Below are positions 1 through 64,000 of a stretch of 64,000 nt of DNA, piece by piece (the first letter of the stretch is position 1; each line of letters opens with the position of its first letter). Below the pieces are notes generated by a model. The model made no database searches and was not told the origin of the DNA. It saw only the letters and a list, made by a program, of their open reading frames with translations. Source of the DNA: Hyphomicrobiaceae bacterium (lineage in GTDB: Bacteria > Pseudomonadota > Alphaproteobacteria > Rhizobiales > Hyphomicrobiaceae); NCBI GenBank assembly GCA_022844275.1, contig JALHMB010000005.1, positions 248,001 to 312,000 on the forward strand, in the 5' to 3' direction. Made by a program: the position numbers and the translations under genes.

Positions 1-2
1 CC

Positions 3-572
3 TCGGACTACGATCGTGAGAAGCTGCAGGAGCGTCTGGCGAAGCTCGCCGGCGGCGTTGCAGTGATCAAAGTCGGTGGTGCGACCGAGGTCGAGGTGAA
101 GGAGCGCAAGGATCGCGTCGACGACGCGCTCAATGCGACCCGCGCCGCGGTCGAGGAAGGCATCGTTGCCGGCGGCGGCGTTGCGCTGCTCAAGGCGACG
201 CAGACGATCACCGTCAAGGGTGACAACGAGGACCAGGAAGCCGGCATCCAGATCGTCCGCCGCGCGCTCCAGGCGCCGATCCGCCAGATCGCCGAGAATG
301 CCGGCGTCGAGGGCTCCATCGTCGTCGGCAAGGTGCTCGAGGCCCGCGGCCAGACTTACGGCTACGACGCTCAGGCCGACGAGTACGGCGACATGATCGA
401 GAAGGGCATCATCGACCCGGCCAAGGTCGTGCGCACCGCGCTGCAGGACGCCGCTTCGATCGCCTCGCTCCTCATCACGACCGAGGCGGGCGTTGCTGAG
501 GCGCCGAAGAAGGACAGCCACGCCGGCCACGATCATGGAGGCATGGGCGGTATGGGTGGCATGGGCATGTAA
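3..572 (+). CDS. groEL: 60 kDa chaperonin GroEL, C-terminal part (5' end outside window)
   Basis: The frame is open from the first bases of the window and ends at a TAA at 570-572, giving about 189 residues, roughly the last third of a 545-residue GroEL. The equatorial-domain block [13 protein letters not shown] followed by [10 protein letters not shown] is diagnostic, and the protein ends in the flexible GGM-repeat tail that fills the cavity of the ring. GroEL folds cytosolic proteins with GroES and ATP. The tail carries an extra histidine-bearing stretch (HAGHDHGG) just before the GGM repeats, less usual than a plain GGM tail. A strong terminator follows. groES and the start of groEL should lie to the left. 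Confidence 0.97.
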
Positions 573-602
573 GCTCGCCGCTCAGGCAGTCACGGGAATA
601 GA

Positions 603-637
603 AGGCCGCTTCGGAAACCGAGGCGGCCTTTGCTTTT
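603..637 (+). terminator. Rho-independent terminator of groEL
   Basis: Arms AGGCCGCTTCGG (603-614) and CCGAGGCGGCCT (618-629) pair over 12 positions with one G-T wobble around an AAA loop, followed by a T-rich run (TTTGCTTTT). It lies about 30 bases after the groEL stop. Confidence 0.9.
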
Positions 638-657
638 ATGCAGAGGGCTAGCACCAC

Positions 658-776
658 TTCCCCTTCTCCCCGTGTGCGGGGAGAAGGCCGGGATGAGGGG
701 CGGCTACAAACGCTAACGTCGCGCAAGCGGCCGCCCCTCACCCTAGCCCTCTCCCAGTAAGGACGGGGAGAGGGGA
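658..776. repeat. 119-bp intergenic triple-hairpin repeat, copy 1
   Basis: Three hairpins stand in a row: CCTTCTCCCCG/CGGGGAGAAGG, then TGAGGGGCGGC paired with a GCCGCCCCTCA-type arm, then CCCTCTCCC/GGGGAGAGGG. The first and last arms are also nearly complementary to each other, so the whole unit can fold alternatively as one long structure. A second copy of the same length and order lies at 50479-50597. It sits between the convergent ends of groEL and the EamA gene. The family resembles REP-type palindromic repeats of rhizobial genomes; that assignment is inference. Confidence 0.85.
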
Positions 777-780
777 TATT

Positions 781-1623
781 TTAGGCCAACCGCAGCATCA
801 CCAGGCCCGCCAGCACTAGCGCGCCGGCGACGATGCGGAGGCGCATCAGCGGCTCGCCGAGAAAAACGACGCCGATCAGCGCGGCAAAGAGGACGCTCGT
901 CTCGCGCATGGCGCCGACGATGGCTATGGGCGCCTTGGTCATGGCCCAAAGCGCGAGCCCGTAGGCGCCGACCGACATGCTGCCACCGAGCAGGAGCTGC
1001 CAGGCCGCCCCCCGGAATGCGGAGATCAACCCGCCGCGCCAGCGCTGAAAGCCATAGGCGACAAGCACGACCCCACTCATGACGAAGCTCCAGCCAATGT
1101 AGGAGCCAACGTTGCCGGAGCTCCGGACGCCTAGCCCATCCACGATGGTGTAAGCGCCGATCGTAAGTGCCGTGAGTAGCGCAAAGCCCACAGCGCGCAC
1201 TTCGATGCGCGCTGAAATGCGACCTCCTCTAAGCGAGAGCGCCAGCACGCCGATCGCCAGAGCCGAGACGCCCAGCCAGCCGAGAGGACCGAGCTTCTCC
1301 CCGACGAAGAACATGCCGATCCCCGTCAGCAGCGGCGCACTGCCGCGCGCGAGCGGATAGACCTGGCCGAGGTCACCTGTCTCATACGCGAGGCCGAGCG
1401 CTTGAAAATAGATGAGGTGAATGACTGCCGACGCCGCAATGAATGGCCACGCGGCTGGATTGGGCAGCGGAAAGAGGAAGCAAAGCGGAAGCGTGACGAT
1501 ACCGCTCGCAATGCCGAGCAACGTGCTGGCGATGCGCGGCTCGACGCGTAGCTTGAGAAGCGCGTTCCAGCCGGCGTGCAGTGCGGCGGCGACCAGCACG
1601 ATCCCGAAGACAAAACTGTCCAT
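781..1623 (-). CDS. EamA/DMT-family membrane transporter
   Basis: The 280-residue protein is almost wholly hydrophobic with about ten membrane segments in two homologous halves, the layout of EamA (DMT superfamily) exporters. The N-terminus at 1623 reads MDSFVFGIVLVAAALHAGWN; the HAGWN motif in the first helix is typical of this family. An in-frame ATG at 1683 would add 20 polar residues that look like non-coding sequence, so 1623 is preferred although neither start has a strong ribosome site. The substrate cannot be told from sequence; relatives export amino acids or other metabolites. The gene stands alone, convergent to groEL. Confidence 0.85.
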   Translation of the reverse strand: MDSFVFGIVLVAAALHAGWNALLKLRVEPRIASTLLGIASGIVTLPLCFLFPLPNPAAWPFIAASAVIHLIYFQALGLAYETGDLGQVYPLARGSAPLLTGIGMFFVGEKLGPLGWLGVSALAIGVLALSLRGGRISARIEVRAVGFALLTALTIGAYTIVDGLGVRSSGNVGSYIGWSFVMSGVVLVAYGFQRWRGGLISAFRGAAWQLLLGGSMSVGAYGLALWAMTKAPIAIVGAMRETSVLFAALIGVVFLGEPLMRLRIVAGALVLAGLVMLRLA

Positions 1624-1919
1624 GCGCTTGAACTGTTCAGAGCCGGACGGCTCTGCCCCCTGCGGACAGCGGCGACCGCTCATATCTCAGTGCGCCCTGT
1701 ACACCTCGCCGATGGCCGCTACCCGCATTGTGACAGCTGATGCCGCGCCGACCAAGGGCGCTCTCTCGCGGTGCGCTGCGGCCAAGTGCGGTCAATACGA
1801 TCAAGTGTCGATCACGAAAGCTTTAGGCGGCAGCCCCCTGCTCACTCGAATTAGAGTCGTTATAGATACTGCGTCCGTACCGGATTGTGGGTGTGGGCCG
1901 AAACGGCGGGAGCATCTGA

Positions 1920-2378
1920 ATGTTGAAATCGAAGGTATTGGGCGCAATCGCCGTGCTGGCGACGGTTGCTGCCGGCGCGACGGCCGTAACCGTCGTGGCG
2001 CAGGACACCGTCAGTCAGCGCAAAGCGCTGATGAAAGCGGTCGGCAGCGCCACCAAGACGGGTTCGCAGATGGCCAAGGGCGAAGTGCCGTTCGATGCTG
2101 CCAAAGCAGCCGAGGCCATGGGCACGCTCGCCACGAGCTGGCCTGCTTTCGTGAAGCTCTTCCCGAAGGGTACCGAGACCGGCGGCGAGACGACCGCCTC
2201 GCCCAAGGTTTGGGAGAGCTTCAAGGACTTCGAGGACAAAGGCGTGAGCTTTGTGAACGCTGCAACGGCCGCTCAGAAGGCCGCGGCCAACGGTGCCGAT
2301 GCCTTCAAGGCCGCATTCGGCGAAGTCGGCAAGAGTTGCGGGAATTGCCACCAGACCTATCGCATCCAGAAGAAGTGA
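1920..2378 (+). CDS. Class II cytochrome c (cytochrome c' / c556 type)
   Basis: The 152-residue protein has a Sec signal peptide (cleavage near AQD, residue 27-29) and a single haem-binding CGNCH motif close to the C-terminus (C140, C143, H144), which is the class II arrangement. The first mature helix carries RKALMKAVG, where cytochromes c556 have the sixth ligand Met, so either a low-spin c556 or a high-spin c' is possible. It acts in the periplasm in electron transfer or gas (NO) binding. It is a single gene with its own perfect terminator, upstream of another exported protein. Confidence 0.9.
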   Translation: MLKSKVLGAIAVLATVAAGATAVTVVAQDTVSQRKALMKAVGSATKTGSQMAKGEVPFDAAKAAEAMGTLATSWPAFVKLFPKGTETGGETTASPKVWESFKDFEDKGVSFVNAATAAQKAAANGADAFKAAFGEVGKSCGNCHQTYRIQKK

Positions 2379-2406
2379 GATCGCCCGACGCTGGGACGCT
2401 CTTTGG

Positions 2407-2439
2407 ACCTCACGGGGCTAACCCGTGAGGTTAATTTTT
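2407..2439 (+). terminator. Rho-independent terminator of the class II cytochrome gene
   Basis: Perfect 10-bp arms ACCTCACGGG (2407-2416) and CCCGTGAGGT (2422-2431) around a 5-base loop are followed by TAATTTTT. It starts 28 bases after the stop codon. Confidence 0.93.
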
Positions 2440-2593
2440 GCCGCCGAAGCCTGCGGTTAGGCAGGTCGGGAGCGGCTGGACAGTCCTCCGACAGGCGCGG
2501 TATCAATGCGCGCGCCGTATGAGCCGGCAGCGCTACATAATTGTTTTGGCCTAGTTTCTGTACCTACCCGATAGTCACCGAAGTCTCGCGTCC

Positions 2594-3046
2594 ATGATCA
2601 GACCCGTTCTCCTTGCGCTATTCGCCCTGCTGGCCATCACGCCGGCTGCGAACGCACATCGCATCAAGACCAAGACGCTTCAGATCGATCATCCATGGAC
2701 CGGCGACATGGCCGAGGCCAAGCCGCCGTTCGACATCGTCGTGCAGATGGTCATCCGCAATACGGGCAAGGCGGCGGACGTACTCACCGGCGCATCCTCT
2801 CCGCACGCAGAGCGCATCGAACTCGTTCATGCCGCCACCGGCCCGCAGAAAGCCGTCGAGATCAAGGCAGGCGCGCGCGTCGAGCTGTCGACGAAGAGCG
2901 TCTATCTGCGCGTGTTCGGTTTCAACAAGCTGATCGACACGTACGACTACTTCCCGATGACGCTGAACTTCAAGCGGGCGGGCGCAGTGAAGATCGAGGT
3001 CATGGTCGAGGACGTGGCCATCGACCTGCCGAAGCTCATCAACTGA
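2594..3046 (+). CDS. Exported PCuAC-like protein (degenerate copper motif)
   Basis: The 150-residue protein has a signal peptide ending near ANAH (residue 22). The mature part follows the PCu(A)C (DUF461) cupredoxin-like fold: RNTGKAADVLTGASSP, ERIELVH, IKAGARVEL and MTLNFKRAGAVKIEV correspond to conserved blocks of periplasmic copper chaperones for cytochrome oxidase. In the family the metal site is H-M-x10-M-x21-H-x-M. Here only the first His (H79) is kept; the Met positions and the HxM pair (YLRV, about 104-107) are lost, so Cu(I) binding in the usual way is doubtful. Its last 8 bases overlap the convergent DUF1513 gene. Confidence 0.7.
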   Translation: MIRPVLLALFALLAITPAANAHRIKTKTLQIDHPWTGDMAEAKPPFDIVVQMVIRNTGKAADVLTGASSPHAERIELVHAATGPQKAVEIKAGARVELSTKSVYLRVFGFNKLIDTYDYFPMTLNFKRAGAVKIEVMVEDVAIDLPKLIN

Positions 3047-4160
3047 TCTTGCCGCCGACGAATACGGCGTGGTTGTCCCAGATCCAGGGCGTCGACGCCA
3101 CGGCCGTGGACGCTTGCGCGCGATCACTCCAGTGCTCGATGCGTCCTGTGCCCGCTGTGGCGAGGAATTCAGCGGGGGCACCTGCTGGCGCAATGCCCGA
3201 GACATCGTCGAGCTGATGCGTGTGCACGAGCTTGCCCGAGGCAATGTCGAGCACGAGCGCGTGCGCACCTTTCGAACTCGTCACAGCGACGAACTCTCCC
3301 GCCCTGTCGCAGGCAATGGAGCTCACGTATCCGGAGAGTCCCTGCAGGGCCGCAGTAGGTAGTGCAATCGCATCCAGCGGGCGTTGTCGATGGTGTCTAT
3401 AGACGAGCGCCTCGCTCCCAACCGGACCATCCGCGATCTGCGCGCCGATGATCACCGTCCCGTCGCGCGCGACATCCAGATGGCGGAGCGACAAGGCGCC
3501 CGCCGCGTCGAGATCATGGCGCTCGAGCAGATCGCCCGTGCGCAGGTCGACGTAGGCGAGCGACGTCTCGATAGCATCGGGATTTAGAATGCGCCGGCCC
3601 TCGCCAAAGTCGGGATGCTCGATGAAGCCGCCATTGGCAATCACGAGCACAGATCCGTCGGCGATGAGCGCGAGATCGTGTGGCCCGATGCCGCCCGATG
3701 AAAATTCGCCTATGCGGCGGTAGCCCGCGCTGACGTCGTACATGCCGATGACCCCGCGTGCGCCGTCGAAGTCGTTCTCGGTTGCATAGAGCAGACGTCC
3801 GTCGCGCGAGAACACCCCATGGCCGTAGAAGTGCCGATCCGCCGGCGTCGTGAAGACAATCGGCGCGCGCGCACGATCCGCGGAGAAGGCAATCGCGAAG
3901 CTTCCTGGCCGCCGCGCGAAAACCACGCATGTGTGGTCCACCGGCGAGACGGTGATGTCGTGCCCACGCCCCGGTAGCGGCACGGCATGGACATCGCGGC
4001 CATCCACGGTGAAGAGTGCAGCCGAGTAGTGACCGTCCGCACCGCGCCGCGCCGCCGCATACAGCGCCGGAGAATGCTCGGCGCGCGCGATGCGCACGCC
4101 ACCGCCGGCGAGAAGTCCGCAAGCTGAACCGATCAGCAGCGTCCTGCGATCAATCGCCAT
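3039..4160 (-). CDS. DUF1513 protein (COG3490), end of the iron cluster
   Basis: The 373-residue protein is of the DUF1513/COG3490 family, which is predicted to form a beta-propeller and is regularly found beside imelysin-like and di-haem oxidoreductase genes. The N-terminus MAIDRRTLLIGSACGLLAGG has a twin-arginine pair and hydrophobic core, so export by Tat is likely. The start at 4160 is chosen because its ATG overlaps the stop of the preceding imelysin gene by 11 bases, indicating translational coupling; upstream in-frame starts (4169, 4229) would bury the signal. Biochemical function is unknown; the context says periplasmic iron handling. It ends the ten-gene minus-strand block. Confidence 0.85.
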   Translation of the reverse strand: MAIDRRTLLIGSACGLLAGGGVRIARAEHSPALYAAARRGADGHYSAALFTVDGRDVHAVPLPGRGHDITVSPVDHTCVVFARRPGSFAIAFSADRARAPIVFTTPADRHFYGHGVFSRDGRLLYATENDFDGARGVIGMYDVSAGYRRIGEFSSGGIGPHDLALIADGSVLVIANGGFIEHPDFGEGRRILNPDAIETSLAYVDLRTGDLLERHDLDAAGALSLRHLDVARDGTVIIGAQIADGPVGSEALVYRHHRQRPLDAIALPTAALQGLSGYVSSIACDRAGEFVAVTSSKGAHALVLDIASGKLVHTHQLDDVSGIAPAGAPAEFLATAGTGRIEHWSDRAQASTAVASTPWIWDNHAVFVGGKIS

Positions 4161-5262
4161 CGCTAGCATTGAACCCCATGGAGACGCCGGCCGTGAGACC
4201 CAGCAAAGCTGTGAGCTGCTGGCGCGCATTCTTCAGCGGAAAGCCGACGGCGACGAACGGCTGCATCATGGCATCGGGATCGAAATGCTTGCCCTGGCGC
4301 ACAAGCCGGCGAATCTGATCGCGCGACGTCTCGATCTCGTTCTGCACGAGCTTGGCATTGAGCGGAACGGTGACTTCCGGGTGCGCGGCACTCGTATCGA
4401 CGATCGCCTTGTTCATGCCCCCCGCCATGTAGATGTGATGCAGCCCACTGATACCGGCGTCGAAGTAGAGTATCGTGCGCTTGCTCTTGGCGAGCACCGG
4501 CGTCATCCGTCGCCGTTGTGGTCCAAGACCCAGGGGTGCGCCGATCCATTCGTCGCGCACACGCTCGAGGCCATTGTCGAGTGCCTTTGCGAGCGCGAGT
4601 GTCGTCTCCGACGGTTTCAGGAAATAAGGATTGCCCTCGCCCGGATTGAGCCAGTGGCGGACGAAGCGATCGCGCTCCGTCCATTCGGCGAGTACGGCCG
4701 CTGCGAGGTTCCTGATGTTCGCGCTGATGGCCTTGGCATAGCCGCAGCGATACGCCCGCTCCTCGGGATCCTTCGTCGGCGGGTCAAAGAGCGCGGTTTC
4801 TAGCGCAGCAAGGCCCTGAATGGCGACGCGCTTCGCCGCGAGCTTCGCCGGATCGAGCGCGTCCTGATCGCGCGCCGCCAAGGTCTGCGCGACTTGCCGT
4901 GCGCCAATGCCGCGCCGGTCCGGCCAGAAGAATATGCGCTCGAGGCGGTTCTCTTGCGTGATCGGGCCGAAACGAATGTGCTCGATGCGGCCCCATGCGG
5001 TGACAAGTCCGTCGAACGCGCGCTCCATGCTGCGCTGGCGCCCGGGCGTCCGGCGTGAGCAATAGCCGTCGAGCTCCTTAGCGAGCTTGTCACCCGCAGA
5101 GACGAGCGCGGCATAGCCGGGCCGGATATGAGCCTCCAGCGCCTTGCGCGCGAGCCCAGCGTGATCGAAACCTGCGGACTCCTGCGCGCGCGCAACGCTT
5201 CCCGCCGATATGATCATTGCGATCGTGGCAAACGCTTTGATCATCGTGCCTGCGTGAGACAT
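4150..5262 (-). CDS. Imelysin-family periplasmic protein (COG3489)
   Basis: About 370 residues with a signal peptide (hydrophobic run MIKAFATIAMIISAGSVARA) and the imelysin (peptidase M75) fold signature FWPDRRGIGARQ with QGLAALETALF. The full GxHxxE motif of IrpA-type imelysins is not present here, as usual for this second, COG3489-type member. These proteins are thought to bind iron or haem in the periplasm; proteolysis is not established. Starts at 5277 (GTG), 5262 (ATG with GAGG upstream) and 5244 (ATG directly before the signal core) are all possible. It overlaps the neighbours on both sides and so belongs to one transcript with them. Confidence 0.85.
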   Translation of the reverse strand: MSHAGTMIKAFATIAMIISAGSVARAQESAGFDHAGLARKALEAHIRPGYAALVSAGDKLAKELDGYCSRRTPGRQRSMERAFDGLVTAWGRIEHIRFGPITQENRLERIFFWPDRRGIGARQVAQTLAARDQDALDPAKLAAKRVAIQGLAALETALFDPPTKDPEERAYRCGYAKAISANIRNLAAAVLAEWTERDRFVRHWLNPGEGNPYFLKPSETTLALAKALDNGLERVRDEWIGAPLGLGPQRRRMTPVLAKSKRTILYFDAGISGLHHIYMAGGMNKAIVDTSAAHPEVTVPLNAKLVQNEIETSRDQIRRLVRQGKHFDPDAMMQPFVAVGFPLKNARQQLTALLGLTAGVSMGFNASDGD

Positions 5263-5273
5263 GTGCTGGCGCC

Positions 5274-6764
5274 TCACAGCGAGTTGACGAAAGCGAGGAG
5301 GCGCGCGCGATCCGCTGGCGCAAGTTGCGCGAAGCCGTCACGCGCACGCTGCGCCTCGCCGCCGTGCCAGAGAATGGCCTCGGTCAGATTGCGCGCGCGG
5401 CCATCGTGAAGAAAGAACGTGTGGCCGTTCACGACCTCGGTCAAGCCGATGCCCCAGAGCGGTGCCGTGCGCCATTCGCGGCCATCTGCTCGCGCCTCCG
5501 GCCGGCCATCGGCGAGGCCATCGCCCATGTCGTGCAGGAGGAAGTCCGAATAGGGCCAGATCTTCTGTCCGCGCAGGTGCGCATCGGGCGACGCATCGCC
5601 CGTCGTGAAGCTCGGCGCGTGGCAAGATGCGCAGCCGATCTGATGAAAGAGCCGCTTGCCAGCGAGCACGTCCGGCGCGTCGGGATCGCGACGCGGCGGC
5701 ACCGCGAGATTACGCGCGTAGAAAGCGACGAGTTCGAGAAGCTTGGCATTGATCTCGGAGTTCGGAGCGCTCGGCGTACCGCCGTGCGGCGCCTCGCGGC
5801 AGAGTGACTGCGTAGCCGTGCAGTCTCCCCACGGATACGGCGCGATCCAACTGCCGATACCGATGTCGCCAGCGAAGGCATCCGCGGTTTGCTGGTGAAC
5901 GCTCGGCTGCCCCGCCTTCCATCCAAAGCGGCCGAGCATCAGCTTCTTGTCCTCGACCGACCACACCCAGTTGGCGCGCCCCGAAATGCCATCGCCATCA
6001 CGATCGTCGGGATCCTCGCGCGCGAGAATGCTCTCGACAGGAATGGCCTCGATGAGACCGAGGCCGATCATCTGTGGCGTCAGGCGCGGCGACATCATCG
6101 TCTTCGGATGCATCGGACCATAGCCGAGATCCTCGATGCGGTAGGTCGGCCGCCTGAGCGAGACGACTTCGCCGCCGGCGAGAGTGACCGGCTCTTCCTT
6201 GTAGTCAATGACCATGCGCCCCTCGCCGACATGGCCCTGGATGCCCAGCTCCTGAAGCTGCGTGCCGTAGGTCGGTTCGGGAATGACCGACACGCGGCCT
6301 TCCGCGAGCGCCGCGCGCTGCTCAGCGGTCTCTGGCGGAATGGAAAGGCGCAGGAACATCGAGACGGAGCGGTCTTTGACATCAGGTCCGCGCTGCGGCT
6401 CACCGCGGCCGTCCTTTAGATGACAGCTCTGGCAGGCACGCGCGTTGTAGAGCGGCCCGAGGCCGTCCGATGATTTCGTCGAGGCCGGTGCCGAAACCCA
6501 GAACTTGCGGAAGATCGCATTGCCGATCTTGAAGTCCATCTCCTTCGCGAGACCCATGTTCGGCGAGAAATGCGAGAAGGCCTCGGTCGAGTCCGTGCGG
6601 CGTTGCGACGTCGCCTCGCCGCCGGGATTTTCCTCGCCCGCCTCCAGCGCGGAATACGGCGCACTTTCCGAGAACGCTATGCCAATGGCGAGCACCAGTG
6701 CACCCGCGAGCGCAGCGCGCTTCGCCGCGCTGACGATGCCGGAGACGCGTCCCTCGTCGTTCAT
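5274..6764 (-). CDS. Di-haem oxidoreductase family protein (DUF1111, COG3488)
   Basis: The 496-residue protein has an N-terminal membrane/signal segment (residues 14-32) and two c-type haem motifs, CQSCH (C111, C114, H115) and CASCH (C378, C381, H382). A DRDGDGISGR stretch (255-264) looks like a calcium site. Length and layout match the DHOR/putative thiol oxidoreductase family, whose members always sit between two imelysins. In the cell it should act in the periplasm; oxidation or reduction of iron for the neighbouring binding proteins is the usual guess and is inference. Nine bases separate it from the IrpA-like gene upstream. Confidence 0.92.
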   Translation of the reverse strand: MNDEGRVSGIVSAAKRAALAGALVLAIGIAFSESAPYSALEAGEENPGGEATSQRRTDSTEAFSHFSPNMGLAKEMDFKIGNAIFRKFWVSAPASTKSSDGLGPLYNARACQSCHLKDGRGEPQRGPDVKDRSVSMFLRLSIPPETAEQRAALAEGRVSVIPEPTYGTQLQELGIQGHVGEGRMVIDYKEEPVTLAGGEVVSLRRPTYRIEDLGYGPMHPKTMMSPRLTPQMIGLGLIEAIPVESILAREDPDDRDGDGISGRANWVWSVEDKKLMLGRFGWKAGQPSVHQQTADAFAGDIGIGSWIAPYPWGDCTATQSLCREAPHGGTPSAPNSEINAKLLELVAFYARNLAVPPRRDPDAPDVLAGKRLFHQIGCASCHAPSFTTGDASPDAHLRGQKIWPYSDFLLHDMGDGLADGRPEARADGREWRTAPLWGIGLTEVVNGHTFFLHDGRARNLTEAILWHGGEAQRARDGFAQLAPADRARLLAFVNSL

Positions 6765-6773
6765 GCCGACCGT

Positions 6774-8066
6774 CTACTTCTTGCCTTCGAGTGCCTTCGT
6801 CGGGTTGTCTAGGCTGTCCGACCCCTCGAAAGTGATCGCGCGAAGCTCTAGCACGGCGACGGCGCGCTCGAACTCCTTGGTCTGCGCGACCAGCGCCTCG
6901 ATCGCCGCCTCGATGACGGCATTGCCCGCCTTGTTGCCTTCGCCAAGCATCTGGTCATAGGCCTCGATCGTCTCGGCGCGCGTCTTGAGCGAGGTCATGC
7001 GCTTGTTCGTCTCCGACAGTGCCTGACGCACGCGATCATCGATCTCCGTGGACTTGGCACGCACGAGATCGGAGACACTCGCGCCTTTGATCTCCTTGCC
7101 GTCGATCCGCTTATAGCGTCCGAGATAGACGTTCTCGATGCCGATGACATCGTAGTAGTGCGAGTTGTGGGTGTTGTCGGAGAAGCAGTCGTGCTCCTCC
7201 TCGGGATCGTTCAGCAGCAAGCCGAGCTTCATGCGTTCGCCTGCCATCTCGCCGTAGGAGAGGCTGCCGAGACCGGTGAAGATGATCGTGAGCGAGTCGG
7301 CCTCGGGCGCAAAGAGCGCCTTGCGCGCCTCGCCGTCCGGCCGCCACTTCCCGGCCATTTCCTCGAGGTCTTCGATCAGAAGATCGGTGACGACGCGCAG
7401 GTAAGCAATGCGGCGGTCGCAGTTGCGGCCCGCGCACTTCTTTTGATCGAAGTCGGTGACAGGGCGATTGCCCGCGCCCGGACCCGTGCCGTTCAGATCC
7501 TGCCCCCAAAGTAGGAATTCTATGGCGTGATAGCCGATCGCGACATTCGCCTCGATCCGCTCAGCCTCCTGCAGCGTGTCGGCCAGCAGCTCCTTGGTGA
7601 TCTTGCTCGCATCGACCTTGCGCCCGGCAACTGTGAGCGAACGGTTGGCGATGACGTTGGCGGCGAAGAGCGGGTTGCTGTCGGACGCTGCGCCATAGCT
7701 CTTGTCGACGTAGTCGATGAGGCCCTCGTCGAGCGGCCAGGAATTCACCCGGCCTTCCCAGTCGTCGACGATCTTGTTGCCGAAGCGATAGACCTCGGTC
7801 TGCATGTAAGGAACGCGCGCCGCGATCCAGGCCGTGCGTGCCGCCGCGAGATTGTCGGGCGTCGGCGCCGCGATCATGCTGTCGATGGCATTCTTCAGGG
7901 CCTTCGCACGGACGACGGAGTCCTCGTAGGCTGCCTGCGCGATATTGGCGTAGGTGTCGGCGACATCCTTGACGGTCGCCGCCGACAGCGGAAGCACCAG
8001 TGCCAGCCACACGATCGCGGCAGCCCCGGCAATCCATCCTCGATTCGATCCGCGGCTCACCTGCAT
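6774..8066 (-). CDS. irpA: Imelysin-family iron-regulated protein (IrpA type, COG3487)
   Basis: From the ATG at 8066 the protein has 430 residues with a signal peptide (IAGAAAIVWLALVLPLSAA) and a four-helix imelysin domain duplicated along its length. The GYHAIEFLLWGQD block contains the family motif GxHxxE. A run of Gs (GGGGGTG) precedes this ATG at good spacing. An earlier ATG at 8153 overlaps the bacterioferritin stop and also has a purine-rich site, but it would put 29 residues before the signal sequence. IrpA proteins are induced by low iron in bacteria and are probably iron or haem carriers in the periplasm. Confidence 0.9.
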   Translation of the reverse strand: MQVSRGSNRGWIAGAAAIVWLALVLPLSAATVKDVADTYANIAQAAYEDSVVRAKALKNAIDSMIAAPTPDNLAAARTAWIAARVPYMQTEVYRFGNKIVDDWEGRVNSWPLDEGLIDYVDKSYGAASDSNPLFAANVIANRSLTVAGRKVDASKITKELLADTLQEAERIEANVAIGYHAIEFLLWGQDLNGTGPGAGNRPVTDFDQKKCAGRNCDRRIAYLRVVTDLLIEDLEEMAGKWRPDGEARKALFAPEADSLTIIFTGLGSLSYGEMAGERMKLGLLLNDPEEEHDCFSDNTHNSHYYDVIGIENVYLGRYKRIDGKEIKGASVSDLVRAKSTEIDDRVRQALSETNKRMTSLKTRAETIEAYDQMLGEGNKAGNAVIEAAIEALVAQTKEFERAVAVLELRAITFEGSDSLDNPTKALEGKK

Positions 8067-8142
8067 GGCCGTCACCCCCTTCGCTGGCATCCATTCGGAG
8101 CCAACGACGACAGGCAACGACAAACGCAGCGCGGCGTCGCGG

Positions 8143-8640
8143 TCAGTCGTCATGGCCCTTGCTGTGATCGGCCGATCCGGATTGGAGCTGGCCGTAGTTC
8201 TCAGTCCCGATCGCCGCCATGAGATCCAGCTGCGTCTCGAGGAAATCGATGTGTCCCTCTTCGTCCTTCAGCAGCTCCTCGAAGAGCGCCATCGAGACGT
8301 AATCCTCCTCAGAGCGGCAGAGCTCGCGGCCCTTCATATAGAGGTCGCGCGCGATGTACTCGCCCTTGAGATCGCACTCCAGAACCTCCTTGAGGTTCTG
8401 CCCGATCATGAGCGGCGCGATGTACTGAAGATTGGGATGCCCTTCGAGGAAGATGATCCGCGTCACCAGCTTGTCGGCGTGCTCCATCTCTTCGATGGAT
8501 TCAGCGCGCTCCTTCTTGGCAAGCTTCGTAAAGCCCCAGTCGTCGAGCAGCCGGTAGTGCAGCCAATACTGGTTGATCGCCCCGAGCTCCAGTTTCAGCG
8601 CCTCGTTCAAAATGTCGATGACCGGCTTCTTGCCTTTCAT
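8143..8640 (-). CDS. bfr: Bacterioferritin
   Basis: The 165-residue protein begins [15 protein letters not shown] after a perfect GGAGGACGAC ribosome site. The di-iron ferroxidase ligands are in place (E18, the EEMEH block giving E51 and H54, and DEEGH near the C-terminus) together with Met52, which binds the haem between subunits. It forms a 24-subunit cage that stores ferric iron in the cytoplasm. Placement in the same block as a Bfd-like protein fits the known pair, in which Bfd reduces Bfr to release iron. The C-terminus has an extra polar tail ([13 protein letters not shown]). Confidence 0.97.
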
Positions 8641-8682
8641 GTCGTCCTCCGCAGCGGGCAATCTAGAACGACACTAAAGAGC

Positions 8683-9885
8683 TTAACCGACGCGTGACGT
8701 CAATGACTGAACTGCACGCTCGAAAGATGTTGCACCCGCTGATCTCAGCGGCACGAAGGGTTTAGCGAATTTTCGGCATAGAACTTTCGCTCGCAGGCAC
8801 GCCGAATGGCTCACGCAATCGATCGGGCAGACGACCGCGTCGCAGCCCTCGATCATGCCGTCGATGCGCACCAGCGCATGCTCCTCGCCGCCGTCGTGAT
8901 GCATCAGCTCGGCGCCCATGCGCGCGGCGACGCGGCGCAGATTTTCGATCGCCCCGCTGCGACCACCGACATAGAGAATTCGCCGCGCAATGGAGGTCTG
9001 GACCGTCTCGTCGCAGGCCTCTGCGCCGGGGCAGGCAGGTGCGCCGCTCGCGGACCTCAGACGCTGCTGCCAACGCTGGCGCTCGAGCTGCTGCTGGAGA
9101 TTGGCGAGCATACGCTCGGCCGCGCGCGCACGCTCGCGGGCAACGGTCAGCGCCCGCTCGCGCCGGGCCGGCGGCTGCTCGCGCCGACGATCGGGTGTTA
9201 CCGACGGGGCTGTCAGCGGAACCGTAGCAATCGCGCTGTCGCTGAGCCTCGCCCGCGCGGCATCGCGCTCGAGCACAATCTGGCGATGGCGTTCGGCCTG
9301 GCGCAGCAGTTTGGACTCGAGATCGTCGAGGCGCGCCTGAAGCTCGCTTGCGCGGCTCGCGTTCTGGTGCGTGACGCGGCCGAGCACGTGACTCAGCATA
9401 TGGACGTCGCCGAAGATGCGCGTGCTGAGAGCGGCGGGAACATGAGCGCCGCTCATGAAAGCCCAGTAGGCACCGGCCACGCGCCCGCTGTCGAACTCTT
9501 CCTCCCACAGCCGCGCCAGCTCGCTTTCACCGCGCACGGCCTGCACACGCCGGATGATGCCCGCATGACGCTGATCGAGCAGCTTCTGCATGGTGCGGGA
9601 GATTTTACCGTCCTTGCCGGCCTGCTGAACGAAGTAGCTGTGGATCTCGTATGCGCGTGCGCCTTCGCGCGGTCGCACGCCAACCTTGCGGCCGATCGCG
9701 ATGAGATCCTCGTGCGAGAGGCAGGTACCCACAATGGAGCACTGCAAGCCGCCTTGGATTTCCCAGATCCTGTTACGAGAGGACACCCGCGCGGCGGGCT
9801 CGGGCTCGAGCGGCTCAGCGCGCAGATCGATCGCGGGGCGCTTGGGCCGCGCTAAATCGGCGGACCTTCTGTTTCGGTCCTGCAT
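8683..9885 (-). CDS. DUF2325 domain protein with central coiled coil
   Basis: The 400-residue soluble protein has three parts: an N-terminal region with CSIVGTCLSHEDL (about 49-61) and GVRPREGARAYEIHSYF; a charged coiled-coil stretch (about 180-275) rich in R, E and Q; and a C-terminal DUF2325 domain (ILYVGGRSGAIENLRRVAARMG, then CPIDCVSHSACLRAK). The cysteine and histidine patterns at both ends suggest metal or redox binding. Function is unknown. It lies between bfr and the Bfd-like gene (11 bp from the latter), so a role in bacterioferritin loading, release or sensing is plausible inference. Confidence 0.8.
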   Translation of the reverse strand: MQDRNRRSADLARPKRPAIDLRAEPLEPEPAARVSSRNRIWEIQGGLQCSIVGTCLSHEDLIAIGRKVGVRPREGARAYEIHSYFVQQAGKDGKISRTMQKLLDQRHAGIIRRVQAVRGESELARLWEEEFDSGRVAGAYWAFMSGAHVPAALSTRIFGDVHMLSHVLGRVTHQNASRASELQARLDDLESKLLRQAERHRQIVLERDAARARLSDSAIATVPLTAPSVTPDRRREQPPARRERALTVARERARAAERMLANLQQQLERQRWQQRLRSASGAPACPGAEACDETVQTSIARRILYVGGRSGAIENLRRVAARMGAELMHHDGGEEHALVRIDGMIEGCDAVVCPIDCVSHSACLRAKVLCRKFAKPFVPLRSAGATSFERAVQSLTSRVG

Positions 9886-9896
9886 CGGTGACTTGC

Positions 9897-10193
9897 TCAG
9901 GCGGTTTCGTCAGCACCAACGCGGCGCCCTGTGCGCTCGGCCATGCGGGCGAGCTGCTTCTTCGTCGCGGCAGAACGATAGGGACAGACGAGGCCCTGCT
10001 TCTCCAAGCGCTCCATGGCGGCGTAGATCGTCTCGACGGCGACCGGGGCGCAAGAGCAGCAATTGAAGCGGTGATTGAGCGTGCGAAAGACGAGGCCCGG
10101 CGTCGGGATCGGCGCCTCAGGCAGATTCAGCAGGTACAGCAGCGCTCTGCTGATGTCCCCGTCGCTGATCACATTGCAGTGGCAGACGATCAT
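9897..10193 (-). CDS. bfd: Bfd-like [2Fe-2S] ferredoxin
   Basis: The 98-residue protein starts MIVCHCNVISDGDI (C4, C6) and has NCCSCAP (C45, C46, C48), the CxC plus CxxC pattern of the BFD-like [2Fe-2S] domain. In other bacteria Bfd docks on bacterioferritin and gives electrons for iron release. Here the C-terminal third (CPYRSAATKKQLARMAERTG) is longer than in the classic 64-residue Bfd. Its ATG overlaps the upstream stop as ATGA, so it is coupled to the cysteine-rich protein. Confidence 0.85.
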   Translation of the reverse strand: MIVCHCNVISDGDISRALLYLLNLPEAPIPTPGLVFRTLNHRFNCCSCAPVAVETIYAAMERLEKQGLVCPYRSAATKKQLARMAERTGRRVGADETA

Positions 10194-10738
10194 GATACCC
10201 GCTCCGGACGGTTACGCGCACTCAGTCCGCACATTGCGCGGTTACCGTCGAGCAAGCGCATCGGCCAATCAGCCGATAATTCCAGGCCATTCTCTCTGAG
10301 CGTCGCGGCAAGCGCGCACGACTGCCCCATAACGTCTTCGCAATCGCAGTTCTCGAGCAATGCCTTCGTGCAGGCCTGCAGCGCTGGACATACGCCATGT
10401 TGCATCGACGCAACCAGCGATACAGCGACGCACTCGTCGCGGCAAAATCCGCGGCATGGCCCCGGAAACACCTCGATTTCACGCCGGCTCGCGGCCGTGA
10501 TGGCACGCACCCAGCAGGAGAGATCACCGACGATCCGGCGCGCGGCCTTGGCGCCAAGCTCACCTTCGAAGAGGCGCCATGCCTGCTCCCAGCAAGCGAT
10601 ATCGCTCGTTTGGTAGCCGGCGACCCAATGGCGGAACCCGAGCGCGACGAGCCTGTCGGCGCCGGAGAGATCCGGCACGTAGCTGAACCGCGCCGGTCCA
10701 GCCACCCCATCGTCCCGATCCTTGACCATCGTCGTCAT
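10190..10738 (-). CDS. Cysteine-rich protein of unknown function in the iron operon
   Basis: The 182-residue soluble protein is not recognised. It holds 11 cysteines (49, 75, 95, 99, 103, 117, 123, 131, 133, 141, 170), eight of them between 95 and 141 including a C-x3-C-x3-C run (CRGFCRDEC) and CDC. Such density in a cytoplasmic protein without signal peptide suggests metal or Fe-S binding. Tryptophans cluster before it (CWEQAW, SCWVR). It overlaps the Bfd-like gene by four bases and follows the ferric-binding protein gene by 43 bases, so it is expressed with them. A role in Fe-S or iron transfer is inference from context only. Confidence 0.75.
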   Translation of the reverse strand: MTTMVKDRDDGVAGPARFSYVPDLSGADRLVALGFRHWVAGYQTSDIACWEQAWRLFEGELGAKAARRIVGDLSCWVRAITAASRREIEVFPGPCRGFCRDECVAVSLVASMQHGVCPALQACTKALLENCDCEDVMGQSCALAATLRENGLELSADWPMRLLDGNRAMCGLSARNRPERVS

Positions 10739-10781
10739 GACGCCATTGCCGTTCGGAGGCCCCTGGTTCGCTAGGCCGGCT

Positions 10782-11822
10782 TCAGGTGCCGGGACCCGTG
10801 TCGAACTTGACCTTGTCGATCAGCTCAGAGGCCTTCTTGCGTTGCGCCGCGACGTCGGCGAGCGGGATCTTATCTGGCTGCAGCTTGCCCCAGCTCTGCA
10901 CGAGCTCACTCGGCGACACTTTGGGATCGATCGGATACTCGCTGTTCGCCTCGGCATAGAGCTTCTGGCCCTCGTCGGAGGCGAGGAACGCCATGAGCTT
11001 CAGAGCGGCAGCTTTATTCGGCGCAGACTTGATGAGCGAGACGCCGGAGACGTTCACGTGCGTGCCGGCTCCAGCGGCGTCGGGGAAGATGATCCGAACG
11101 CTCTCAGCCCATTCCTTCTGCTTCGGATCCTTGAGCATCGCCGCCATGTAGTAGGTGTTGGCGATCGCGATGTCGCAGAGACCGGCCTGCACATCGCGCA
11201 CCTGCTCGCGGTCACCGCCAGCGGGCTTGCGACCAAGGTTGTCCCTCAAGCCCTTGAGCCAGGTCTCGGTTGCGGCCTCGCCCTTGTGCGCGATCACCGA
11301 GGCGACCAGCGACACGTTGTAGACGTGCTGGCCGGAGCGCACGCAGATCTTGCCCTTCCACTTCGGATCAGCGAGCTCCGCGTACGTGATGCTGTCCTGC
11401 TTGACGCGCTCCTTGGAGGCATAGACCACGCGCCCGCGCAGGGTGAGGCCGAACCAATGGCCATCAGGATCGCGGAAGTTGGCCGGGATCGCCGCCAGTT
11501 CCTTCACTTCGGACACCTTCACGCCCTCGGTGATGCCGCGCTCCTTAGCTTCGGTCAGCCGCCCAATGTCGACGGTGAAGAGCACGTCGGCCGGGCTGTT
11601 GGCGCCCTCGGCCTGAATGCGCTCTTCGAGGCCGGCATTGGCGAAGACGATGTTCGTCTCGATGCCGGTCTTGGCCGTGAAGGCCTTGAGCAACGGATCG
11701 ATCAGCTGGGGCTGGCGATAAGAATAGATGTTGACCTTCTCGGCGGCCGAAACGGCGCTCAGGGTCATCGACGAAAGTGCAACGGCTGCAACCAGCGTGC
11801 TCGCGCAGCGGGTAAGTGTCAT
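10782..11822 (-). CDS. Ferric iron ABC transporter substrate-binding protein (FbpA/FutA type)
   Basis: From the ATG at 11822 the protein has 346 residues: signal peptide (MTLTRCASTLVAAVALSS to SAAE), then the periplasmic binding fold of FbpA/FutA with EKVNIYSYRQPQLIDPLLKAF, PADVLFTVDIGRL and the adjacent tyrosines in IANTYYMAAML that ligate ferric iron. The longer open frame to 11918 runs through the promoter and is not credible. No permease or ATPase gene follows, although these normally do; the next genes belong to storage. A candidate operator covers its -10 region. Iron capture in the periplasm is well supported, the transport partner is unknown. Confidence 0.92.
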   Translation of the reverse strand: MTLTRCASTLVAAVALSSMTLSAVSAAEKVNIYSYRQPQLIDPLLKAFTAKTGIETNIVFANAGLEERIQAEGANSPADVLFTVDIGRLTEAKERGITEGVKVSEVKELAAIPANFRDPDGHWFGLTLRGRVVYASKERVKQDSITYAELADPKWKGKICVRSGQHVYNVSLVASVIAHKGEAATETWLKGLRDNLGRKPAGGDREQVRDVQAGLCDIAIANTYYMAAMLKDPKQKEWAESVRIIFPDAAGAGTHVNVSGVSLIKSAPNKAAALKLMAFLASDEGQKLYAEANSEYPIDPKVSPSELVQSWGKLQPDKIPLADVAAQRKKASELIDKVKFDTGPGT

Positions 11823-11881
11823 GACGGGCTCCAGTGTCTCGAGGGTCAAGGCCCCGGGTCTGAGCGATTTAACTGTACTGT

Positions 11882-11918
11882 ACAGGTAGACAAATACCTG
11901 TCGCCGAGCCCCTGTCAA
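11882..11918 (-). promoter_or_regulatory. Candidate promoter with palindromic operator upstream of the ferric-binding protein gene
   Basis: On the minus strand TTGACA (11918-11913) and TATTTG (11896-11891) are 16 bases apart. A palindrome ACAGGTA-N6-TACCTGT (11882-11901) covers the -10. Next to it lies CTGTAC-T-GTACAG (11873-11885), another perfect palindrome. Both end about 50-80 bases before the ATG. The neighbour Rrf2 protein is the obvious candidate to bind; this is inference. Confidence 0.55.
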
Positions 11919-12011
11919 GGGTGCGGATCAAACATCTAAGCACTTGGAATTCTTCTAAATATAAACTGCGAAAACGCGCTTCGCCGAGCCCTCGCGGAAG
12001 CGTCTTGCAGA

Positions 12012-12533
12012 TCAGGATTTTGGTGGCGATGAGCGTGGCGTACGCGTGCTGCGCACGACGCGCGCGGCGGCGCTCTGCAATGTCTTGCGGGACGATTTGC
12101 CGCGAGGTTTCGCCGGCGTACGACTACCGCGCTGCGCGGGCTTCGCCTTGTCGCTCGCAGTCAACGCTTCGCGCGCGACCATATCGGCGAGCGAGTGGCG
12201 ATCGAGAACGGCGATGAAAGCCTCGAGCGCATCGTCGAGCACGCGCGTGACGCCAGCACCCGTATCCGCTGCCGGTTCGGTCGATTCCATCGCGCGCACG
12301 ATGTCACCGATGAAGATCGTGTCGGCGGAGCGGCTGAGCCGGATGCCGCCGTGGCGTCCGCGCACGGCAGCAGTCAAACCGCTGCGCGAAAGAATGTGCA
12401 CGATCTTGAAGACGTTCTGCATGGTGATGTCGAGCGAGGCGGAGAGGTCCACGACCTTCACCAGCTCACCTTCGGCGCGCGCACACGCGATCAGGATCCG
12501 GATGGCATCGCCCGTCGATTTATTGAGCCGCAT
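12012..12533 (-). CDS. Rrf2-family transcriptional regulator (no cluster cysteines)
   Basis: The 173-residue protein has the Rrf2 winged helix: MRLNKSTGDAIRILIACA, DLSASLDITMQNVFKIVHIL and the wing RGRHGGIRLSR. The part after the dimer helix (EAFIAVLDRHSLADMV) is like NsrR/RirA. In those relatives three cysteines between the wing and this helix bind an Fe-S cluster. Here that segment (MESTEPAADTGAGVTRVLDD) has none; the only cysteine is C17. The C-terminal 45 residues are basic (SRTPAKPRGKSSRKT). Its place at the head of the iron block suggests iron, haem or NO-linked control, but it cannot use the standard cluster. Confidence 0.85.
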   Translation of the reverse strand: MRLNKSTGDAIRILIACARAEGELVKVVDLSASLDITMQNVFKIVHILSRSGLTAAVRGRHGGIRLSRSADTIFIGDIVRAMESTEPAADTGAGVTRVLDDALEAFIAVLDRHSLADMVAREALTASDKAKPAQRGSRTPAKPRGKSSRKTLQSAAARVVRSTRTPRSSPPKS

Positions 12534-12713
12534 AGAGCCAAACCTCTGAAATGCGCATGCTTGCCAATCCAGACCAAACTCACCTTCAACTCTCGCCCCA
12601 CACCCCGAGAAAGGACCAGCGGCCGGGAATATCTACCGCATATACAGCCGCTTGGCGAGGCGCACTAGAAGCATGACCCGGCCTCCAAGTCCCGAACTGC
12701 CGACACGGTACGG

Positions 12714-12896
12714 CTACTTGGTCAGGATCAGTTTGCCGTTCGCAGTCACGCGAAGGCGGTAGTCCGCACCGTTGTGGACGATGATCGCCTCGCGCCGCCC
12801 GCCGAGAAGCTCGGCAAGCTCGATACGAAGTGGCGCCTCGCCGCGGGGCGGGCCCGCAAGGTTGGTTTGAGCCCGTTCCGGGCCCTTCGAGGTCAT
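12714..12896 (-). CDS. hemP: Hemin uptake protein HemP
   Basis: The 60-residue protein ends in the HemP signature ELLGGRREAIIVHNGADYRLR and GKLILTK. The ATG at 12896 has GGAGAG upstream and gives the usual family length; in-frame ATGs at 12920 and 12977 would lengthen it without conservation. HemP is a small cytoplasmic protein of haem-uptake clusters; in Burkholderia its relative HmuP is a regulator, so its exact role differs by species. It is divergent from the haem-degradation genes, with a palindrome between. Confidence 0.93.
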   Translation of the reverse strand: MTSKGPERAQTNLAGPPRGEAPLRIELAELLGGRREAIIVHNGADYRLRVTANGKLILTK

Positions 12897-12940
12897 TACC
12901 ACGTACTCTCCAGCTCGCATTGCCGTGCATCCTTCATATA

Positions 12941-12959
12941 CTTGACTCGATTGGTCAAG
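12941..12959. promoter_or_regulatory. IRO-like palindrome between hemP and the haem-degradation genes
   Basis: CTTGAC (12941-12946) and GTCAAG (12954-12959) form a perfect inverted repeat with a 7-base spacer. Read from the inside it is TGA-N9-TCA, the described core of the RirA iron-responsive operator (IRO box) in rhizobia. It lies about 45 bases upstream of hemP and 155 bases upstream of the monooxygenase gene, so it could serve both directions. Confidence 0.6.
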
Positions 12960-13113
12960 AAAAATACGTAACTGCAACGCTGAGCCTGGCCGTCGATGGT
13001 CATGCTAAGATCGCGGCCGTCCGCTGTCCTTTTTATGGGCGCGAAATCGCCCCAAGGAACTGGCAAGAACATCGCCCGAAGGCGTACGCGCCGGGCCCTT
13101 ACAGGAGTACGCC

Positions 13114-13464
13114 ATGTACATCGCCATGAACCGCTTCCGCGTCATCAAGGAGCGGGCTCAGGACTTCGAGCAGCTCTGGCTCAATCGCGAGATCTACCTC
13201 CACGAGATGCCGGGGTTCGTCGAGTTCCATCTGCTCAAGGGGCCAGAGGCGGAGGATCACCAGCTCTACGCCTCCCACACGGTGTGGCGCACCTACGAGG
13301 ATTTCGTCGCCTGGACGAAGTCGGAGGCCTTCCGCAAGGCGCATGCCCGCGCCGGAAATGAGACGACGAAGCCGCTCACTATCGCCGGGCCGCATTTCGA
13401 GGGCTTTCACGCCCTCCAGGAAGTGAAAGCCGACGGCACGAAACGTGTCCTGAAGGCAGGCTGA
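13114..13464 (+). CDS. IsdG/HmuD-like haem-degrading monooxygenase (ABM fold)
   Basis: The 116-residue protein has the antibiotic-biosynthesis-monooxygenase ferredoxin-like fold. The three residues needed by IsdG-type haem oxygenases are at the expected places: Asn (N6), Trp (W67 in FVAWTKS) and the haem-ligating His (H77 in FRKAHARA). It would open haem in the cytoplasm to free iron. A ribosome site (CAGGAG) precedes the ATG. It is followed by hutX and stands opposite hemP, which supports the haem role; HmuD/HmuQ of Bradyrhizobium is the closest known type. Confidence 0.88.
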   Translation: MYIAMNRFRVIKERAQDFEQLWLNREIYLHEMPGFVEFHLLKGPEAEDHQLYASHTVWRTYEDFVAWTKSEAFRKAHARAGNETTKPLTIAGPHFEGFHALQEVKADGTKRVLKAG

Positions 13465-13507
13465 AAAGCTCCGTCTATCCGCCTCTCACGACTTACGGAT
13501 TCCGCCG

Positions 13508-14035
13508 ATGAGCACCGACACGGCCGCTGCCCCCTTAGAGCCGCTGAAAGACCGTCTGGAAAAGAACCCCGACGGCATCATCGAGCGTATCGCGAGCGAA
13601 TACGGCGTCAGTCCGCTGGAAGTCGTGGAGCTGCTGCCCGATCGTTATCGGGCACTTATCGACGGCACAAAGCATTTCGCCACCGTGATGGACGACATCA
13701 CGAGCTGGGGCGAGGTGCTTTTCATCGTCCACACGCCGGACATCGTCCTCGAATGTGTCGGCGAGCTTCCGCCGGGCAGCTTCAACCATGGCTACTACAA
13801 TATCCACGGCAAGAGCCCGATCGGCGGCCACATCCGTGCCGAGAACTGCGCACGGATCGCGTTCTTGTCGCGCCCGTTCATGGGGCGGCCATCCTGCTCA
13901 GTGCAATTCTTCAATCGCTCCGGCGAGGCGATGTTCAAGATCTTCGTGCGGCGTGATGAGAAGCGCGACCTTCTAATCGATCAGCTCGCGAAATTCGAAG
14001 CCCTCCGCGACCGCCTGTCAGCCGATCACGGCTGA
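13508..14035 (+). CDS. hutX: Haem utilisation cytosolic carrier protein HutX/HugX
   Basis: The 175-residue protein is of the HutX/ChuX family: GIIERIASEYGVSPLEVVELLP at the N-terminus, then FIVHTPDIVLECVGELPPGS, FNHGYYNIHG and the conserved IRAENCARIAFLSRPFMG, SVQFFNRSGEAMFKIFV. Members bind haem in the cytoplasm and hand it to the degrading enzyme, here probably the gene 43 bases upstream. Haem receptor and ABC importer genes are not in this window. Confidence 0.93.
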   Translation: MSTDTAAAPLEPLKDRLEKNPDGIIERIASEYGVSPLEVVELLPDRYRALIDGTKHFATVMDDITSWGEVLFIVHTPDIVLECVGELPPGSFNHGYYNIHGKSPIGGHIRAENCARIAFLSRPFMGRPSCSVQFFNRSGEAMFKIFVRRDEKRDLLIDQLAKFEALRDRLSADHG

Positions 14036-14176
14036 GCTGCATCGCGCTTTTCTCCTCAACTAGCGCGCATCGCCTCACCACGAGAACAAACGATAAACTT
14101 CCCGTCGACGAAGACCACGAATCAGCGCATGTTCTTTCTACGTTCTCCGCCACTTCAGAAGGTCACGGACCCCGCC

Positions 14177-14548
14177 ATGCGCACCTTCCTTGTCTCCTAC
14201 GATCTCGCCAATCCCGCCATGAACCAGCCCTACCTGGCCGATGCGATCATGAGCCTCGGCGAGGCCTGGGCGCGCCCGCTCGCCAATGTCTGGTACCTCC
14301 GCACGGACACGGCCCAGGAAGCCATCGAGGGCCGCCTCGCGCGCCTTCTCGACGAGCACGATGGGCTGCTCGTGCAGGGTGTGCGTGAGGAAGCGGCCTT
14401 CCGCAATACGGGCCTGCGCTGGTTCCGCCGCCGCCGGCGTGAAGAGACGCAGGACACAAGCAACGTCGTCGCCTTCCCGGCGCAAGCCGAAACCTTCCCA
14501 CAGGGTGATGCGCTGGACGAGCCGGCGCCGCTCAGGGCCGCCAGCTGA
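14177..14548 (+). CDS. Cas2-fold small protein, not linked to CRISPR
   Basis: The 123-residue protein begins [10 protein letters not shown], the beta-strand that opens Cas2 and VapD-like ferredoxin folds, with Asp at the Cas2 metal position, followed by [21 protein letters not shown] and DGLLVQGV. Related stand-alone proteins are often labelled SinR-like in rhizobial genomes. The C-terminal 45 residues are polar and variable. No repeats, spacers or other cas genes are near. Nuclease activity is untested for this group. The ATG at 14177 is chosen because the conserved domain starts there; 14129 would add 16 residues. Its end overlaps hisH by 17 bases. Confidence 0.65.
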
Positions 14549-15185
14549 GGAAATTGGCGATCAGCGCGAGACCGAGGCGCTGACTCTTCTCAGGATGGAA
14601 CTGAGTACCTGCGAGGTTGTCTCGCGCGACCATGGCCGTGACCGGGCCGCCGTAGTCGGTCACGGCGACGAGGTCGGCCGGATCGGCCGGCGTCAGGTGA
14701 TAGGAGTGCACGAAGTAGGCGTGCAACCCGTCGGGACCGGTCGCTATGCCGTTGAGCAGCGGATGTGACCGACGGACGTTGAGCGTATTCCAGCCCATGT
14801 GCGGGATCTTGAGCGTCGGATCCGTCGGCCGGATCGCATCGACCTCGCCATCGATCCAGCCGAGCCCCTCGTGGACACCGTACTCGAGGCCGCGGCTCGC
14901 CATGAGCTGCATGCCGACGCAGATGCCGAGAAACGGCCGGCCCTTCTGGCGGACAGCCAGTTCGAGCGCATCGCGCATGCCTTCGACACGATGGAGACCC
15001 TGGTAGCAGTCGGCGAAGGCGCCGACGCCGGGCAGCACAACCCTGTCGGCTGAAGCGACGGCATCCGGATCGGACGTGAGCATAATCTCGGCGCCCGAGC
15101 CGCCCTCGCGCGCCGCCCGCTCGAACGCCTTGAGCGCCGAGTGCAGGTTTCCCGAGCCGTAGTCGATGATGGTGACGCTCGTCAT
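14532..15185 (-). CDS. hisH: Imidazole glycerol phosphate synthase subunit HisH
   Basis: The 217-residue glutamine amidotransferase starts [16 protein letters not shown]. It has the class I triad: nucleophile C89 in GICVGMQLM and the His-Glu pair in QFHPEKSQ near the C-terminus. It delivers ammonia to HisF for imidazole-ring closure in histidine synthesis. The open frame continues upstream to 15623 but only through the DUF2628 gene in another frame. hisA and hisF, which usually follow directly, are absent; the next gene is convergent. Confidence 0.95.
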
Positions 15186-15196
15186 GACGGCCTTAT

Positions 15197-15715
15197 CTAC
15201 CGCCGCGCTCCAAAAGGAAAGGCCGAGCGCCAGGCACCGGGCTCGCGCCGAACGCCGCCGAGCGGCATGGTCGCCTCGCCGCTGCCGGTAATCTGAGACA
15301 CGGATAGAGTTTCGGGGCGCAGCAGCGGCTGGTCCGGCAGCCATGAATCGAAGAAACGCCGCTCGCACTCGACCACGTCGCGGCCGGATACGGTGCCGAT
15401 CATCTCCCAGCCACGACGCTTCAGCGTCCAGCGCTCGATCGTATCCGCCTCGAAGCCAACCAGGATGTGCAGCGCCAGCATGATAAGGGACTGGATCTGC
15501 TCGCTTAGGCCTAACGCGTTGGCACCGAAGCCCAATGCCGCGACGACGACCACATAGATCAGAAAGGCGAGCCAGAAACCCCGCAGAAGCAGCCAGAGTG
15601 GTGCGAAGATCGCGGCGCCCCACGAGAAGCCGTCACGCACGAAGCGTAGCGCCTCGGCGCGATCCAGCCGGTCGGACGGCGGGTCCTTGGACTCATGCAC
15701 GGTATAGACACGCAA
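15197..15715 (-). CDS. DUF2628 membrane protein
   Basis: The 172-residue protein starts [12 protein letters not shown] with [21 protein letters not shown] and a second hydrophobic region, the DUF2628 signature. The start codon is TTG (15713-15715), supported by an AGGAG site eight bases upstream. The C-terminal 60 residues are soluble. It lies between hisB and hisH, the arrangement common in Hyphomicrobiales, yet no link of this family to histidine synthesis is known. Confidence 0.85.
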
Positions 15716-15761
15716 CGCTCAACTCCTCGCGTGCAGTCCCCGACGAACGGTCGGTGGACTC

Positions 15762-16370
15762 TCAGACCGAGAGCGTACCCTTGGTCGAGGGAACGCGCTG
15801 CTCCTGGCGCGGATCGATCGCGATCGCCGCCCTGAGCGCGCGGGCAAGACCCTTGTAGCACGTCTCGGCAATATGATGGTTGTTCTCGCCGTAGAGATTG
15901 GCGACGTGCAGCGTAATACCGGCATTCTGCACAAAGGCCTGAAACCACTCGCGGAAGAGCTCGGTGTCCATCTCGCCTAGTTTCGGTCGCGTGAACGTGA
16001 CGTCCCACACCAGATACGGCCGGCCCGAGACGTCGATCGCGACCCGCGTCATGGCCTCGTCCATGGGAAGCTCGACGCTCGCGTAGCGCGTGATGCCGCG
16101 CTTGTCGCCGAGTGCCTTGGCCAACGCCTGGCCAAGAACGATGCCGCTGTCCTCGACCGTGTGGTGAAAGTCGATGTGCAGGTCGCCCTCGGCCTTGATC
16201 TCGATGTCGATCAGGGCGTGGCGGGCCAACTGCTCCAGCATGTGATCGAGGAAGCCGACGCCGGTCGCAATGTCATAAGCGCCCGTTCCGTCGAGGTTGA
16301 TGCTCGCGGAGATGCGCGTTTCCTTGGTCTGGCGGTCGATCGTGGCCTTGCGGGCCGCTGGCGTCGTCAT
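15762..16370 (-). CDS. hisB: Imidazoleglycerol-phosphate dehydratase HisB
   Basis: The 202-residue protein shows the duplicated metal-binding motifs of monofunctional His[27 protein letters not shown] and the second-half NNHHIAE with LPMDEAM. It dehydrates imidazole glycerol phosphate using two Mn ions. The ATG at 16370 is preceded by AGGGTG. It is the first gene of a three-gene his operon; the phosphatase domain fused in enterobacteria is absent, as in other alphaproteobacteria. Confidence 0.96.
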
Positions 16371-16444
16371 CGGGGCACCCTGAAGTCCTCGCCGCCCACG
16401 GGTTGCTGATCCCACAGGCAGCGGTCATGCCACGCAGATGTGGC

Positions 16445-16490
16445 AAGCGGGACCCCGCCGTCAAGGGCGGAATCCCGCTTTTTAATTTAC
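16445..16490 (+). terminator. Terminator-like hairpin upstream of hisB
   Basis: AAGCGGGA (16445-16452) pairs with TCCCGCTT (16473-16480), with CCGCC/GGCGG stacked inside, followed on the plus strand by TTTTTAATTT. No plus-strand gene lies just before it, so it may block antisense read-through or act as a leader structure of hisB on the minus strand. Confidence 0.4.
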
Positions 16491-16515
16491 TTCCATTAAC
16501 TTGCTGAAGTGTTGC

Positions 16516-16592
16516 CTAAAGCGTCGGACCTTCAATGCGACCCGTGCCTGAGCCGATCTCGAAGTCGCATTTAGGGTCCAAAAACGCTTTAG
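16516..16592. repeat. Nested palindromic element, pair I unit 1
   Basis: Outer arms CTAAAGCGT/ACGCTTTAG (9 bp), middle GGACC/GGTCC, inner AATGCGAC/GTCGCATT, loop 22 nt; total 77 bp. It is followed after 12 bases by unit 2. No T-run follows, so it is not an ordinary terminator. Confidence 0.75.
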
Positions 16593-16604
16593 ATTTTTAG
16601 CTCT

Positions 16605-16668
16605 CTAAACTCGAAATTCACTCCCGCCTGGCCGCGAACTGAGGTGAATTTCGAGTCCGTTGCTTTAG
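16605..16668. repeat. Nested palindromic element, pair I unit 2
   Basis: Outer arms CTAAA/TTTAG, inner perfect 13-bp arms ACTCGAAATTCAC (16609-16621) and GTGAATTTCGAGT (16644-16656), loop 22 nt. The right end runs into the stop codon (16665-16667) of the minus-strand gene that follows. Confidence 0.75.
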
Positions 16669-19600
16669 CCGTTGCCGCCGACCTCGCGGATCGTCGGCCG
16701 CTGCTCGTCGTATCCATTCAGAAGATCGCCCACCGCAGCCCAGGACCGATAGGTGTCTCGGTCCTGCTGTTTCAGGTTGCCTTCCAGCGCGCGCATCTGA
16801 CGCTGCATGAGGTGGTCGGCCTCGCGATGTCCGTTGTCCGGCGCGCCCGCCGCGTCGAGCTCATTGAGGAACTCGCGCAATGTCCGCTCGAGTGCGCCGT
16901 CAGGCAGCAGCATCAGCATGGGAAGCGCCTCATAGATCTTGTCGGCTGCCTCCTGAACGACCTCCTCGGCCGATCGATCGTCGCCAGCGGCTTCCTCCAA
17001 GAGGCGCTTCGTCTCGCTGTCGAGTTCCTGGCGCAGGTCGTGCTCAAGCTGCTTCATGCGGCGGCCGAGAACCGTCTGACCCTTCATCAGTCCTTCCAGC
17101 GCCGCGCCGGCATTCCGCGGACGGTCATCGTGTTCTGTGAGCAGCCAAAAAACCTGCTTGGCGTTGATCTCGAAATCGAGGCGATCGAGAAGCGTGTTCA
17201 TATGTTCGCCGAGCACGACACCTCGCGGAGGATATTTGCTTTGCGCGAGATCGCTGATCCGGTGTGCGAGGCTCTGGTGCGTGAGGCTCTTCGGCAGATC
17301 GTCGCTCGTAAGTTGCGGACGCACTTCCTGCAATGCCCTGCTGCGAACGGAGCGATCGTCTCGGATGGCCGGGGGCTGCGGCCCGCGATGACCGCCGTAT
17401 TCGCCGGCACGCATCAGCAGCAGAGTGCGGTAGAAGTCGCTGCTAACGAAGTAACGCGCATCATTGCGCTGGTCGCGCTGCACAGCACCAGCGACTGTCG
17501 CGCCTGCACCGAGAACACCGCGCACGAGGCGCAGGCGAGAAGGGTCGGCAAGATTGTTCACATTCAGCTCCGCGGCGTAACCGGGGAGGTCCGAAATCGG
17601 ATGCAGCTCTTCGATGACGGCCTCGGCCGAAGCCCTCGTGTCCGGCAGAAGCGCGACACCGATCACCTTCACCAAGTCACGCCGCGCGGCTTCCTCGCCT
17701 CCCTTCGGCCATTTCTTCTTCTGCGCGATTGCGATGTAGCGCGAGAGGCCCGTCCTGACCTGGAACTGCGTGCGGCCATCACCGAACGGACGTACAGCGC
17801 CGATCGACGCGCCCGCCGTCAGCACGGCGCGCATGTCGTCGGCGAGCGGGCTTTGATCATCGATCCAGACCTCCGCAGTGTATCCGCCAGTCCCGGCGAT
17901 CGGCCGCTGCGCCTGAAGCAGCGCCGAGAGCGTACGCGCGGGCTCGGCCGTCTGCATGAGCGTCGCGTCGATTGCCGCTTCGAGCTGCTCGGGCGTGAGG
18001 TCGTTGATGCCGTCGAGGTCGGTTAGCGGCGAGCGCACGGCACCGGCGCCAAACAGCGCCGCCATGAGGATCAGCGAGTCCATGCCGATGGCGATGGCGA
18101 GCGCGAGGTAGGCGAGGCGGTTGCCGTCGGAGAAGGCGTTGGCGCTGACGACGAACTTGTGCGCCTTGTCGTCACGCGAGAGATCGAGCGCGGAGAAGCG
18201 CGCCGCGAGCGGTGCGGCCTCGCGCGAGGCGAGGCCCGAGTCCTGAAGACACTTGCGGCCGAACGACAACAGACCATCCGTGCCGGCCGTCTGCGGCAGG
18301 CGATCGCCACCCGAGCAGTTCTGCGCGAATGCTGCAAGGCCGGCGTTAAGCGCGAAGACCGGCGCTGCTGCCTCAGTCGCCTGCTTCGGATCACAGTCGA
18401 TGGCTGCCGCCTCATTACGGAGCGAGGCGACCTTCATGCTCACGCCCTGCAGAGTGGTGCAGATGGTCTGCAGACCGGCGAGCGTCGCCTGCTCAGGCTT
18501 CTGTCGGAAGTTCTGGCGCTCGCGCTCGAGTGCGGCGGCCGTTGCCGAGGGATCGGACATCTCGTGACGGTCGCCGGCACCGGCCGTCTTGGCGACGGCG
18601 ATCATACGCTGCGCCGTCTCGGCTTCACCGATCAGCTTGGCAAGATCGCCATCGATCTGGGATACCTCCGCCCGAGCGGTTGCAATGCGGCGATCAATGC
18701 CATTGAGACGGGTCTCGTGGCCTTTCAGACGCTCGCGCGCGACCTGCATCTCGGCCTGGATCTTGCCCTCTTCCTCGCGCGCGGCACGCCAGAATTGTCC
18801 GCGGCCCGACTTGCCGGAGCCCTCGACACCTTTCTCTTCGGCGAGCACCTTGGCGCGCTGCTCGTCGAGACGCTTCTCGATACCGCTGACGACGGCTTTC
18901 TGCTCCTGCACGGCGACGGCAACTTCGGGCCGCTCACCTGACAGGCGCGCCAGCTCCTCGGTGAGTGCGGTCTTGCGCTGCGCGAGGCCGGCCTGCCCGC
19001 CGGAGGCATTGGCGCGCTGCTCCTCGAGGCGTGCGATACGGCTCTCCTGATCGCGGAGCGTGCGCACCATCTCCTCGCGGATTTTCTCGGGCGCACTCGT
19101 GGCGAGCCGCGCCGCCTTGTCGAGCTCGTGCTCGTAGGAGGCCCATGCTTGGGACTTGAAGAGGCTCTCCGCTTCCGTGATGCGGCGCCGGGTCGCCGTC
19201 TCGCCGATATCGGCGACGATGCCCGAAACCTGATTGATCGCGCGGATCTCCGCGGCGCGCACGCGCTCGCCGGCCGGGAAGATCGAGTCGAACAGCGAGA
19301 TATAAGAGAAGAACACGCTCGTACCGGCGCAGGCGAAGAACATCACCCAGAGGATGGCGTTTCCGAGCACGATCCTGAGCCCGTTCGCATAGTCACCGAT
19401 GATGCCGCCGCTGCGCGCCATGAAGAGCGGTCCGATCAGCATGACGGCCGCGGCAACGAACGCGATCTGGTGGACGAACTTGTCCTGCGCGGCGAAGCCC
19501 CAGATGGGACGGCTCGGATCGAGCAGACCGAAGTAGAGCGCAATGAGTAGCGCCGCCGCTCCGAACATGAGCCCGCCGACCACGAGACCGGTAATGCCCC

Positions 19601-19997
19601 CGGACACGCGACTTATGACGCCGCCATGCGCGGCCTTTGCGCGACCCGAGGCGAGGCCGGCGGCGAAGCTCTCGCCGATCAGCCAGGCGATGATGAGCAT
19701 GACGCCCTGGATGCCGGCCGTGATCAGCGCCGACATGACGGAGTCGCCTGTGAACTGGCTCATGCCGTCCCAGGTACGGTGACCGGAGGCAATCGAGAGC
19801 AAAAGTGCGCTCGTCGCGAGGACCGTTAGTTGCCAGTTGGTCGTAAAGGCCGCCGTGATCGTTTCGGCGAGGCCACCGCGCAGCATCTGGGCGGCCACCC
19901 TGAGTGCAACCAGGACACTTATCAGGACTAGGGCGTTCCAGAGGAATTCGGACGACGACAGCCACCGCGTGACCGCGACCAGATCAACGTCCGCCAT
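16665..19997 (-). CDS. Large polytopic membrane protein with coiled coil, unknown function
   Basis: The 1110-residue protein is not recognised. Residues 18-240 hold about six membrane helices. A long charged coiled coil follows (about 270-470). Four cysteines (C513, C535, C561, C583) stand in the next 110 residues, then one more membrane helix (627-653). The last 450 residues are soluble, with the repeated pattern DDMRAVLTAGASIGAVRPFGDGRTQF and LRLVRGVLGAGATVAGAVQR suggesting a duplicated domain, and an acidic helical end. The four cysteines could form disulfides if that part is outside. It is a single gene bounded by a nested palindrome at its stop. It could be an envelope or division scaffold, but nothing in it proves this. 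Confidence 0.8.
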   Translation of the reverse strand: MADVDLVAVTRWLSSSEFLWNALVLISVLVALRVAAQMLRGGLAETITAAFTTNWQLTVLATSALLLSIASGHRTWDGMSQFTGDSVMSALITAGIQGVMLIIAWLIGESFAAGLASGRAKAAHGGVISRVSGGITGLVVGGLMFGAAALLIALYFGLLDPSRPIWGFAAQDKFVHQIAFVAAAVMLIGPLFMARSGGIIGDYANGLRIVLGNAILWVMFFACAGTSVFFSYISLFDSIFPAGERVRAAEIRAINQVSGIVADIGETATRRRITEAESLFKSQAWASYEHELDKAARLATSAPEKIREEMVRTLRDQESRIARLEEQRANASGGQAGLAQRKTALTEELARLSGERPEVAVAVQEQKAVVSGIEKRLDEQRAKVLAEEKGVEGSGKSGRGQFWRAAREEEGKIQAEMQVARERLKGHETRLNGIDRRIATARAEVSQIDGDLAKLIGEAETAQRMIAVAKTAGAGDRHEMSDPSATAAALERERQNFRQKPEQATLAGLQTICTTLQGVSMKVASLRNEAAAIDCDPKQATEAAAPVFALNAGLAAFAQNCSGGDRLPQTAGTDGLLSFGRKCLQDSGLASREAAPLAARFSALDLSRDDKAHKFVVSANAFSDGNRLAYLALAIAIGMDSLILMAALFGAGAVRSPLTDLDGINDLTPEQLEAAIDATLMQTAEPARTLSALLQAQRPIAGTGGYTAEVWIDDQSPLADDMRAVLTAGASIGAVRPFGDGRTQFQVRTGLSRYIAIAQKKKWPKGGEEAARRDLVKVIGVALLPDTRASAEAVIEELHPISDLPGYAAELNVNNLADPSRLRLVRGVLGAGATVAGAVQRDQRNDARYFVSSDFYRTLLLMRAGEYGGHRGPQPPAIRDDRSVRSRALQEVRPQLTSDDLPKSLTHQSLAHRISDLAQSKYPPRGVVLGEHMNTLLDRLDFEINAKQVFWLLTEHDDRPRNAGAALEGLMKGQTVLGRRMKQLEHDLRQELDSETKRLLEEAAGDDRSAEEVVQEAADKIYEALPMLMLLPDGALERTLREFLNELDAAGAPDNGHREADHLMQRQMRALEGNLKQQDRDTYRSWAAVGDLLNGYDEQRPTIREVGGNG

Positions 19998-20190
19998 CCG
20001 CTTCTCCGCTCACCCTACCGGCGCACACGCGCACGTTGCCCTCGGGCAGATGTTAACCATGTCTTGGGGCGCTTTCACGCCTAGATTGCGGCCTGCACGT
20101 GACCAGAATCGCGGCTCAAACGTGGTTGAGGCGCGACTTCCGTCGCGGCCTCACGGGAAAATTGGCTGCGAGAGCGGAAACGATACGCGA

Positions 20191-21354
20191 TCAGCAGCGC
20201 TCGAACAGCGCCGCCAGACCGAGTCCGCCGTTGGCGCCGAGCGCCGCAACGCCGTAGCGAGGGCCGCGTGCGCGTTCCGCGTTGCGGACGAGGCGTGTGA
20301 AAAGCCGCGTCACGAGAACCGCGCCCGACGCGCCGAGCGGATGGCCGCGGACGACTGCGCCGCCGTCCGGATTGACCTTCGCCTCTTCGAGGCCGAGCTG
20401 CCGACAGAGCGCGATCGCCTGCACGGCCGAAGCCTCGCTCAGCTCGAAGGCCGAGATCGTGCTGCGGTCGAGGCCATTGAGCCGGCCATAGAGCTTCTGC
20501 ACGGCGGCAATAGGGGCCTCGGCCTCCTGACCCGGCTCCACGCCCAGGGCGGCATTGACCACAGGCCTCAAGGCCGGCGGCTTGCCGCGTCGCTCCCATT
20601 CGGCTTCGGAAACAGCGACGATGAACGCCGCACCGTCGTGCAGTGCGCTGATGTTGCCCGTCGTGAGCGTACCTTTGTCGCCACTGATCGGCTCGAGGTC
20701 GGCAAGGTCATCGACATCGGGACCGACGGCACTCTGGTCCCGGGCCTCTTCGGTCGTGGACCGCAGCGGCACGATCTCGCCGACGAAGCGCCGGGCCTCG
20801 CGCGCCGCATTCGCCTTGGCGTGCGAGGCGAAGGCCCAGGCGTCCTGCGCGGCGCGGCTGATCTCGAGACGCTCCGCCAGCGCCTCGAGCGAAGTGTACG
20901 GTACATGCTCGGCCATGGGCGGCGCGCCCATGGGCTCCGGCCGGATGAAGTGCGGCGTCTGAAAGAGGCTTCGCGGCTTGGCAATGCGCCAGGGTGCGGT
21001 CGACAGGGACTCGACGCCACCAGCGACGATGATCTCGGCCTCGCCGGCCGCGATCCGCCGAGCGGCCGAGAGGATTGCCTCGAGGCCCGAGGCGCACTGC
21101 TGGTCGATGGTCGTCGCCATAGCCGCGACGGGAAGGCCCGACGCAAGCGCGATCAGGCGCGCGGGATTATCGCCGGCCGTGCAGTTGCCGACGATGATCT
21201 CGTCGACCTGCTCGGCACTGACGCTCGCGTCCTTGAGGACCGCCTCGACGACCGGCGCTGCCAGGTCCTCGACACGACGGAGCCGGTGCAGCCCGCCGAT
21301 GCGCCCGATGGCCGTACGGCGTGCCGCGATGATGTAGACGGGTAGGCTGCGCAT
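20191..21354 (-). CDS. Thiolase-family protein lacking the second catalytic cysteine
   Basis: The 387-residue protein has the thiolase fold: MRSLPVYIIAARRTAIGR, the acyl-accepting cysteine C87 in DQQCASGLEA, VAGGVESLS and the His of VRGHPLGASG. The final conserved block, normally C-x-G-G-G with the base Cys, reads AALGANGGLGLA, so that cysteine is gone. The length is normal and the frame intact. Typical members cleave or form 3-ketoacyl-CoA; this one may be a sterol-carrier-type thiolase with changed chemistry. It stands alone on the minus strand. Confidence 0.85.
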   Translation of the reverse strand: MRSLPVYIIAARRTAIGRIGGLHRLRRVEDLAAPVVEAVLKDASVSAEQVDEIIVGNCTAGDNPARLIALASGLPVAAMATTIDQQCASGLEAILSAARRIAAGEAEIIVAGGVESLSTAPWRIAKPRSLFQTPHFIRPEPMGAPPMAEHVPYTSLEALAERLEISRAAQDAWAFASHAKANAAREARRFVGEIVPLRSTTEEARDQSAVGPDVDDLADLEPISGDKGTLTTGNISALHDGAAFIVAVSEAEWERRGKPPALRPVVNAALGVEPGQEAEAPIAAVQKLYGRLNGLDRSTISAFELSEASAVQAIALCRQLGLEEAKVNPDGGAVVRGHPLGASGAVLVTRLFTRLVRNAERARGPRYGVAALGANGGLGLAALFERC

Positions 21355-21628
21355 CTCGGAAACACACTCTCAATATTGACGGCCGCCCCCCTGTGGCCCG
21401 GACGGCACCCGTATCCCACGCAATGGACACGTAATAATGAGCATAATCGGGCGTCATCTAGGCAGAACTTGTAGACTTTTTGACCGGCAGGTCTGCGTGT
21501 GCCCGGGGCGGCACAGCAAGTGCACAGTCGGATTGCCTGAGGTGTACTTGAGGCGCAGGCCAAAGGGTGCCAAAAGTCGCCCCCGGACCATCGGAAAGCG
21601 ATGGGGCGCGTAAAAGCGGGAGAGAAAC

Positions 21629-22012
21629 ATGGATCGCGAGTTGTGGGAGAAGGGCCTCAAGGCACGCAAGTCGACGCTCGGCGCCGAGTATGTCGAGAAG
21701 AGCTTGTCGACGGCGGACGCGTTCAATTCCGACTTTCAGGACATGCTGAATGAGTTCTGCTGGGGCAAGATCTGGGGCGACTCTACGATCCCGCCAAAGA
21801 TCCGCTCGATGATGAACCTCACCATGCTCGCCTCGCTCGGGCGGATGCACGAGTGGGAGCTTCACCTGAATGGCGCCCTGAACAACGGCGTGACCCAGGA
21901 CGAGCTGAAGGCGATCCTCCACCAGATCGCGATCTATGCGGGCTTCCCCGCGGGCGTCGAATGCTTCCGCATTGCCCGCAAGGTGCTGGCCGAACGCGCC
22001 GCCAAGAAGTAA
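21629..22012 (+). CDS. Carboxymuconolactone decarboxylase family protein (PcaC-like)
   Basis: The 127-residue protein matches PcaC: RSMMNLTMLASLGRMHEWELH, NGALNNGVTQDELKAIL and HQIAIYAGFPAGVECFRIA. PcaC decarboxylates 4-carboxymuconolactone in protocatechuate breakdown. No other pca gene is near, so the substrate here is uncertain. The AhpD-type CxxC is absent, so it is not a peroxidase of that kind. A good ribosome site (GGGAGAG) precedes the ATG. Confidence 0.85.
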   Translation: MDRELWEKGLKARKSTLGAEYVEKSLSTADAFNSDFQDMLNEFCWGKIWGDSTIPPKIRSMMNLTMLASLGRMHEWELHLNGALNNGVTQDELKAILHQIAIYAGFPAGVECFRIARKVLAERAAKK

Positions 22013-22115
22013 GCCCTGTGTGCCTATTGTCGATGCGCGCGCAAGCGAAAGCTGCTGCGGTGCGCATCGGCGATTTGCAGTCCGACAACCTCAGCCCGCA
22101 CCACGAGAGACCGCG

Positions 22116-22454
22116 ATGACCACCGCGAAGACTGGCCGCCTGCCCCAGGACTGCAAGGATCTCTCCGAGGTCCGCGTCGAGATCGACCGCTGCGACACGG
22201 CGCTCGTCAGCATGATCGCCGAGCGCTTCGGCTACGTGGAGCGCGCGTGGCAGATCAAGCTCGGCCTCAATCAGGAGGCGAACGTGCCCTGGCGCAACCA
22301 GCAGGTATTCGACCGGGTGCGGAAGCTCGCCGAGGAGAAGGGCATCCCGCCCGATATGTGCGAGGCACTTTGGCGTCAGATGGTCGGCTGGTTCATTCAA
22401 TATGAAGAAGAAAAGCTCAAGGACGAGATCGTAGCCAAAGCTAAAAAGAGCTGA
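22116..22454 (+). CDS. Chorismate mutase (AroQ type)
   Basis: The 112-residue all-helical protein has the AroQ pattern: LSEVRVEIDRCDTALVSMIAERFGYV with the active-site Arg and a lysine in WQIKLG, then VFDRVRKLAEEKGIPP and LWRQMVGWFIQYEEEKL. It converts chorismate to prephenate in the phenylalanine/tyrosine branch, or acts as the related isochorismate-pyruvate lyase (PchB type), which cannot be excluded. No signal peptide, so it is cytoplasmic. The start at 22116 begins the conserved domain; the longer frame back to 21936 overlaps the previous gene. Confidence 0.85.
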   Translation: MTTAKTGRLPQDCKDLSEVRVEIDRCDTALVSMIAERFGYVERAWQIKLGLNQEANVPWRNQQVFDRVRKLAEEKGIPPDMCEALWRQMVGWFIQYEEEKLKDEIVAKAKKS

Positions 22455-22477
22455 CGCACACCGATAGGACCGCTCCG

Positions 22478-22780
22478 GTGTCCATGCTCAGCAGTATTCC
22501 CCCCGACCTGATCGAGATCATCACCCACGCGGTCATGAACCCCGGCACGATCGTTGCCGGCTATCTCATCGGTCGTCGCGCCGACCAGCCCCAGAAAATC
22601 ATCGTTGGTGCTTTCGCGGCAGGCACCGCAGGCGTGCTGTTCGCCTGGCTCATCATGAAAATCGGGCTCTCGCCCGACCACCCGCGCCTCTTTCCGGGGA
22701 TCTTCGTTCTCTCGTTCATTATCGGTGCGGGCTGGACGTGGCTCGGCTATTTCGCCGGCAGGTCGCAGCGGGGGGAGTAA
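22478..22780 (+). CDS. Small membrane protein of unknown function
   Basis: The 100-residue protein has three hydrophobic stretches (about 13-32, 41-61, 70-94) and a short polar loop RRADQPQK. It is not recognised. Start may be the GTG at 22478 or the ATG at 22484, both in frame; it follows chorismate mutase by 23 bases and is probably cotranscribed. Ends RSQRGE just before the convergent ligase gene. Confidence 0.65.
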   Translation: MSMLSSIPPDLIEIITHAVMNPGTIVAGYLIGRRADQPQKIIVGAFAAGTAGVLFAWLIMKIGLSPDHPRLFPGIFVLSFIIGAGWTWLGYFAGRSQRGE

Positions 22781-22790
22781 GCGGAAGCCG

Positions 22791-24353
22791 TCACCCCGGC
22801 CGTGTGACCGCCGCCTCTTCGAGGACGACGCGGCCGTCATCGATATCCGAGAGTAGCCGCCGCATGATCTTGCCGGAGGACGTGATCGGCACGCTGTCCA
22901 CGAACTGAACACCGCGCGGAATCTTATAGGCCGCGAGATGCTTTCGGCAGTGATCGGCAAGCTCCTTGCCGCTCGCCGTGGCACCTGGCTTCAGCATGAC
23001 ATAGGCCTTGGCGAGCTCACCCTTGGCCTCGTCCGGCACACCTCGCACCGCCGCGAGCGCGACCGACGCATGGCTGCAGAGAATGCGCTCGAGCTCGGCC
23101 GGATAGACGTTGAACCCGGCAGTGAGGATCATGTCCTTCTTGCGATCGACGATCGTGTAATAGCCGTCGTCGTCGACGGTCGCGATGTCGCCGGTGTGCA
23201 TCCAGCCGTCCGGCCGGAGGGTATCGCGCGTGCTCGCGGCGTTCCCATAATAGCCGTCCATGACCATGAGGCCCTTGACCATCAGCTCGCCGCGCTCACC
23301 GGCCGGCATTTCCTTGTCGGCATCGGTGACGTCGACGATCTTGCAGGAAAAGCCCGGGACCGGCACGCCGATCGTGCCCGGCTTGTTGATGCCGTAGAAC
23401 GGGTTGAACGTCGCCGCACCGGCAAGTTCCGTCATGCCCCAGAGCTCCAGCACCGGCGCGCCTGTGCGCTCGGTCCATTCGAGCGACTTCGCCACGGGAA
23501 GGGTCTGTCCGCCGACCGTGCAGCGCGTCAGCGAGGAAAGGTCGTAGCGCTCCATTTTCGGATGCGCGAGCATGTAGTAGTAGGCCGTCGGAACGCTATC
23601 GATGATCGTTGCGCGATGCTCCTGGATGGCGGCAAACATGCCCTCCTCGCTGAAGCGCGGCAGGATCACCATTTTCGCGCCGACGAGAAATGCCGCATTA
23701 TAAACGCAGCTCGAATAGACGTGCGGCGAGGGCAGCGGCGACACCACCGTATCGGCTCCCGTGCGCGTGTTCATCATCGCCGCCGCATACGCTGCAGTGA
23801 CGATGGAGCGGTGCTGCTGGACCGCGCCCTTGGGGTGGCCCGTGGTGCCCGAGGTATAACAGATGGCCCCGATGTCCTTCCGCGAACGCGGCACCGGATC
23901 GAAGCTCGCGGCGCCGAGCTTCAGCCAGAGATCGAAGGGGGTGGCCCCGGTCGGAGGCGCCGCTCCCCAGGCGACGATCTCGGTGAGCTCGCCTTTGCCC
24001 TTGAGCTCCATCAGCGGCTCGGCCTTGTCGGCTGAGGCGACAATGACGCGGGCGCCGGAGTCCTGAACGATGAACGCGACTTCCGACGGCGTCAGCATGA
24101 CGTTGATCGGATTGACCACAGCACCCGTCTTCGCAATCGCGAAGTACGCCACCATCCACTCTATGGCGTTCGGCCCATAGAGCATCACGCGATCACCCGG
24201 TCGGACACCCGCGCCGACGAGGCCGTTGGCGAAGGCATTCGAGGTCTGCTCGAGCTGACGGTATGTGAGCTGATCGCCGCCGACGACGAGCGCGGTTCGG
24301 TCACCGTAGCGGCAAGCAGCAAAGGGCAGGATTTCGCCGAGTGTCGAAACCAT
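22791..24353 (-). CDS. Acyl-CoA synthetase / AMP-dependent ligase
   Basis: The 520-residue protein is a class I adenylate-forming enzyme. Visible motifs are YTSGTTGHPKG (AMP/ATP binding), LWGMTELAG, DGWMHTGDIATVDDDGYY, DRKKDMILTAGFNVYP and the C-terminal lysine of SSGKIMRRLL. It activates a carboxylic acid to the CoA thioester via an adenylate. The acid is not evident; the closest look is to medium/long-chain or aryl acid ligases. Divergent from the peptide-transporter operon. Confidence 0.92.
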   Translation of the reverse strand: MVSTLGEILPFAACRYGDRTALVVGGDQLTYRQLEQTSNAFANGLVGAGVRPGDRVMLYGPNAIEWMVAYFAIAKTGAVVNPINVMLTPSEVAFIVQDSGARVIVASADKAEPLMELKGKGELTEIVAWGAAPPTGATPFDLWLKLGAASFDPVPRSRKDIGAICYTSGTTGHPKGAVQQHRSIVTAAYAAAMMNTRTGADTVVSPLPSPHVYSSCVYNAAFLVGAKMVILPRFSEEGMFAAIQEHRATIIDSVPTAYYYMLAHPKMERYDLSSLTRCTVGGQTLPVAKSLEWTERTGAPVLELWGMTELAGAATFNPFYGINKPGTIGVPVPGFSCKIVDVTDADKEMPAGERGELMVKGLMVMDGYYGNAASTRDTLRPDGWMHTGDIATVDDDGYYTIVDRKKDMILTAGFNVYPAELERILCSHASVALAAVRGVPDEAKGELAKAYVMLKPGATASGKELADHCRKHLAAYKIPRGVQFVDSVPITSSGKIMRRLLSDIDDGRVVLEEAAVTRPG

Positions 24354-24568
24354 GATGGCGTCCCTCCAAAATGCTTCTTTTGCCAGCTGTCGTCGCTGGT
24401 TCTTTCGGCAAATCTAGCGGAGAGAAAGTGCAGTCCACAATATGCTTATGCCTGCGAGGCTCATTGACCGATCCCGGCCAGGCTGATTTGATGGTGGCCA
24501 ATCAATCAAACCGTCTGCCGAGGCCCTGCCCGGCCCCACGTGCAAGCTGAAAACCTGGAGCTATTCAC

Positions 24569-26365
24569 ATGAAAGAGCATGAGTTGCGCGCGCTTATCGG
24601 CGAGGTGAAGGGTGGCAAGCTTTCGCGCCGTACCTTCATCCACCGGATGGTCGCGCTCGGGCTGACCGCACCGATGGCCAGCCAGATGCTCGATTTCGTC
24701 GGCGTCGCGCGCGCCGACACCGGCTTCAAGTACAAACCGACGAAGCGCGGCGGCGGTGGTGCGCTGCGTATTCTCTATTGGCAGGCGCCGACGCTTCTCA
24801 ATCCACATTTTGCGACCGGCACCAAGGATCAGGATGCCTCGCGCATCTTCTACGAGCCACTCGCCGGATGGGATTCCGATGGCAATCTCGTCCCGTCGCT
24901 CGCCGCGGAAATTCCGAGCCGCGAGAATGGCGGTCTCGCCGCTGACGGCAAGTCGGTTACGTGGAAACTCAAGAAAGGCGTGAAGTGGCACGACGGCAAG
25001 CCGTTCACGGCCGACGACGTCGTCTTCACCTGGGAGTATGCGGCGGACCCCGCCACGGCGACCGTGACTAGCGGCACCTACAAAGAGGTCAAAGTCGAAA
25101 AGGTCGACGACCTCACGGTCAAGGTGCTTTTCGACAAGCCGACGCCCTTCTGGGCCGATGCTTTTGTCGGCACTGCGGGCATGATCATTCCGAAGCACCT
25201 TTTCGCCGACTTCAAGGGTGAGAAGTCACGCGACGCGCCGACCAACTTGAAGCCGGTCGGCACCAGCGCCTTCAAGTTCGTCGACTTCAAGCCCGGCGAC
25301 ATGCTTCGCGCGGAAGCGAATCCTGACTACCACGTTCCGAACCAGCCCTATTTCGACACGCTCGAGGTCAAGGGCGGCGGCGATGCGGTTTCGGCGGCCC
25401 GCGCCGTCCTGCAGACGGGCGAATACGATTACGCCTGGAACATGCAGGTCGAGGACGCGATCCTGAAGCGGCTCGAGACGGGCGGCAAGGGTGAGGTGCA
25501 CGTCGTTCCTGGCGGCAACATCGAGTTCATCCAGCTCAACTCGACGGATCCCTGGACGGAGGTCGATGGCGAGCGCTCGAGCATCAAGACCAAGCATCCG
25601 GCATTCTCGGACCCGGCGGTGCGCCAGGCCATGATGCTCCTCGTCGACCGCAAGTCGGTCGAGGACCACATCTACGGGCGCACGGGCGTCGCGACAGCGA
25701 ACTTCCTCAATAACCCTGAGCGCTTCCGTTCCAAGGCGACGAAGTTCGAGTTCAACGTCGCCAAGGCGACCGAGATCCTCGAAAAGGCGGGCTGGAAGAA
25801 GGGCGCCGACGGCGTTCGCGAGAAGGGCGGCGTAAAGCTCAAGTTCGTCTACCAGACGTCGATCAATGCGCCGCGCCAGAAGAACCAGGCCATCGTCAAG
25901 CAGGCCGCTCAACAGGCCGGTATCGACCTGGAGCTGAAGTCGGTCGTTGCGTCGGTCTTCTTCTCGTCGGACGTGGCCAACCCGGATACGTATCCGAAGT
26001 TCTATGCCGACATGCAGATGTACACCACCACCATGGCGCAGCCGGACCCCGATCGGTTCATGAACCAGTACTGCTCATGGGAACTCGCCACCAAGGACAA
26101 CAAGTGGCAGGGCCGCAACGCCTCGCGCTTCCGGAACGACGAGTACGACAAGGCCTACAAGGCGGCACAAGGCGAGCTCGACCCGGTGAAGCGCGCGGCG
26201 CTCTTTATCAGGATGAACGAGATCGTGGTCGGAGAAGAGAACGGCACGATCATTCCAGTCGTCTACCGCCCCCGTGCCCACTCGCGTTCCAAGACTCTCA
26301 AGGCCGACATCAGCGGCTGGGATAGCGACACATGGGCGGTCGCCCGCTGGTATCGGGAGGCCTGA
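24569..26365 (+). CDS. Peptide-type ABC transporter substrate-binding protein
   Basis: The 598-residue protein starts with a twin-arginine signal (KLSRRTFIHRMVALGL) and has the SBP_bac_5 (DppA/OppA) fold: RILYWQAPTLLNPHF, the FYEPLAGWDSDGNLVPSLA block, WKLKKGVKWHDGKPFTADD and a long C-terminal lobe. Export in folded form by Tat is unusual but known for this group. GGAG stands before the ATG. It opens a six-gene operon with two permeases and two ATPases. The ligand could be a peptide, opine or other small compound. Confidence 0.93.
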   Translation: MKEHELRALIGEVKGGKLSRRTFIHRMVALGLTAPMASQMLDFVGVARADTGFKYKPTKRGGGGALRILYWQAPTLLNPHFATGTKDQDASRIFYEPLAGWDSDGNLVPSLAAEIPSRENGGLAADGKSVTWKLKKGVKWHDGKPFTADDVVFTWEYAADPATATVTSGTYKEVKVEKVDDLTVKVLFDKPTPFWADAFVGTAGMIIPKHLFADFKGEKSRDAPTNLKPVGTSAFKFVDFKPGDMLRAEANPDYHVPNQPYFDTLEVKGGGDAVSAARAVLQTGEYDYAWNMQVEDAILKRLETGGKGEVHVVPGGNIEFIQLNSTDPWTEVDGERSSIKTKHPAFSDPAVRQAMMLLVDRKSVEDHIYGRTGVATANFLNNPERFRSKATKFEFNVAKATEILEKAGWKKGADGVREKGGVKLKFVYQTSINAPRQKNQAIVKQAAQQAGIDLELKSVVASVFFSSDVANPDTYPKFYADMQMYTTTMAQPDPDRFMNQYCSWELATKDNKWQGRNASRFRNDEYDKAYKAAQGELDPVKRAALFIRMNEIVVGEENGTIIPVVYRPRAHSRSKTLKADISGWDSDTWAVARWYREA

Positions 26366-26415
26366 TACCTGAGATGAGGGCGCAGTATCGGAAGCAGGTT
26401 TAACCGCGAGCATAT

Positions 26416-27375
26416 ATGGGATATTACATCCTCCGCCGGCTTCTGATCGCCATACCGAGCTTGCTCGGCATCAGCGTGGTTCTCTTCACGGTTCTCGCGC
26501 TGGCGCCGGGCGATCCCTTCGAGGAACTCGCAACCAATCCCGCAGTGCCGCCGGAAGTCCGCATGGCACTGCGGGCGAAATTCGGCCTCGATGATCCGGT
26601 CGCGGTGCGTTACGTCCGCTGGATCTCGGCCATGGCCCAGGGTGACTGGGGCTTCTCCTTCGTCAGCCGCGTCAATGTCGACGATCTCATCCTGCAACGT
26701 CTTGGCGTGACGCTGTTCGTGATCGGCACGTCGCAGATCCTCTCGCTGCTGATCGCCATTCCCGTCGGGGTCATCGCCGCGACCCGGCCGTACTCTCTCT
26801 TCGATCAGATCGCGAACACGCTGGCATTCGTCGGCTTCTCGCTGCCGACATTCTTCACCGGCCTGCTGCTCATTCTCGTTTTCAGTATCTGGCTCGACTG
26901 GCTGCCCTTCGTGTACCAGGCCGATATAAAGGCCACCGGGTGGCAATGGTATTGGCAGCACGTCCGCCAGGCGATCATGCCGATCATGGTGCTCGGCCTC
27001 TTCCAGGGCGCCTCGCTTGTCCGATACGTGCGCTCGGCCGTGCTCGACGTTATCCGCCTCGACTACGTCACGACGGCGCGTGCCAAGGGCCTCGGCGAGC
27101 GCGTCGTCATCGTCAAGCACGTGGTGCGCAATGCACTGATCCCCGTCGTCACACTCGTTGCCCTGCAAATGCCGGCGATCTTCGGCGGCGCCATCGTGAC
27201 CGAGCAGATCTTCCGCATCCCGGGCATCGGCTCGCTTCTCATCAGCTCCATTCTCGCCAACGACACGCCCGTCATCATGGCTGTGACGTTCGTGTTCGCC
27301 TGTCTCGTCGTCCTCTTCAACCTGATCGCTGACATCCTCTATGGCTGGCTCGACCCTCGCATCACCTTCCGCTGA
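26416..27375 (+). CDS. Peptide-type ABC transporter permease (DppB type)
   Basis: The 319-residue inner-membrane protein has six membrane helices. It begins MGYYILRRLLIAIPSLLGIS, the usual DppB N-terminus, and carries the EAA-loop YVTTARAKGLGERVVIVKHVVRNA that contacts the ATPases. It pairs with the next permease, whose start lies 35 bases before this stop. Confidence 0.94.
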   Translation: MGYYILRRLLIAIPSLLGISVVLFTVLALAPGDPFEELATNPAVPPEVRMALRAKFGLDDPVAVRYVRWISAMAQGDWGFSFVSRVNVDDLILQRLGVTLFVIGTSQILSLLIAIPVGVIAATRPYSLFDQIANTLAFVGFSLPTFFTGLLLILVFSIWLDWLPFVYQADIKATGWQWYWQHVRQAIMPIMVLGLFQGASLVRYVRSAVLDVIRLDYVTTARAKGLGERVVIVKHVVRNALIPVVTLVALQMPAIFGGAIVTEQIFRIPGIGSLLISSILANDTPVIMAVTFVFACLVVLFNLIADILYGWLDPRITFR

Positions 27376-28297
27376 GGCGCCCCTACCCGCGCCACCAGCG
27401 ACAACGCCGGCACGCACGCCGACGTTCTCGCCGACGCGCGAGGCGTGGCGCCGCTTCCGCCGCCACAAGCTCGCTGTGATCAGCACCTTCGTTCTCGGGC
27501 TGATGGTGCTGGCCATTCTGATCGGGCCGATCTTCTGGCGCATTCCTATCAATCAGATCGATTTCGCCGCCACGCTACAGGGGCCGTCCTGGAAGCACCC
27601 CTTCGGCACCGACGACCTTGGCCAGGATATACTCTCGCGCATGCTCTACGGTGGCCGCATCTCGCTGGCCGTCGGGCTTGCCGCCATGTTCGTTGCGATC
27701 TTCGTCGGCACGATTGTCGGCGCCGTTGCCGGCATGTCGCGCGGCTGGGTTGGCTCGGCGCTCATGTGGCTGACCGATCTCTTCCTCTCGCTTCCGCAGC
27801 TCCCGTTGCTGCTGTTGGTCATCTATCTCTTTCGCGACACGCTCAAAGGGGCGTTCGGGCCGGAAGGCGGCACGTTCATTCTTATCGTGATCGTGATCGG
27901 CGGGCTCAGATGGATGCCGGTCGCGCGCCTCGTGCGTGCGCAGTTCCTGTCGCTGCGCGAGAAGGAGTTCGTCGAGGCAGCGCGCGCGCTCGGCGCCTCC
28001 AGACTCCGCCAGGTCGTCCGCCACATCCTGCCCAATGCGCTCGGCCCGGTGATCGTCGCCGGCACGATCGATGTCGCCGCCGCCATCATCGCCGAGTCGA
28101 CGCTGTCCTTCCTCGGCCTCGGCTTCCCGCCCGACATTCCGACCTGGGGCCGGCTCCTGTTCGACGCCAAGGACAACCTCGACTTTGCACCGCACTGGGC
28201 GCTTTTCCCAGGCGCCGCGATCTTCCTGACCGTGCTGACGATCAACTTCATCGGCGACGGCCTGCGCGATGCGCTCGATCCCCGCCGCGTGCTGTGA
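27341..28297 (+). CDS. Peptide-type ABC transporter permease (DppC type)
   Basis: The 318-residue inner-membrane protein has the DppC N-terminal cytoplasmic part (EAWRRFRRHKLAVIS) and an EAA-loop, EFVEAARALGASRLRQVVRHILPNA. The first 25 residues are proline- and alanine-rich. It overlaps the first permease by 35 bases, an unusually long overlap. Confidence 0.94.
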   Translation: MAGSTLASPSAEAPLPAPPATTPARTPTFSPTREAWRRFRRHKLAVISTFVLGLMVLAILIGPIFWRIPINQIDFAATLQGPSWKHPFGTDDLGQDILSRMLYGGRISLAVGLAAMFVAIFVGTIVGAVAGMSRGWVGSALMWLTDLFLSLPQLPLLLLVIYLFRDTLKGAFGPEGGTFILIVIVIGGLRWMPVARLVRAQFLSLREKEFVEAARALGASRLRQVVRHILPNALGPVIVAGTIDVAAAIIAESTLSFLGLGFPPDIPTWGRLLFDAKDNLDFAPHWALFPGAAIFLTVLTINFIGDGLRDALDPRRVL

Positions 28298-28304
28298 GGC
28301 TGAT

Positions 28305-28715
28305 GTGACCGTCGCTGATGCATCGCCGGCCAGAACGCGCTCTCTGCTCGGCCATCTCTCGTTTGGCGTCGAGAATCTCGCCCGCTCGGCTGCGTTCTAT
28401 GATTCTGTGCTCGAACCGCTCGGCTTCGTGCGCGTCTGGGACAGCCCCAAGGGTGTGGGCTACGGATCACCGGGCGGCGGCGACAAGCTCTCGCTTTTCC
28501 CGCGACCCGGCGAGGTGCGCGCGCCCGGCGCAGGTTTCCATCTCGCATTCGATGCGCCGAGCCCGGCTGCCGTCGACGCCTTTCACGCCGCGGCACTCCA
28601 CGCCGGCGGCACTGACTCCGGCCGGCCCGGCCTGCGTGCCCACTATGGTCCCAGCTACTATGCCGCCTTCGTGATCGATCCGGACGGCTACAAGTTGGAG
28701 GCCGTGCATCAATAG
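28305..28715 (+). CDS. VOC-family (glyoxalase-fold) protein inside the transporter operon
   Basis: About 136 residues with the vicinal-oxygen-chelate fold: GHLSFGVENLARSAAFYDSVLEPLGF at the N-terminus, GFHLAFDAPSPAAVDAFHAAAL in the middle and YYAAFVIDPDGYKLEAVHQ at the end. Metal ligands would be His of GHLSF, His of FHLAF and Glu of LEAV. The GTG at 28305, seven bases after the permease stop, is preferred; ATG 28269 would overlap the permease by 29 bases. Its substrate is unknown and may be the compound carried by the transporter. Confidence 0.82.
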   Translation: MTVADASPARTRSLLGHLSFGVENLARSAAFYDSVLEPLGFVRVWDSPKGVGYGSPGGGDKLSLFPRPGEVRAPGAGFHLAFDAPSPAAVDAFHAAALHAGGTDSGRPGLRAHYGPSYYAAFVIDPDGYKLEAVHQ

Positions 28716-28746
28716 CGTCAGCGCGCCCGCGCTTCGGGGAGACCGT

Positions 28747-29724
<978 letters not shown>

Positions 29725-29775
29725 GCGGGCGTCGCCCAGAACCCATCGAGCACGCCCCAAGGAGCCGGAGACCCA

Positions 29776-30780
29776 ATGTCCTCAGATGGAGCCGCGCCGG
29801 TGACGACCAAGCCGCTGCTGCAGGTGAGAAACCTCGTCAAGCAATTCCCGATCCGCGGCGGCGTGCTCTCGCGCGTGATCGACCGCGTGCATGCGGTTGA
29901 CGGCGTGAGCTTCCACATCGAGAAAGGCGAGACGCTCGGGCTCGTCGGCGAGTCGGGCTGCGGCAAGTCGACGACGGGACGCTGCATTCTGCGCCTCATC
30001 GAGCCGACCTCGGGCGAGGTGTGGTTCGAGGGCAATGACGTCGCGGCCATGGGCAGGAGCGATCTCCGCGCTGTCGCCCGCGACATGCAAATCATCTTCC
30101 AGGATCCGTTCGCGTCACTCAATCCGCGCATGACCGTCGGCGCCATCATCGGCGAGGCGCTCGTGATCCACGGGCTCGCCGACAATCGCAAGGCGCTCGA
30201 AGCGCGCGTCGTCGAGCTTCTGGAGCGCGTCGGCCTGCAGCCCGATCACATGCGCCGCTTCCCGCACGAGTTCTCGGGTGGCCAGCGCCAGCGCATCGGC
30301 ATCGCGCGCGCGCTCGCCGTCGAACCGAAGCTGATCGTGTGCGACGAGCCGGTGTCGGCGCTCGACGTGTCGATCCAGGCCCAGGTCATCAACCTGCTCG
30401 AGGATCTTCAGGATCAGTTCGGCCTCACGTACCTTTTCATCGCGCACGACCTCTCCGTGGTCGAGCACATCTCGACGCGTGTCGCGGTCATGTACCTCGG
30501 GCGCATCGTCGAGATCGCGACCGCGCACGACCTCTATACGAACCCCAAGCACCCCTACACCGAAGCGCTGCTGTCGGCGGTGCCGATCCCCGATCCGACG
30601 GTGAAGCGCAAGCGCGTCATGCTGCAGGGCGATGTGCCGAACCCGATCAACCCGCCGACCGGCTGCCACTTCCACACGCGCTGCCCGATCCGTCAGCTCC
30701 CGCTCTGCGCGAACGAGAAGCCGGAGCTCAAGGCCGGCGCCGACGGCCATGCCGTAGCATGCCATCTTCGGAGCGCCTGA
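29776..30780 (+). CDS. Peptide-type ABC transporter ATP-binding protein (DppF type)
   Basis: The 334-residue protein has Walker [13 protein letters not shown], signature [12 protein letters not shown] and Walker [13 protein letters not shown], followed by the DppF-type tail with CHFHTRCPI. It ends the transporter genes of the operon. A nine-base direct repeat (TGGCCTGAG twice) stands in the gap before the next gene. Confidence 0.95.
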
Positions 30781-30834
30781 GCGCGTTAAAGCATCTTCGC
30801 TGGCCTGAGTGTCTGGCCTGAGAGGAGGTGCTTC

Positions 30835-31263
30835 ATGCTAACCGGCCATCTTGCGCTCATCCTCGCCGCAGCCTTCGCCGGCGCGGCCTTCTACATCAAT
30901 TTCGCCGAGCAGCCGGCACGGCTCGAGCTCGATGACCGCAGCCTGTTGAAGCAATGGAAGCCGAGCTACGCGGCCGGCTTCACCATGCAGAGTAGCCTCG
31001 CGGCCATGTCGGGCGTACTAGGCTTGCTCACGGCCCTGCTGGCGGGCGAATGGCTCTGGGCACTCGGCGCCGTCCTCATTCTTGCGAACTGGCCCTATAC
31101 GCTGATCGGCATCATGCCGACCAACAAGCAGCTCAACGCGACCGAGATCGAAGATGCGAATGCCGAGACGCGTGCGACGATCGAGAAATGGGGGCGGCAG
31201 CGCGCAGTGCGGACTGCCCTGGGCATCGGCGCAACGCTTGTTTATCTGTGGGCACTGAACTAA
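30835..31263 (+). CDS. DUF1772 family membrane protein
   Basis: The 142-residue protein has four hydrophobic segments and the family pattern: AAAFAGAAFYINFAEQPARL, QWKPSYAAGFTMQ, NWPYTLIGIMPTNKQL and a C-terminal helix. DUF1772 (anthrone-oxygenase-like) proteins are of unknown role in bacteria. GAGGAGGTG precedes the ATG. It may be cotranscribed with the transporter, 54 bases away. Confidence 0.82.
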   Translation: MLTGHLALILAAAFAGAAFYINFAEQPARLELDDRSLLKQWKPSYAAGFTMQSSLAAMSGVLGLLTALLAGEWLWALGAVLILANWPYTLIGIMPTNKQLNATEIEDANAETRATIEKWGRQRAVRTALGIGATLVYLWALN

Positions 31264-31279
31264 GCGGGGCGATCGCAGC

Positions 31280-31807
31280 TCAGAACGGAATCTCGTCGTC
31301 GAGCTTCTTGTCGAAGCCACCCTTGCTGCCGCCCGAGCCGCCCGAGCCGCCCCCACCCGAGCGTTTGGGAGCGGAGGAACCGCCTCCCCCACCGTAGCCG
31401 GCGCCGTCGTCGCTACCGTAGTCGGACTGGGCGCTGTCGCTCATGCCGCCACCGGGACGCCCGTCGAGCATGGTCAGCACGGCATTGAACCCCTGCAGCA
31501 CGACCTCGGTCGAATAACGCTCCTGGCCCTGCTGGTCCTGCCACTTGCGCGTCTGCAGCGCGCCCTCGATGTAGACCTTGGAGCCCTTCTTCACGTACTG
31601 CTCAACGACCTTGCAGAGCGCCTCGTTGAAGATCACGACCGAATGCCACTCGGTCTTCTCGCGGCGCTCGCCCGAGTTCTTGTCGCGCCAGCTCTCGCTT
31701 GTCGCGATGCGCAGATTGGCGATCGGCCGCCCGTCCTGGGTACGGCGGATCTCGGGATCCTTGCCGAGATTGCCGATCAGGATCACCTTGTTCACGGAAC
31801 CGGCCAT
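31280..31807 (-). CDS. ssb: Single-stranded DNA-binding protein
   Basis: The 175-residue protein begins [19 protein letters not shown], has an OB fold to about residue 110, a glycine/serine-rich linker and the acidic tip DDEIPF that recruits replication and repair partners. AAAGGAGTGAG precedes the ATG at 31807. It protects single-stranded DNA. The usual neighbour uvrA is not seen in this window. Confidence 0.97.
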
Positions 31808-32091
31808 AGTCTCACTCCTTTGCTTGGCTCCCAGGCCGCGTCTGTGCAGCATCAGGCGCGCGTTCACGCCAGCTTTCGGGAACCCGATTCGTCCATTAGA
31901 GAGTACGCGCTATCTAGGCTCTGACCGACCCAGGCCCTGCGGCGAACCGATGCTTATGCACCAGATTCACGACTTCCTCGGAGCGGGCACCACGGCGTCA
32001 TCTGCGATCGCAGCCCAACAGCGCATGTTCTCTTTCTGTTCACTTTACCGTAGTCAGCTTGCATGAGCAAGCACCTCGAGGAAATCCGCTC

Positions 32092-32763
32092 ATGCGTGAC
32101 CTGACTGTGGCCTTCGATCTCGACGGAACGCTCGTTGAGACCGCGCCGGATCTGATCGCCGCAACGAACCACGTCCTCGCGAGCGCGGATCTTGCGCCGG
32201 TAGCGCCGGAACTCATACGGCCGGCGATCAGCTTCGGTGCGGCCGCGATGATCACTACGGGCTTCAAGCACTACGGCCGGCAGCTGAGTGCAGATGAAAC
32301 GCGCGCCTACTTCGAGCAGTTCATCGCCTACTATACGGCGAACATTGCCGCGACGAGCCACGCCTATCCCGGCCTCGAGACCTCGCTCGACACTCTAGCG
32401 GCCCGTGGCGCCCGGCTCGCCGTGTGCACGAACAAACAGGCCTCTCTCTCGGAGCAGCTTCTGGGCGATCTGAGACTGCGCTCGCGCTTTGCTGCCCTCG
32501 CCGGCCGCGACACCTTTCCCGTCTGCAAGCCGCACCCCGATCACCTCCTCGGCGCCATTCGAATGGCCGGCGGCGACCCCAAGCGCGCGATCATGGTCGG
32601 CGACAGCAAGACCGACATCGATACGGCCAAGGCAGCAGGCATCCCAGTTGTTGCGGTGACGTTTGGCTATACTGACGTCCACGTGCGCGAACTTGCACCC
32701 GACGCCATCATCGAGCACTACGATGAGCTCATTCCCGCGATCGAGCGGCTGATCGGGGGCTGA
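32092..32763 (+). CDS. HAD-family hydrolase (phosphoglycolate phosphatase-like)
   Basis: The 223-residue protein has the HAD motifs: FDLDGTLVETAPDL (nucleophile and acid Asp), the CTNKQ block, a lysine in CKPHPDHLLGA and VGDSKTDIDTAKAAG. The order and cap fit Gph, which clears 2-phosphoglycolate. GAGGAAAT precedes the ATG; an upstream ATG at 32059 is less likely. The 284 bases before it (31808-32091) show no gene or clear signal. Confidence 0.87.
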   Translation: MRDLTVAFDLDGTLVETAPDLIAATNHVLASADLAPVAPELIRPAISFGAAAMITTGFKHYGRQLSADETRAYFEQFIAYYTANIAATSHAYPGLETSLDTLAARGARLAVCTNKQASLSEQLLGDLRLRSRFAALAGRDTFPVCKPHPDHLLGAIRMAGGDPKRAIMVGDSKTDIDTAKAAGIPVVAVTFGYTDVHVRELAPDAIIEHYDELIPAIERLIGG

Positions 32764-32765
32764 CG

Positions 32766-33638
32766 CTACCTTTTCAGCCGCGCCTTGAGCACACCGGGCA
32801 CCTCGTTCGGCGTCGCGCAAACGGTGACGCCGGCTTCCTCCAGTGCCGCCTTCTTGCCCGCATAAGACCCGCGGTTGCCCATCACGATTGCGCCCGCGTG
32901 CCCCATCTTCTTGCCGGGCGGCGAAGCGGCGCCAGCAATGAAGGCCGCAACCGGCTTCCTCATGGTCGCGGCGTAGTCCGCCGCCGCTTCCTCCATCGCA
33001 CCACCGATTTCGCCGACGAGCGCCACGGCTTTCGTCGCCGGGTCCTTGTCGAGCGCAACGAGCGCATCGCGCGTCGTCGTACCGATGATCGGGTCGCCGC
33101 CGATACCGATGAATGATGAAATGCCGAGCCCCGCCTGCACGAGGTTGAGGCAGAGCAGCGTGCCAAGCGAGCCCGAACGCGAGATCACGCCGATATCGCC
33201 CTTCTGGAAGACACGTGCATTGAAGGCCGGCATGAAACCGACGAAGTTCACGCCGGTCGTCACGAGCCCGGCTGTGTTCGGTCCGATCACCTGAGCGCCG
33301 CGCTCGCGCGCCGCCGCGAGAAAGTACATGGTGTCCTGCACGGGCACATGCTCGGTGAGGCAAACGATCTTTCGGACGCCCGCCGCGATGATATCGAGCG
33401 CGGCTTCCTTCACGCCGAACGGCGGTACGAACATCACGGCCGCATCGATCTTCTGATCCTTCGCTGCATCCTGCGCCGAGGCCCACACGGGCAGATGGAG
33501 ATGCCGCTCGCCGGCGCGGCGCGGATTGACGCCGCCGATGACCTTCGTGCCGTAGTCGCGCATGCGCTCCGACCAGAACGTGCCCTGCTTGCCCGTGATC
33601 CCCTGCACGAGCACAGTTTCGTTGCCGCCGATGATCAT
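32766..33638 (-). CDS. Succinyl-CoA/malyl-CoA ligase-like alpha subunit
   Basis: The 290-residue protein has the SucD layout: CoA-binding Rossmann domain ([21 protein letters not shown]), IGPNTAGLV, the phospho-carrying His in [10 protein letters not shown]. It is cut slightly short and lower in similarity than the TCA-cycle SucD, so it may act on another dicarboxylate such as malate. It overlaps its partner by ATGA. Confidence 0.82.
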
Positions 33639-34768
33639 GCGCTCGCCCCCTTTGCCGCGGCGACGGCCACCTTCACGGCATCGTCCATGAGATCGTAAGG
33701 CTCGATGCCGAGGCGGTCGCGCACCATGGCGATCGCCTCGTCCTCACCCGTGCCGTGGATCGTGAACACAATCGGGATCTTCGGCTTGAGATGGAGCCAG
33801 GCATTTATCACGCCCTCGGCCATGACGTCCGTGCGCGCGAAGGCGCCACAGAAGTTGACGAGCAGCGCCTTCACATTCGGGTTCGCGAGAACGATCTCCA
33901 ACGCCGGCACGGCCTTCGTGTAGCTGTCGCCGCCGATCTCCATGAAATTCGCGGGCCTCCCGCCGAAATGACGGATCGCGTCCATGGTTGTCATGGTGAG
34001 GCCGGCGCCGTTCGCGAGCACACCGACTCCGCCATCAAGCTCGATGTACTTGAGGTGCAGCGCCTTGGCGCGCGCTTCGAGGTCCGTCGTCTTGTCGGGC
34101 GTGCCCGTCGAAGCCAGCATCTCCTGGCGGGGGAGTGCGCTGTCATCGATGGTCAGCTTGCAATCGAGTGCCACGAAATGTCCGTCGCGCATCTGCACGA
34201 GCGGGTTGATCTCGATGAGTTCGGCATCACTGGCGCGATAGGCCTCGTAGAGCTTGACGAGAATGTCCGTGATGGCGCTCGCGGCGGGCGGATCGTAGCG
34301 ACGCACGGCAGCTGCCAAAGCCTCTTCATCGAGGCCCTTGGTGATGTCGACCGCGATCTGCAGCAGCGCATCGGGATGCTCGGCGGCGATATCTTCGATG
34401 TCCATGCCGCCTTCGGGCGAGAACAGCAGCAGCGGTCCCTCAGTCTCGGGATCGTTCAGCACGGCGGCGTACATCTCGCGCGCGATGTTTACTTGGCGGT
34501 CCACCAGGAGGTGATCGACCTGATGCTCGCCGATGGTCATGCCGAGGATCGCGCGGGCGTGGCCGGCGGCCTCATCCGGTGTCGTGGCGAGCTTGATGCC
34601 GCCCGCCTTGCCGCGCTTGCCGGTCGGCACCTGGGCCTTGATCACGCACTTGCCGATGCGGCGTGCAGCCTCCGCGGCTTCCTCTGGCGTTCGGGCGACG
34701 ATGCCTTCGGGCGTCGGAATGCCGGCTGCGCGCAGAACGGCCTTTCCGGCGTGCTCAGTAAAATTCAT
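33635..34768 (-). CDS. Succinyl-CoA/malyl-CoA ligase-like beta subunit (ATP-grasp)
   Basis: The 377-residue protein has the beta-subunit plan: MNFTEHAGKAVLRAAGIPTP, the ATP-grasp part with GKRGKAGGIKL, EINPLVQMRDG and the C-terminal GVGVLANGAGLTMTTMDAIRHFGG. Blocks around them differ clearly from housekeeping SucC and MtkA. The ATG at 34768 opens the conserved domain. With the alpha subunit it forms an acyl-CoA ligase whose acid is undetermined; nucleotide preference cannot be read. Confidence 0.82.
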   Translation of the reverse strand: MNFTEHAGKAVLRAAGIPTPEGIVARTPEEAAEAARRIGKCVIKAQVPTGKRGKAGGIKLATTPDEAAGHARAILGMTIGEHQVDHLLVDRQVNIAREMYAAVLNDPETEGPLLLFSPEGGMDIEDIAAEHPDALLQIAVDITKGLDEEALAAAVRRYDPPAASAITDILVKLYEAYRASDAELIEINPLVQMRDGHFVALDCKLTIDDSALPRQEMLASTGTPDKTTDLEARAKALHLKYIELDGGVGVLANGAGLTMTTMDAIRHFGGRPANFMEIGGDSYTKAVPALEIVLANPNVKALLVNFCGAFARTDVMAEGVINAWLHLKPKIPIVFTIHGTGEDEAIAMVRDRLGIEPYDLMDDAVKVAVAAAKGASA

Positions 34769-34801
34769 ATGGCGCAGCCTCCCAGCTTCGCTCTGGCTCA
34801 T

Positions 34802-34877
34802 CTAGTGTGATGATCGAGAAATTCGCCAGCCCTCGCAGCGCCGGATGGAGCGAATTTCTCGATCTGAATCACACTAG
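34802..34877. repeat. Nested palindromic element, pair II unit 1
   Basis: Outer arms CTAGTGTGAT (34802-34811)/ATCACACTAG (34868-34877), inner perfect 14-bp arms ATCGAGAAATTCGC (34813-34826)/GCGAATTTCTCGAT (34850-34863), loop 23 nt. Total 76 bp. Confidence 0.85.
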
Positions 34878-34890
34878 AGAATTTGTGCTT

Positions 34891-34967
34891 CTAGTGTCCC
34901 TTGGATTTCGAAGTTCGCTCGCGAGGCCGGCATTGAGGTCAAGCGAACTTCGAAATCGGGACACTAG
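34891..34967. repeat. Nested palindromic element, pair II unit 2
   Basis: Outer arms CTAGTGTCCC (34891-34900)/GGGACACTAG (34958-34967), inner perfect 15-bp arms ATTTCGAAGTTCGCT (34905-34919)/AGCGAACTTCGAAAT (34942-34956), loop 22 nt. Total 77 bp, 13 bases after unit 1. The pair fills the gap between the CoA-ligase beta gene and the polyprenyl synthase. Confidence 0.85.
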
Positions 34968-35017
34968 CGGAACCTATAGCTCCACTATGGCACTGGAGCG
35001 TCGTGAAAGGCCACCCT

Positions 35018-35917
35018 TCAGCCGCGCCGGTTGCTGACGAAGTCTATGGCCGCCGTCAGATTGCGTGCTTCAGCGCCAAACGTTGCGAGCGCTGCACGTG
35101 CTTCAGCATTGAGTTCTGCAAGACGCGCGCGTGCGCCTGCGACGCCGAGCACGGTGACGAACGTTGCCTTGCCAGCCGCAGCATCCTTGCCGACGGCCTT
35201 GCCGGTCGCCTGCGCATCGCCCTCGGCATCGAGGAGATCGTCGGCAATCTGGAAGGCGGCGCCGAGCGCCTCCCCGTAGGCGCAAAGTGCGTGGCGCTGC
35301 TCGGGGGCTGCACTGGCAAGAATGGCACCGGCTTCGGCCGAGAAGCGGATCAGCGCGCCGGTCTTCATGCGTTGGATGGTCGTCACGCCTGCGAGCGAGT
35401 GCAGGTTCGAAGCGCCTTTTTCGGAAGCGAGATCCAGCACCTGACCACCGACCATGCCGCCGCCGCCGCTCGCTTCGGCAAGACCGAGGACCAGGGATGC
35501 CCGCACGGCTGCATCTGGATGAGTGGCAGGGCGCGCCAACAGCTCGAAGGCGAAGGTCAGGAGCCCGTCGCCAGCGAGAATGCCGGTTGCCTCGTCGAAG
35601 GCTTTCCAGACGGTCGGCTGGCCGCGACGCAACTCGTCGTTGTCCATGGCCGGGAGATCGTCGTGGACGAGCGAATAGCAGTGCAGGCACTCGATCGCAC
35701 ACGCCGCATCGAGGGCCGCCGCATCCGAGAGCCCCAGCACACGCGCACCTTCAATGGCCAGAAACGGCCGGAAGCGCTTGCCGCTGCCCAGCACGGCATG
35801 ACGCATGGCGGCGCCCAGAACGGGCGGCGTCGCGCCGAGCGCGCTTTCGCCAAGCAGCTCGGCGAGGCGGTTCTCCACAAGCGCCGCGACCTCGCCCAGC
35901 CGTTCCTCGAACGCCAT
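35018..35917 (-). CDS. ispA: Polyprenyl synthetase (farnesyl/geranylgeranyl diphosphate synthase type)
   Basis: The 299-residue protein has the first Asp-rich motif DDLPAMD with upstream LGSGKRFRP, and the second DDLLD. It condenses isopentenyl diphosphate with allylic diphosphates, most likely making farnesyl diphosphate for quinones, undecaprenol or hopanoids. The usual xseB or dxs neighbours are not present. Confidence 0.93.
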   Translation of the reverse strand: MAFEERLGEVAALVENRLAELLGESALGATPPVLGAAMRHAVLGSGKRFRPFLAIEGARVLGLSDAAALDAACAIECLHCYSLVHDDLPAMDNDELRRGQPTVWKAFDEATGILAGDGLLTFAFELLARPATHPDAAVRASLVLGLAEASGGGGMVGGQVLDLASEKGASNLHSLAGVTTIQRMKTGALIRFSAEAGAILASAAPEQRHALCAYGEALGAAFQIADDLLDAEGDAQATGKAVGKDAAAGKATFVTVLGVAGARARLAELNAEARAALATFGAEARNLTAAIDFVSNRRG

Positions 35918-36028
35918 ACGCTATTCCTTGTGAACCATGCGGCCCCTGGAGAGGTGCGCCGCTCCGGCGCCATTCTTATGATGCTCTTTCCGAGGCGTCA
36001 CGGGCGTTTCATACGTTAAAAGCAGAGC

Positions 36029-37711
36029 ATGAGCGAGTTCAGAGGCCCCTTCTCCGGACCGGGTGAGCAGCCGCCCGGTGATGTGCCCCGTACGGGTCCG
36101 CCGACGGGACCTGTGGCCGTGCCAATGGCCGAGCCAGAAACGGCGCTGATCGCGGCCGAGATCCCCGACGAGGTCGTGACTGAGGTCGTCGGCGTGCCCG
36201 TTTCCGAAAACAGTGCAACCCCCGAGGCGCCTGCGCCGGAGCCACCCATTGGGCCGCGGCCCGATGAGGGCGCGGAGCTGCCCGAACCTCAGCCGCCTCC
36301 GATCGTGGTTTCGGCGCCGCAGGGGGAAGATCGTGCCAGCGCAGACACTGCAGACATTCGTGAGGCGTTGCCGGCACCGGCCAGAGACATGCTGCTCATT
36401 GATCCGACCGCCACAGTGCCGGAACCGATGGCACCACCCATCCCGGGGGTGGCAACTGCCAACGAACCGCTGGTCGAGAGGGCACCTGAGCCGGCGGAAG
36501 CTTCGCCAGCACTTTCACGCGATGCCGAAGAAGCGTCGGAGGCACGGGTCGATGAGGCGCTGCCAACCCAAGCCTTCCAGCCTGTAGCACCCGAGCTTCC
36601 AGCCGAACCTGCATCCACAGCCGAGAGCACGGTCGAGGCAAGCGAGCCTGCCGCGCTGCCAGTGGTCGAAGAACCACCTGTGGTGCCACCGGGGCCGGAT
36701 CCCGCGGCCGAAGCCTCGCTTCCGGTGCCACAGCCGCCGCCAATCCCCCCATCGGCACTGACGCCGACCGCTCCCATCAGCACGCTTGGAGCGCCCGTAA
36801 TCGCTGCTGCTGCGATCGCTTCTGCGCCCGAAGTTCTCGCACCGCCGCCACCACCGCGGCGGCTCGCAACTCCAGCTTCGTCATCGGTATGGCCTCACCG
36901 CTTCCGGCGCGCCGCGCTGATCCTCGTAGGTCTCGCCGTCGGCTATGCCGTGCTCGTGTTGGCGCTGATCGTCGCCTACCGCTGGATCGACCCGCCGCGC
37001 TCCGCGCTCATGATCACGACGCGCTTGTCGGGCCAGAATGTGCTCTACGCGCCCGTGCCGGTCACCAGCATCTCGTCCTACCTCCAGCGCGCCGTCGTGA
37101 CGTCCGAGGATGCCCGCTTCTGCCAGCACCGCGGCGTGGATTGGGGCGCGCTTTACGAGGCCATGGAAGAGGCGCGTGGCGGCAGCACGATCACCATGCA
37201 GACGGCGAAGAACCTCTTCCTGTGGAATTCGCGCAGCTATGTCCGCAAGGCCATCGAAATCCCGGTCGCGCTGACCATCGACGCGCTCTGGCCCAAGCGG
37301 CGCATTCTCGAGGTCTACCTGAATATCGCAGAATGGGGGCCCGGCATCTTCGGCGCCGAAGCGGCGGCCTACTATCATTTCGACAAGCCGGCCTCGCGCC
37401 TCACGGTGCACGAGGCGACACTGCTCGCGGCATCGCTACCGAACCCGATCGCGCGCGACGCCGGCGAACCGGGCCGTGTCACCTCGGTGCTTGCCTCACG
37501 TTTGCGTGCGCGTATGGCGAACTCGGACTATTTCGTGAGCTGCCTGGGACTGCGACCTACGCCGCGCGCCGAGCCACCGACGCCCGCGCGCCCTACGGCA
37601 AAGCCCGCGGCACGGCCGGCCCCGGAGCAGAGACCCGCCGGGAAGGCGGAGCCACAGCTCAAGCCTTGGCAGACGACGACCGAACCCGCCTTCAATCCTT
37701 GGCGGAACTGA
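36029..37711 (+). CDS. mtgA: Monofunctional peptidoglycan glycosyltransferase with long Pro-rich N-terminus
   Basis: The 560-residue protein is about twice the usual MtgA length. Residues 1-290 are a cytoplasmic stretch rich in Pro, Ala and Glu with no predicted fold. A membrane helix (about 295-318, RAALILVGLAVGYAVLVLAL) and the GT51 domain follow: TSEDARFCQHRGVDW with the catalytic Glu, GGSTITMQTAKNLFLW, RKAIEIPVALTIDALWPKRRILEVYLN. The C-terminus is again Pro-rich. It polymerises lipid II glycan strands. The start at 36029 is the first ATG; no ribosome site decides between it and later ones. The end overlaps the convergent FAD gene by 20 bases. Confidence 0.88.
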   Translation: MSEFRGPFSGPGEQPPGDVPRTGPPTGPVAVPMAEPETALIAAEIPDEVVTEVVGVPVSENSATPEAPAPEPPIGPRPDEGAELPEPQPPPIVVSAPQGEDRASADTADIREALPAPARDMLLIDPTATVPEPMAPPIPGVATANEPLVERAPEPAEASPALSRDAEEASEARVDEALPTQAFQPVAPELPAEPASTAESTVEASEPAALPVVEEPPVVPPGPDPAAEASLPVPQPPPIPPSALTPTAPISTLGAPVIAAAAIASAPEVLAPPPPPRRLATPASSSVWPHRFRRAALILVGLAVGYAVLVLALIVAYRWIDPPRSALMITTRLSGQNVLYAPVPVTSISSYLQRAVVTSEDARFCQHRGVDWGALYEAMEEARGGSTITMQTAKNLFLWNSRSYVRKAIEIPVALTIDALWPKRRILEVYLNIAEWGPGIFGAEAAAYYHFDKPASRLTVHEATLLAASLPNPIARDAGEPGRVTSVLASRLRARMANSDYFVSCLGLRPTPRAEPPTPARPTAKPAARPAPEQRPAGKAEPQLKPWQTTTEPAFNPWRN

Positions 37712-39320
37712 GGGCACAATCGAGTGCGAGCGCTTCCGCGACGCGAATGCCGTCGACGCCCGCCGAGAGAATCCCGCCGGCGAAGCCCGCTCCCTCGCCC
37801 GCCGGATACAGCCCGCGCGTGTTGACGCTCTGATAGTCCTCGCCGCGTGGAATGCGGATCGGCGAGGACGTGCGCGTTTCGACGCCGGTCATGACGGCAT
37901 CGGCCATGGAGAATCCCGGGATGCGCTTGTCGAAGGCTTGCAGAGCCTCGCGAATGGCGACCACCGCGTACTCGGGAAGGCACTGCGCGAGATCGGTCGG
38001 GACCACGCCCGGCTTGTAGCTCGGCACGACCTCGCCGAGTGATGTCGAGACGCGGCCTGCGAGAAAGTCGCCAACTCTTTGCGCCGGCGCAGCGTACGTG
38101 CCGCCACCCGCCGCGAAGGCCTTCGCTTCCCAATGTCGCTGGAATGCGATGCCGGCAAGCGGGCCGCCCGGATAGTCCTCATCGGGCGTGATGCCGACGA
38201 CGATGCCGGCATTGGCATTGCGCTCGGCGCGCGAGTACTGGCTCATGCCGTTCGTGACGACACAGCCGGGCTCCGACGTCGCCGCGACGACTGTGCCACC
38301 GGGGCACATGCAGAAACTGTAGACCGAGCGGCCATTACTGGCGTGATGCACGAGGTGATAGTCGGCCGCGCCGAGAATGGGATTGCCGGCCGAGGGGCCG
38401 AACATGCATCGGTCGATCAGCGATTGCGGATGCTCGATACGCACGCCGATCGAGAAGGGCTTCGGCACGATCGTGACGCCGCGGGCGTGCAGCATCTCGA
38501 AGGTATCGCGTGCGCTGTGACCGACGGCGAGCACGACGTGATCGGTTTCGATCGTGCTGCCGTCCTCCAGAACGACTCCGCGCACGCGCTTCCCGCGGCC
38601 CTCGTCCGCGAGATCTAGATCGACGACCTTGGTGCCAAAGCGATACTCGCCACCGAGCGACTCGATCTCGGCGCGCACGTTCTCGACGACCGTGACGAGG
38701 CGGAACGTGCCGATGTGGGGCTTGGCGACGTAGAGGATTTCCTCAGGGGCGCCGGCCTTGACGAACTCGGTCAGCACCTTGCGGCCATGATGGCGCGGAT
38801 CACTGATGCCGCTGTACAGCTTGCCGTCGGAGAAGGTGCCGGCGCCGCCCTCGCCGAATTGCGCGTTGGACGTCGGATCGAGCACGCCGCGCCGCCAGAG
38901 GCCCCAGGTGTCCTTGGTGCGCTGGCGCACGACCTTGCCACGCTCCAATACAATGGGACGGAACCCCATCTGCGCGAGCACGAGCGCACACATGAACCCG
39001 CACGGCCCCGTGCCGATCACGACCGGGCGCTTCTCTAGCTTCTCCGGTGCGCGCCCGACGAATTTGTAGCTTGTATCGGGTGTCGGATTGACGTGGCGAT
39101 CGTCCTTCAAGCGGGCGCGCACGGACTTCTCAGCCCGCACGTCCGCGTCGATCGTATAGACAAGCTTGATCGCGGATTTCTTGCGCGCATCCCAGGCGCG
39201 CCGGAACACACTGAAGCTCAGGAGATCATCCGACGCGACCCCGAGCCGCGTCGCCACTGCCGTCCGAAGTGCGTCCTCCGGATGGTCAAGTGGCAACCGC
39301 AGCTCAGTGATCCGCAGCAT
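37692..39320 (-). CDS. FAD-dependent oxidoreductase (COG2509 type)
   Basis: The 542-residue protein has an N-terminal domain of about 95 residues, then the FAD/NAD fold VIGTGPCGFMCAL and the C-terminal PAGEGAGFAGGILSAGVDG that closes the FAD site. Members of COG2509 (uncharacterised FAD-dependent dehydrogenases) are widespread and of unknown substrate. Three bases separate it from the upstream gene, so they are probably cotranscribed. Confidence 0.87.
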   Translation of the reverse strand: MLRITELRLPLDHPEDALRTAVATRLGVASDDLLSFSVFRRAWDARKKSAIKLVYTIDADVRAEKSVRARLKDDRHVNPTPDTSYKFVGRAPEKLEKRPVVIGTGPCGFMCALVLAQMGFRPIVLERGKVVRQRTKDTWGLWRRGVLDPTSNAQFGEGGAGTFSDGKLYSGISDPRHHGRKVLTEFVKAGAPEEILYVAKPHIGTFRLVTVVENVRAEIESLGGEYRFGTKVVDLDLADEGRGKRVRGVVLEDGSTIETDHVVLAVGHSARDTFEMLHARGVTIVPKPFSIGVRIEHPQSLIDRCMFGPSAGNPILGAADYHLVHHASNGRSVYSFCMCPGGTVVAATSEPGCVVTNGMSQYSRAERNANAGIVVGITPDEDYPGGPLAGIAFQRHWEAKAFAAGGGTYAAPAQRVGDFLAGRVSTSLGEVVPSYKPGVVPTDLAQCLPEYAVVAIREALQAFDKRIPGFSMADAVMTGVETRTSSPIRIPRGEDYQSVNTRGLYPAGEGAGFAGGILSAGVDGIRVAEALALDCALSSAKD

Positions 39321-39323
39321 CCG

Positions 39324-40256
39324 CTATTCGGCAGCTTTCGCCGATGTCTGGGCCGCGAGACCGGCGCGGATGTCATCGACGAACTCAGTGATGGACGATG
39401 GTACGCGCGTCGCGGCCGCGCGCTCCTTCATGCCGAGATCGGCGCACCACTGCAGGCGTTGCGCCGTCGCCTCCGCCATGGTGGGATCGAGACCGAGCTC
39501 GCGCAGCGTTGCAGCGACCTCGCGCATCTCGCCGGCGCGGCGACCGGAGTGCTGCGCGGCGCCACCAAGCTTCTTGCCGATGAAGACCGGCCAGTTGATC
39601 TCGGGAATCGTCACTTGCATCGATGAAACAATGCGGTCCGTCACACCCGCCGTCTCGGCCGCGACCATGCACTCCATGAGGATGGCATCGAGCCCCTTCA
39701 TGAATACGCTGCGGCACATCTTGATCGTCGAGGCGGCGCCGATGTCGTCACCGACCGACTTCATGTCGACGCCATACGGGGTCAACTTGCCGATCAGCTC
39801 CTCGGCATCCTTGCCCGCCAGCAGCATCGGCACCTTGTGCTGCGAGCGCGGCACGAGATCCATGACCGCCGCTTCGACCGAACGACCACCGCCAGCCGTG
39901 ATCACCTTGGCGACATCACGCTTCATGCCGGGCGATGTCGAATTGCAGTCGAGGAAAAGCGTGCCCTTGACGATGTGCGGCGCCATCTGCCCCGCCGCAA
40001 CGAGGCTCTGATCCGTCGTCACGAGGCTCAGGATGATGTCGCTCGCTTGCGCAAGTTCCGCTGCGCTACCGACCGTGCGGATGCCGATCTGGTCGGCGAC
40101 AGCCTTGAGCGGCGCGCCCTTCTCGTTGCTCGGCAGCAGGATGTCCCAGGTCGAGATTTCGATCGGATGCTCGGCGGTCGCCGACTTCTTCAATCCCGCG
40201 GCCACGCTCTGGCCAGCCTCACCGAACCCCAGAATTCCGACGCGCAGCTTGGCCAT
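39324..40256 (-). CDS. NAD(P)-dependent 6-phosphogluconate/hydroxyisobutyrate dehydrogenase-like protein (DUF1932)
   Basis: The 310-residue protein begins VGILGFGEAGQSVAAGL, a dinucleotide-binding GxGxxG loop, and has a C-terminal DUF1932 helical domain with a lysine at the usual catalytic position (ASTIKMCRSVFMKGLDAI). Relatives reduce hydroxy acids. The substrate here is unknown. Confidence 0.85.
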   Translation of the reverse strand: MAKLRVGILGFGEAGQSVAAGLKKSATAEHPIEISTWDILLPSNEKGAPLKAVADQIGIRTVGSAAELAQASDIILSLVTTDQSLVAAGQMAPHIVKGTLFLDCNSTSPGMKRDVAKVITAGGGRSVEAAVMDLVPRSQHKVPMLLAGKDAEELIGKLTPYGVDMKSVGDDIGAASTIKMCRSVFMKGLDAILMECMVAAETAGVTDRIVSSMQVTIPEINWPVFIGKKLGGAAQHSGRRAGEMREVAATLRELGLDPTMAEATAQRLQWCADLGMKERAAATRVPSSITEFVDDIRAGLAAQTSAKAAE

Positions 40257-40281
40257 ATGTGTTTCCTCCGCTGTTTTTCAC

Positions 40282-41487
40282 TTATCGCAGTGCCGCGCAG
40301 GCCCGCTGAATGCGCTCACAGGCGCGCGTTATGTCCTCGGTCGAAGCGGCAAAGGACAGGCGGAAGTGCGGCGAGACACCATAAGCCGCCCCATGCACGG
40401 CCGCGACCCCCTCTCCGTTCATGAGATACATGACGAAATCGCGGTCGTTCTCGATGACTTTGCCTTCCGGCGTGCGCTTGCCGATGAGGCCGGCGCAGCT
40501 CGGGAAGGCATAAAAAGCGCCGGCCGGTTTCACGCACGTGATGCCCTTGGCCTGGTTAAGCATGGCGACGATGAGGTCGCGGCGTTCCTCGAAGGCGGCA
40601 CGGTACTGCTCGACAGAGTCCTGCGGGCCGGTGAGGGCAGCGAGCGCTGCGGCTTGTCCGACCGATGACGGGCCGGACGTCACTTGCGCCTGGAGCTTGG
40701 ACATCTGCTTGATCAGATCAGCGGGGCCGGCCGCAAACCCGATCCGCCAGCCGGTCATCGAATACGTCTTGGATACACCATTGATGATGACCGAACGGGC
40801 CTTCATATCCGGGCAGATGGCGACGAAACTCTCGCAGGTGTGCCCGTCGAAAACTATGTGCTCGTACATTTCGTCGACCATGACGGCAACGTGCGGGTGG
40901 CGACGCAGCACCTCGGCGAGCCCGAGATAGTCCTCGCGCGTGTAGACGGCGCCTGATGGGTTCGACGGCGAGTTCAGCACGAGCCAGCGTGTCGCCGGCG
41001 TGATCGCACGTTCCAGCATCTCCGGCGTGATCTTGAATTTCGTCTCGGCAGGGCATGGCACGACGACAGGCTTGGCGCCCGCGTAGAGCACGCAATCGGC
41101 GTACGCGATCCAGAAAGGCGCCGGGATGACGGCCTCGTCGCCTGCTTCCATGGTCGCGACAATCGCGTTGAAGATCGCCTGCTTGCCGCCCGTCGAGATC
41201 ATGACCTCGTCGGTCGTGTAGTCGAGGCCGTTCTCGCGCTTGAGCTTCGCGGCGAGCGCCGTACGTAGCTCGAGCGTACCGGGGATGGCCGTGTACTTGG
41301 TCTCGCCGCGCTTGGCGGCGACCATGGCGGCCTCGATGATGTGCGCCGGCGTCGGGAAATCGGGCTCGCCAACCGAGAGCGAGATAATGTCGCGGCCTTG
41401 GGCCTTCAGCTCGCGCGCGCGCTGTGCCGCAACGATACTCGGCGAAGGCTCCACGCGCTGGAGGCGCTTGGCGATCTTGAATTCCAC
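40282..41487 (-). CDS. Class I PLP-dependent aminotransferase (aspartate-type)
   Basis: From the GTG at 41487 (site AGAGGA eight bases upstream) the protein has 401 residues: IISLSVGEPDFPTPAHI, NSPSNPSGAVYT and the PLP-lysine in GVSKTYSMTGWRIGF. It matches the AspB class that transfers the amino group from aspartate. The longer frame to 41601 has no support. Confidence 0.92.
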   Translation of the reverse strand: MEFKIAKRLQRVEPSPSIVAAQRARELKAQGRDIISLSVGEPDFPTPAHIIEAAMVAAKRGETKYTAIPGTLELRTALAAKLKRENGLDYTTDEVMISTGGKQAIFNAIVATMEAGDEAVIPAPFWIAYADCVLYAGAKPVVVPCPAETKFKITPEMLERAITPATRWLVLNSPSNPSGAVYTREDYLGLAEVLRRHPHVAVMVDEMYEHIVFDGHTCESFVAICPDMKARSVIINGVSKTYSMTGWRIGFAAGPADLIKQMSKLQAQVTSGPSSVGQAAALAALTGPQDSVEQYRAAFEERRDLIVAMLNQAKGITCVKPAGAFYAFPSCAGLIGKRTPEGKVIENDRDFVMYLMNGEGVAAVHGAAYGVSPHFRLSFAASTEDITRACERIQRACAALR

Positions 41488-41557
41488 GGCATTTCCTCTG
41501 CGGTTTCTTTGGGCGGCGCGCACATTACACGAAGCAGCGCGGGGAGACAGGGGAAAG

Positions 41558-42619
41558 TCAGCCCTTGTCGATGGGGTAGGGATGGAGTCCGCCGGAGACA
41601 TCCTCGATCAGGCGCGTGGCCTCGGATTCCTTAACGTAATCAGGGCCGATCGGAACTTTGCCGAACCCACCGGGCACATCGAGCACGTAGGTCGGCAGCG
41701 CAAGACCGGAGAGGCGGCCCCTGAGTGCGCGCATGATGGCCCGACCCTCGTCGATCGACGTGCGGAAATGGGCCGTTCCGGGCGCGAGATCGGCGTGATG
41801 GAGGTAATACGGCTTCACATTAAGGGCGACGAGAGCGCGAAACAGGGCTGCCAGCGTCTCGGCGTCATCATTGATGCCCTTGAGCAGCACGGTCTGGCTA
41901 ATCAGCGGGAGGCCGGCTGACGCGAGAAGCGCGAGGGCAGCACGCGCGGCATCGGTCAGCTCGCGCGCGTGGTTCGCATGTACGGCGATCCAAACGGCTT
42001 TGCCCGGCGCCTTGAGTGCCGAAACAAGGTCATCCGTGATGCGTTCCGGATCGACCACCGGCACACGCGAATGCCACCGGATGACCTGAACATGCGGGAT
42101 CGCCGCGAGACCACGTGAGATCTCGGCGATGCGCCGTGGCGCCAGCACGAGCGGATCGCCACCCGTCACGATGACCTCGTGGATGGTGGGATTAGTGCGG
42201 ATGTAGTCGAGCGCCGCCTCGAGCTTGGGACCGGCAAGCGCCTGCTCGCCGCCCGGTCCTACCATTTCGCGGCGGAAGCAGAAACGGCAGTAGACGGGGC
42301 AGACGTGCGTCGCCTTGAGCAGCACGCGGTCCGGATATCGATGGACGATACCCGGAACGGGCGAATGGGCGTCGTCGCCGATCGGATCGGCACGTTCCTC
42401 GGGGAGGGTATCCAGTTCGCGCGCGTCAGGCACGAACTGCCGTGCGATCGGGTCATTCGGATCGGCGCGATCAATCAGCTCGGCGATGGCCGGCGTGAGC
42501 GCGATGGCATAGCGCGCGGCGACTTTCCCGACCGCATTGCGCGCATCTGGATCGATGAGACCCGCGTCGATCAAATCCTGCGGCGTCCGCAGCGTCTTAG
42601 TTGCATCTCTGTCGCTCAT
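41558..42619 (-). CDS. epmB: EF-P beta-lysylation protein EpmB (radical SAM lysine 2,3-aminomutase type)
   Basis: The 353-residue radical SAM protein has the cluster motif CPVYCRFC and PLP/lysine 2,3-aminomutase features (VIVTGGDPLVLAPRR, HPYP at the end). The position next to epmA and efp supports EpmB, which turns alpha-lysine to (R)-beta-lysine for attachment to EF-P, over a catabolic KamA. It overlaps epmA by ATGA. Confidence 0.92.
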   Translation of the reverse strand: MSDRDATKTLRTPQDLIDAGLIDPDARNAVGKVAARYAIALTPAIAELIDRADPNDPIARQFVPDARELDTLPEERADPIGDDAHSPVPGIVHRYPDRVLLKATHVCPVYCRFCFRREMVGPGGEQALAGPKLEAALDYIRTNPTIHEVIVTGGDPLVLAPRRIAEISRGLAAIPHVQVIRWHSRVPVVDPERITDDLVSALKAPGKAVWIAVHANHARELTDAARAALALLASAGLPLISQTVLLKGINDDAETLAALFRALVALNVKPYYLHHADLAPGTAHFRTSIDEGRAIMRALRGRLSGLALPTYVLDVPGGFGKVPIGPDYVKESEATRLIEDVSGGLHPYPIDKG

Positions 42620-43668
42620 GACACTGCCACCGGTGTCCAGAGCACTTGCTCGATGGTCCGCGCGCCCGTCGCGAGCATGACGAGCCGGTCAAAGCCGAGC
42701 GCGATGCCGGACGCGGGCGGCATCGCGGCCAAGGCCGCGAGAAAATCCTCGTCGATGGGATAGCGCTCGCCGTACACGCGCTGCTTCTCGGTCATCTCGG
42801 CCTCGAAACGACGGCGCTGCTCGACTGGATCAGTCAGCTCGCCGAAAGCATTGGCGAGTTCCACGCCGCACGCATAAAGCTCGAAGCGCTCGGCGACGCG
42901 CGGGTCGTTCGGCGAGGGTCGCGCGAGGGCCGCTTCGACGGTCGGATACTCCATAAGGATCGTCGCCTGCCCGCGTCCGATGCGCGGCTCGATACAATCG
43001 ACAATCACGCGACTGAAGATGTCCGACCATGTGTCATCCGACGCGACACGCACGCCGACGGCCAGCGCCTGCTCGGCAAGCCCGTCGCGATCGGGCTCAG
43101 GGGTGGAGAGTGTCGCCAGCAGATCGATCCGGGCATGGCGGCGGAAAGCCTCGGCCACGGTCAGCCGCTCAAGCGACGCGGAGGGGTCTACGGGCTCGTC
43201 TCGAAAGGTCAGAAGGTCGGTCTCCGCTGCAGCGGCAGCCAGCGCCAGCAGCTCGGCGCAGTCGCGCATCAGGATCTCGTAGGGCTCCCCCGCCCGGTAC
43301 CATTCGAGCATCGTGAACTCGGGATGGTGCAGCGTCCCGCGCTCGCGATTACGGTAGACGGGGGCGAAGGTAAAGATCCGCCGCTCGCCAGCCGCCAGTA
43401 GCTTCTTGCAGGCAAATTCGGGTGAGGTGTGCAGGTACAGGCGGCTGGCGTCGCCTCCCTCGGTCCGCCATTCCGTCGAAAATGCGTGGAGATGCGCCTC
43501 GTTGCCAGGCGAGAGCTGGAGGGCGCTCGTCTCGATCTCGACGAACCCCCGGTCCTCGAACCAGCCGCGCAAGGCAGCCTTGATCCGGCCCCGCGCGAGC
43601 AGGAATGGCCGCCGGTCAGCGTGCTTGTCCGGATGCCACCACGGGCGTTCCTGGAAAGTGTCGGTCAT
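42616..43668 (-). CDS. epmA: EF-P lysine ligase EpmA (GenX/PoxA)
   Basis: The 350-residue class II lysyl-tRNA synthetase paralogue lacks the tRNA-binding OB domain. It has motif 2 (APVYRNRERGTLHHPEFTMLEWY) and motif 3 (GIALGFDRLVML). It joins beta-lysine to Lys34 of EF-P. It is divergent from efp. Confidence 0.95.
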   Translation of the reverse strand: MTDTFQERPWWHPDKHADRRPFLLARGRIKAALRGWFEDRGFVEIETSALQLSPGNEAHLHAFSTEWRTEGGDASRLYLHTSPEFACKKLLAAGERRIFTFAPVYRNRERGTLHHPEFTMLEWYRAGEPYEILMRDCAELLALAAAAAETDLLTFRDEPVDPSASLERLTVAEAFRRHARIDLLATLSTPEPDRDGLAEQALAVGVRVASDDTWSDIFSRVIVDCIEPRIGRGQATILMEYPTVEAALARPSPNDPRVAERFELYACGVELANAFGELTDPVEQRRRFEAEMTEKQRVYGERYPIDEDFLAALAAMPPASGIALGFDRLVMLATGARTIEQVLWTPVAVS

Positions 43669-43799
43669 AAGGTCTGAACGGTCCTCGCCCCGCCATCAGA
43701 TCCGGGCCTGACTTGGCCTCGCGCCCCGAAACAGCTATGAAGCCCGCCAAACCAAGATTTTCAGCGGCCCCTGCGGGGAAATGGACGGAGAACGGTTTC

Positions 43800-44369
43800 G
43801 TGGTCAAGGTTATCGCAAGCGAGGTCCGCAAAGGCAATGTTCTGGAGATCGACGGCGATCTCTGTACGGTCCTCAAGGCCGAGAGCATCCGCCCTGGCAA
43901 GGGCACCCCAACGACCCACATCGACATGCGCCGCATCTCGGACGGCGTGAAGATCGTCAAAAGCTACCGCACGACGGAATCCGTCGAGCGCGCCTTCCTC
44001 GACGAGAAGGACTACGACTATCTCTACGAGGACGAAATGGGCTTCAACTTCATGGAGCCCGTAACCTACGATCAGATCGTCGTGCCCAAGGATTTGCTCG
44101 GCGATTCAGCGCAGTGGCTGGTCGAGAACATGCGCTGCTCGATCAAGCTATTCGACGGCACGCCCGTCGCCATCGAGCTGCCGCAGCGAGTGATTTTCGA
44201 GATCGTCGAGGCAGACCCGGTCGTAAAGGGGCAGACCGCCTCCTCATCCTACAAGCCGGCCAAGCTCTCGAACGGTGCCCGCGTGATGGTGCCGCCTCAT
44301 ATCGAGTCCGGCACGCGGATTGTCGTCATGACCGAGGACGGATCCTACGTCGAGCGGGCCAAGGACTGA
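43800..44369 (+). CDS. efp: Elongation factor P
   Basis: The 189-residue protein starts at a GTG giving [13 protein letters not shown], the normal EF-P N-terminus, with GGAGA upstream; the ATG at 43713 would add 29 foreign residues. The modified lysine K34 sits in SIRPGKGTP, and [21 protein letters not shown] and [12 protein letters not shown] end it. EF-P rescues ribosomes at polyproline stretches, useful here because MtgA has long proline-rich tracts. Confidence 0.96.
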
Positions 44370-44672
44370 ACGCTGGAAGTTGCAGGTGTGCTCCATGCCT
44401 GCAGCGAATACCGTTGACCGTCACCACCCGGCTGAGTTGACTGCTCAAGACGCAAAGACGGCAATGGCGGCCACCATTTCGCCGCCGACAAGCCGCAACA
44501 GAATCATCCTCGAGGAAATGTCTATGCAGCATCGGAGGGCCCGGCGCCCGATGGGCCTAAATCGGCCTCGCGCTGTCTCCTCTATGAATTTCCGTGACTT
44601 TCGGCGCGGTGGGATCGCGCCGCTGATAGAGCAATTTTGAACAGCAACCACTACTACAGGATCGTTTCACAC
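44370..44672. other. Intergenic stretch of about 300 bases
   Basis: No supported gene. A 6-bp hairpin (TGCAGG/CCTGCA) stands just after efp, without a T-run. A 40-codon frame from an ATG near 44521 lacks conservation; it is noted under rejected items. Confidence 0.6.
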
Positions 44673-45362
44673 ATGCTCAAGGATCCCCCTCTCCTGACCG
44701 TCCGTCGTATGTGGCAGCGTCCCGATGCCTTCACGCTCGGCCGCCTCAAGGGTGTGCAAACGGGCCAGGCCGCCGATGCGATGCAAGGCCGCGGCGCACT
44801 CGATGCGGACATAAAGGCCATCGATCCGGCAAATGCCATGTTCCTCGGGACCGCGCTCCCCTGCGAGACAGGGCCGAACGACAATCTCGCCATCATGGCC
44901 GCGATCGCGATCGCCCAGCCGGGTGACGTGATCATGGCCGCTTCCGAGGGCTTCACGCAGTCCGCCGTGGTCGGTGACAACGTCACGATGGTCGCCAAGG
45001 GCAAGGGTGCTGCCGCGATCGTCATCGACGGCATGGCGCGCGATATCACGGGCATTGCGCCCGTCGGGCTGCCGGTGTTCGCGCGGGGCATCACGCCCAA
45101 CTCGTGTGTCAGGACCGGGCCGGGCCGGGTCGGCCTGCCGATCGTGATCGGCGGCGTGCTGGTCGAGGCGGGTGATATCGTGATCGGCGATGCCGACGGC
45201 GTTGTCGTGCTGCCGCGGAAACACCTCCACTCCATTTTGCCGTCTGTCGAGGAAGTGCTGGCAGCCGAAGCCGCCACGCAGGGCAAGATCAGGAGCGGCT
45301 TCACCAATATCGGCGGGATCGAGGATCTGCTCGCTTCCGATCGCGTCCGCTACGTGGACTGA
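44673..45362 (+). CDS. RraA-family protein (HMG/CHA aldolase-like)
   Basis: The 229-residue protein has the RraA/DlpA fold: QAADAMQGRGALDADIKAIDPANAM, AIVIDGMARDI and GDADGVVVLPRKH, the last with the aldolase metal-site signature. In catabolic clusters such proteins are usually 4-hydroxy-4-methyl-2-oxoglutarate aldolases rather than RNase E regulators. The ATG at 44673 is preferred over a TTG at 44637. Confidence 0.85.
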   Translation: MLKDPPLLTVRRMWQRPDAFTLGRLKGVQTGQAADAMQGRGALDADIKAIDPANAMFLGTALPCETGPNDNLAIMAAIAIAQPGDVIMAASEGFTQSAVVGDNVTMVAKGKGAAAIVIDGMARDITGIAPVGLPVFARGITPNSCVRTGPGRVGLPIVIGGVLVEAGDIVIGDADGVVVLPRKHLHSILPSVEEVLAAEAATQGKIRSGFTNIGGIEDLLASDRVRYVD

Positions 45363-45398
45363 AAGTAATCCGCTCGCGACACCACCAGGAGGAAATGT

Positions 45399-46394
45399 AT
45401 GGCGACCAACAAGAAGAAAGTGCTCTTCACGGATTCGATGGGAAATGCGGGCCGGGAGATCCTGGCTGCGCGCCCCGACGTCGAGGCCATACCTTTCCCC
45501 AACATGGCGCAGGACGAGGAATATCGCGCGATCCTGAAGAAGCACGCGCCGGTCCATGCGACCATTCTCGGCGGCACGCGCTTCCGCCCCGCCGAGCTCG
45601 ATGCCGCGGGCGGCATGGAGTGCGTGGCACGCGTGGGCGTCGGCTACGACGCTATCGACATCCCGGGCATGACGAAGGCAAAGGTACCCGTCATGATCGC
45701 CGGCACCGCGAACTCGCCATCGGTCGCCGAGCACGCGATGAGCTTCATGCTCACGCTCGCGCGCAAGGGTCCGGAGCTTTCCGCGCTGGTGAAGGAAGGC
45801 CGATGGGGCGATCGCCTCAAGCCCGAGATGATCAGCACTGACATGTTCGAGAAGACCGTGCTGATCATAGGCTTCGGCCGTATCGGCACGCGCACCGCCA
45901 AGCGCTGCCTAGCCATGGAAATGACCGTCCTCGTCTATGACCCGTATGTGGCCGCGGAAAAGATCAAGGCTGCGGACTGCGAGCCGGTGACGAACCTCGA
46001 TGCCGCCCTGCCGCGCGCGGACTACGTCACGATCCACTGCCCGAAGACGCCGGAGACGGTCGGGATGTTCGGCGCGAAGCAGCTCAAGGCCATGAAGCGG
46101 ACGGCGTACCTCGTCTCGACGGCACGCGGCGGCATCATCGATGAGAAGGCGCTGCACGCTGCACTGACGGACGGCACACTGCCGGCCGCCGCCCTTGACG
46201 TGTTCGATCGCGAGCCGCCGGATCCGGCCAATCCGCTCTTCAAGCTTCCGAACCTGCTGGCGTCGCCGCACATCGCCGGCGTGACGGCGGAAGCCATGGA
46301 GCGCATGTCCGCCGAAGCCGCCAAGAACGTGCTCTCGGTCTTCGACGGTGCGCCGCGCAAGGAGAACGCAATCAATCCCGAAGTTTTCGGCTGA
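45399..46394 (+). CDS. D-isomer specific 2-hydroxyacid dehydrogenase
   Basis: The 331-residue protein has the NAD-binding GFGRIGTRTAKRC motif, the catalytic Arg in STARGGIIDE, Glu in DREPPDP and His in SPHIAGVT. AGGAGGAAAT precedes the ATG. It oxidises or reduces a 2-hydroxy/2-oxo acid; it is next to the RraA-like gene, so the two may act in one pathway. A terminator follows. Confidence 0.92.
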   Translation: MATNKKKVLFTDSMGNAGREILAARPDVEAIPFPNMAQDEEYRAILKKHAPVHATILGGTRFRPAELDAAGGMECVARVGVGYDAIDIPGMTKAKVPVMIAGTANSPSVAEHAMSFMLTLARKGPELSALVKEGRWGDRLKPEMISTDMFEKTVLIIGFGRIGTRTAKRCLAMEMTVLVYDPYVAAEKIKAADCEPVTNLDAALPRADYVTIHCPKTPETVGMFGAKQLKAMKRTAYLVSTARGGIIDEKALHAALTDGTLPAAALDVFDREPPDPANPLFKLPNLLASPHIAGVTAEAMERMSAEAAKNVLSVFDGAPRKENAINPEVFG

Positions 46395-46415
46395 ATGATC
46401 CGCTGATAGTCAGCT

Positions 46416-46456
46416 ACGGCCCGCCTGGAGAAAGCTCTGGGCGGGCCGTTTGCTTT
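46416..46456 (+). terminator. Rho-independent terminator
   Basis: ACGGCCCGCC (46416-46425) pairs with GGCGGGCCGT (46440-46449) around 14 bases, followed by TTGCTTTA. It ends the RraA/dehydrogenase operon; it also reads into the end of the convergent gene. Confidence 0.85.
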
Positions 46457-46742
46457 ATGCGCCGGACTTGCCGAGGAAGGCTTTGGCCGCACCGGTGTCA
46501 ATAAGCGGATAGACCTCGAAGGTGGCGGGAATGATCTCCGCCCACTCGTTCATCAGGCGGTGCAGCGTCTCGTTGTCCGGCACATCGAACAGGACGACAG
46601 CGCCGCGTCCCGTGCGCGCCCACACGCCCTTGCAGAGGCCGCTCGACTGGATCGGCGCCAGCCATTCCCAGTAAGCCTTGCGGCTCGCCACCATCGTCGA
46701 TGGCTTCTCAGGGCGCGGCGTCGAGATGACCATGAAGAGCAT
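46455..46742 (-). CDS. Small ABM-fold (muconolactone isomerase-like) protein
   Basis: The 95-residue protein has a dimeric alpha/beta barrel look: MLFMVISTPRPEKPSTM, WARTGRGAVVLFDVPDNETLHRLMNEW, ATFEVYPLIDTGAAKAF. It resembles muconolactone isomerase and DUF3303-type proteins. Function is open; it lies with other catabolic genes, 11 bases from the FAH gene upstream. Confidence 0.75.
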   Translation of the reverse strand: MLFMVISTPRPEKPSTMVASRKAYWEWLAPIQSSGLCKGVWARTGRGAVVLFDVPDNETLHRLMNEWAEIIPATFEVYPLIDTGAAKAFLGKSGA

Positions 46743-46753
46743 TGGGGCCTCAA

Positions 46754-47929
46754 TCAGATCAGATTGCGTTTGGCGAGATTGCGCATGAGATCGGCAACGC
46801 CGAAGGTCCAGGGCGGTGCCTGATCGGAAGTCGCCATGACATTGGTGAGCGCACCGAGCGGATCAGCGTGAATGGTGACGATGTCGCCGACCTTGTGCGT
46901 GAAGCCCATACCGGGCGCGCCGCGATCCTCGCTCGGTGCGAACATTGTGCCGAGATAGAGGATCGCGCCATCGGGATACTGATGCGTCTTGCCGATGAGC
47001 TGGCCGACGAGGTCGGCCGGATCGCGTGCGATCTCACGCATGGAGGACTTGCCCGTCATGCGGAAGCCTTCAGGGCCATCCACGGTCAGATGCACATCCA
47101 GAGCGCGCACCGTGTCGAGCGAGAATGTGGCGTCGAAGAAGCGCACGAATGGCCCAACGGATGCGGACGCATTGTTGTCCTTGGCCTTGGAGAGCAGCAG
47201 CGCCGAGCGGCCTTCGACATCGCGCAAGTTCACGTCGTTGCCGAGCGTCGCGCCGACGATCGCGCCCTTCGAGTTGACGACCATCGCCACTTCGGGCTCG
47301 GGATTGTTCCACGTCGATTTGGGATGCAGACCCGCCGTCATGCCGTGACCGACAGCCGACATCGGCTGCGCCTTTGTGAAGATCTCGGCATCCTCGCCGA
47401 TGCCCACTTCCAGATACTGCGACCACGCGCCTGCCGCGATCAGCGTCTGCTTGAGCGCCAACGCCTCTTTCGAGCCGGGCTTCAGCGAGCGCAGATCGCC
47501 GCCGAGCTGAGCCTGCACCTGCTTGCGGATGGCTTCGGCCTTCTCAGGTGCGCCCTTCGCCTGCTCCTCGATCACACGCTCCAGCATCGACCGCGGGAAC
47601 GTCACGCCCGCCGCCTTCACGGCCTGCAGGTCGATCGGCGTCAGCAGCCAGGGCTTCGACACATCGCGATAGACCTCGGGCGTGTTGGCGAGGATCTCGC
47701 CGAGCGTGCCGATCCGCTCGCCCGCGCCGCTTTTCACGACAGCCGCCGCGTCGCCGCGTTCGCCAAGATCACGCATGGTCGGCGCATGGCGCGAGATATC
47801 GTAGACGCCATCGGCGCGCACAGCCACGACCGAGGGCCCTTCCACATCGGGGCGCCAGACGCGTCCGGCAAGCGCGCCCGCGGTTCCGTCCTGGGGCAGC
47901 GTCAGGGCTTCCGTCATTCGCGTGCGCAT
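46754..47929 (-). CDS. Fumarylacetoacetate hydrolase family protein
   Basis: The 391-residue protein has a C-terminal FAH fold: PEPEVAMVV (metal Glu pair), LGNDVNLRDVEG and FSLDTVRALDVHL, ending in PPWTFGVADL. Relatives hydrolyse C-C bonds or decarboxylate 2-oxo acids with a divalent metal. Together with the dehydrogenase and RraA-like genes it points to breakdown of an aromatic or sugar acid. Confidence 0.87.
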   Translation of the reverse strand: MRTRMTEALTLPQDGTAGALAGRVWRPDVEGPSVVAVRADGVYDISRHAPTMRDLGERGDAAAVVKSGAGERIGTLGEILANTPEVYRDVSKPWLLTPIDLQAVKAAGVTFPRSMLERVIEEQAKGAPEKAEAIRKQVQAQLGGDLRSLKPGSKEALALKQTLIAAGAWSQYLEVGIGEDAEIFTKAQPMSAVGHGMTAGLHPKSTWNNPEPEVAMVVNSKGAIVGATLGNDVNLRDVEGRSALLLSKAKDNNASASVGPFVRFFDATFSLDTVRALDVHLTVDGPEGFRMTGKSSMREIARDPADLVGQLIGKTHQYPDGAILYLGTMFAPSEDRGAPGMGFTHKVGDIVTIHADPLGALTNVMATSDQAPPWTFGVADLMRNLAKRNLI

Positions 47930-47941
47930 GGTGCGTTTCCT

Positions 47942-49243
47942 CTAAGTCCCGTTCGGATCAATCTTGTCGCCGGTCTGCGCCGGTTTCGGTGGGCCGAGCT
48001 GGCTGCTCGGCCGGACATCGCGCGCGGTGGCATAGACCATGAGGCCTGCTCCGAGCGCCACTGCAATGGTAGCAAAGATCCATTGATAGGCGACGGGAGA
48101 ATATCCGGCAGCCGTCTGCGGGAACCAGCTCGGAATGTAACCCGTCAAGACGGGCAGCATCGCACAGCCGAATAGCTGGGCCATGTTGGCCGTGGTCGCG
48201 CCGCGCCCGACGAGATGATCCGGGTAATGGGTGCGCGCGTGGGTGACAACGGCGATGCCGTACGAGGACGTTGCGCACAAAAGAATGATTAGGGCGATGG
48301 CGAGCGACGTCGGCGGGTTCGATGCCAAGCCCAGTAGGACCAGGATCGTCGCCGTGGCGCCGCTGGTGGCCACCCATTTGCGCGTGTCGAAAATGCGGTC
48401 CATGGGTCCGAAGGCCAGGACGCCGAGGAACTGCGCGAGCGCCATGGCAATCAACACATTACCGCGCCCCACAGCATCGAACCCGTGCACGTCGTGGAGA
48501 TAAGGTCCGGCCCACAGACCCATGATCGTCGCCATGACCGAATAGGCGACCGTCTGCAGGCCGAGCACGCGCCAGAGGCCGGGCAGACGCAGAATGGCGA
48601 TGAAGCCGGCGAGTGCAGCAGCGAGCGTCTCCGGCGGATTTGGGGCAGCCACCCGGCCCGGCGGATCATCCCGCACGAGCCACACGAAGAGCACGCCGAC
48701 GGCCGCCGCCAATCCCGCCATGATGACGAACGTCGTCCGCCAGCCGAGCCATCCGGCAGCGAGAGCGAGCGGCGTCCCCGCCAAGCCGACCCCGATCATG
48801 CTGAGGCTGAATACCCAGCTCATGGCCGTCGCCCAGCGGTGGCGCGGAAACCACCGCGAGCAGAGAACGACGACCGACATGAAGCTGCCGCCGAACCCGA
48901 GGCCCAGCAGAAAGCGCGCGGCGATCAGCTCGCTGCCATCACGCACCACCGCGTGCCAGAGCGCTCCTGCGACGCCGAATGCGGCAAGGCCTCCGACGGT
49001 AAAGCGCACGCCGATACGGTCGAATAGGATACCGACGGGCACCTGCGCCGCCAGAAGCGCGAAGAAGAAGATGGCGTTGGCCATCCCGAGCGCCTCGGAC
49101 GTCAGCTTGAGCTCGACGATGAACTCCGGCGCGAGAACGGTGACGGATGAGCGAAAAAACTGCGAAAGGATCGTCGTCGCCGAGAGCATGACGATGAGGA
49201 TCGCGGCAGCTCCCGCGGGCGGATTCGAGGTCGACGTTGTCAC
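47942..49243 (-). CDS. Major facilitator superfamily transporter
   Basis: About 433 residues with twelve membrane helices: the first helix around SATTILSQFFRSSVTVLAPEF, the MFS motif A-like FDRIGVRF after helix 2, and a long central loop with DDPPGR. The start is not certain; GTG 49243 is given, and ATGs at 49342 or 49399 would add polar residues before the first helix. It probably takes up the compound used by the neighbouring catabolic genes; this is inference. Confidence 0.85.
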   Translation of the reverse strand: MTTSTSNPPAGAAAILIVMLSATTILSQFFRSSVTVLAPEFIVELKLTSEALGMANAIFFFALLAAQVPVGILFDRIGVRFTVGGLAAFGVAGALWHAVVRDGSELIAARFLLGLGFGGSFMSVVVLCSRWFPRHRWATAMSWVFSLSMIGVGLAGTPLALAAGWLGWRTTFVIMAGLAAAVGVLFVWLVRDDPPGRVAAPNPPETLAAALAGFIAILRLPGLWRVLGLQTVAYSVMATIMGLWAGPYLHDVHGFDAVGRGNVLIAMALAQFLGVLAFGPMDRIFDTRKWVATSGATATILVLLGLASNPPTSLAIALIILLCATSSYGIAVVTHARTHYPDHLVGRGATTANMAQLFGCAMLPVLTGYIPSWFPQTAAGYSPVAYQWIFATIAVALGAGLMVYATARDVRPSSQLGPPKPAQTGDKIDPNGT

Positions 49244-49390
49244 GCTGGCATTCCAGGAGGGAGCGGCGGTGCTCCGTGTGCCATCGCAGCGGGCGATAGG
49301 CAATGCACTTCGCAGTCGGCGAAGCTGTGGGCAGTCATGCATGGCGCCGTGGCGTTGCCGCAATGTTCTGCCAGAGTCTATACTCACACC

Positions 49391-49762
49391 ATGCGTCAAA
49401 CCGAAGTCGTGTACCAGCCGATGATCGCTTCATCCCTCGCCATGCCAGACATCGCCGCCGCGCCCGCGGTCGCCGTGCTCGAAGGCGTTTCGCGTCCGCT
49501 CGGTGAGGCCGAGGCTATCGAGATCTGGATCGCACGCTGGCTGCGCGTCAGGCGCAAGGATCTCATGGCGCGCTATGGCTGCGATCCGCGCCAGCTCTAT
49601 GCCATCTGGTGGGGGGAGCGGTTCCCTGGCAGTCGCGAGAAAGCCGAGGCCACGTTCCGCACGCGCCACCCCGGCCTCGTCGATCGCGTGAGCTTCGGCT
49701 ATCGCCGCATTCCGCGCGGGCCCGCCAAGGAGCCCGAGGGGCAGTTGTCGTTGTTTGAGTGA
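49391..49762 (+). CDS. Small conserved basic protein, unknown function
   Basis: The 123-residue protein has no signal or membrane segment and is not recognised. It contains EAIEIWIARWLRVRRKDLMARY and QLYAIWWGERFPGSREKAEATF, helical and basic, ending QLSLFE. The character fits a DNA-binding or regulatory protein; this is a guess. The start MRQTEVVYQP is chosen over an earlier ATG at 49337 that overlaps the MFS upstream region. Confidence 0.6.
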   Translation: MRQTEVVYQPMIASSLAMPDIAAAPAVAVLEGVSRPLGEAEAIEIWIARWLRVRRKDLMARYGCDPRQLYAIWWGERFPGSREKAEATFRTRHPGLVDRVSFGYRRIPRGPAKEPEGQLSLFE

Positions 49763-49763
49763 T

Positions 49764-50462
49764 TCAGAGGAACAGCACGTTCCGCGTGGCGATCGGCGTT
49801 CCCCAGGTCGTGTTCGAGTTGAGCCCCGCGATCGTCGTCAGCGCATCCACGCGCTTGCCCTTGTCGACGACGAAGGCCGTGTAGCCATACTTCTCGCAGA
49901 CCTCTCGCGTGATCGCGAGCGGATCCTTGTAGGTGCCCGAGAGCAATTCGAGCAGCAGCGCCGGATGATCGCGAAAGATCGTTTCGCGCGCGCCCTCCAG
50001 GACCTCGAGCTCGCTACCTTCCACATCCACCTTGATGAACTGCACGTTCGTCAGCGCGAAGGAATCGAGCGTGCGCAGCTCGACCTTGATCACAGTCTGA
50101 CGCTCGAACTGACTATGCGAATTCTTCAGGTTGCCAGCGAAGTGCAACTCGCTGCCATCCTCGGCAAGAGGGACGAAGAACGACGCCTTCCCCGTCTCGT
50201 TCGATAGCGCATACTTGTGCACGGTCGCGCGCTTGCCGAGCGAGCGCTTTGCGAAGTCCGCGAATGTCGGATTGGCCTCGAAGGCGTGCACGACGGCGCC
50301 AAGCTCGCTCAGCGCGAAGGCGTAAATGCCTTCGTTGGCGCCGATGTCTACGGCCACGCCGCCCTTGCCGACAAATGAGCCGAGCATCGCCAGCTCGGGC
50401 TCGCCGGCGTCCGTCTCTTCACGAACGCGGCGCGCATAAAATGCATCGGGAGACTCGCTCAA
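49764..50462 (-). CDS. FkbM-family methyltransferase
   Basis: The 232-residue SAM-dependent protein has VAVDIGANEGIYAFALSELG, VHAFEANPTFADF and FIKVDVEGSELEVLEGA, the FkbM blocks. Members methylate O atoms of sugars or polyketides. The gene is alone, one base from the stop of the previous convergent gene, and the 119-bp repeat lies at its head. Confidence 0.9.
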   Translation of the reverse strand: MSESPDAFYARRVREETDAGEPELAMLGSFVGKGGVAVDIGANEGIYAFALSELGAVVHAFEANPTFADFAKRSLGKRATVHKYALSNETGKASFFVPLAEDGSELHFAGNLKNSHSQFERQTVIKVELRTLDSFALTNVQFIKVDVEGSELEVLEGARETIFRDHPALLLELLSGTYKDPLAITREVCEKYGYTAFVVDKGKRVDALTTIAGLNSNTTWGTPIATRNVLFL

Positions 50463-50478
50463 ACACGTACCTCATTCT

Positions 50479-50597
50479 TTCCCCTTCTCCCCGTGCTTAC
50501 GGGGAGAAGGTCGGGATGAGGGGCGGCGGCAAACGCAATCGTCGCATCTGGGGCCGCCCCTCACCCTGACCCTCTCCCCGCAAGCGGGGAGAGGGGA
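50479..50597. repeat. 119-bp intergenic triple-hairpin repeat, copy 2
   Basis: Same length and layout as copy 1 at 658-776: TTCTCCCCG/CGGGGAGAA, TGAGGGGCGGC/GCCGCCCCTCA and CCCTCTCCCCG/CGGGGAGAGGG. Between two minus-strand genes (aminotransferase end and FkbM start). Confidence 0.85.
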
Positions 50598-50607
50598 TGC
50601 CTAGAGC

Positions 50608-51780
50608 TCAGCGCTTTTCCACGAGCAGCTTGCCGACGCGGTCGATAGCCTTGCGGATGTTCTCGATCGAGTTGGCATAGGAAAAGCGGATGTAGCCCTC
50701 GCCGTGAATGCCGAAGCTCGTGCCGGCAACAGTCGCAACGCCGGCTTCTTCCAGCATTCTATTTTGTAACTCGCGCGCGCTCATGCCAGTGCCTGTGACA
50801 TTTGGGAATGCATAGAACGCACCACCTGGATTGACGCACGTGAAGCCCGGAAGCTGGTTGAGCATGGGCACGATGGCGCGACGGCGCTCGTCGAACGCCT
50901 TCACCATCTTGACCACGTCATCCTGCGGGCCTTCGAGCGCGGCAATACCGGCGAATTGCGTCGGCGCGTTGACGCAGGAATGGTTGTTTACGCACAGCCG
51001 CACGACCGTCTCCACGATCGACTTCGGCCACACCGAGAAGCCGAGGCGCCAGCCCGTCATCGCGTACGTTTTCGACCATCCGTCGAGGATGATCAGGCGG
51101 TCGCGAATCTCGGGATAGCGCAGGAAGCTCTCGAACTCGCGCCCCTCGTAGAGCATCTGGCCGTAGATCTCGTCGGACATGACCGTGACATGCGGATGCT
51201 TCGCGAGACCCTTCACGAGTTTCGCCACTTCCTCCTTCGGCACCGCACCGCCCGTCGGATTGCCGGGGCTGTTGAGAATGATCAGCGAGGTCTTCGGCGT
51301 GATCTGCGCGAGCACTTCCTCGGCGCTGAAAGCGAATTCATTCTCTTCCCTGAGCGCGATCGGCACGGCCTTCGCGCCCGAGTACTGGATCATGGAGCGA
51401 TAAATCGGGAAGCCGGGGTCCGGATACATGATCTCGGCGCCCGGCTGTCCGAACATCAGCACCGCGAAGAACATCGTCGGCTTGCCGCCGGGCACGATGA
51501 CGATGTTGTCGGGGCTCACCTCGACGCCATGGCGCTTGTGCAGATCCTTCGCCACGGACTCGCGGAGCGGCAGAATGCCCTGCGCCGGCGTGTAGCCATG
51601 ATGGCCGTCGCGGAGCGCCTTGATGGCCGCCTCGACGATGTGCGCCGGCGTCTGGAAGTCCGGCTGGCCGATACCGAGATTGATGACGTCCTTGCCCTGC
51701 CGCTGCAGCTCGGCGGCGCGCGCCAGCACCTCGAAGGCGGTCTCCGTGCCCAGTCTCTTCAGGTCTTCCGCGAGCAGCAT
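50608..51780 (-). CDS. Class I PLP-dependent aminotransferase
   Basis: The 390-residue protein starts at the ATG 51780 after a perfect GGGGAGGAAG site. It has INLGIGQPDFQTPAHIVEAA, NSPGNPTGG and the PLP lysine in DGWSKTYAMTGWRLGF. It is a paralogue of the aminotransferase at 40282-41487 with the same overall class, perhaps for a different amino acid. Confidence 0.92.
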   Translation of the reverse strand: MLLAEDLKRLGTETAFEVLARAAELQRQGKDVINLGIGQPDFQTPAHIVEAAIKALRDGHHGYTPAQGILPLRESVAKDLHKRHGVEVSPDNIVIVPGGKPTMFFAVLMFGQPGAEIMYPDPGFPIYRSMIQYSGAKAVPIALREENEFAFSAEEVLAQITPKTSLIILNSPGNPTGGAVPKEEVAKLVKGLAKHPHVTVMSDEIYGQMLYEGREFESFLRYPEIRDRLIILDGWSKTYAMTGWRLGFSVWPKSIVETVVRLCVNNHSCVNAPTQFAGIAALEGPQDDVVKMVKAFDERRRAIVPMLNQLPGFTCVNPGGAFYAFPNVTGTGMSARELQNRMLEEAGVATVAGTSFGIHGEGYIRFSYANSIENIRKAIDRVGKLLVEKR

Positions 51781-51895
51781 GGCTTCCTCCCCAGGGCATC
51801 GCATTGGTGAATGGCGCGCACTTATGCACCCCGCGCCAGCAGTTGGAAAGACGTCCACCACGCATCCGCGGCATCGGGACGGCAAAGCCTTATAC

Positions 51896-51923
51896 TTGAC
51901 TCAGTCAACTAATTGATTGACTG
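51896..51923. promoter_or_regulatory. Candidate operator of the MarR-GNAT gene
   Basis: TTGACT (51896-51901), AGTCAA (51903-51908) and TTGACTG (51917-51923) alternate. CAGTCAA-N8-TTGACTG (51902-51923) is a perfect 7-bp inverted repeat, 20 bases before the ATG. The length and position fit self-repression by the MarR domain; unproven. Confidence 0.55.
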
Positions 51924-51942
51924 TGGAGGCAGGAGGTGCGCC

Positions 51943-52884
51943 ATGAACCAGACTGCCGTTGCCCCGACTGCCGATGACGTGGCGGCCGTCCGCCGTTTCA
52001 GCCGCTTCTACACGCGCCAGCTCGGCCTCCTCGCCGAGAGCATGCTGGCGAGCCCGTTCTCGCTCTCCGAGGCGCGCGTGCTTTACGAACTCGCGCATGG
52101 GCGCGACATGACCGCCAGCGATCTCATCCGCGAGTTGGGGCTCGATGCGGGCTACCTCAGCCGGATGCTCAGGAAGTTCGAGGAGCAGGGCCTCATCCGC
52201 CGCGCGGCCGCCGAGGACGATGCCCGCCGCGCCGTCATCACGCTGACGCCCAAAGGCGAGGCCGCCTTCGCGCCGCTCGACCGTGGTTCGCACGAGGGTG
52301 TCGTCACCATGCTGGAGAAGGTGGCGCCGCCGGACCGGCCGCGCCTCGTCACCGCGACCAAGACCATCGCGCGCCTGCTCGGCGAGCCTTCACCGACGCC
52401 GGAGCCGTATATCCTGCGCGGGCTCGAGACCGGCGATGCCGGCTGGATCACGCATCGCCAGGCGGTCATCTACGCGCAGGAGTACGGCTGGACGGATCCG
52501 CGCATGGAGGCACTGGTCGCGGAAATCCTGACGGCGTTCGTGCGCAATTTCGATCCAGCCCACGAGCGCGCCTGGATCGCCGAGCGCGATGGCGAGGTCG
52601 TGGGATCGGTGTTCGTTTCGCGCGCTTCACCGGAAGTCGCGCAGCTCCGCCTGCTCTACGTGGAGCCGTCCGCGCGTGGGCTCGGCCTCGGCCGCCGCCT
52701 CGTCGACGAGTGCATCCGCTTCTCGCGCGCCAGGGGCTACAAGACGTTGATGCTGTGGACGCACGACATTCTTGTGCCGGCTGTGCGGATCTATCAGGCC
52801 GCCGGCTTCAAGCTCGTCAAGGAAGAGCGCCACGACGAATTCGGCCACGACGTGAATGGGCAGATTTGGGAGATGGGGTTGTAG
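51943..52884 (+). CDS. MarR-GNAT fusion protein
   Basis: The 313-residue protein joins a MarR winged helix (about 15-150: SLSEARVLYELAHG, LGLDAGYLSRMLRKFEEQGLI, ARRAVITLTPKG) to a GNAT acetyltransferase (about 165-310: AYGWT-type start, RLLYVEPSARGLGLGRRLVD with the acetyl-CoA Q/R-x-x-G-x-G/A loop, YQAAGFKLVKEE). AGGAGGTGC precedes the ATG at 51943. Fusions of this type are known; the target of either domain is not. Confidence 0.9.
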   Translation: MNQTAVAPTADDVAAVRRFSRFYTRQLGLLAESMLASPFSLSEARVLYELAHGRDMTASDLIRELGLDAGYLSRMLRKFEEQGLIRRAAAEDDARRAVITLTPKGEAAFAPLDRGSHEGVVTMLEKVAPPDRPRLVTATKTIARLLGEPSPTPEPYILRGLETGDAGWITHRQAVIYAQEYGWTDPRMEALVAEILTAFVRNFDPAHERAWIAERDGEVVGSVFVSRASPEVAQLRLLYVEPSARGLGLGRRLVDECIRFSRARGYKTLMLWTHDILVPAVRIYQAAGFKLVKEERHDEFGHDVNGQIWEMGL

Positions 52885-53020
52885 GGCGAAGCGGACCGGC
52901 TGGTAATACCAGCCGCCGCAGCGACGCCAGCCAGCTTCAAAATGCTGAGTGTTGCAGCCATAGCAACTAGCCCGAATGTAGTATCCTTAGCCGACTTTAT
53001 CTTGAGTCGGCAGGGGACCG

Positions 53021-53824
53021 ATGTTCAAACTCCTTGATTTAGATTTCTCGCAGCCCGGATCTCTGAAGTACCGTCGAAGCGTTCGCCTCGTCGTACTCTA
53101 CCTTTGCTTCGCGGCAATCTTGGCGGTGATGTCAGGTGTCACGATCGAGTTCTTTATCGAGTGGGCGAGAGAAGGTGGCCTGTACGAGCGACCCACTGAA
53201 CGTGTGGGCAAAGCCACGAGCGCGGCCTGGGCGTTGCTGACCAATACCTATGTTTTGGTGCTCTTGGCGTTTATCTCGGGTCTAACGCTAGGTCTCTGGG
53301 GCGATATTTTGCTCAGACGAGAAAGTGGGGTCGCGCCGACAATCGAAGAGAGCGCTCCGCCTCAGGTGACATCGTCGCGCGAACGGTTCCGCCTGAACCG
53401 ACGTAGATTGGAAGAAGCAACAATCGGCGCCTCTGGACTTCCGGCTATTGCTGCATATCAGAAGGGATCGAATCTCGCCGCGCTTAAGATTTCGCATAAT
53501 GACGTCAACTACAGCATTCCCGTAAGCCCGAGTTCCGGAACTACGGTTTTCATGTACGACCATGACGAGCCGATCAGGAACGTTGTTGCCCTCTTTGATG
53601 TCAAGCGCGGCGATCTCATCGACTTGAGGACGCTCAAGGCAGGGCGAGACACAATCGGGCTCAGCATCGGCCAGCGTGCCATTGTTTTTGGTAAGGACGG
53701 AACCGCCATCCAGCTATTGCTGACAGGCGTGCTGGATGTAGGCGCGGGCGACGATCGCGATGAAGCCCACTTCCGCTACGTTATCCACTCGAACGACGGC
53801 GATTTCTTGGTTCCAGCGTTGTAA
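53021..53824 (+). CDS. Orphan membrane-anchored protein, lower GC
   Basis: The 267-residue protein has two membrane helices (about 22-46 and 75-98) and a soluble C-terminal half (VVALFDVKRGDLIDLRTLK, AHFRYVIHSNDGDF) of beta type. It is not recognised. By eye its codons use more A and T than those of its neighbours, which suggests transfer or weak selection. AGTCGGCAGGGGACC precedes the ATG. Confidence 0.65.
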   Translation: MFKLLDLDFSQPGSLKYRRSVRLVVLYLCFAAILAVMSGVTIEFFIEWAREGGLYERPTERVGKATSAAWALLTNTYVLVLLAFISGLTLGLWGDILLRRESGVAPTIEESAPPQVTSSRERFRLNRRRLEEATIGASGLPAIAAYQKGSNLAALKISHNDVNYSIPVSPSSGTTVFMYDHDEPIRNVVALFDVKRGDLIDLRTLKAGRDTIGLSIGQRAIVFGKDGTAIQLLLTGVLDVGAGDDRDEAHFRYVIHSNDGDFLVPAL

Positions 53825-53916
53825 CGGTACGTCTTCGGTGACCGGCCAAGCGGCAGTACCACCGATAGCAACAATGGAAACAAGGCGCTGCATCGCTAAT
53901 GCCGCGGAGAAAGAAA

Positions 53917-53950
53917 AGCGCGGCACCTTTCGGCGCCGCGCTCAATTTTC
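53917..53950. terminator. Bidirectional rho-independent terminator
   Basis: AGCGCGGC (53917-53924) and GCCGCGCT (53935-53942) surround a 10-base loop. On the plus strand CAATTTT follows; on the minus strand TTTTCTTTCT follows, which suits the end of the DAHP synthase gene. Confidence 0.8.
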
Positions 53951-53973
53951 AATCCTGCTAACTCCGCCTCAAC

Positions 53974-55365
53974 TCACTCCGCCGCCGCGATGGACGCTTC
54001 GTGAGGTGCGCGGGCGCTGCGCTCGGTTTTCAGCCTTTCGGCGACCAGGAAAGCGAGCTCCAGCGACTGATCCGCATTGAGACGCGGATCGCAGTGCGTG
54101 TGATAGCGGTCCGAGAGATCCGTCTCGCTGATCGCCACCGCGCCGCCCGTGCACTCCGTCACGTTCTGGCCCGTCATCTCGACGTGGATGCCACCCGCGT
54201 GCGAGCCCTCGCCGCGATGCACTGCGAAGAAGGTGTCGACCTCCTTCAGAATGCGCTCGAAGGGCCGCGTCTTGTAGCCGTTCGCCGCCGAGATCGTATT
54301 GCCGTGCATGGGATCGCACGACCACACGACCTTGCGGCCGGCCTTCTCGACCGCGCGGATCAGCTTTGGCAGGTGGCTTTCCACCTTGTCCGAGCCGAAG
54401 CGGCAGATCAGTGTGAGCCGGCCTGCGATGTTGTTCGGGTTCAGGATGTCGATCAGCCTGAGCAGCGTGTCGGGCTCCAGCGAAGGCCCGCACTTCATGC
54501 CGATCGGATTCTTGATCCCGCGGAAGTACTCGACGTGCGCATGGTCCGGCTGGCGCGTGCGATCGCCGATCCAGATCATGTGGCCGGACGTCGCGTACCA
54601 GTCGCCGCTCGTCGAATCGAGCCGCGTCATCGCCTGCTCGTAGCCGAGCAGCAGCGCCTCGTGGCTCGTGTAGACGGTCGTCGTCCTGAGCTGCGGCGTG
54701 TTGTCGGCGGTGATGCCACACGCGCGCATGAACTCGAGCGTCTCCGAGATGCGACCTGCCAGCTCCTCGAAGCGACGGCCCTGCGGACTGTCCTTGATGA
54801 AGCCGAGCGTCCACTGGTGTACGCGCTCGAGGTCGGCATAGCCGCCGCCCGCGAAGGCGCGGATCAGGTTCAGCGTCGCAGCCGACTGGCGATATGCCTG
54901 GAGCTGGCGCGTCGGGTCCGGAATGCGGGCCTCGGGCGTGAACTCCGGACCATTGACGATATCGCCGCGATAGCTCGGCAGCTCGACGCCGTCCTTCTTC
55001 TCGGTCGGAGAGGAGCGCGGCTTGGCGAACTGGCCGGCAATGCGGCCGACCTTCACGACCGGCGAGCCGCCGGCGTACGTCAGCACGACCGCCATCTGCA
55101 GGAAGACGCGGAAGAAGTCGCGGATGTTGTCGGCGCGATGCTCGAGGAAGCTCTCGGCGCAGTCCCCACCCTGGAGCAGGAACGAGCGGCCCTCGGCCAC
55201 CTCGCCGAGCGCCTTCGTGAGCTGGCGGGCTTCACCCGCAAATACGAGCGGCGGAAACGTCGCGAGCTTGCCTTCTACGTCGGCCAGAACGGCCGCGTCC
55301 GGAAACGCGGGCACCTGGACGATCGGCTTGGATCTCCAGCTGTCGGGCGACCAGGGGGCAGGCAT
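53974..55365 (-). CDS. 3-deoxy-7-phosphoheptulonate synthase, class II
   Basis: The 463-residue protein is of the plant-type (class II) DAHP synthase family: [53 protein letters not shown] and [18 protein letters not shown], containing the metal-binding Cys, His and Glu. It makes the first compound of the shikimate pathway. Alphaproteobacteria often have only this class. Confidence 0.96.
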
Positions 55366-55597
55366 GATACGTCTCCACTTTCACCAAGGGGTAATGGCCC
55401 GAAGCGCCTCCGGCGCCGGGTTTGGTCTGCATCGTCCATAAAGAGGGCTTGCAGTGCCGCCTTATATGTCATTGCCGGCCCGAGGGCTAGGGCCGGCATG
55501 TGGCGCTTTGACGACCCGCACGGACATGGTGGCAGGGGCGTATGGCTTCAAGTATAAGGCACCCGTTCGGCCGCCGCCCGAGAGGCGGGGCGGGAAC

Positions 55598-55672
55598 GCC
55601 GGCTTAGCTCAGTGGTAGAGCAGCGGTTTTGTAAACCGTTGGTCGGGGGTTCAAATCCCTCAGCCGGCACCA
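55598..55672 (+). tRNA. tRNA-Thr(TGT)
   Basis: Seventy-five bases with CCA encoded. Acceptor arm GCCGGCT pairs with AGCCGGC, the D arm is GCTC/GAGC, anticodon loop TTTGTAA with anticodon TGT at 55630-55632, T arm around GTTCAAATC. It reads ACA (and other ACN) codons. Confidence 0.96.
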
Positions 55673-55797
55673 TGTTTCCGCTCACGCCGAGTTCGCTTCG
55701 CTCGTCGGCTCCGCGAGGGCGGCCCTTGCGCCGACGCGCAGTCGCGTGCTCATGACGGGGGCGAGACAAGACCAGCCGATAGGGGCGGGAGGCGGAC

Positions 55798-56616
55798 ATG
55801 CAGCTTCGAGCAATTGCCGATACGCTTTTGCCGGGGGTGGTTGCCGAAATCGATACACGCCTTACCGATGTGGAACGCCAGCACGCGGTCACGATTCCCT
55901 GGGCCATCGAGAGCGGCAGCCGCGCATGGGGATTTCCCTCACCCGACAGCGACTACGATTGCCGCTTCATCTTCGTCCGGCCCTTGAACGACTACCTTTC
56001 GCTCTGGCAGAAGCGCGATGTCATCGAGACGCCGTTGGAGCGTGAACTCGACGTAAACGGATGGGACCTGGGCAAGGCGCTCAAGCTCATGCTGAAAGGC
56101 AACGCGGTCGTCATCGAGTGGCTGCGATCCCCCATCATCTACCGTGGCGACGCGCAGTTCCGGGACGAGTTACTCGCCCTCGCCCGCCGCTTCACGAGCC
56201 GCTCGCTCGTCGCCCGCCACTATCTGCATTTGGGAGCACGGCAAAGCCGCATCTACCTGGCCGACGAGGCGCAAGTTCCGCTCAAGAAGATCTTCTATGC
56301 ACTTCGACCCGCCGCCGCTCTGCGCTGGCTGAGGCTACACCCTGGCGAAGTGGTCGTCCCCATGCATTTCCCGACCTTGATGCTGGAGTGCGAGCCGCCA
56401 CCGACGCTCACAGAGATCATCTCCGACCTTCTTTTGCGGAAGGCCGAGACGAGGGAGCTTGGTGCGGCACCGCTTCCTGAGCCGATTGCCGCTTTCATGG
56501 CAAAAGAGTTCGAAGAGGCCGAGGAGGCGTTCAGAGAAGCACCTTCCCCGCTATCGGAGGCGGCAAGCACCGAGGCAGATGCCTTCTTCAGGGAAACAAT
56601 CCGGAGATTTACCTAG
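55798..56616 (+). CDS. Nucleotidyltransferase superfamily protein (COG3541 type)
   Basis: The 272-residue protein has the polymerase-beta-type motif GSRAWGFPSPDSDYD near residue 40, with Asp positions for metal, then a helical domain. COG3541 proteins are predicted nucleotidyltransferases of unknown target. It lies 125 bases after tRNA-Thr. Confidence 0.82.
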   Translation: MQLRAIADTLLPGVVAEIDTRLTDVERQHAVTIPWAIESGSRAWGFPSPDSDYDCRFIFVRPLNDYLSLWQKRDVIETPLERELDVNGWDLGKALKLMLKGNAVVIEWLRSPIIYRGDAQFRDELLALARRFTSRSLVARHYLHLGARQSRIYLADEAQVPLKKIFYALRPAAALRWLRLHPGEVVVPMHFPTLMLECEPPPTLTEIISDLLLRKAETRELGAAPLPEPIAAFMAKEFEEAEEAFREAPSPLSEAASTEADAFFRETIRRFT

Positions 56617-56788
56617 GTCGTGCGTCAATGGCGGCCGTCAGGTGACGGTGGTTCGTCGCGCTGCCGCGCTGCTGGAGTTACAAACTGGCGCGACGCGCAC
56701 CATCTATCCGGAAAAATCGTGCCCAGGCGCCGCGAGACGCCTCCATCCAGCACGCCCGCAAGAGCATCTCCTAGTGGAATTCATCAGC

Positions 56789-57814
56789 ATGCCCCGAAAG
56801 AAAATCGGCTTCCTGTCCTTTGGGCACTGGTCGCCCTCACCCCACTCGCAGACGCGGTCGGCAGCCGACGCCCTACTGCAGTCCATCGACCTCGCCGTCG
56901 CGGCCGAAGAGCTCGGCGCTGACGGCGCCTATTTCCGTGTGCACCACTTCGCGCGCCAGCTCGCGTCGCCCTTTCCGCTGCTGGCCGCCGTCGGCGCGAA
57001 GACCAGCCGCATCGAGATCGGCACGGCCGTCATCGACATGCGCTACGAGAACCCGATGTACATGGCCGAGGACGCCGGTGCGGCCGATCTCATTGCCGGC
57101 GGCCGCCTCCAGCTCGGCATCAGCCGCGGCTCGCCCGAGCAGGTCATCGATGGCTGGCGCTACTTCGGCTATGCGCCCCTGGAAAACGAAACCGAAGACG
57201 ACATGGCGCGCCGCCATGCGCAGGTTTTCCTCAATGTGCTGAAAGGCGAAGGTTTCGCCCAGCCGAACCCGCGCCCGATGTTCCCGAACCCGCCGGGCCT
57301 GCTGCGCGTAGAGCCGCACGCCGAGGGTCTGCGCGAGCGCATCTGGTGGGGCGCTTCGTCCAATGCAACTGCCGAGTGGGCAGCTAAGCTCGGCCTGAAC
57401 CTGCAGAGCTCGACGCTCAAGACCGATGAGACCGGCGAGCCGTTCCACATTCAGCAGGCCGAACAGATCAGAGCGTACCGCGACGCTTGGAAAGCTGCCG
57501 GGCACGCACGCGAGCCGCGCATCTCGGTCAGCCGCAGCATTTTCGCGCTGGTCGATGATCGTGATCGCATGTACTTCGGCGGCGATCAGAGCGACGACCA
57601 CATCGGCTACATTGATCCCAAGACGCGTGCCATTTTCGGTCGCAGCTACGCCGCGGAGCCCGATGTGCTCGTAAAGCAGCTCGCGGAAGACGAGGCCATT
57701 GCCGAAGCCGATACGCTGCTGCTGACGGTGCCGAACCAGCTCGGCGTCGATTACAACGCGCACGTAATCGAGGCGATCCTGAAGCACGTCGCACCGGCTC
57801 TCGGCTGGCGTTGA
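56789..57814 (+). CDS. LLM class flavin-dependent oxidoreductase
   Basis: The 341-residue TIM-barrel protein has KIGFLSFGHWSP, DGAYFRVHHFARQLASP, IEIGTAVIDMRYENP and GRLQLGISRGSPEQVI. Luciferase-like monooxygenases use FMNH2 or F420. The longer frame back to 56459 overlaps the previous gene; the ATG at 56789 opens the fold. Upstream bases 56617-56788 show nothing else. Confidence 0.87.
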   Translation: MPRKKIGFLSFGHWSPSPHSQTRSAADALLQSIDLAVAAEELGADGAYFRVHHFARQLASPFPLLAAVGAKTSRIEIGTAVIDMRYENPMYMAEDAGAADLIAGGRLQLGISRGSPEQVIDGWRYFGYAPLENETEDDMARRHAQVFLNVLKGEGFAQPNPRPMFPNPPGLLRVEPHAEGLRERIWWGASSNATAEWAAKLGLNLQSSTLKTDETGEPFHIQQAEQIRAYRDAWKAAGHAREPRISVSRSIFALVDDRDRMYFGGDQSDDHIGYIDPKTRAIFGRSYAAEPDVLVKQLAEDEAIAEADTLLLTVPNQLGVDYNAHVIEAILKHVAPALGWR

Positions 57815-57945
57815 GGCGCATCGCTCTGCGCGGTCCGTGGAAGTCACGGCTCCGAGCAAGGGTTTGACCCGATGGCGATGCCTTGATCGTCGGTCGTTAA
57901 ATAAGCGCGTGATGTGACTTCTCAGGCACCGCGCGTGGCGCAGGG

Positions 57946-58593
57946 ATGAAAACGATCTCGGTGAAAGAGGCGGCCGCGCTCATTCCCGATGGCGCCAGTC
58001 TCATGATCGGCGGCTTCATGGGAGTCGGCACGCCAGAGCGCCTGATCGACGAGATCGTGCGCCAGGGCAGGCGCGATCTGACCGTGATCGCCAACGACAC
58101 CGCGGCGCCCGGCAGAGGCATCGGAAAGCTCGTCACGGCCGGGTTGGTCCGCAAGACCATCGCGAGTCACATCGGCCTCAATCCGGAAACCCAGCAGCAG
58201 ATGCTCGCCGGCAAGATGGAGGTCGATCTGGTGCCGCAGGGCACGCTGATCGAGCGCATTCGCGCGGGCGGCTTCGGGCTCGGCGGCATCCTCACGCCAA
58301 CAGGCGTCGGCACCGTCGTCGAGGAAGGCAAGCGCCGCATCGACGTGGATGGAAAGACCTATCTCATCGAGATCGCATTACGTGCAGACTTTGCCTTGGT
58401 GAACGCATTCCTCGCCGACTACCGGGGCAATCTGTACTACGCGCTCACCGCGCGGAACTTCAATCCGGTCATCGCCATGGCGGCCGACACGGTCATTGTC
58501 ACCGCCGACAATGTCGTGCCCGTTGGCGTGATCGCGCCCGATCATGTCGTCACGCCCGCCGCTTTGATCGACTACCTCGTCACCAACGCGTGA
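57946..58593 (+). CDS. 3-oxoacid CoA-transferase subunit A
   Basis: The 215-residue subunit has SLMIGGFMGVGTPERLI, GFGLGGILTPTGVGT and ALRADFALVNAFLADYRGNLYY. It is an AtoD/ScoA type family I CoA-transferase half. Paired with the next gene at 7-base spacing. Confidence 0.93.
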   Translation: MKTISVKEAAALIPDGASLMIGGFMGVGTPERLIDEIVRQGRRDLTVIANDTAAPGRGIGKLVTAGLVRKTIASHIGLNPETQQQMLAGKMEVDLVPQGTLIERIRAGGFGLGGILTPTGVGTVVEEGKRRIDVDGKTYLIEIALRADFALVNAFLADYRGNLYYALTARNFNPVIAMAADTVIVTADNVVPVGVIAPDHVVTPAALIDYLVTNA

Positions 58594-58600
58594 GTGTCCG

Positions 58601-59251
58601 ATGGAAGCGCAGACCATCATTGCCAAGCGCATCGCGCGGGAGCTGCGGCCGGGAATGCTCGTCAATCTCGGCATCGGCATTCCGACGCTGGTGGCCAACT
58701 ACGTTCCGGATGGCCTCAACGTGTACTTCCAGTCCGAGAATGGATTGATCGGTACCGGGCCGATCCCGGAAGAGGGCATGATGCACCCCACGCTCACCGA
58801 TGCGGGTGGGCGGCCGGTAAGTGCGCTACCTGGGGCCTGTACTTTCGACAGTGCAATGTCCTTCGGCCTGATCCGCGGCGGCCACGTGGACATGACCGTG
58901 CTCGGCGGCCTTCAGGTGGATGCAAAAGGGCTTCTCGCCAACTGGATGATACCCGGCAAGATGGTGCCCGGCATGGGCGGCGCCATGGACCTGGTGACAG
59001 GGGCCAAGCGTGTGATCATCGCCATGCAGCACACGGCGAAAGGCAAGCCGAAGATCCTCGAAAAATGCTCGCTGCCACTGACCTCGGTGAGGCCCGTAGA
59101 CCTGATTGTAACTGAAATGGCAGTGATCAGCTTCCCGGAAGGCCGGGCAACGCTGCTCGAGACCGCCCCTGGCGTGTCCGTTCAGCAGGTAATCGACGCC
59201 ACTGAGGCCCGCCTCGCAATCCCAGGCACCATTCCGGACATGTGCCTTTGA
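58601..59251 (+). CDS. 3-oxoacid CoA-transferase subunit B
   Basis: The 216-residue subunit has LVNLGIGIPTLVANYVP and the catalytic Glu in QSENGLIGTG, GGHVDMTVLGGLQVD and MDLVTGAKRVI. With subunit A it moves CoA between succinate or acetate and an acetoacetate-type acid. Typical of AtoA/ScoB. Confidence 0.93.
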   Translation: MEAQTIIAKRIARELRPGMLVNLGIGIPTLVANYVPDGLNVYFQSENGLIGTGPIPEEGMMHPTLTDAGGRPVSALPGACTFDSAMSFGLIRGGHVDMTVLGGLQVDAKGLLANWMIPGKMVPGMGGAMDLVTGAKRVIIAMQHTAKGKPKILEKCSLPLTSVRPVDLIVTEMAVISFPEGRATLLETAPGVSVQQVIDATEARLAIPGTIPDMCL

Positions 59252-59322
59252 GCCCGCGCCTGCGTGTTCAGCCGTCACTCCAGTAGCGAACGCATAGGAC
59301 AAGCAGCATCACCACGCGCTAT

Positions 59323-59811
59323 ATGCCAACATACGAGCTCGCTCCTCGCCGCGGCAGCAGCGATCTGCTTTTCCGCGTTCAAACACGCCCCCAGGACATG
59401 CGCCACGGCATCCCCCTCAGCAACGCGCCATTGCCTCGTGACTTCGCCAAACTCTTCGAGCAATTGGAGCGCTCCTGCCTGTGGCTCGATGCCGAGTACC
59501 GCATCCCGTTCACGCGCATTCGTGTCGGCTGGGACCCCATCATCGGCATGGTCCCCATTGCCGGGGACCTCGCCGGGGCAGCTCTCAGTATCCGTAACAT
59601 CCACTGGGCATACCAGCTCGGCGCGGAAAGGCGCGTGCTGCGCCAGATGAGCCTCAATGCAGCCATCGATGCGCTGATCGGCGCCATACCCGTGATCGGG
59701 ACGGTGTTCGATTTCTGGTTTCGCGCGCAATTGCGCAACCTGCAGCTCCTGATCGAGGCCATGGAGAGACAGCGGCAGCACCAATCCAGCGACGGCGTCC
59801 CCCTGGCGTGA
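59323..59811 (+). CDS. DUF4112 membrane-associated protein
   Basis: The 162-residue protein has LDAEYRIPFTRIRVGWDPIIGMVPIAGDLAG and AIDALIGAIPVIGTVFDFWFRA, the DUF4112 pattern with two hydrophobic hairpins. Its role is unknown. An ATG at 59398 is an alternative start. The next gene may overlap its stop. Confidence 0.75.
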   Translation: MPTYELAPRRGSSDLLFRVQTRPQDMRHGIPLSNAPLPRDFAKLFEQLERSCLWLDAEYRIPFTRIRVGWDPIIGMVPIAGDLAGAALSIRNIHWAYQLGAERRVLRQMSLNAAIDALIGAIPVIGTVFDFWFRAQLRNLQLLIEAMERQRQHQSSDGVPLA

Positions 59812-59879
59812 AGAGTGTCACACGCGCGTCGTGTGTGTCTGGTGACAAGGGTCCTGGACCACCCAACCGCGAGCCAGGA

Positions 59880-61037
59880 ATGTCCGCCGCCGTTGCCGCT
59901 GCTGCTCTCTCCTTCGTACTGATCGCCAGCCTCGTCCACCTCGTGTCCGTCGGCCTCGTTGCGTTCCGCTGCAGGCGAACGCCACCGGCGCAGTTCCACG
60001 GACCCGGCATCACACTCGTGCGGACGATCCGCGATGTCGGCGCACATGAGGAAGACACGCTGCGCAGCTCCTTCGCGCTCTCCCACCACGACCACGAAGT
60101 GCTTTTCTGCGCGGCTTCGGAGGGCGATCCAGCCGTCGGCGTCGTGCGGCGGCTCATGAAGGAGCATCCGCATGTCCGCGCACGCCTGCTGATCGGCGAC
60201 GATCGCATCAGTGCCAATCCCAAGCTCAACAACATGCTCAAGGGATGGCGCGAGGCGCAGCACGACTGGATCGTCTTCGCGGACAGCAATCTCATGTTGC
60301 CACCGGATTATCTCGAGCAGGTTCAGGCGACGTGGCGGGAAGACACCGGCGTCGTTTGCGCGCCACCGATCGGGAGCCGCCCCGCGGGCTTCTGGGCGGA
60401 GGTCGAATGCGCGTTCCTCAATACCTACCAGGCGCGCTGGCAGTATGCCGCCGACAGCATTGGTTTCGGCTTCGCGCAGGGCAAGACCATGCTGTTCCGC
60501 CGCGATATGCTCGATAGCCAGGGCGGTGTAGCGGCGTTGGCGGGCGAGCTTGCCGAGGATGCCGCCGCGACGAAAATCGTCCGCAATGCGGGCCTGCGTG
60601 TCCGCCTCGCGGGACCGCCCTTCTTCCAGCCTCTAGGCCGGCGCTCCGCCAGTCACGTCCTCTCGCGACAGCTTCGCTGGGCGCAGCTTCGCCGGTTAAC
60701 CTTTCCTCACTGGTTCGCCCTCGAGCTTCTGACCGGCAGCGCGATGCCGCTGCTAGCCACGGCCCTGGCGGCTGAAGCCCTCGATGTTTCGCCGTTGATC
60801 GCCGTAGCCGGGCTGGCGGCCCTCTGGTTCGGCGCCGAGGCCTTTCTCGCGAGGATCGGCGGCTGGCACCTTTCCTGGCGCGCCCCCTTTGCTTGGCTAC
60901 TGAGGGACCTGCTCATTCCTGCCATCTGGCTGCGTGCCTGGACTGCGAATGCCTACCAATGGGGCGGACACAAGGTTGCATGGCAGCCGGGCGGGGCGGC
61001 CAGCATGACGAATGAGGGCGCCGTCGGCCTCAGGTGA
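59880..61037 (+). CDS. GT21-type glycosyltransferase (ceramide glucosyltransferase/HpnI-like)
   Basis: About 385 residues: an N-terminal membrane helix, a GT2-type catalytic domain with FADSNLMLPP, ELAEDAA and the R-Q-L-R-W motif (SRQLRWAQLRRLTF) of GT21, then three membrane helices. Relatives add sugar to ceramide or, as HpnI, to hopanoids. A GTG at 59808 overlapping the previous stop is an alternative start. It is next to an LpxH-like gene, so lipid glycosylation is likely; the acceptor is unknown. Confidence 0.85.
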   Translation: MSAAVAAAALSFVLIASLVHLVSVGLVAFRCRRTPPAQFHGPGITLVRTIRDVGAHEEDTLRSSFALSHHDHEVLFCAASEGDPAVGVVRRLMKEHPHVRARLLIGDDRISANPKLNNMLKGWREAQHDWIVFADSNLMLPPDYLEQVQATWREDTGVVCAPPIGSRPAGFWAEVECAFLNTYQARWQYAADSIGFGFAQGKTMLFRRDMLDSQGGVAALAGELAEDAAATKIVRNAGLRVRLAGPPFFQPLGRRSASHVLSRQLRWAQLRRLTFPHWFALELLTGSAMPLLATALAAEALDVSPLIAVAGLAALWFGAEAFLARIGGWHLSWRAPFAWLLRDLLIPAIWLRAWTANAYQWGGHKVAWQPGGAASMTNEGAVGLR

Positions 61038-61105
61038 GGCGCCCTGAAGCGGCGGTAAGGGATTTGTCATCGGACTGAAACGTGAATCTCCTAGGAGCTG
61101 GGTCC

Positions 61106-61933
61106 ATGCAAGACGCACTTCCCGCTGAGCACCTTACAGACCCCGCCCTCACGCCCTATCGCGCGGTCTTCATTTCCGACATCCATCTCGGCACCCGAAC
61201 CTCCCAGGCGACCGCACTCCTGGACTTTCTGCGCATCGTCGAGGCCGACACCTTCTACCTCGTGGGCGACATCGTCGATTTCTGGCGGGTCCGCCGCGGG
61301 CCGCACTGGCCGCAGTCACACAACGACGTGCTCCAGAAACTGCTGCGCAAAGTGCGCAAGGGCTCGCGCATCGTCTTCATTCCGGGCAATCACGACGAAG
61401 GACTGCGCGACTTCTGCGGCATGCACTTCGGCGGCATCGACATTCACCGCAATTGCGTCCACGAGACCGCGACAGGGCGACGCTATATCGTCATGCACGG
61501 CGACGAGTTCGATATCGTCGTGCGCAACGCGCGGTGGCTCGCTTTCCTCGGAGACCGTGGCTACGAAACCGCGCTCTGGCTCAACAATCCGCTGAACTGG
61601 GTCCGCCGCCATCTCGGTCTCGGCTATTGGTCCCTCTCGGCCTATCTCAAGAACCGCGTCAAGAAGGCCGTCGCCTTCATCGGCGCTTACGAAGAGGCCG
61701 TTGCTGGCGAAGCCCGCCGTCACGGCGCCGATGGCATCATCTGCGGTCACATTCACCACGCGGCCGACCGTCAGATGGGCGATGTTCACTATCTGAATTG
61801 TGGCGACTGGGTCGAGAGCTGCACGGCCATTGTCGAATCGCATTCAGGCGAACTGCGTCTTCTTCGATGGAACGCCGACATGGCATGGAGCACGACATCT
61901 CCGGTCTCTGAGCCGTCGTATGTGCTCGGCTAA
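61106..61933 (+). CDS. LpxH-like metallophosphoesterase (COG2908)
   Basis: The 275-residue protein has the calcineurin-like motifs FISDIHLGTR, GDIVDFWR, IPGNHDEGL, MHGDEFD and CGHIHHAA, the set of UDP-2,3-diacylglucosamine diphosphatase relatives. AGGAG stands before the ATG at 61106. Many alphaproteobacteria use LpxI for this step, so this may be a paralogue for another envelope lipid. Confidence 0.87.
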   Translation: MQDALPAEHLTDPALTPYRAVFISDIHLGTRTSQATALLDFLRIVEADTFYLVGDIVDFWRVRRGPHWPQSHNDVLQKLLRKVRKGSRIVFIPGNHDEGLRDFCGMHFGGIDIHRNCVHETATGRRYIVMHGDEFDIVVRNARWLAFLGDRGYETALWLNNPLNWVRRHLGLGYWSLSAYLKNRVKKAVAFIGAYEEAVAGEARRHGADGIICGHIHHAADRQMGDVHYLNCGDWVESCTAIVESHSGELRLLRWNADMAWSTTSPVSEPSYVLG

Positions 61934-62131
61934 ACGTGCCAGGCGCCGTCGAAGCACCTCGCTCCATCCCCCGAACCGAATGCTCCATCTCTGAACGCGC
62001 GCATCAAAAAGACCTCACGAAACGGTGATCTTTCATTGACGGCGTGCTGATGAGCCGTTGATGCGCCGGGCGTTTACTGCCGGTCACGCGAACGAGGCAT
62101 CCCGCCCATCGCGCTACGACTGGAGGAAGCC

Positions 62132-62293
62132 ATGCAGACCCTGAAACACTTGATGATCGCCATTACCGTTCTTGCGGCTTTTGCAGCAGCTCCCGCTTCG
62201 GCGAAAACGGTCGCCGACGAGATCTGGGACCAAGTCAACCAGACCATGCCGCATCGGCCTAGCAACGACGAGTTCCGGGACGCGCTCCCCTAA
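62132..62293 (+). CDS. Small exported protein (53 residues)
   Basis: The ATG follows a strong TGGAGGAAGCC site. The product has a signal peptide (HLMIAITVLAAFAAAPASA, cleavage after ASA) and a short mature part of 28 residues beginning KTVADEIWDQVNQTM. Not recognised. The ribosome site and clear signal sequence make it credible despite its length. Confidence 0.6.
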   Translation: MQTLKHLMIAITVLAAFAAAPASAKTVADEIWDQVNQTMPHRPSNDEFRDALP

Positions 62294-62332
62294 CTCCAAC
62301 AACTGAAAACAGTCAGAGTAGGAACCTGCACA

Positions 62333-62653
62333 ATGATCATCGACGAACGAACGAGCCTCGATGCTGATGCAGGTGAAGCGACCGCAAGGGCGCTTCAGCG
62401 CGGCCTAACTTGCGGGATGTTGTCGACGACGAGCCATCATGACGTCACGGCCGCATCCCGCAACTTCGATCGAATTTATGGATGGTCGCGGCTGCGCGGC
62501 TGCGCCGTATCGGTCGAGGCGGACGAAGTTTCGATTGCAGATATCCTCTCGCACGAGGCGGCCATAGCGAAGATCGAGCGGCACCTTCGCGGAACGCGCG
62601 AGATCAAGGCTCCAGCCGATCCTCTGTGCAAGCGTCAGGCGGAACTGCCTTGA
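62333..62653 (+). CDS. Small protein of unknown function
   Basis: The 106-residue soluble frame has a GTAGGAAC site before its ATG; it lies 39 bases after the small exported protein. It has no recognised domain; HLRGTREIKAPADPLCKRQ ends it. Coding is likely but not certain. Confidence 0.45.
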   Translation: MIIDERTSLDADAGEATARALQRGLTCGMLSTTSHHDVTAASRNFDRIYGWSRLRGCAVSVEADEVSIADILSHEAAIAKIERHLRGTREIKAPADPLCKRQAELP

Positions 62654-62717
62654 CGTCGACGAGGGCGGCGCGCCACACGGAAGTGGGATACGTGCGGCGT
62701 GCCATCAGTTGCCCGGC

Positions 62718-62996
62718 TCAGGAGCAAGACTGCTCCATACGCCAGCTCGTGACCTTGCAGCTCTCGCGACCCTGCCGATCGAACGTGCAGGTGCGAACCG
62801 GAAAGCGCCGGTACGAGCAGTAGTAGCCCGGGAACAGAAAACCTTCGTAGCCCTTCAGCGGGCGGTCGCTCTCGTAGGTCCACTGCTCGATGCGGCGGCC
62901 TCGGGCTTCCGCGTCTCCTGCCGTCAGCATGGCCGTGCCGCCGACGCCGATGGCAAGAGCGGCGAGCAGAACGCGGCGGATCAGTTTCCTCGACAT
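62718..62996 (-). CDS. Small exported protein with cysteines
   Basis: From the ATG at 62996 (GAGAGGA upstream) the product has 92 residues: signal peptide MSRKLIRRVLLAALAIGVGG to DAEA, then a mature part with four cysteines (YYCSYRR, RTCTFD, ESCKV, EQSCS) and a basic start RGRR. Two disulfides are likely in the periplasm. Not recognised. Confidence 0.65.
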   Translation of the reverse strand: MSRKLIRRVLLAALAIGVGGTAMLTAGDAEARGRRIEQWTYESDRPLKGYEGFLFPGYYCSYRRFPVRTCTFDRQGRESCKVTSWRMEQSCS

Positions 62997-63268
62997 CGTC
63001 GTATCCTCTCGTTTGATCATCCGGATCCGTCAAACCGAAGGATCTCGGGCGACGGCTTACCCTCATGACCTAACCGAGGACGTGCTCGGGCCGCTGTACC
63101 GCCGGGAACAGTCGCGGATAACTCATGACGCTAGAGCTGGCGCCTGCGGGGCCGACACCCGGCCGCCGCTCGCCGGCCTATGGCGAATGAACCTTTTCCA
63201 TCCTCGCGGCGACTGAGGTTGTGCGCGGACGTAATCGCGCGCCCTGAACGCAACCCACGAGGATGACC

Positions 63269-64000
63269 ATGCCTACCCCGACTGCACTCCGCACGACGGC
63301 CGGCGCGCTCGCCATTGCCCTTCTCCTCCCGGGCAGCGGCGCGCAGGCGGAAACGGCCGACATCAAGGTTCCCAAGGTCGTGGTTTCGACGGCCTTCAAC
63401 GCTGCCCTGGCATCGATGAAGATCAAGCTCGACAACTACGGTGCCAAGCACGGCACGAGCTGGCTCGACCAGCAGAGCACCATCGTGATGCCCGGCGGCG
63501 GCATCAAGAAGTTCTCGCTCCCCGAGAGCGAGTTCGACATCGGTGATTACCGCAAGCTGAAGCACTACATCGATGACTTGACCACGTCACAGCTGTCGGC
63601 GGTCGTCGCCGGCGACCGGATCATGCTCAGCATCGCCTTCGAAAGCCAGGGCGAGGAGGTTAAGGGCAAGTGCGTGCGCCGGCTCTTCGGCAAGTGGGGT
63701 GAGTGCTCGCTCGACATGGAGCGCGACGTTCACCTCGACAATTCACGCATCGAGATGTCCGTCGTTCCCGTCGCCTACAAGGGTTCGGTCTCGATCGGCT
63801 CGCCGCAGGTGAGCTTCAAGACCGACATCAAGATCGCGAGCAAGCTCTGCCAGGCTTTCTCGGGCATCTGCGGCAAGATCGAGAACCGCATCAAGGGCGA
63901 GATCACCAAGGGCATCGAGGGCGCAGCACTTGCGCAGCTCAAGTCCGCGGGCGTGCGTGATGCGGTGGCAAACGGCGTGCGCAGTGCCGTGCCCTTCAAG
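63269..64000 (+). CDS. Exported protein of unknown function, cut by the window end
   Basis: The frame from 63269 stays open to the last base, 244 codons. It starts with a signal peptide (LRTTAGALAIALLLPGSGAQA, cleavage near AQA-E). The mature part has cysteine pairs (KCVRRLFGKWGEC, LCQAFSGIC) and a repeated VSFKTDIKIASK type strand. It resembles a secreted beta-rich protein; no family is named. The AGGA site stands before the ATG at six bases. Confidence 0.7.
   Translation, partial: MPTPTALRTTAGALAIALLLPGSGAQAETADIKVPKVVVSTAFNAALASMKIKLDNYGAKHGTSWLDQQSTIVMPGGGIKKFSLPESEFDIGDYRKLKHYIDDLTTSQLSAVVAGDRIMLSIAFESQGEEVKGKCVRRLFGKWGECSLDMERDVHLDNSRIEMSVVPVAYKGSVSIGSPQVSFKTDIKIASKLCQAFSGICGKIENRIKGEITKGIEGAALAQLKSAGVRDAVANGVRSAVPFK

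Follow-up and report, generated by a model that had tools for sequence, protein, structure and literature searches.

REP sequences, REPINs, and BIMEs are interspersed bulged palindromes that often occur as inverted pairs in intergenic DNA and feature a foot tetranucleotide (sections of PMC8266576 and PMC3733652). IS200/IS605 elements use guide tetranucleotides to choose their cleavage sites (sections of PMC8266576), and both these elements and the PATEs have palindromes near their ends, a short oligonucleotide target, and no target duplication (sections of PMC8266576 and PMC3119063). The SMRs of Haloquadratum are ~80–110 bp long and feature inverted ends, no target duplication, and a mobiliser that is not known according to the part of PMC3119063 devoted to them. 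RIME1 and other rhizobial intergenic mosaic elements number dozens per rhizobial genome (sections of PMC2573895). Br-REP1 and Br-REP2 are intergenic palindromic repeats of Bradyrhizobium and Rhodopseudomonas, and Br-REP1 belongs to a three-palindrome group (sections of PMC5082802). ERIC, Correia/NEMIS, and RUP are short non-coding mobile elements with long stem-loops (sections of PMC10969869 and PMC2229807), for which a table in PMC2229807 gives TA ends and target duplications. A twin-hairpin element of the kind reported here is not described in the open-access literature searched, which included sections of PMC2873474 and PMC12306157.

The stretch of DNA analysed here, the window, comprises 64,000 nucleotides of the 6.08 Mb genome of a Hyphomicrobiaceae bacterium (G000), which has four congeners in the data set (G001–G004). 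Pair II occupies positions 34802–34967 on the forward strand and is ~166 bp long, consisting of a 76 nt hairpin (unit A, 34802–34877), a 13 nt A+T-rich spacer (34878–34890), and a 77 nt hairpin (unit B, 34891–34967). The spacer is also ~13 nt long in other copies and its letters drift. Unit A features outer arms of 10 bp (34802–34811/34868–34877), inner arms of 15 bp (34812–34826/34850–34864), a loop of 23 nt, and a 3 nt bulge on the right strand, on the spacer side (34865–34867). Unit B features outer arms of 10 bp (34891–34900/34958–34967), inner arms of 16 bp (34904–34919/34942–34957), a loop of 22 nt, and a 3 nt bulge on the left strand, also on the spacer side (34901–34903), which is 4 nt in most other copies. 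The unit positions, the 13 nt gap, and the loop lengths are as given in the original prediction, however, the inner arms had been put at 14 and 15 bp. The units had also been described as head-to-tail; they are in fact inverted mirror images of each other, since the outer arms are unbroken and the bulge of each unit is on the spacer side. These outer arms resemble terminal inverted repeats. The CTAGTGT noted earlier in the outer arms is not accidental: CTAGTGT-N50–70-ACACTAG matches twice in the window, with 0.00 matches expected from 100 dinucleotide shuffles, none of which matched. Folding of pair II as single-stranded DNA yields −52.5 kcal/mol (z = −9.6), a value equalled by 0 of 200 shuffles.

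The pair II family is like the REPs and REPINs in that it consists of bulged hairpins arranged as inverted dimers. However, the foot tag of REPs and REPINs is GTAG/CGTC, whereas the feet here are CTAG in the pair II family and CTAA/TTAG in the family of pair I, and REP units are 20–40 bp long, compared with stems of ~25 bp and loops of ~22 nt here. Pair II resembles a MITE in being ~166 bp long and non-coding, with outer arms that by eye are like terminal inverted repeats; the family differs from the MITEs in having neither TA ends nor a target duplication, and searches for IS481 and IS110 found no parent IS. RIME1 is ~108 bp long and has two large palindromes. It is intergenic, as is pair II, and differs from it in size; the two may be related. 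The consensus of Br-REP1 and Br-REP2 printed in the sections of PMC5082802 on these repeats was not found by eye within pair II. The SMRs differ in being archaeal, and a double-hairpin architecture is not described for them in the part of PMC3119063 cited above.

A genome-wide search revealed many further copies, which bears out the original suggestion that pair II is a mobile or functional dimeric unit and not chance. Similarity to pair II was detected throughout G000 (best 40 of 88 candidates), the pattern CTAGTGT-N40–70-ACACTAG has 59 matches in this genome versus 2 for a reversed control, and the A arm with up to 3 mismatches has 49 matches versus 0 for its control. From these, 48 complete A–B pairs were collected, comprising 47 of 164–168 bp (28 of them 167 bp), a set that leaves out L125, L126, and L131, and L130, which was added later. 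The CTAG feet, the bulges, the length of the spacer, and the order A–spacer–B recur across the copies, and the mean identity among them is 92% in the arms, 64% in the loops, and 57% in the spacers. The maximum pairwise identity of any two G000 copies is ~91%, which gives no sign of a very recent jump. L126 is half an element and represents a truncated remnant, and a degenerate copy at C5:413389 is a remnant common to G000 and G003. No autonomous copy was seen, and none is offered by L126 or by loci L217–L243, which were fetched with an IS481 model.

The window contains one other pair of this kind, pair I, which lies at about 16516–16668 on the reverse strand and was matched at 58.6 bits by a covariance model, R1, that had only pair II copies as input. 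Pair I is a degenerate copy of family I, which features CTAAAGC/GCTTTAG feet and has at least 14 other matches in G000 that span most of the query (13 with E < 1e-20; best 40 of 46 candidates). R1 picks up members of this family with E down to 9e-24. Pair I is not a copy of pair II but belongs to another sequence family that has the pair II architecture; the geometry that the two pairs had been said to share is upheld by the similar architecture and the R1 match, but not an identity between them, as pair I is degenerate and of different sequence. All eight tandem hairpin pairs detected in 800 kb (two genomes, one long-hairpin scan) fall in families I and II. Mobility of single units was not indicated, as unit matches outside pairs scored at most 26 bits in 800 kb.

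Pair II is absent at the window locus in all four congeners, and G002 keeps a CTAG there. About 0.6 Mb of G000 is collinear with G003, and 13 of the 14 complete family II copies of that region (7 in G000 and 7 in G003, leaving out the degenerate C5:413389 and a 103 nt fragment at G003 C3:934978) face an element-free site in the other genome. The 14th copy (C5:414749) faces 1.1 kb of other DNA that contains no element according to the model, and three of the 13 element-free sites (G003 C3:679611, 793222, and 821946) are less clean, with a differing length in the other genome. The cleanest sites, such as G000 C5:162028, 348407, and 483814 and G003 C3:942986, are collinear when one tetranucleotide is kept, and the net gain is 162 bp at G000 C5:162028 and 348407. 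With site 821946 left out as unreadable, the 12 empty tetranucleotides are GGCG, CTAG, CTGC, CTTG, AAGA (ambiguous), CTAG, TCAG, TTAG, CTGG, CTGA, CCGA, and CTAG. By a hand tally, 29 of their 48 letters agree with CTAG, compared with ~12 expected from base composition, in alignments that included the element's own foot and lean slightly toward it; GGCG, AAGA, and CCGA fit poorly. Adjacent complete copies in G068 (L255) and in G011 (C2:894925–895253) overlap by exactly one CTAG, the arrangement that insertion of one copy into the other's foot would produce.

Insertion sites are seldom shared between species. Of 37 loci of G001–G004, only L157 of G002 occupies a site that is also filled among 50 G000 loci, by the damaged copy L125, and some sharing may be missed because 20 of the 37 have only ~110 bp of flank per side. 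L125 is without part of unit A. In this sole clean shared copy, the B hairpin including its loop is nearly identical in the two genomes, despite strong drift in the non-coding DNA beside it; this single case may point to host selection on the site, or to some other process. Another locus seems to be shared by G003 (L275) and G000 (L089), yet the copies lie at different points of one intergenic gap. This gap has taken three insertions at different points in two species, which suggests that some gaps are favoured. The copy at G003:C3:793222–793388 sits inside the loop of a terminator-like hairpin (TTGGGACCGT...ACGGTCCCAA), and G000 has a similar hairpin without the element.

The element inserts beside a CTAG-like tetranucleotide without target duplication. 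In pair II both the left (A-side) foot at 34802–34805 and the right (B-side) foot at 34964–34967 are CTAG. Among 95 copies from several genomes (the distinct rows of 96), CTAG is found at the left foot in 66, at the inner foot of A in 66, at the inner foot of B in 90, and at the right foot in 89, and a deviating foot is more frequent on the left (29/95) than on the right (6/95, p = 2e-5). The 29 left feet that deviate never equal the right foot of the same copy. In 17 of them the left foot and the inner foot of A (34874–34877 in pair II) are fully complementary, compared with a mean of 1.5 and a maximum of 7 in 5000 shuffles; this covariation is partly inherited within subfamilies, as 8 of the 17 are CTCG/CGAG. 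Duplication of the flanks was not detected in 47 copies, with 3 matches versus 4.6 expected at 2 bp, 0 versus 1.0 at 3 bp, and 1 versus 0.4 at 4 bp. The ends of family I, CTAA...TTAG, are inverted and not direct. At nine sites with unlike left and right feet (family I site 930520 was left out as unreadable), a hand tally found the empty site to be closer to the right foot in six, tied in two, and worse in one. The B-side foot is therefore the better candidate for the retained target, and this comparison of sequences is suggestive of such a role without proving it.

This mode of insertion resembles that of IS200/IS605 elements and PATEs, which also insert beside a tetranucleotide without duplication (seen here at 12 sites, three of which fit poorly), and the covariation of the left and inner A feet might reflect a guide. 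The pair II family differs from these elements in that its hairpins fill the whole element, its ends are alike, and no Y1 transposase is found in the five genomes of the genus. Its foot geometry differs from that of IS608.

The results on the feet bear on the alternative that pair II is a conventional MITE, mobilised in trans by an IS481-like DDE transposase, with the outer arms as terminal inverted repeats, a duplicated 4 bp CTAG, and palindromes that are incidental. The outer arms of A and B are alike within each family by eye, the ends read TGT...ACA within CTAG, the empty sites have one CTAG-like tetranucleotide, and IS481 presumably targets CTAG. G000 also contains 14 sub-cut-off matches to the IS481 model, the best with E 9e-59. 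However, none of the five genomes searched has an IS481 match above the cut-off, and no match whatever was obtained in G002 and G011, both rich in elements. Loci L217–L243, identified with the IS481 model, contain no match to pair II. The inverted ends of family I, the absence of left feet that equal right feet among the 29 non-CTAG cases, and the greater decay of the left foot do not fit a direct duplication, and the hairpins are kept whole although a DDE transposase would not need them. A conventional MITE is an unlikely explanation.

Other candidate movers were searched with protein models. Y1_Tnp (PF01797), the family to which the transposase of REPs and REPINs (TnpA_REP, RAYT) belongs, was found in 0 of 5 genus genomes and in 5 of the 36 genomes searched, and of these five G007 and G013 carry elements. 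Y2_Tnp (PF04986), the family of the IS91 transposase, was absent from G000–G003, gave one match in G004, and was found in 5 of 24 genomes searched. IS110 was not found in G001, G002, G011, and G018, and has 5 matches in G000. Y1 (RAYT/REPIN), Y2 (IS91), IS481, and IS110 each lack a match in two or more of the element-rich genomes, which for Y1 and Y2 include others beyond the genus, and were rejected as movers; since G000 has matches to both IS481 and IS110, these two are excluded as general movers only. The element does not classify as a REP, an IS91 element, or a classical MITE, yet it works much like REPINs and derivatives of IS200/IS605.

The reading that we favour, and regard as probable, is that pair II arose by insertion of a twin-hairpin mobile element that is non-coding and non-autonomous and is moved as single-stranded DNA by means of its hairpins. 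Transposition through single-stranded hairpins is the most likely kind of movement because the features of the element resemble those of REPs and of the ends of IS200/IS605. An enzyme supplied in trans would recognise both folded hairpins as single-stranded DNA, cut at the CTAG feet, and join the element beside a CTAG target. The foot of each hairpin may serve both as a cleavage site and as a guide, as in IS200/IS605 ends and REP sequences. The element would have landed between the ispA and CoA-ligase genes, and any effect on their expression would be secondary.

The stems show strong covariation. Locus L185 was left out of one alignment, A2. In 71 copies, 34 of 51 stem pairs have changed on both sides, compared with a shuffled mean of 5.6, and 96.9% of cells are paired, compared with 26–41% when the strands are slid. 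Selection at the RNA level would favour G-U pairs. Mismatches counted over 50 pairs (the last of the 51 being left out) comprise 39 G-T and 41 A-C, and 17 versus 21 on the transcribed strand. Because the stems covary without a G-U preference on the transcribed strand, pairing appears to be kept at the level of DNA and not RNA; RNA-level selection on the stems is not supported, as the G-U and A-C mismatches are balanced.

Template-switch correction of quasi-palindromes could contribute to the stem pairing, and it might be the whole cause of the covariation, in an otherwise ordinary element and without selection. The equal frequency of G-T and A-C mismatches is consistent with such a process, as are double changes that are found in single copies only. 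Correction alone does not ensure that the arms hold a family consensus (identity 0.92 versus 0.64 in the loops), however, and the positions of the bulges are kept, which makes template switching quite unlikely as a full account.

Pair II lies between two genes on the reverse strand. The downstream gene (33635–34768), which to judge from its protein sequence probably encodes a succinyl/malate-CoA ligase beta subunit-like protein, is taken to start at the second ATG of its listed open reading frame. The upstream gene (35018–35917), presumably an ispA-like polyprenyl synthase gene on the strength of the earlier annotation, has relatives whose records carry no gene names. The A end of pair II is 33 bp upstream of the probable CoA-ligase start, and an apparent ribosome-binding site of this gene, GGGAGG, is left in place. 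By crude gene calls, 34 of 48 copies lie between co-directional genes, 10 between divergent genes, and 1 between convergent genes, and 3 are unassigned. Convergent gaps are under-used, with 1 of 45 copies (leaving out three without a called neighbour on one side) versus 26 of 171 non-coding CTAGs of contig C5 (p = 0.01). In 13 copies the foot forms the TAG stop codon of a neighbouring gene; this is not clearly above expectation (p = 0.09), since 30 of 172 CTAGs outside gene interiors on C5 are stop codons. Both C5 counts include CTAGs within elements. Among G000 copies, 12 of the 31 start codons that face the B end are no more than 7 nt away from it, compared with 0 of the 24 that face the A end (p = 0.0005). 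The B end reads GGGACACTAG toward the gene, a sequence that might supply a ribosome-binding site. Of 47 G003 copies, 34 are oriented in line with the local GC skew (p = 0.003); the 47 are taken from 49 copies found by similarity or the model, which are not all copies, with 2 zero-skew copies omitted from this nearest-sample count. The p value is 0.08 in a 2 × 2 test and ranges from 0.002 to 0.34 when the thresholds and the smoothing are varied. These values are suggestive of a weak replication-strand bias of orientation. The sign of the GC skew switches at ~865 kb of G003:C3 (~430 kb of G000:C5), as it does at a replication origin or terminus.

This setting could also be explained by a host-functional intergenic RNA, for example a terminator, an mRNA stabiliser, or an RNase III site, that regulates the neighbouring genes. 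The strong hairpins (folded here as DNA), the excess of starts near the B end, and the near-identical shared copy L157/L125 are consistent with this role. It is opposed by the missing G-U preference on the transcribed strand, by the avoidance of convergent gaps, and by sites that mostly differ between species. In Rfam, only a tRNA in the window is above the gathering threshold, and 12 element matches are sub-threshold (best E 0.022). A host RNA is improbable as the explanation of pair II.

A chromosome-organising role has been proposed for BIMEs. A chromosome-organising or protein-binding DNA site spread by recombination and not by transposition would fit palindromic DNA in many dispersed intergenic copies, however, it is very improbable given gains of exactly one element with exact ends beside a tetranucleotide, and given stems whose sequence varies widely between families while the shape is kept.

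Elements akin to pair II are found in scattered members of the class, the Alphaproteobacteria. DNA similarity was detected in at least 16 of 60 relatives, including all five genus genomes (G000 among them), and among these 60 no match was obtained outside the family, with up to 13 candidates scored per genome. R1 matched at least 56 of 103 family genomes, in at least 20 of 25 genera, and at least 20 of 385 class genomes (G000 included); these are lower bounds, as strict filters were applied and up to 27 (family) or 7 (class) candidates were taken per genome. Plasmid and phage collections gave no match. In distant members of the class the stem sequence differs widely and the fold is alike. At 33 loci aligned with R1, the arms are as little as 49% identical to those of the window copy, pairing is still seen in 1626 of 1681 cells, and both sides have changed in 47 of 51 pairs, in an alignment that leans toward the model to which it was fitted.

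The constant geometry together with widely varying stems suggests recognition by shape. A bolder and tentative proposal is a class-wide non-autonomous twin-hairpin system that is mobilised as folded single-stranded DNA, with a foot that encodes the tetranucleotide (CTAG or TTAG) and an enzyme that is not Y1, Y2, IS481, or IS110, and may be a housekeeping or undescribed nuclease. If an undescribed enzyme moves these elements, it would add a new activity to those that mobilise bacterial DNA; with CTAG versus TTAG as the foot code, target choice can be tested directly. The elements mark insertion differences between species and often adjoin the start or stop codons of operon genes. Additionally, three loci (L364, L368, and L369, from G182, G453, and G400) feature the same feet and twin stems with loops of a few nt and a total length of ~117–131 nt.
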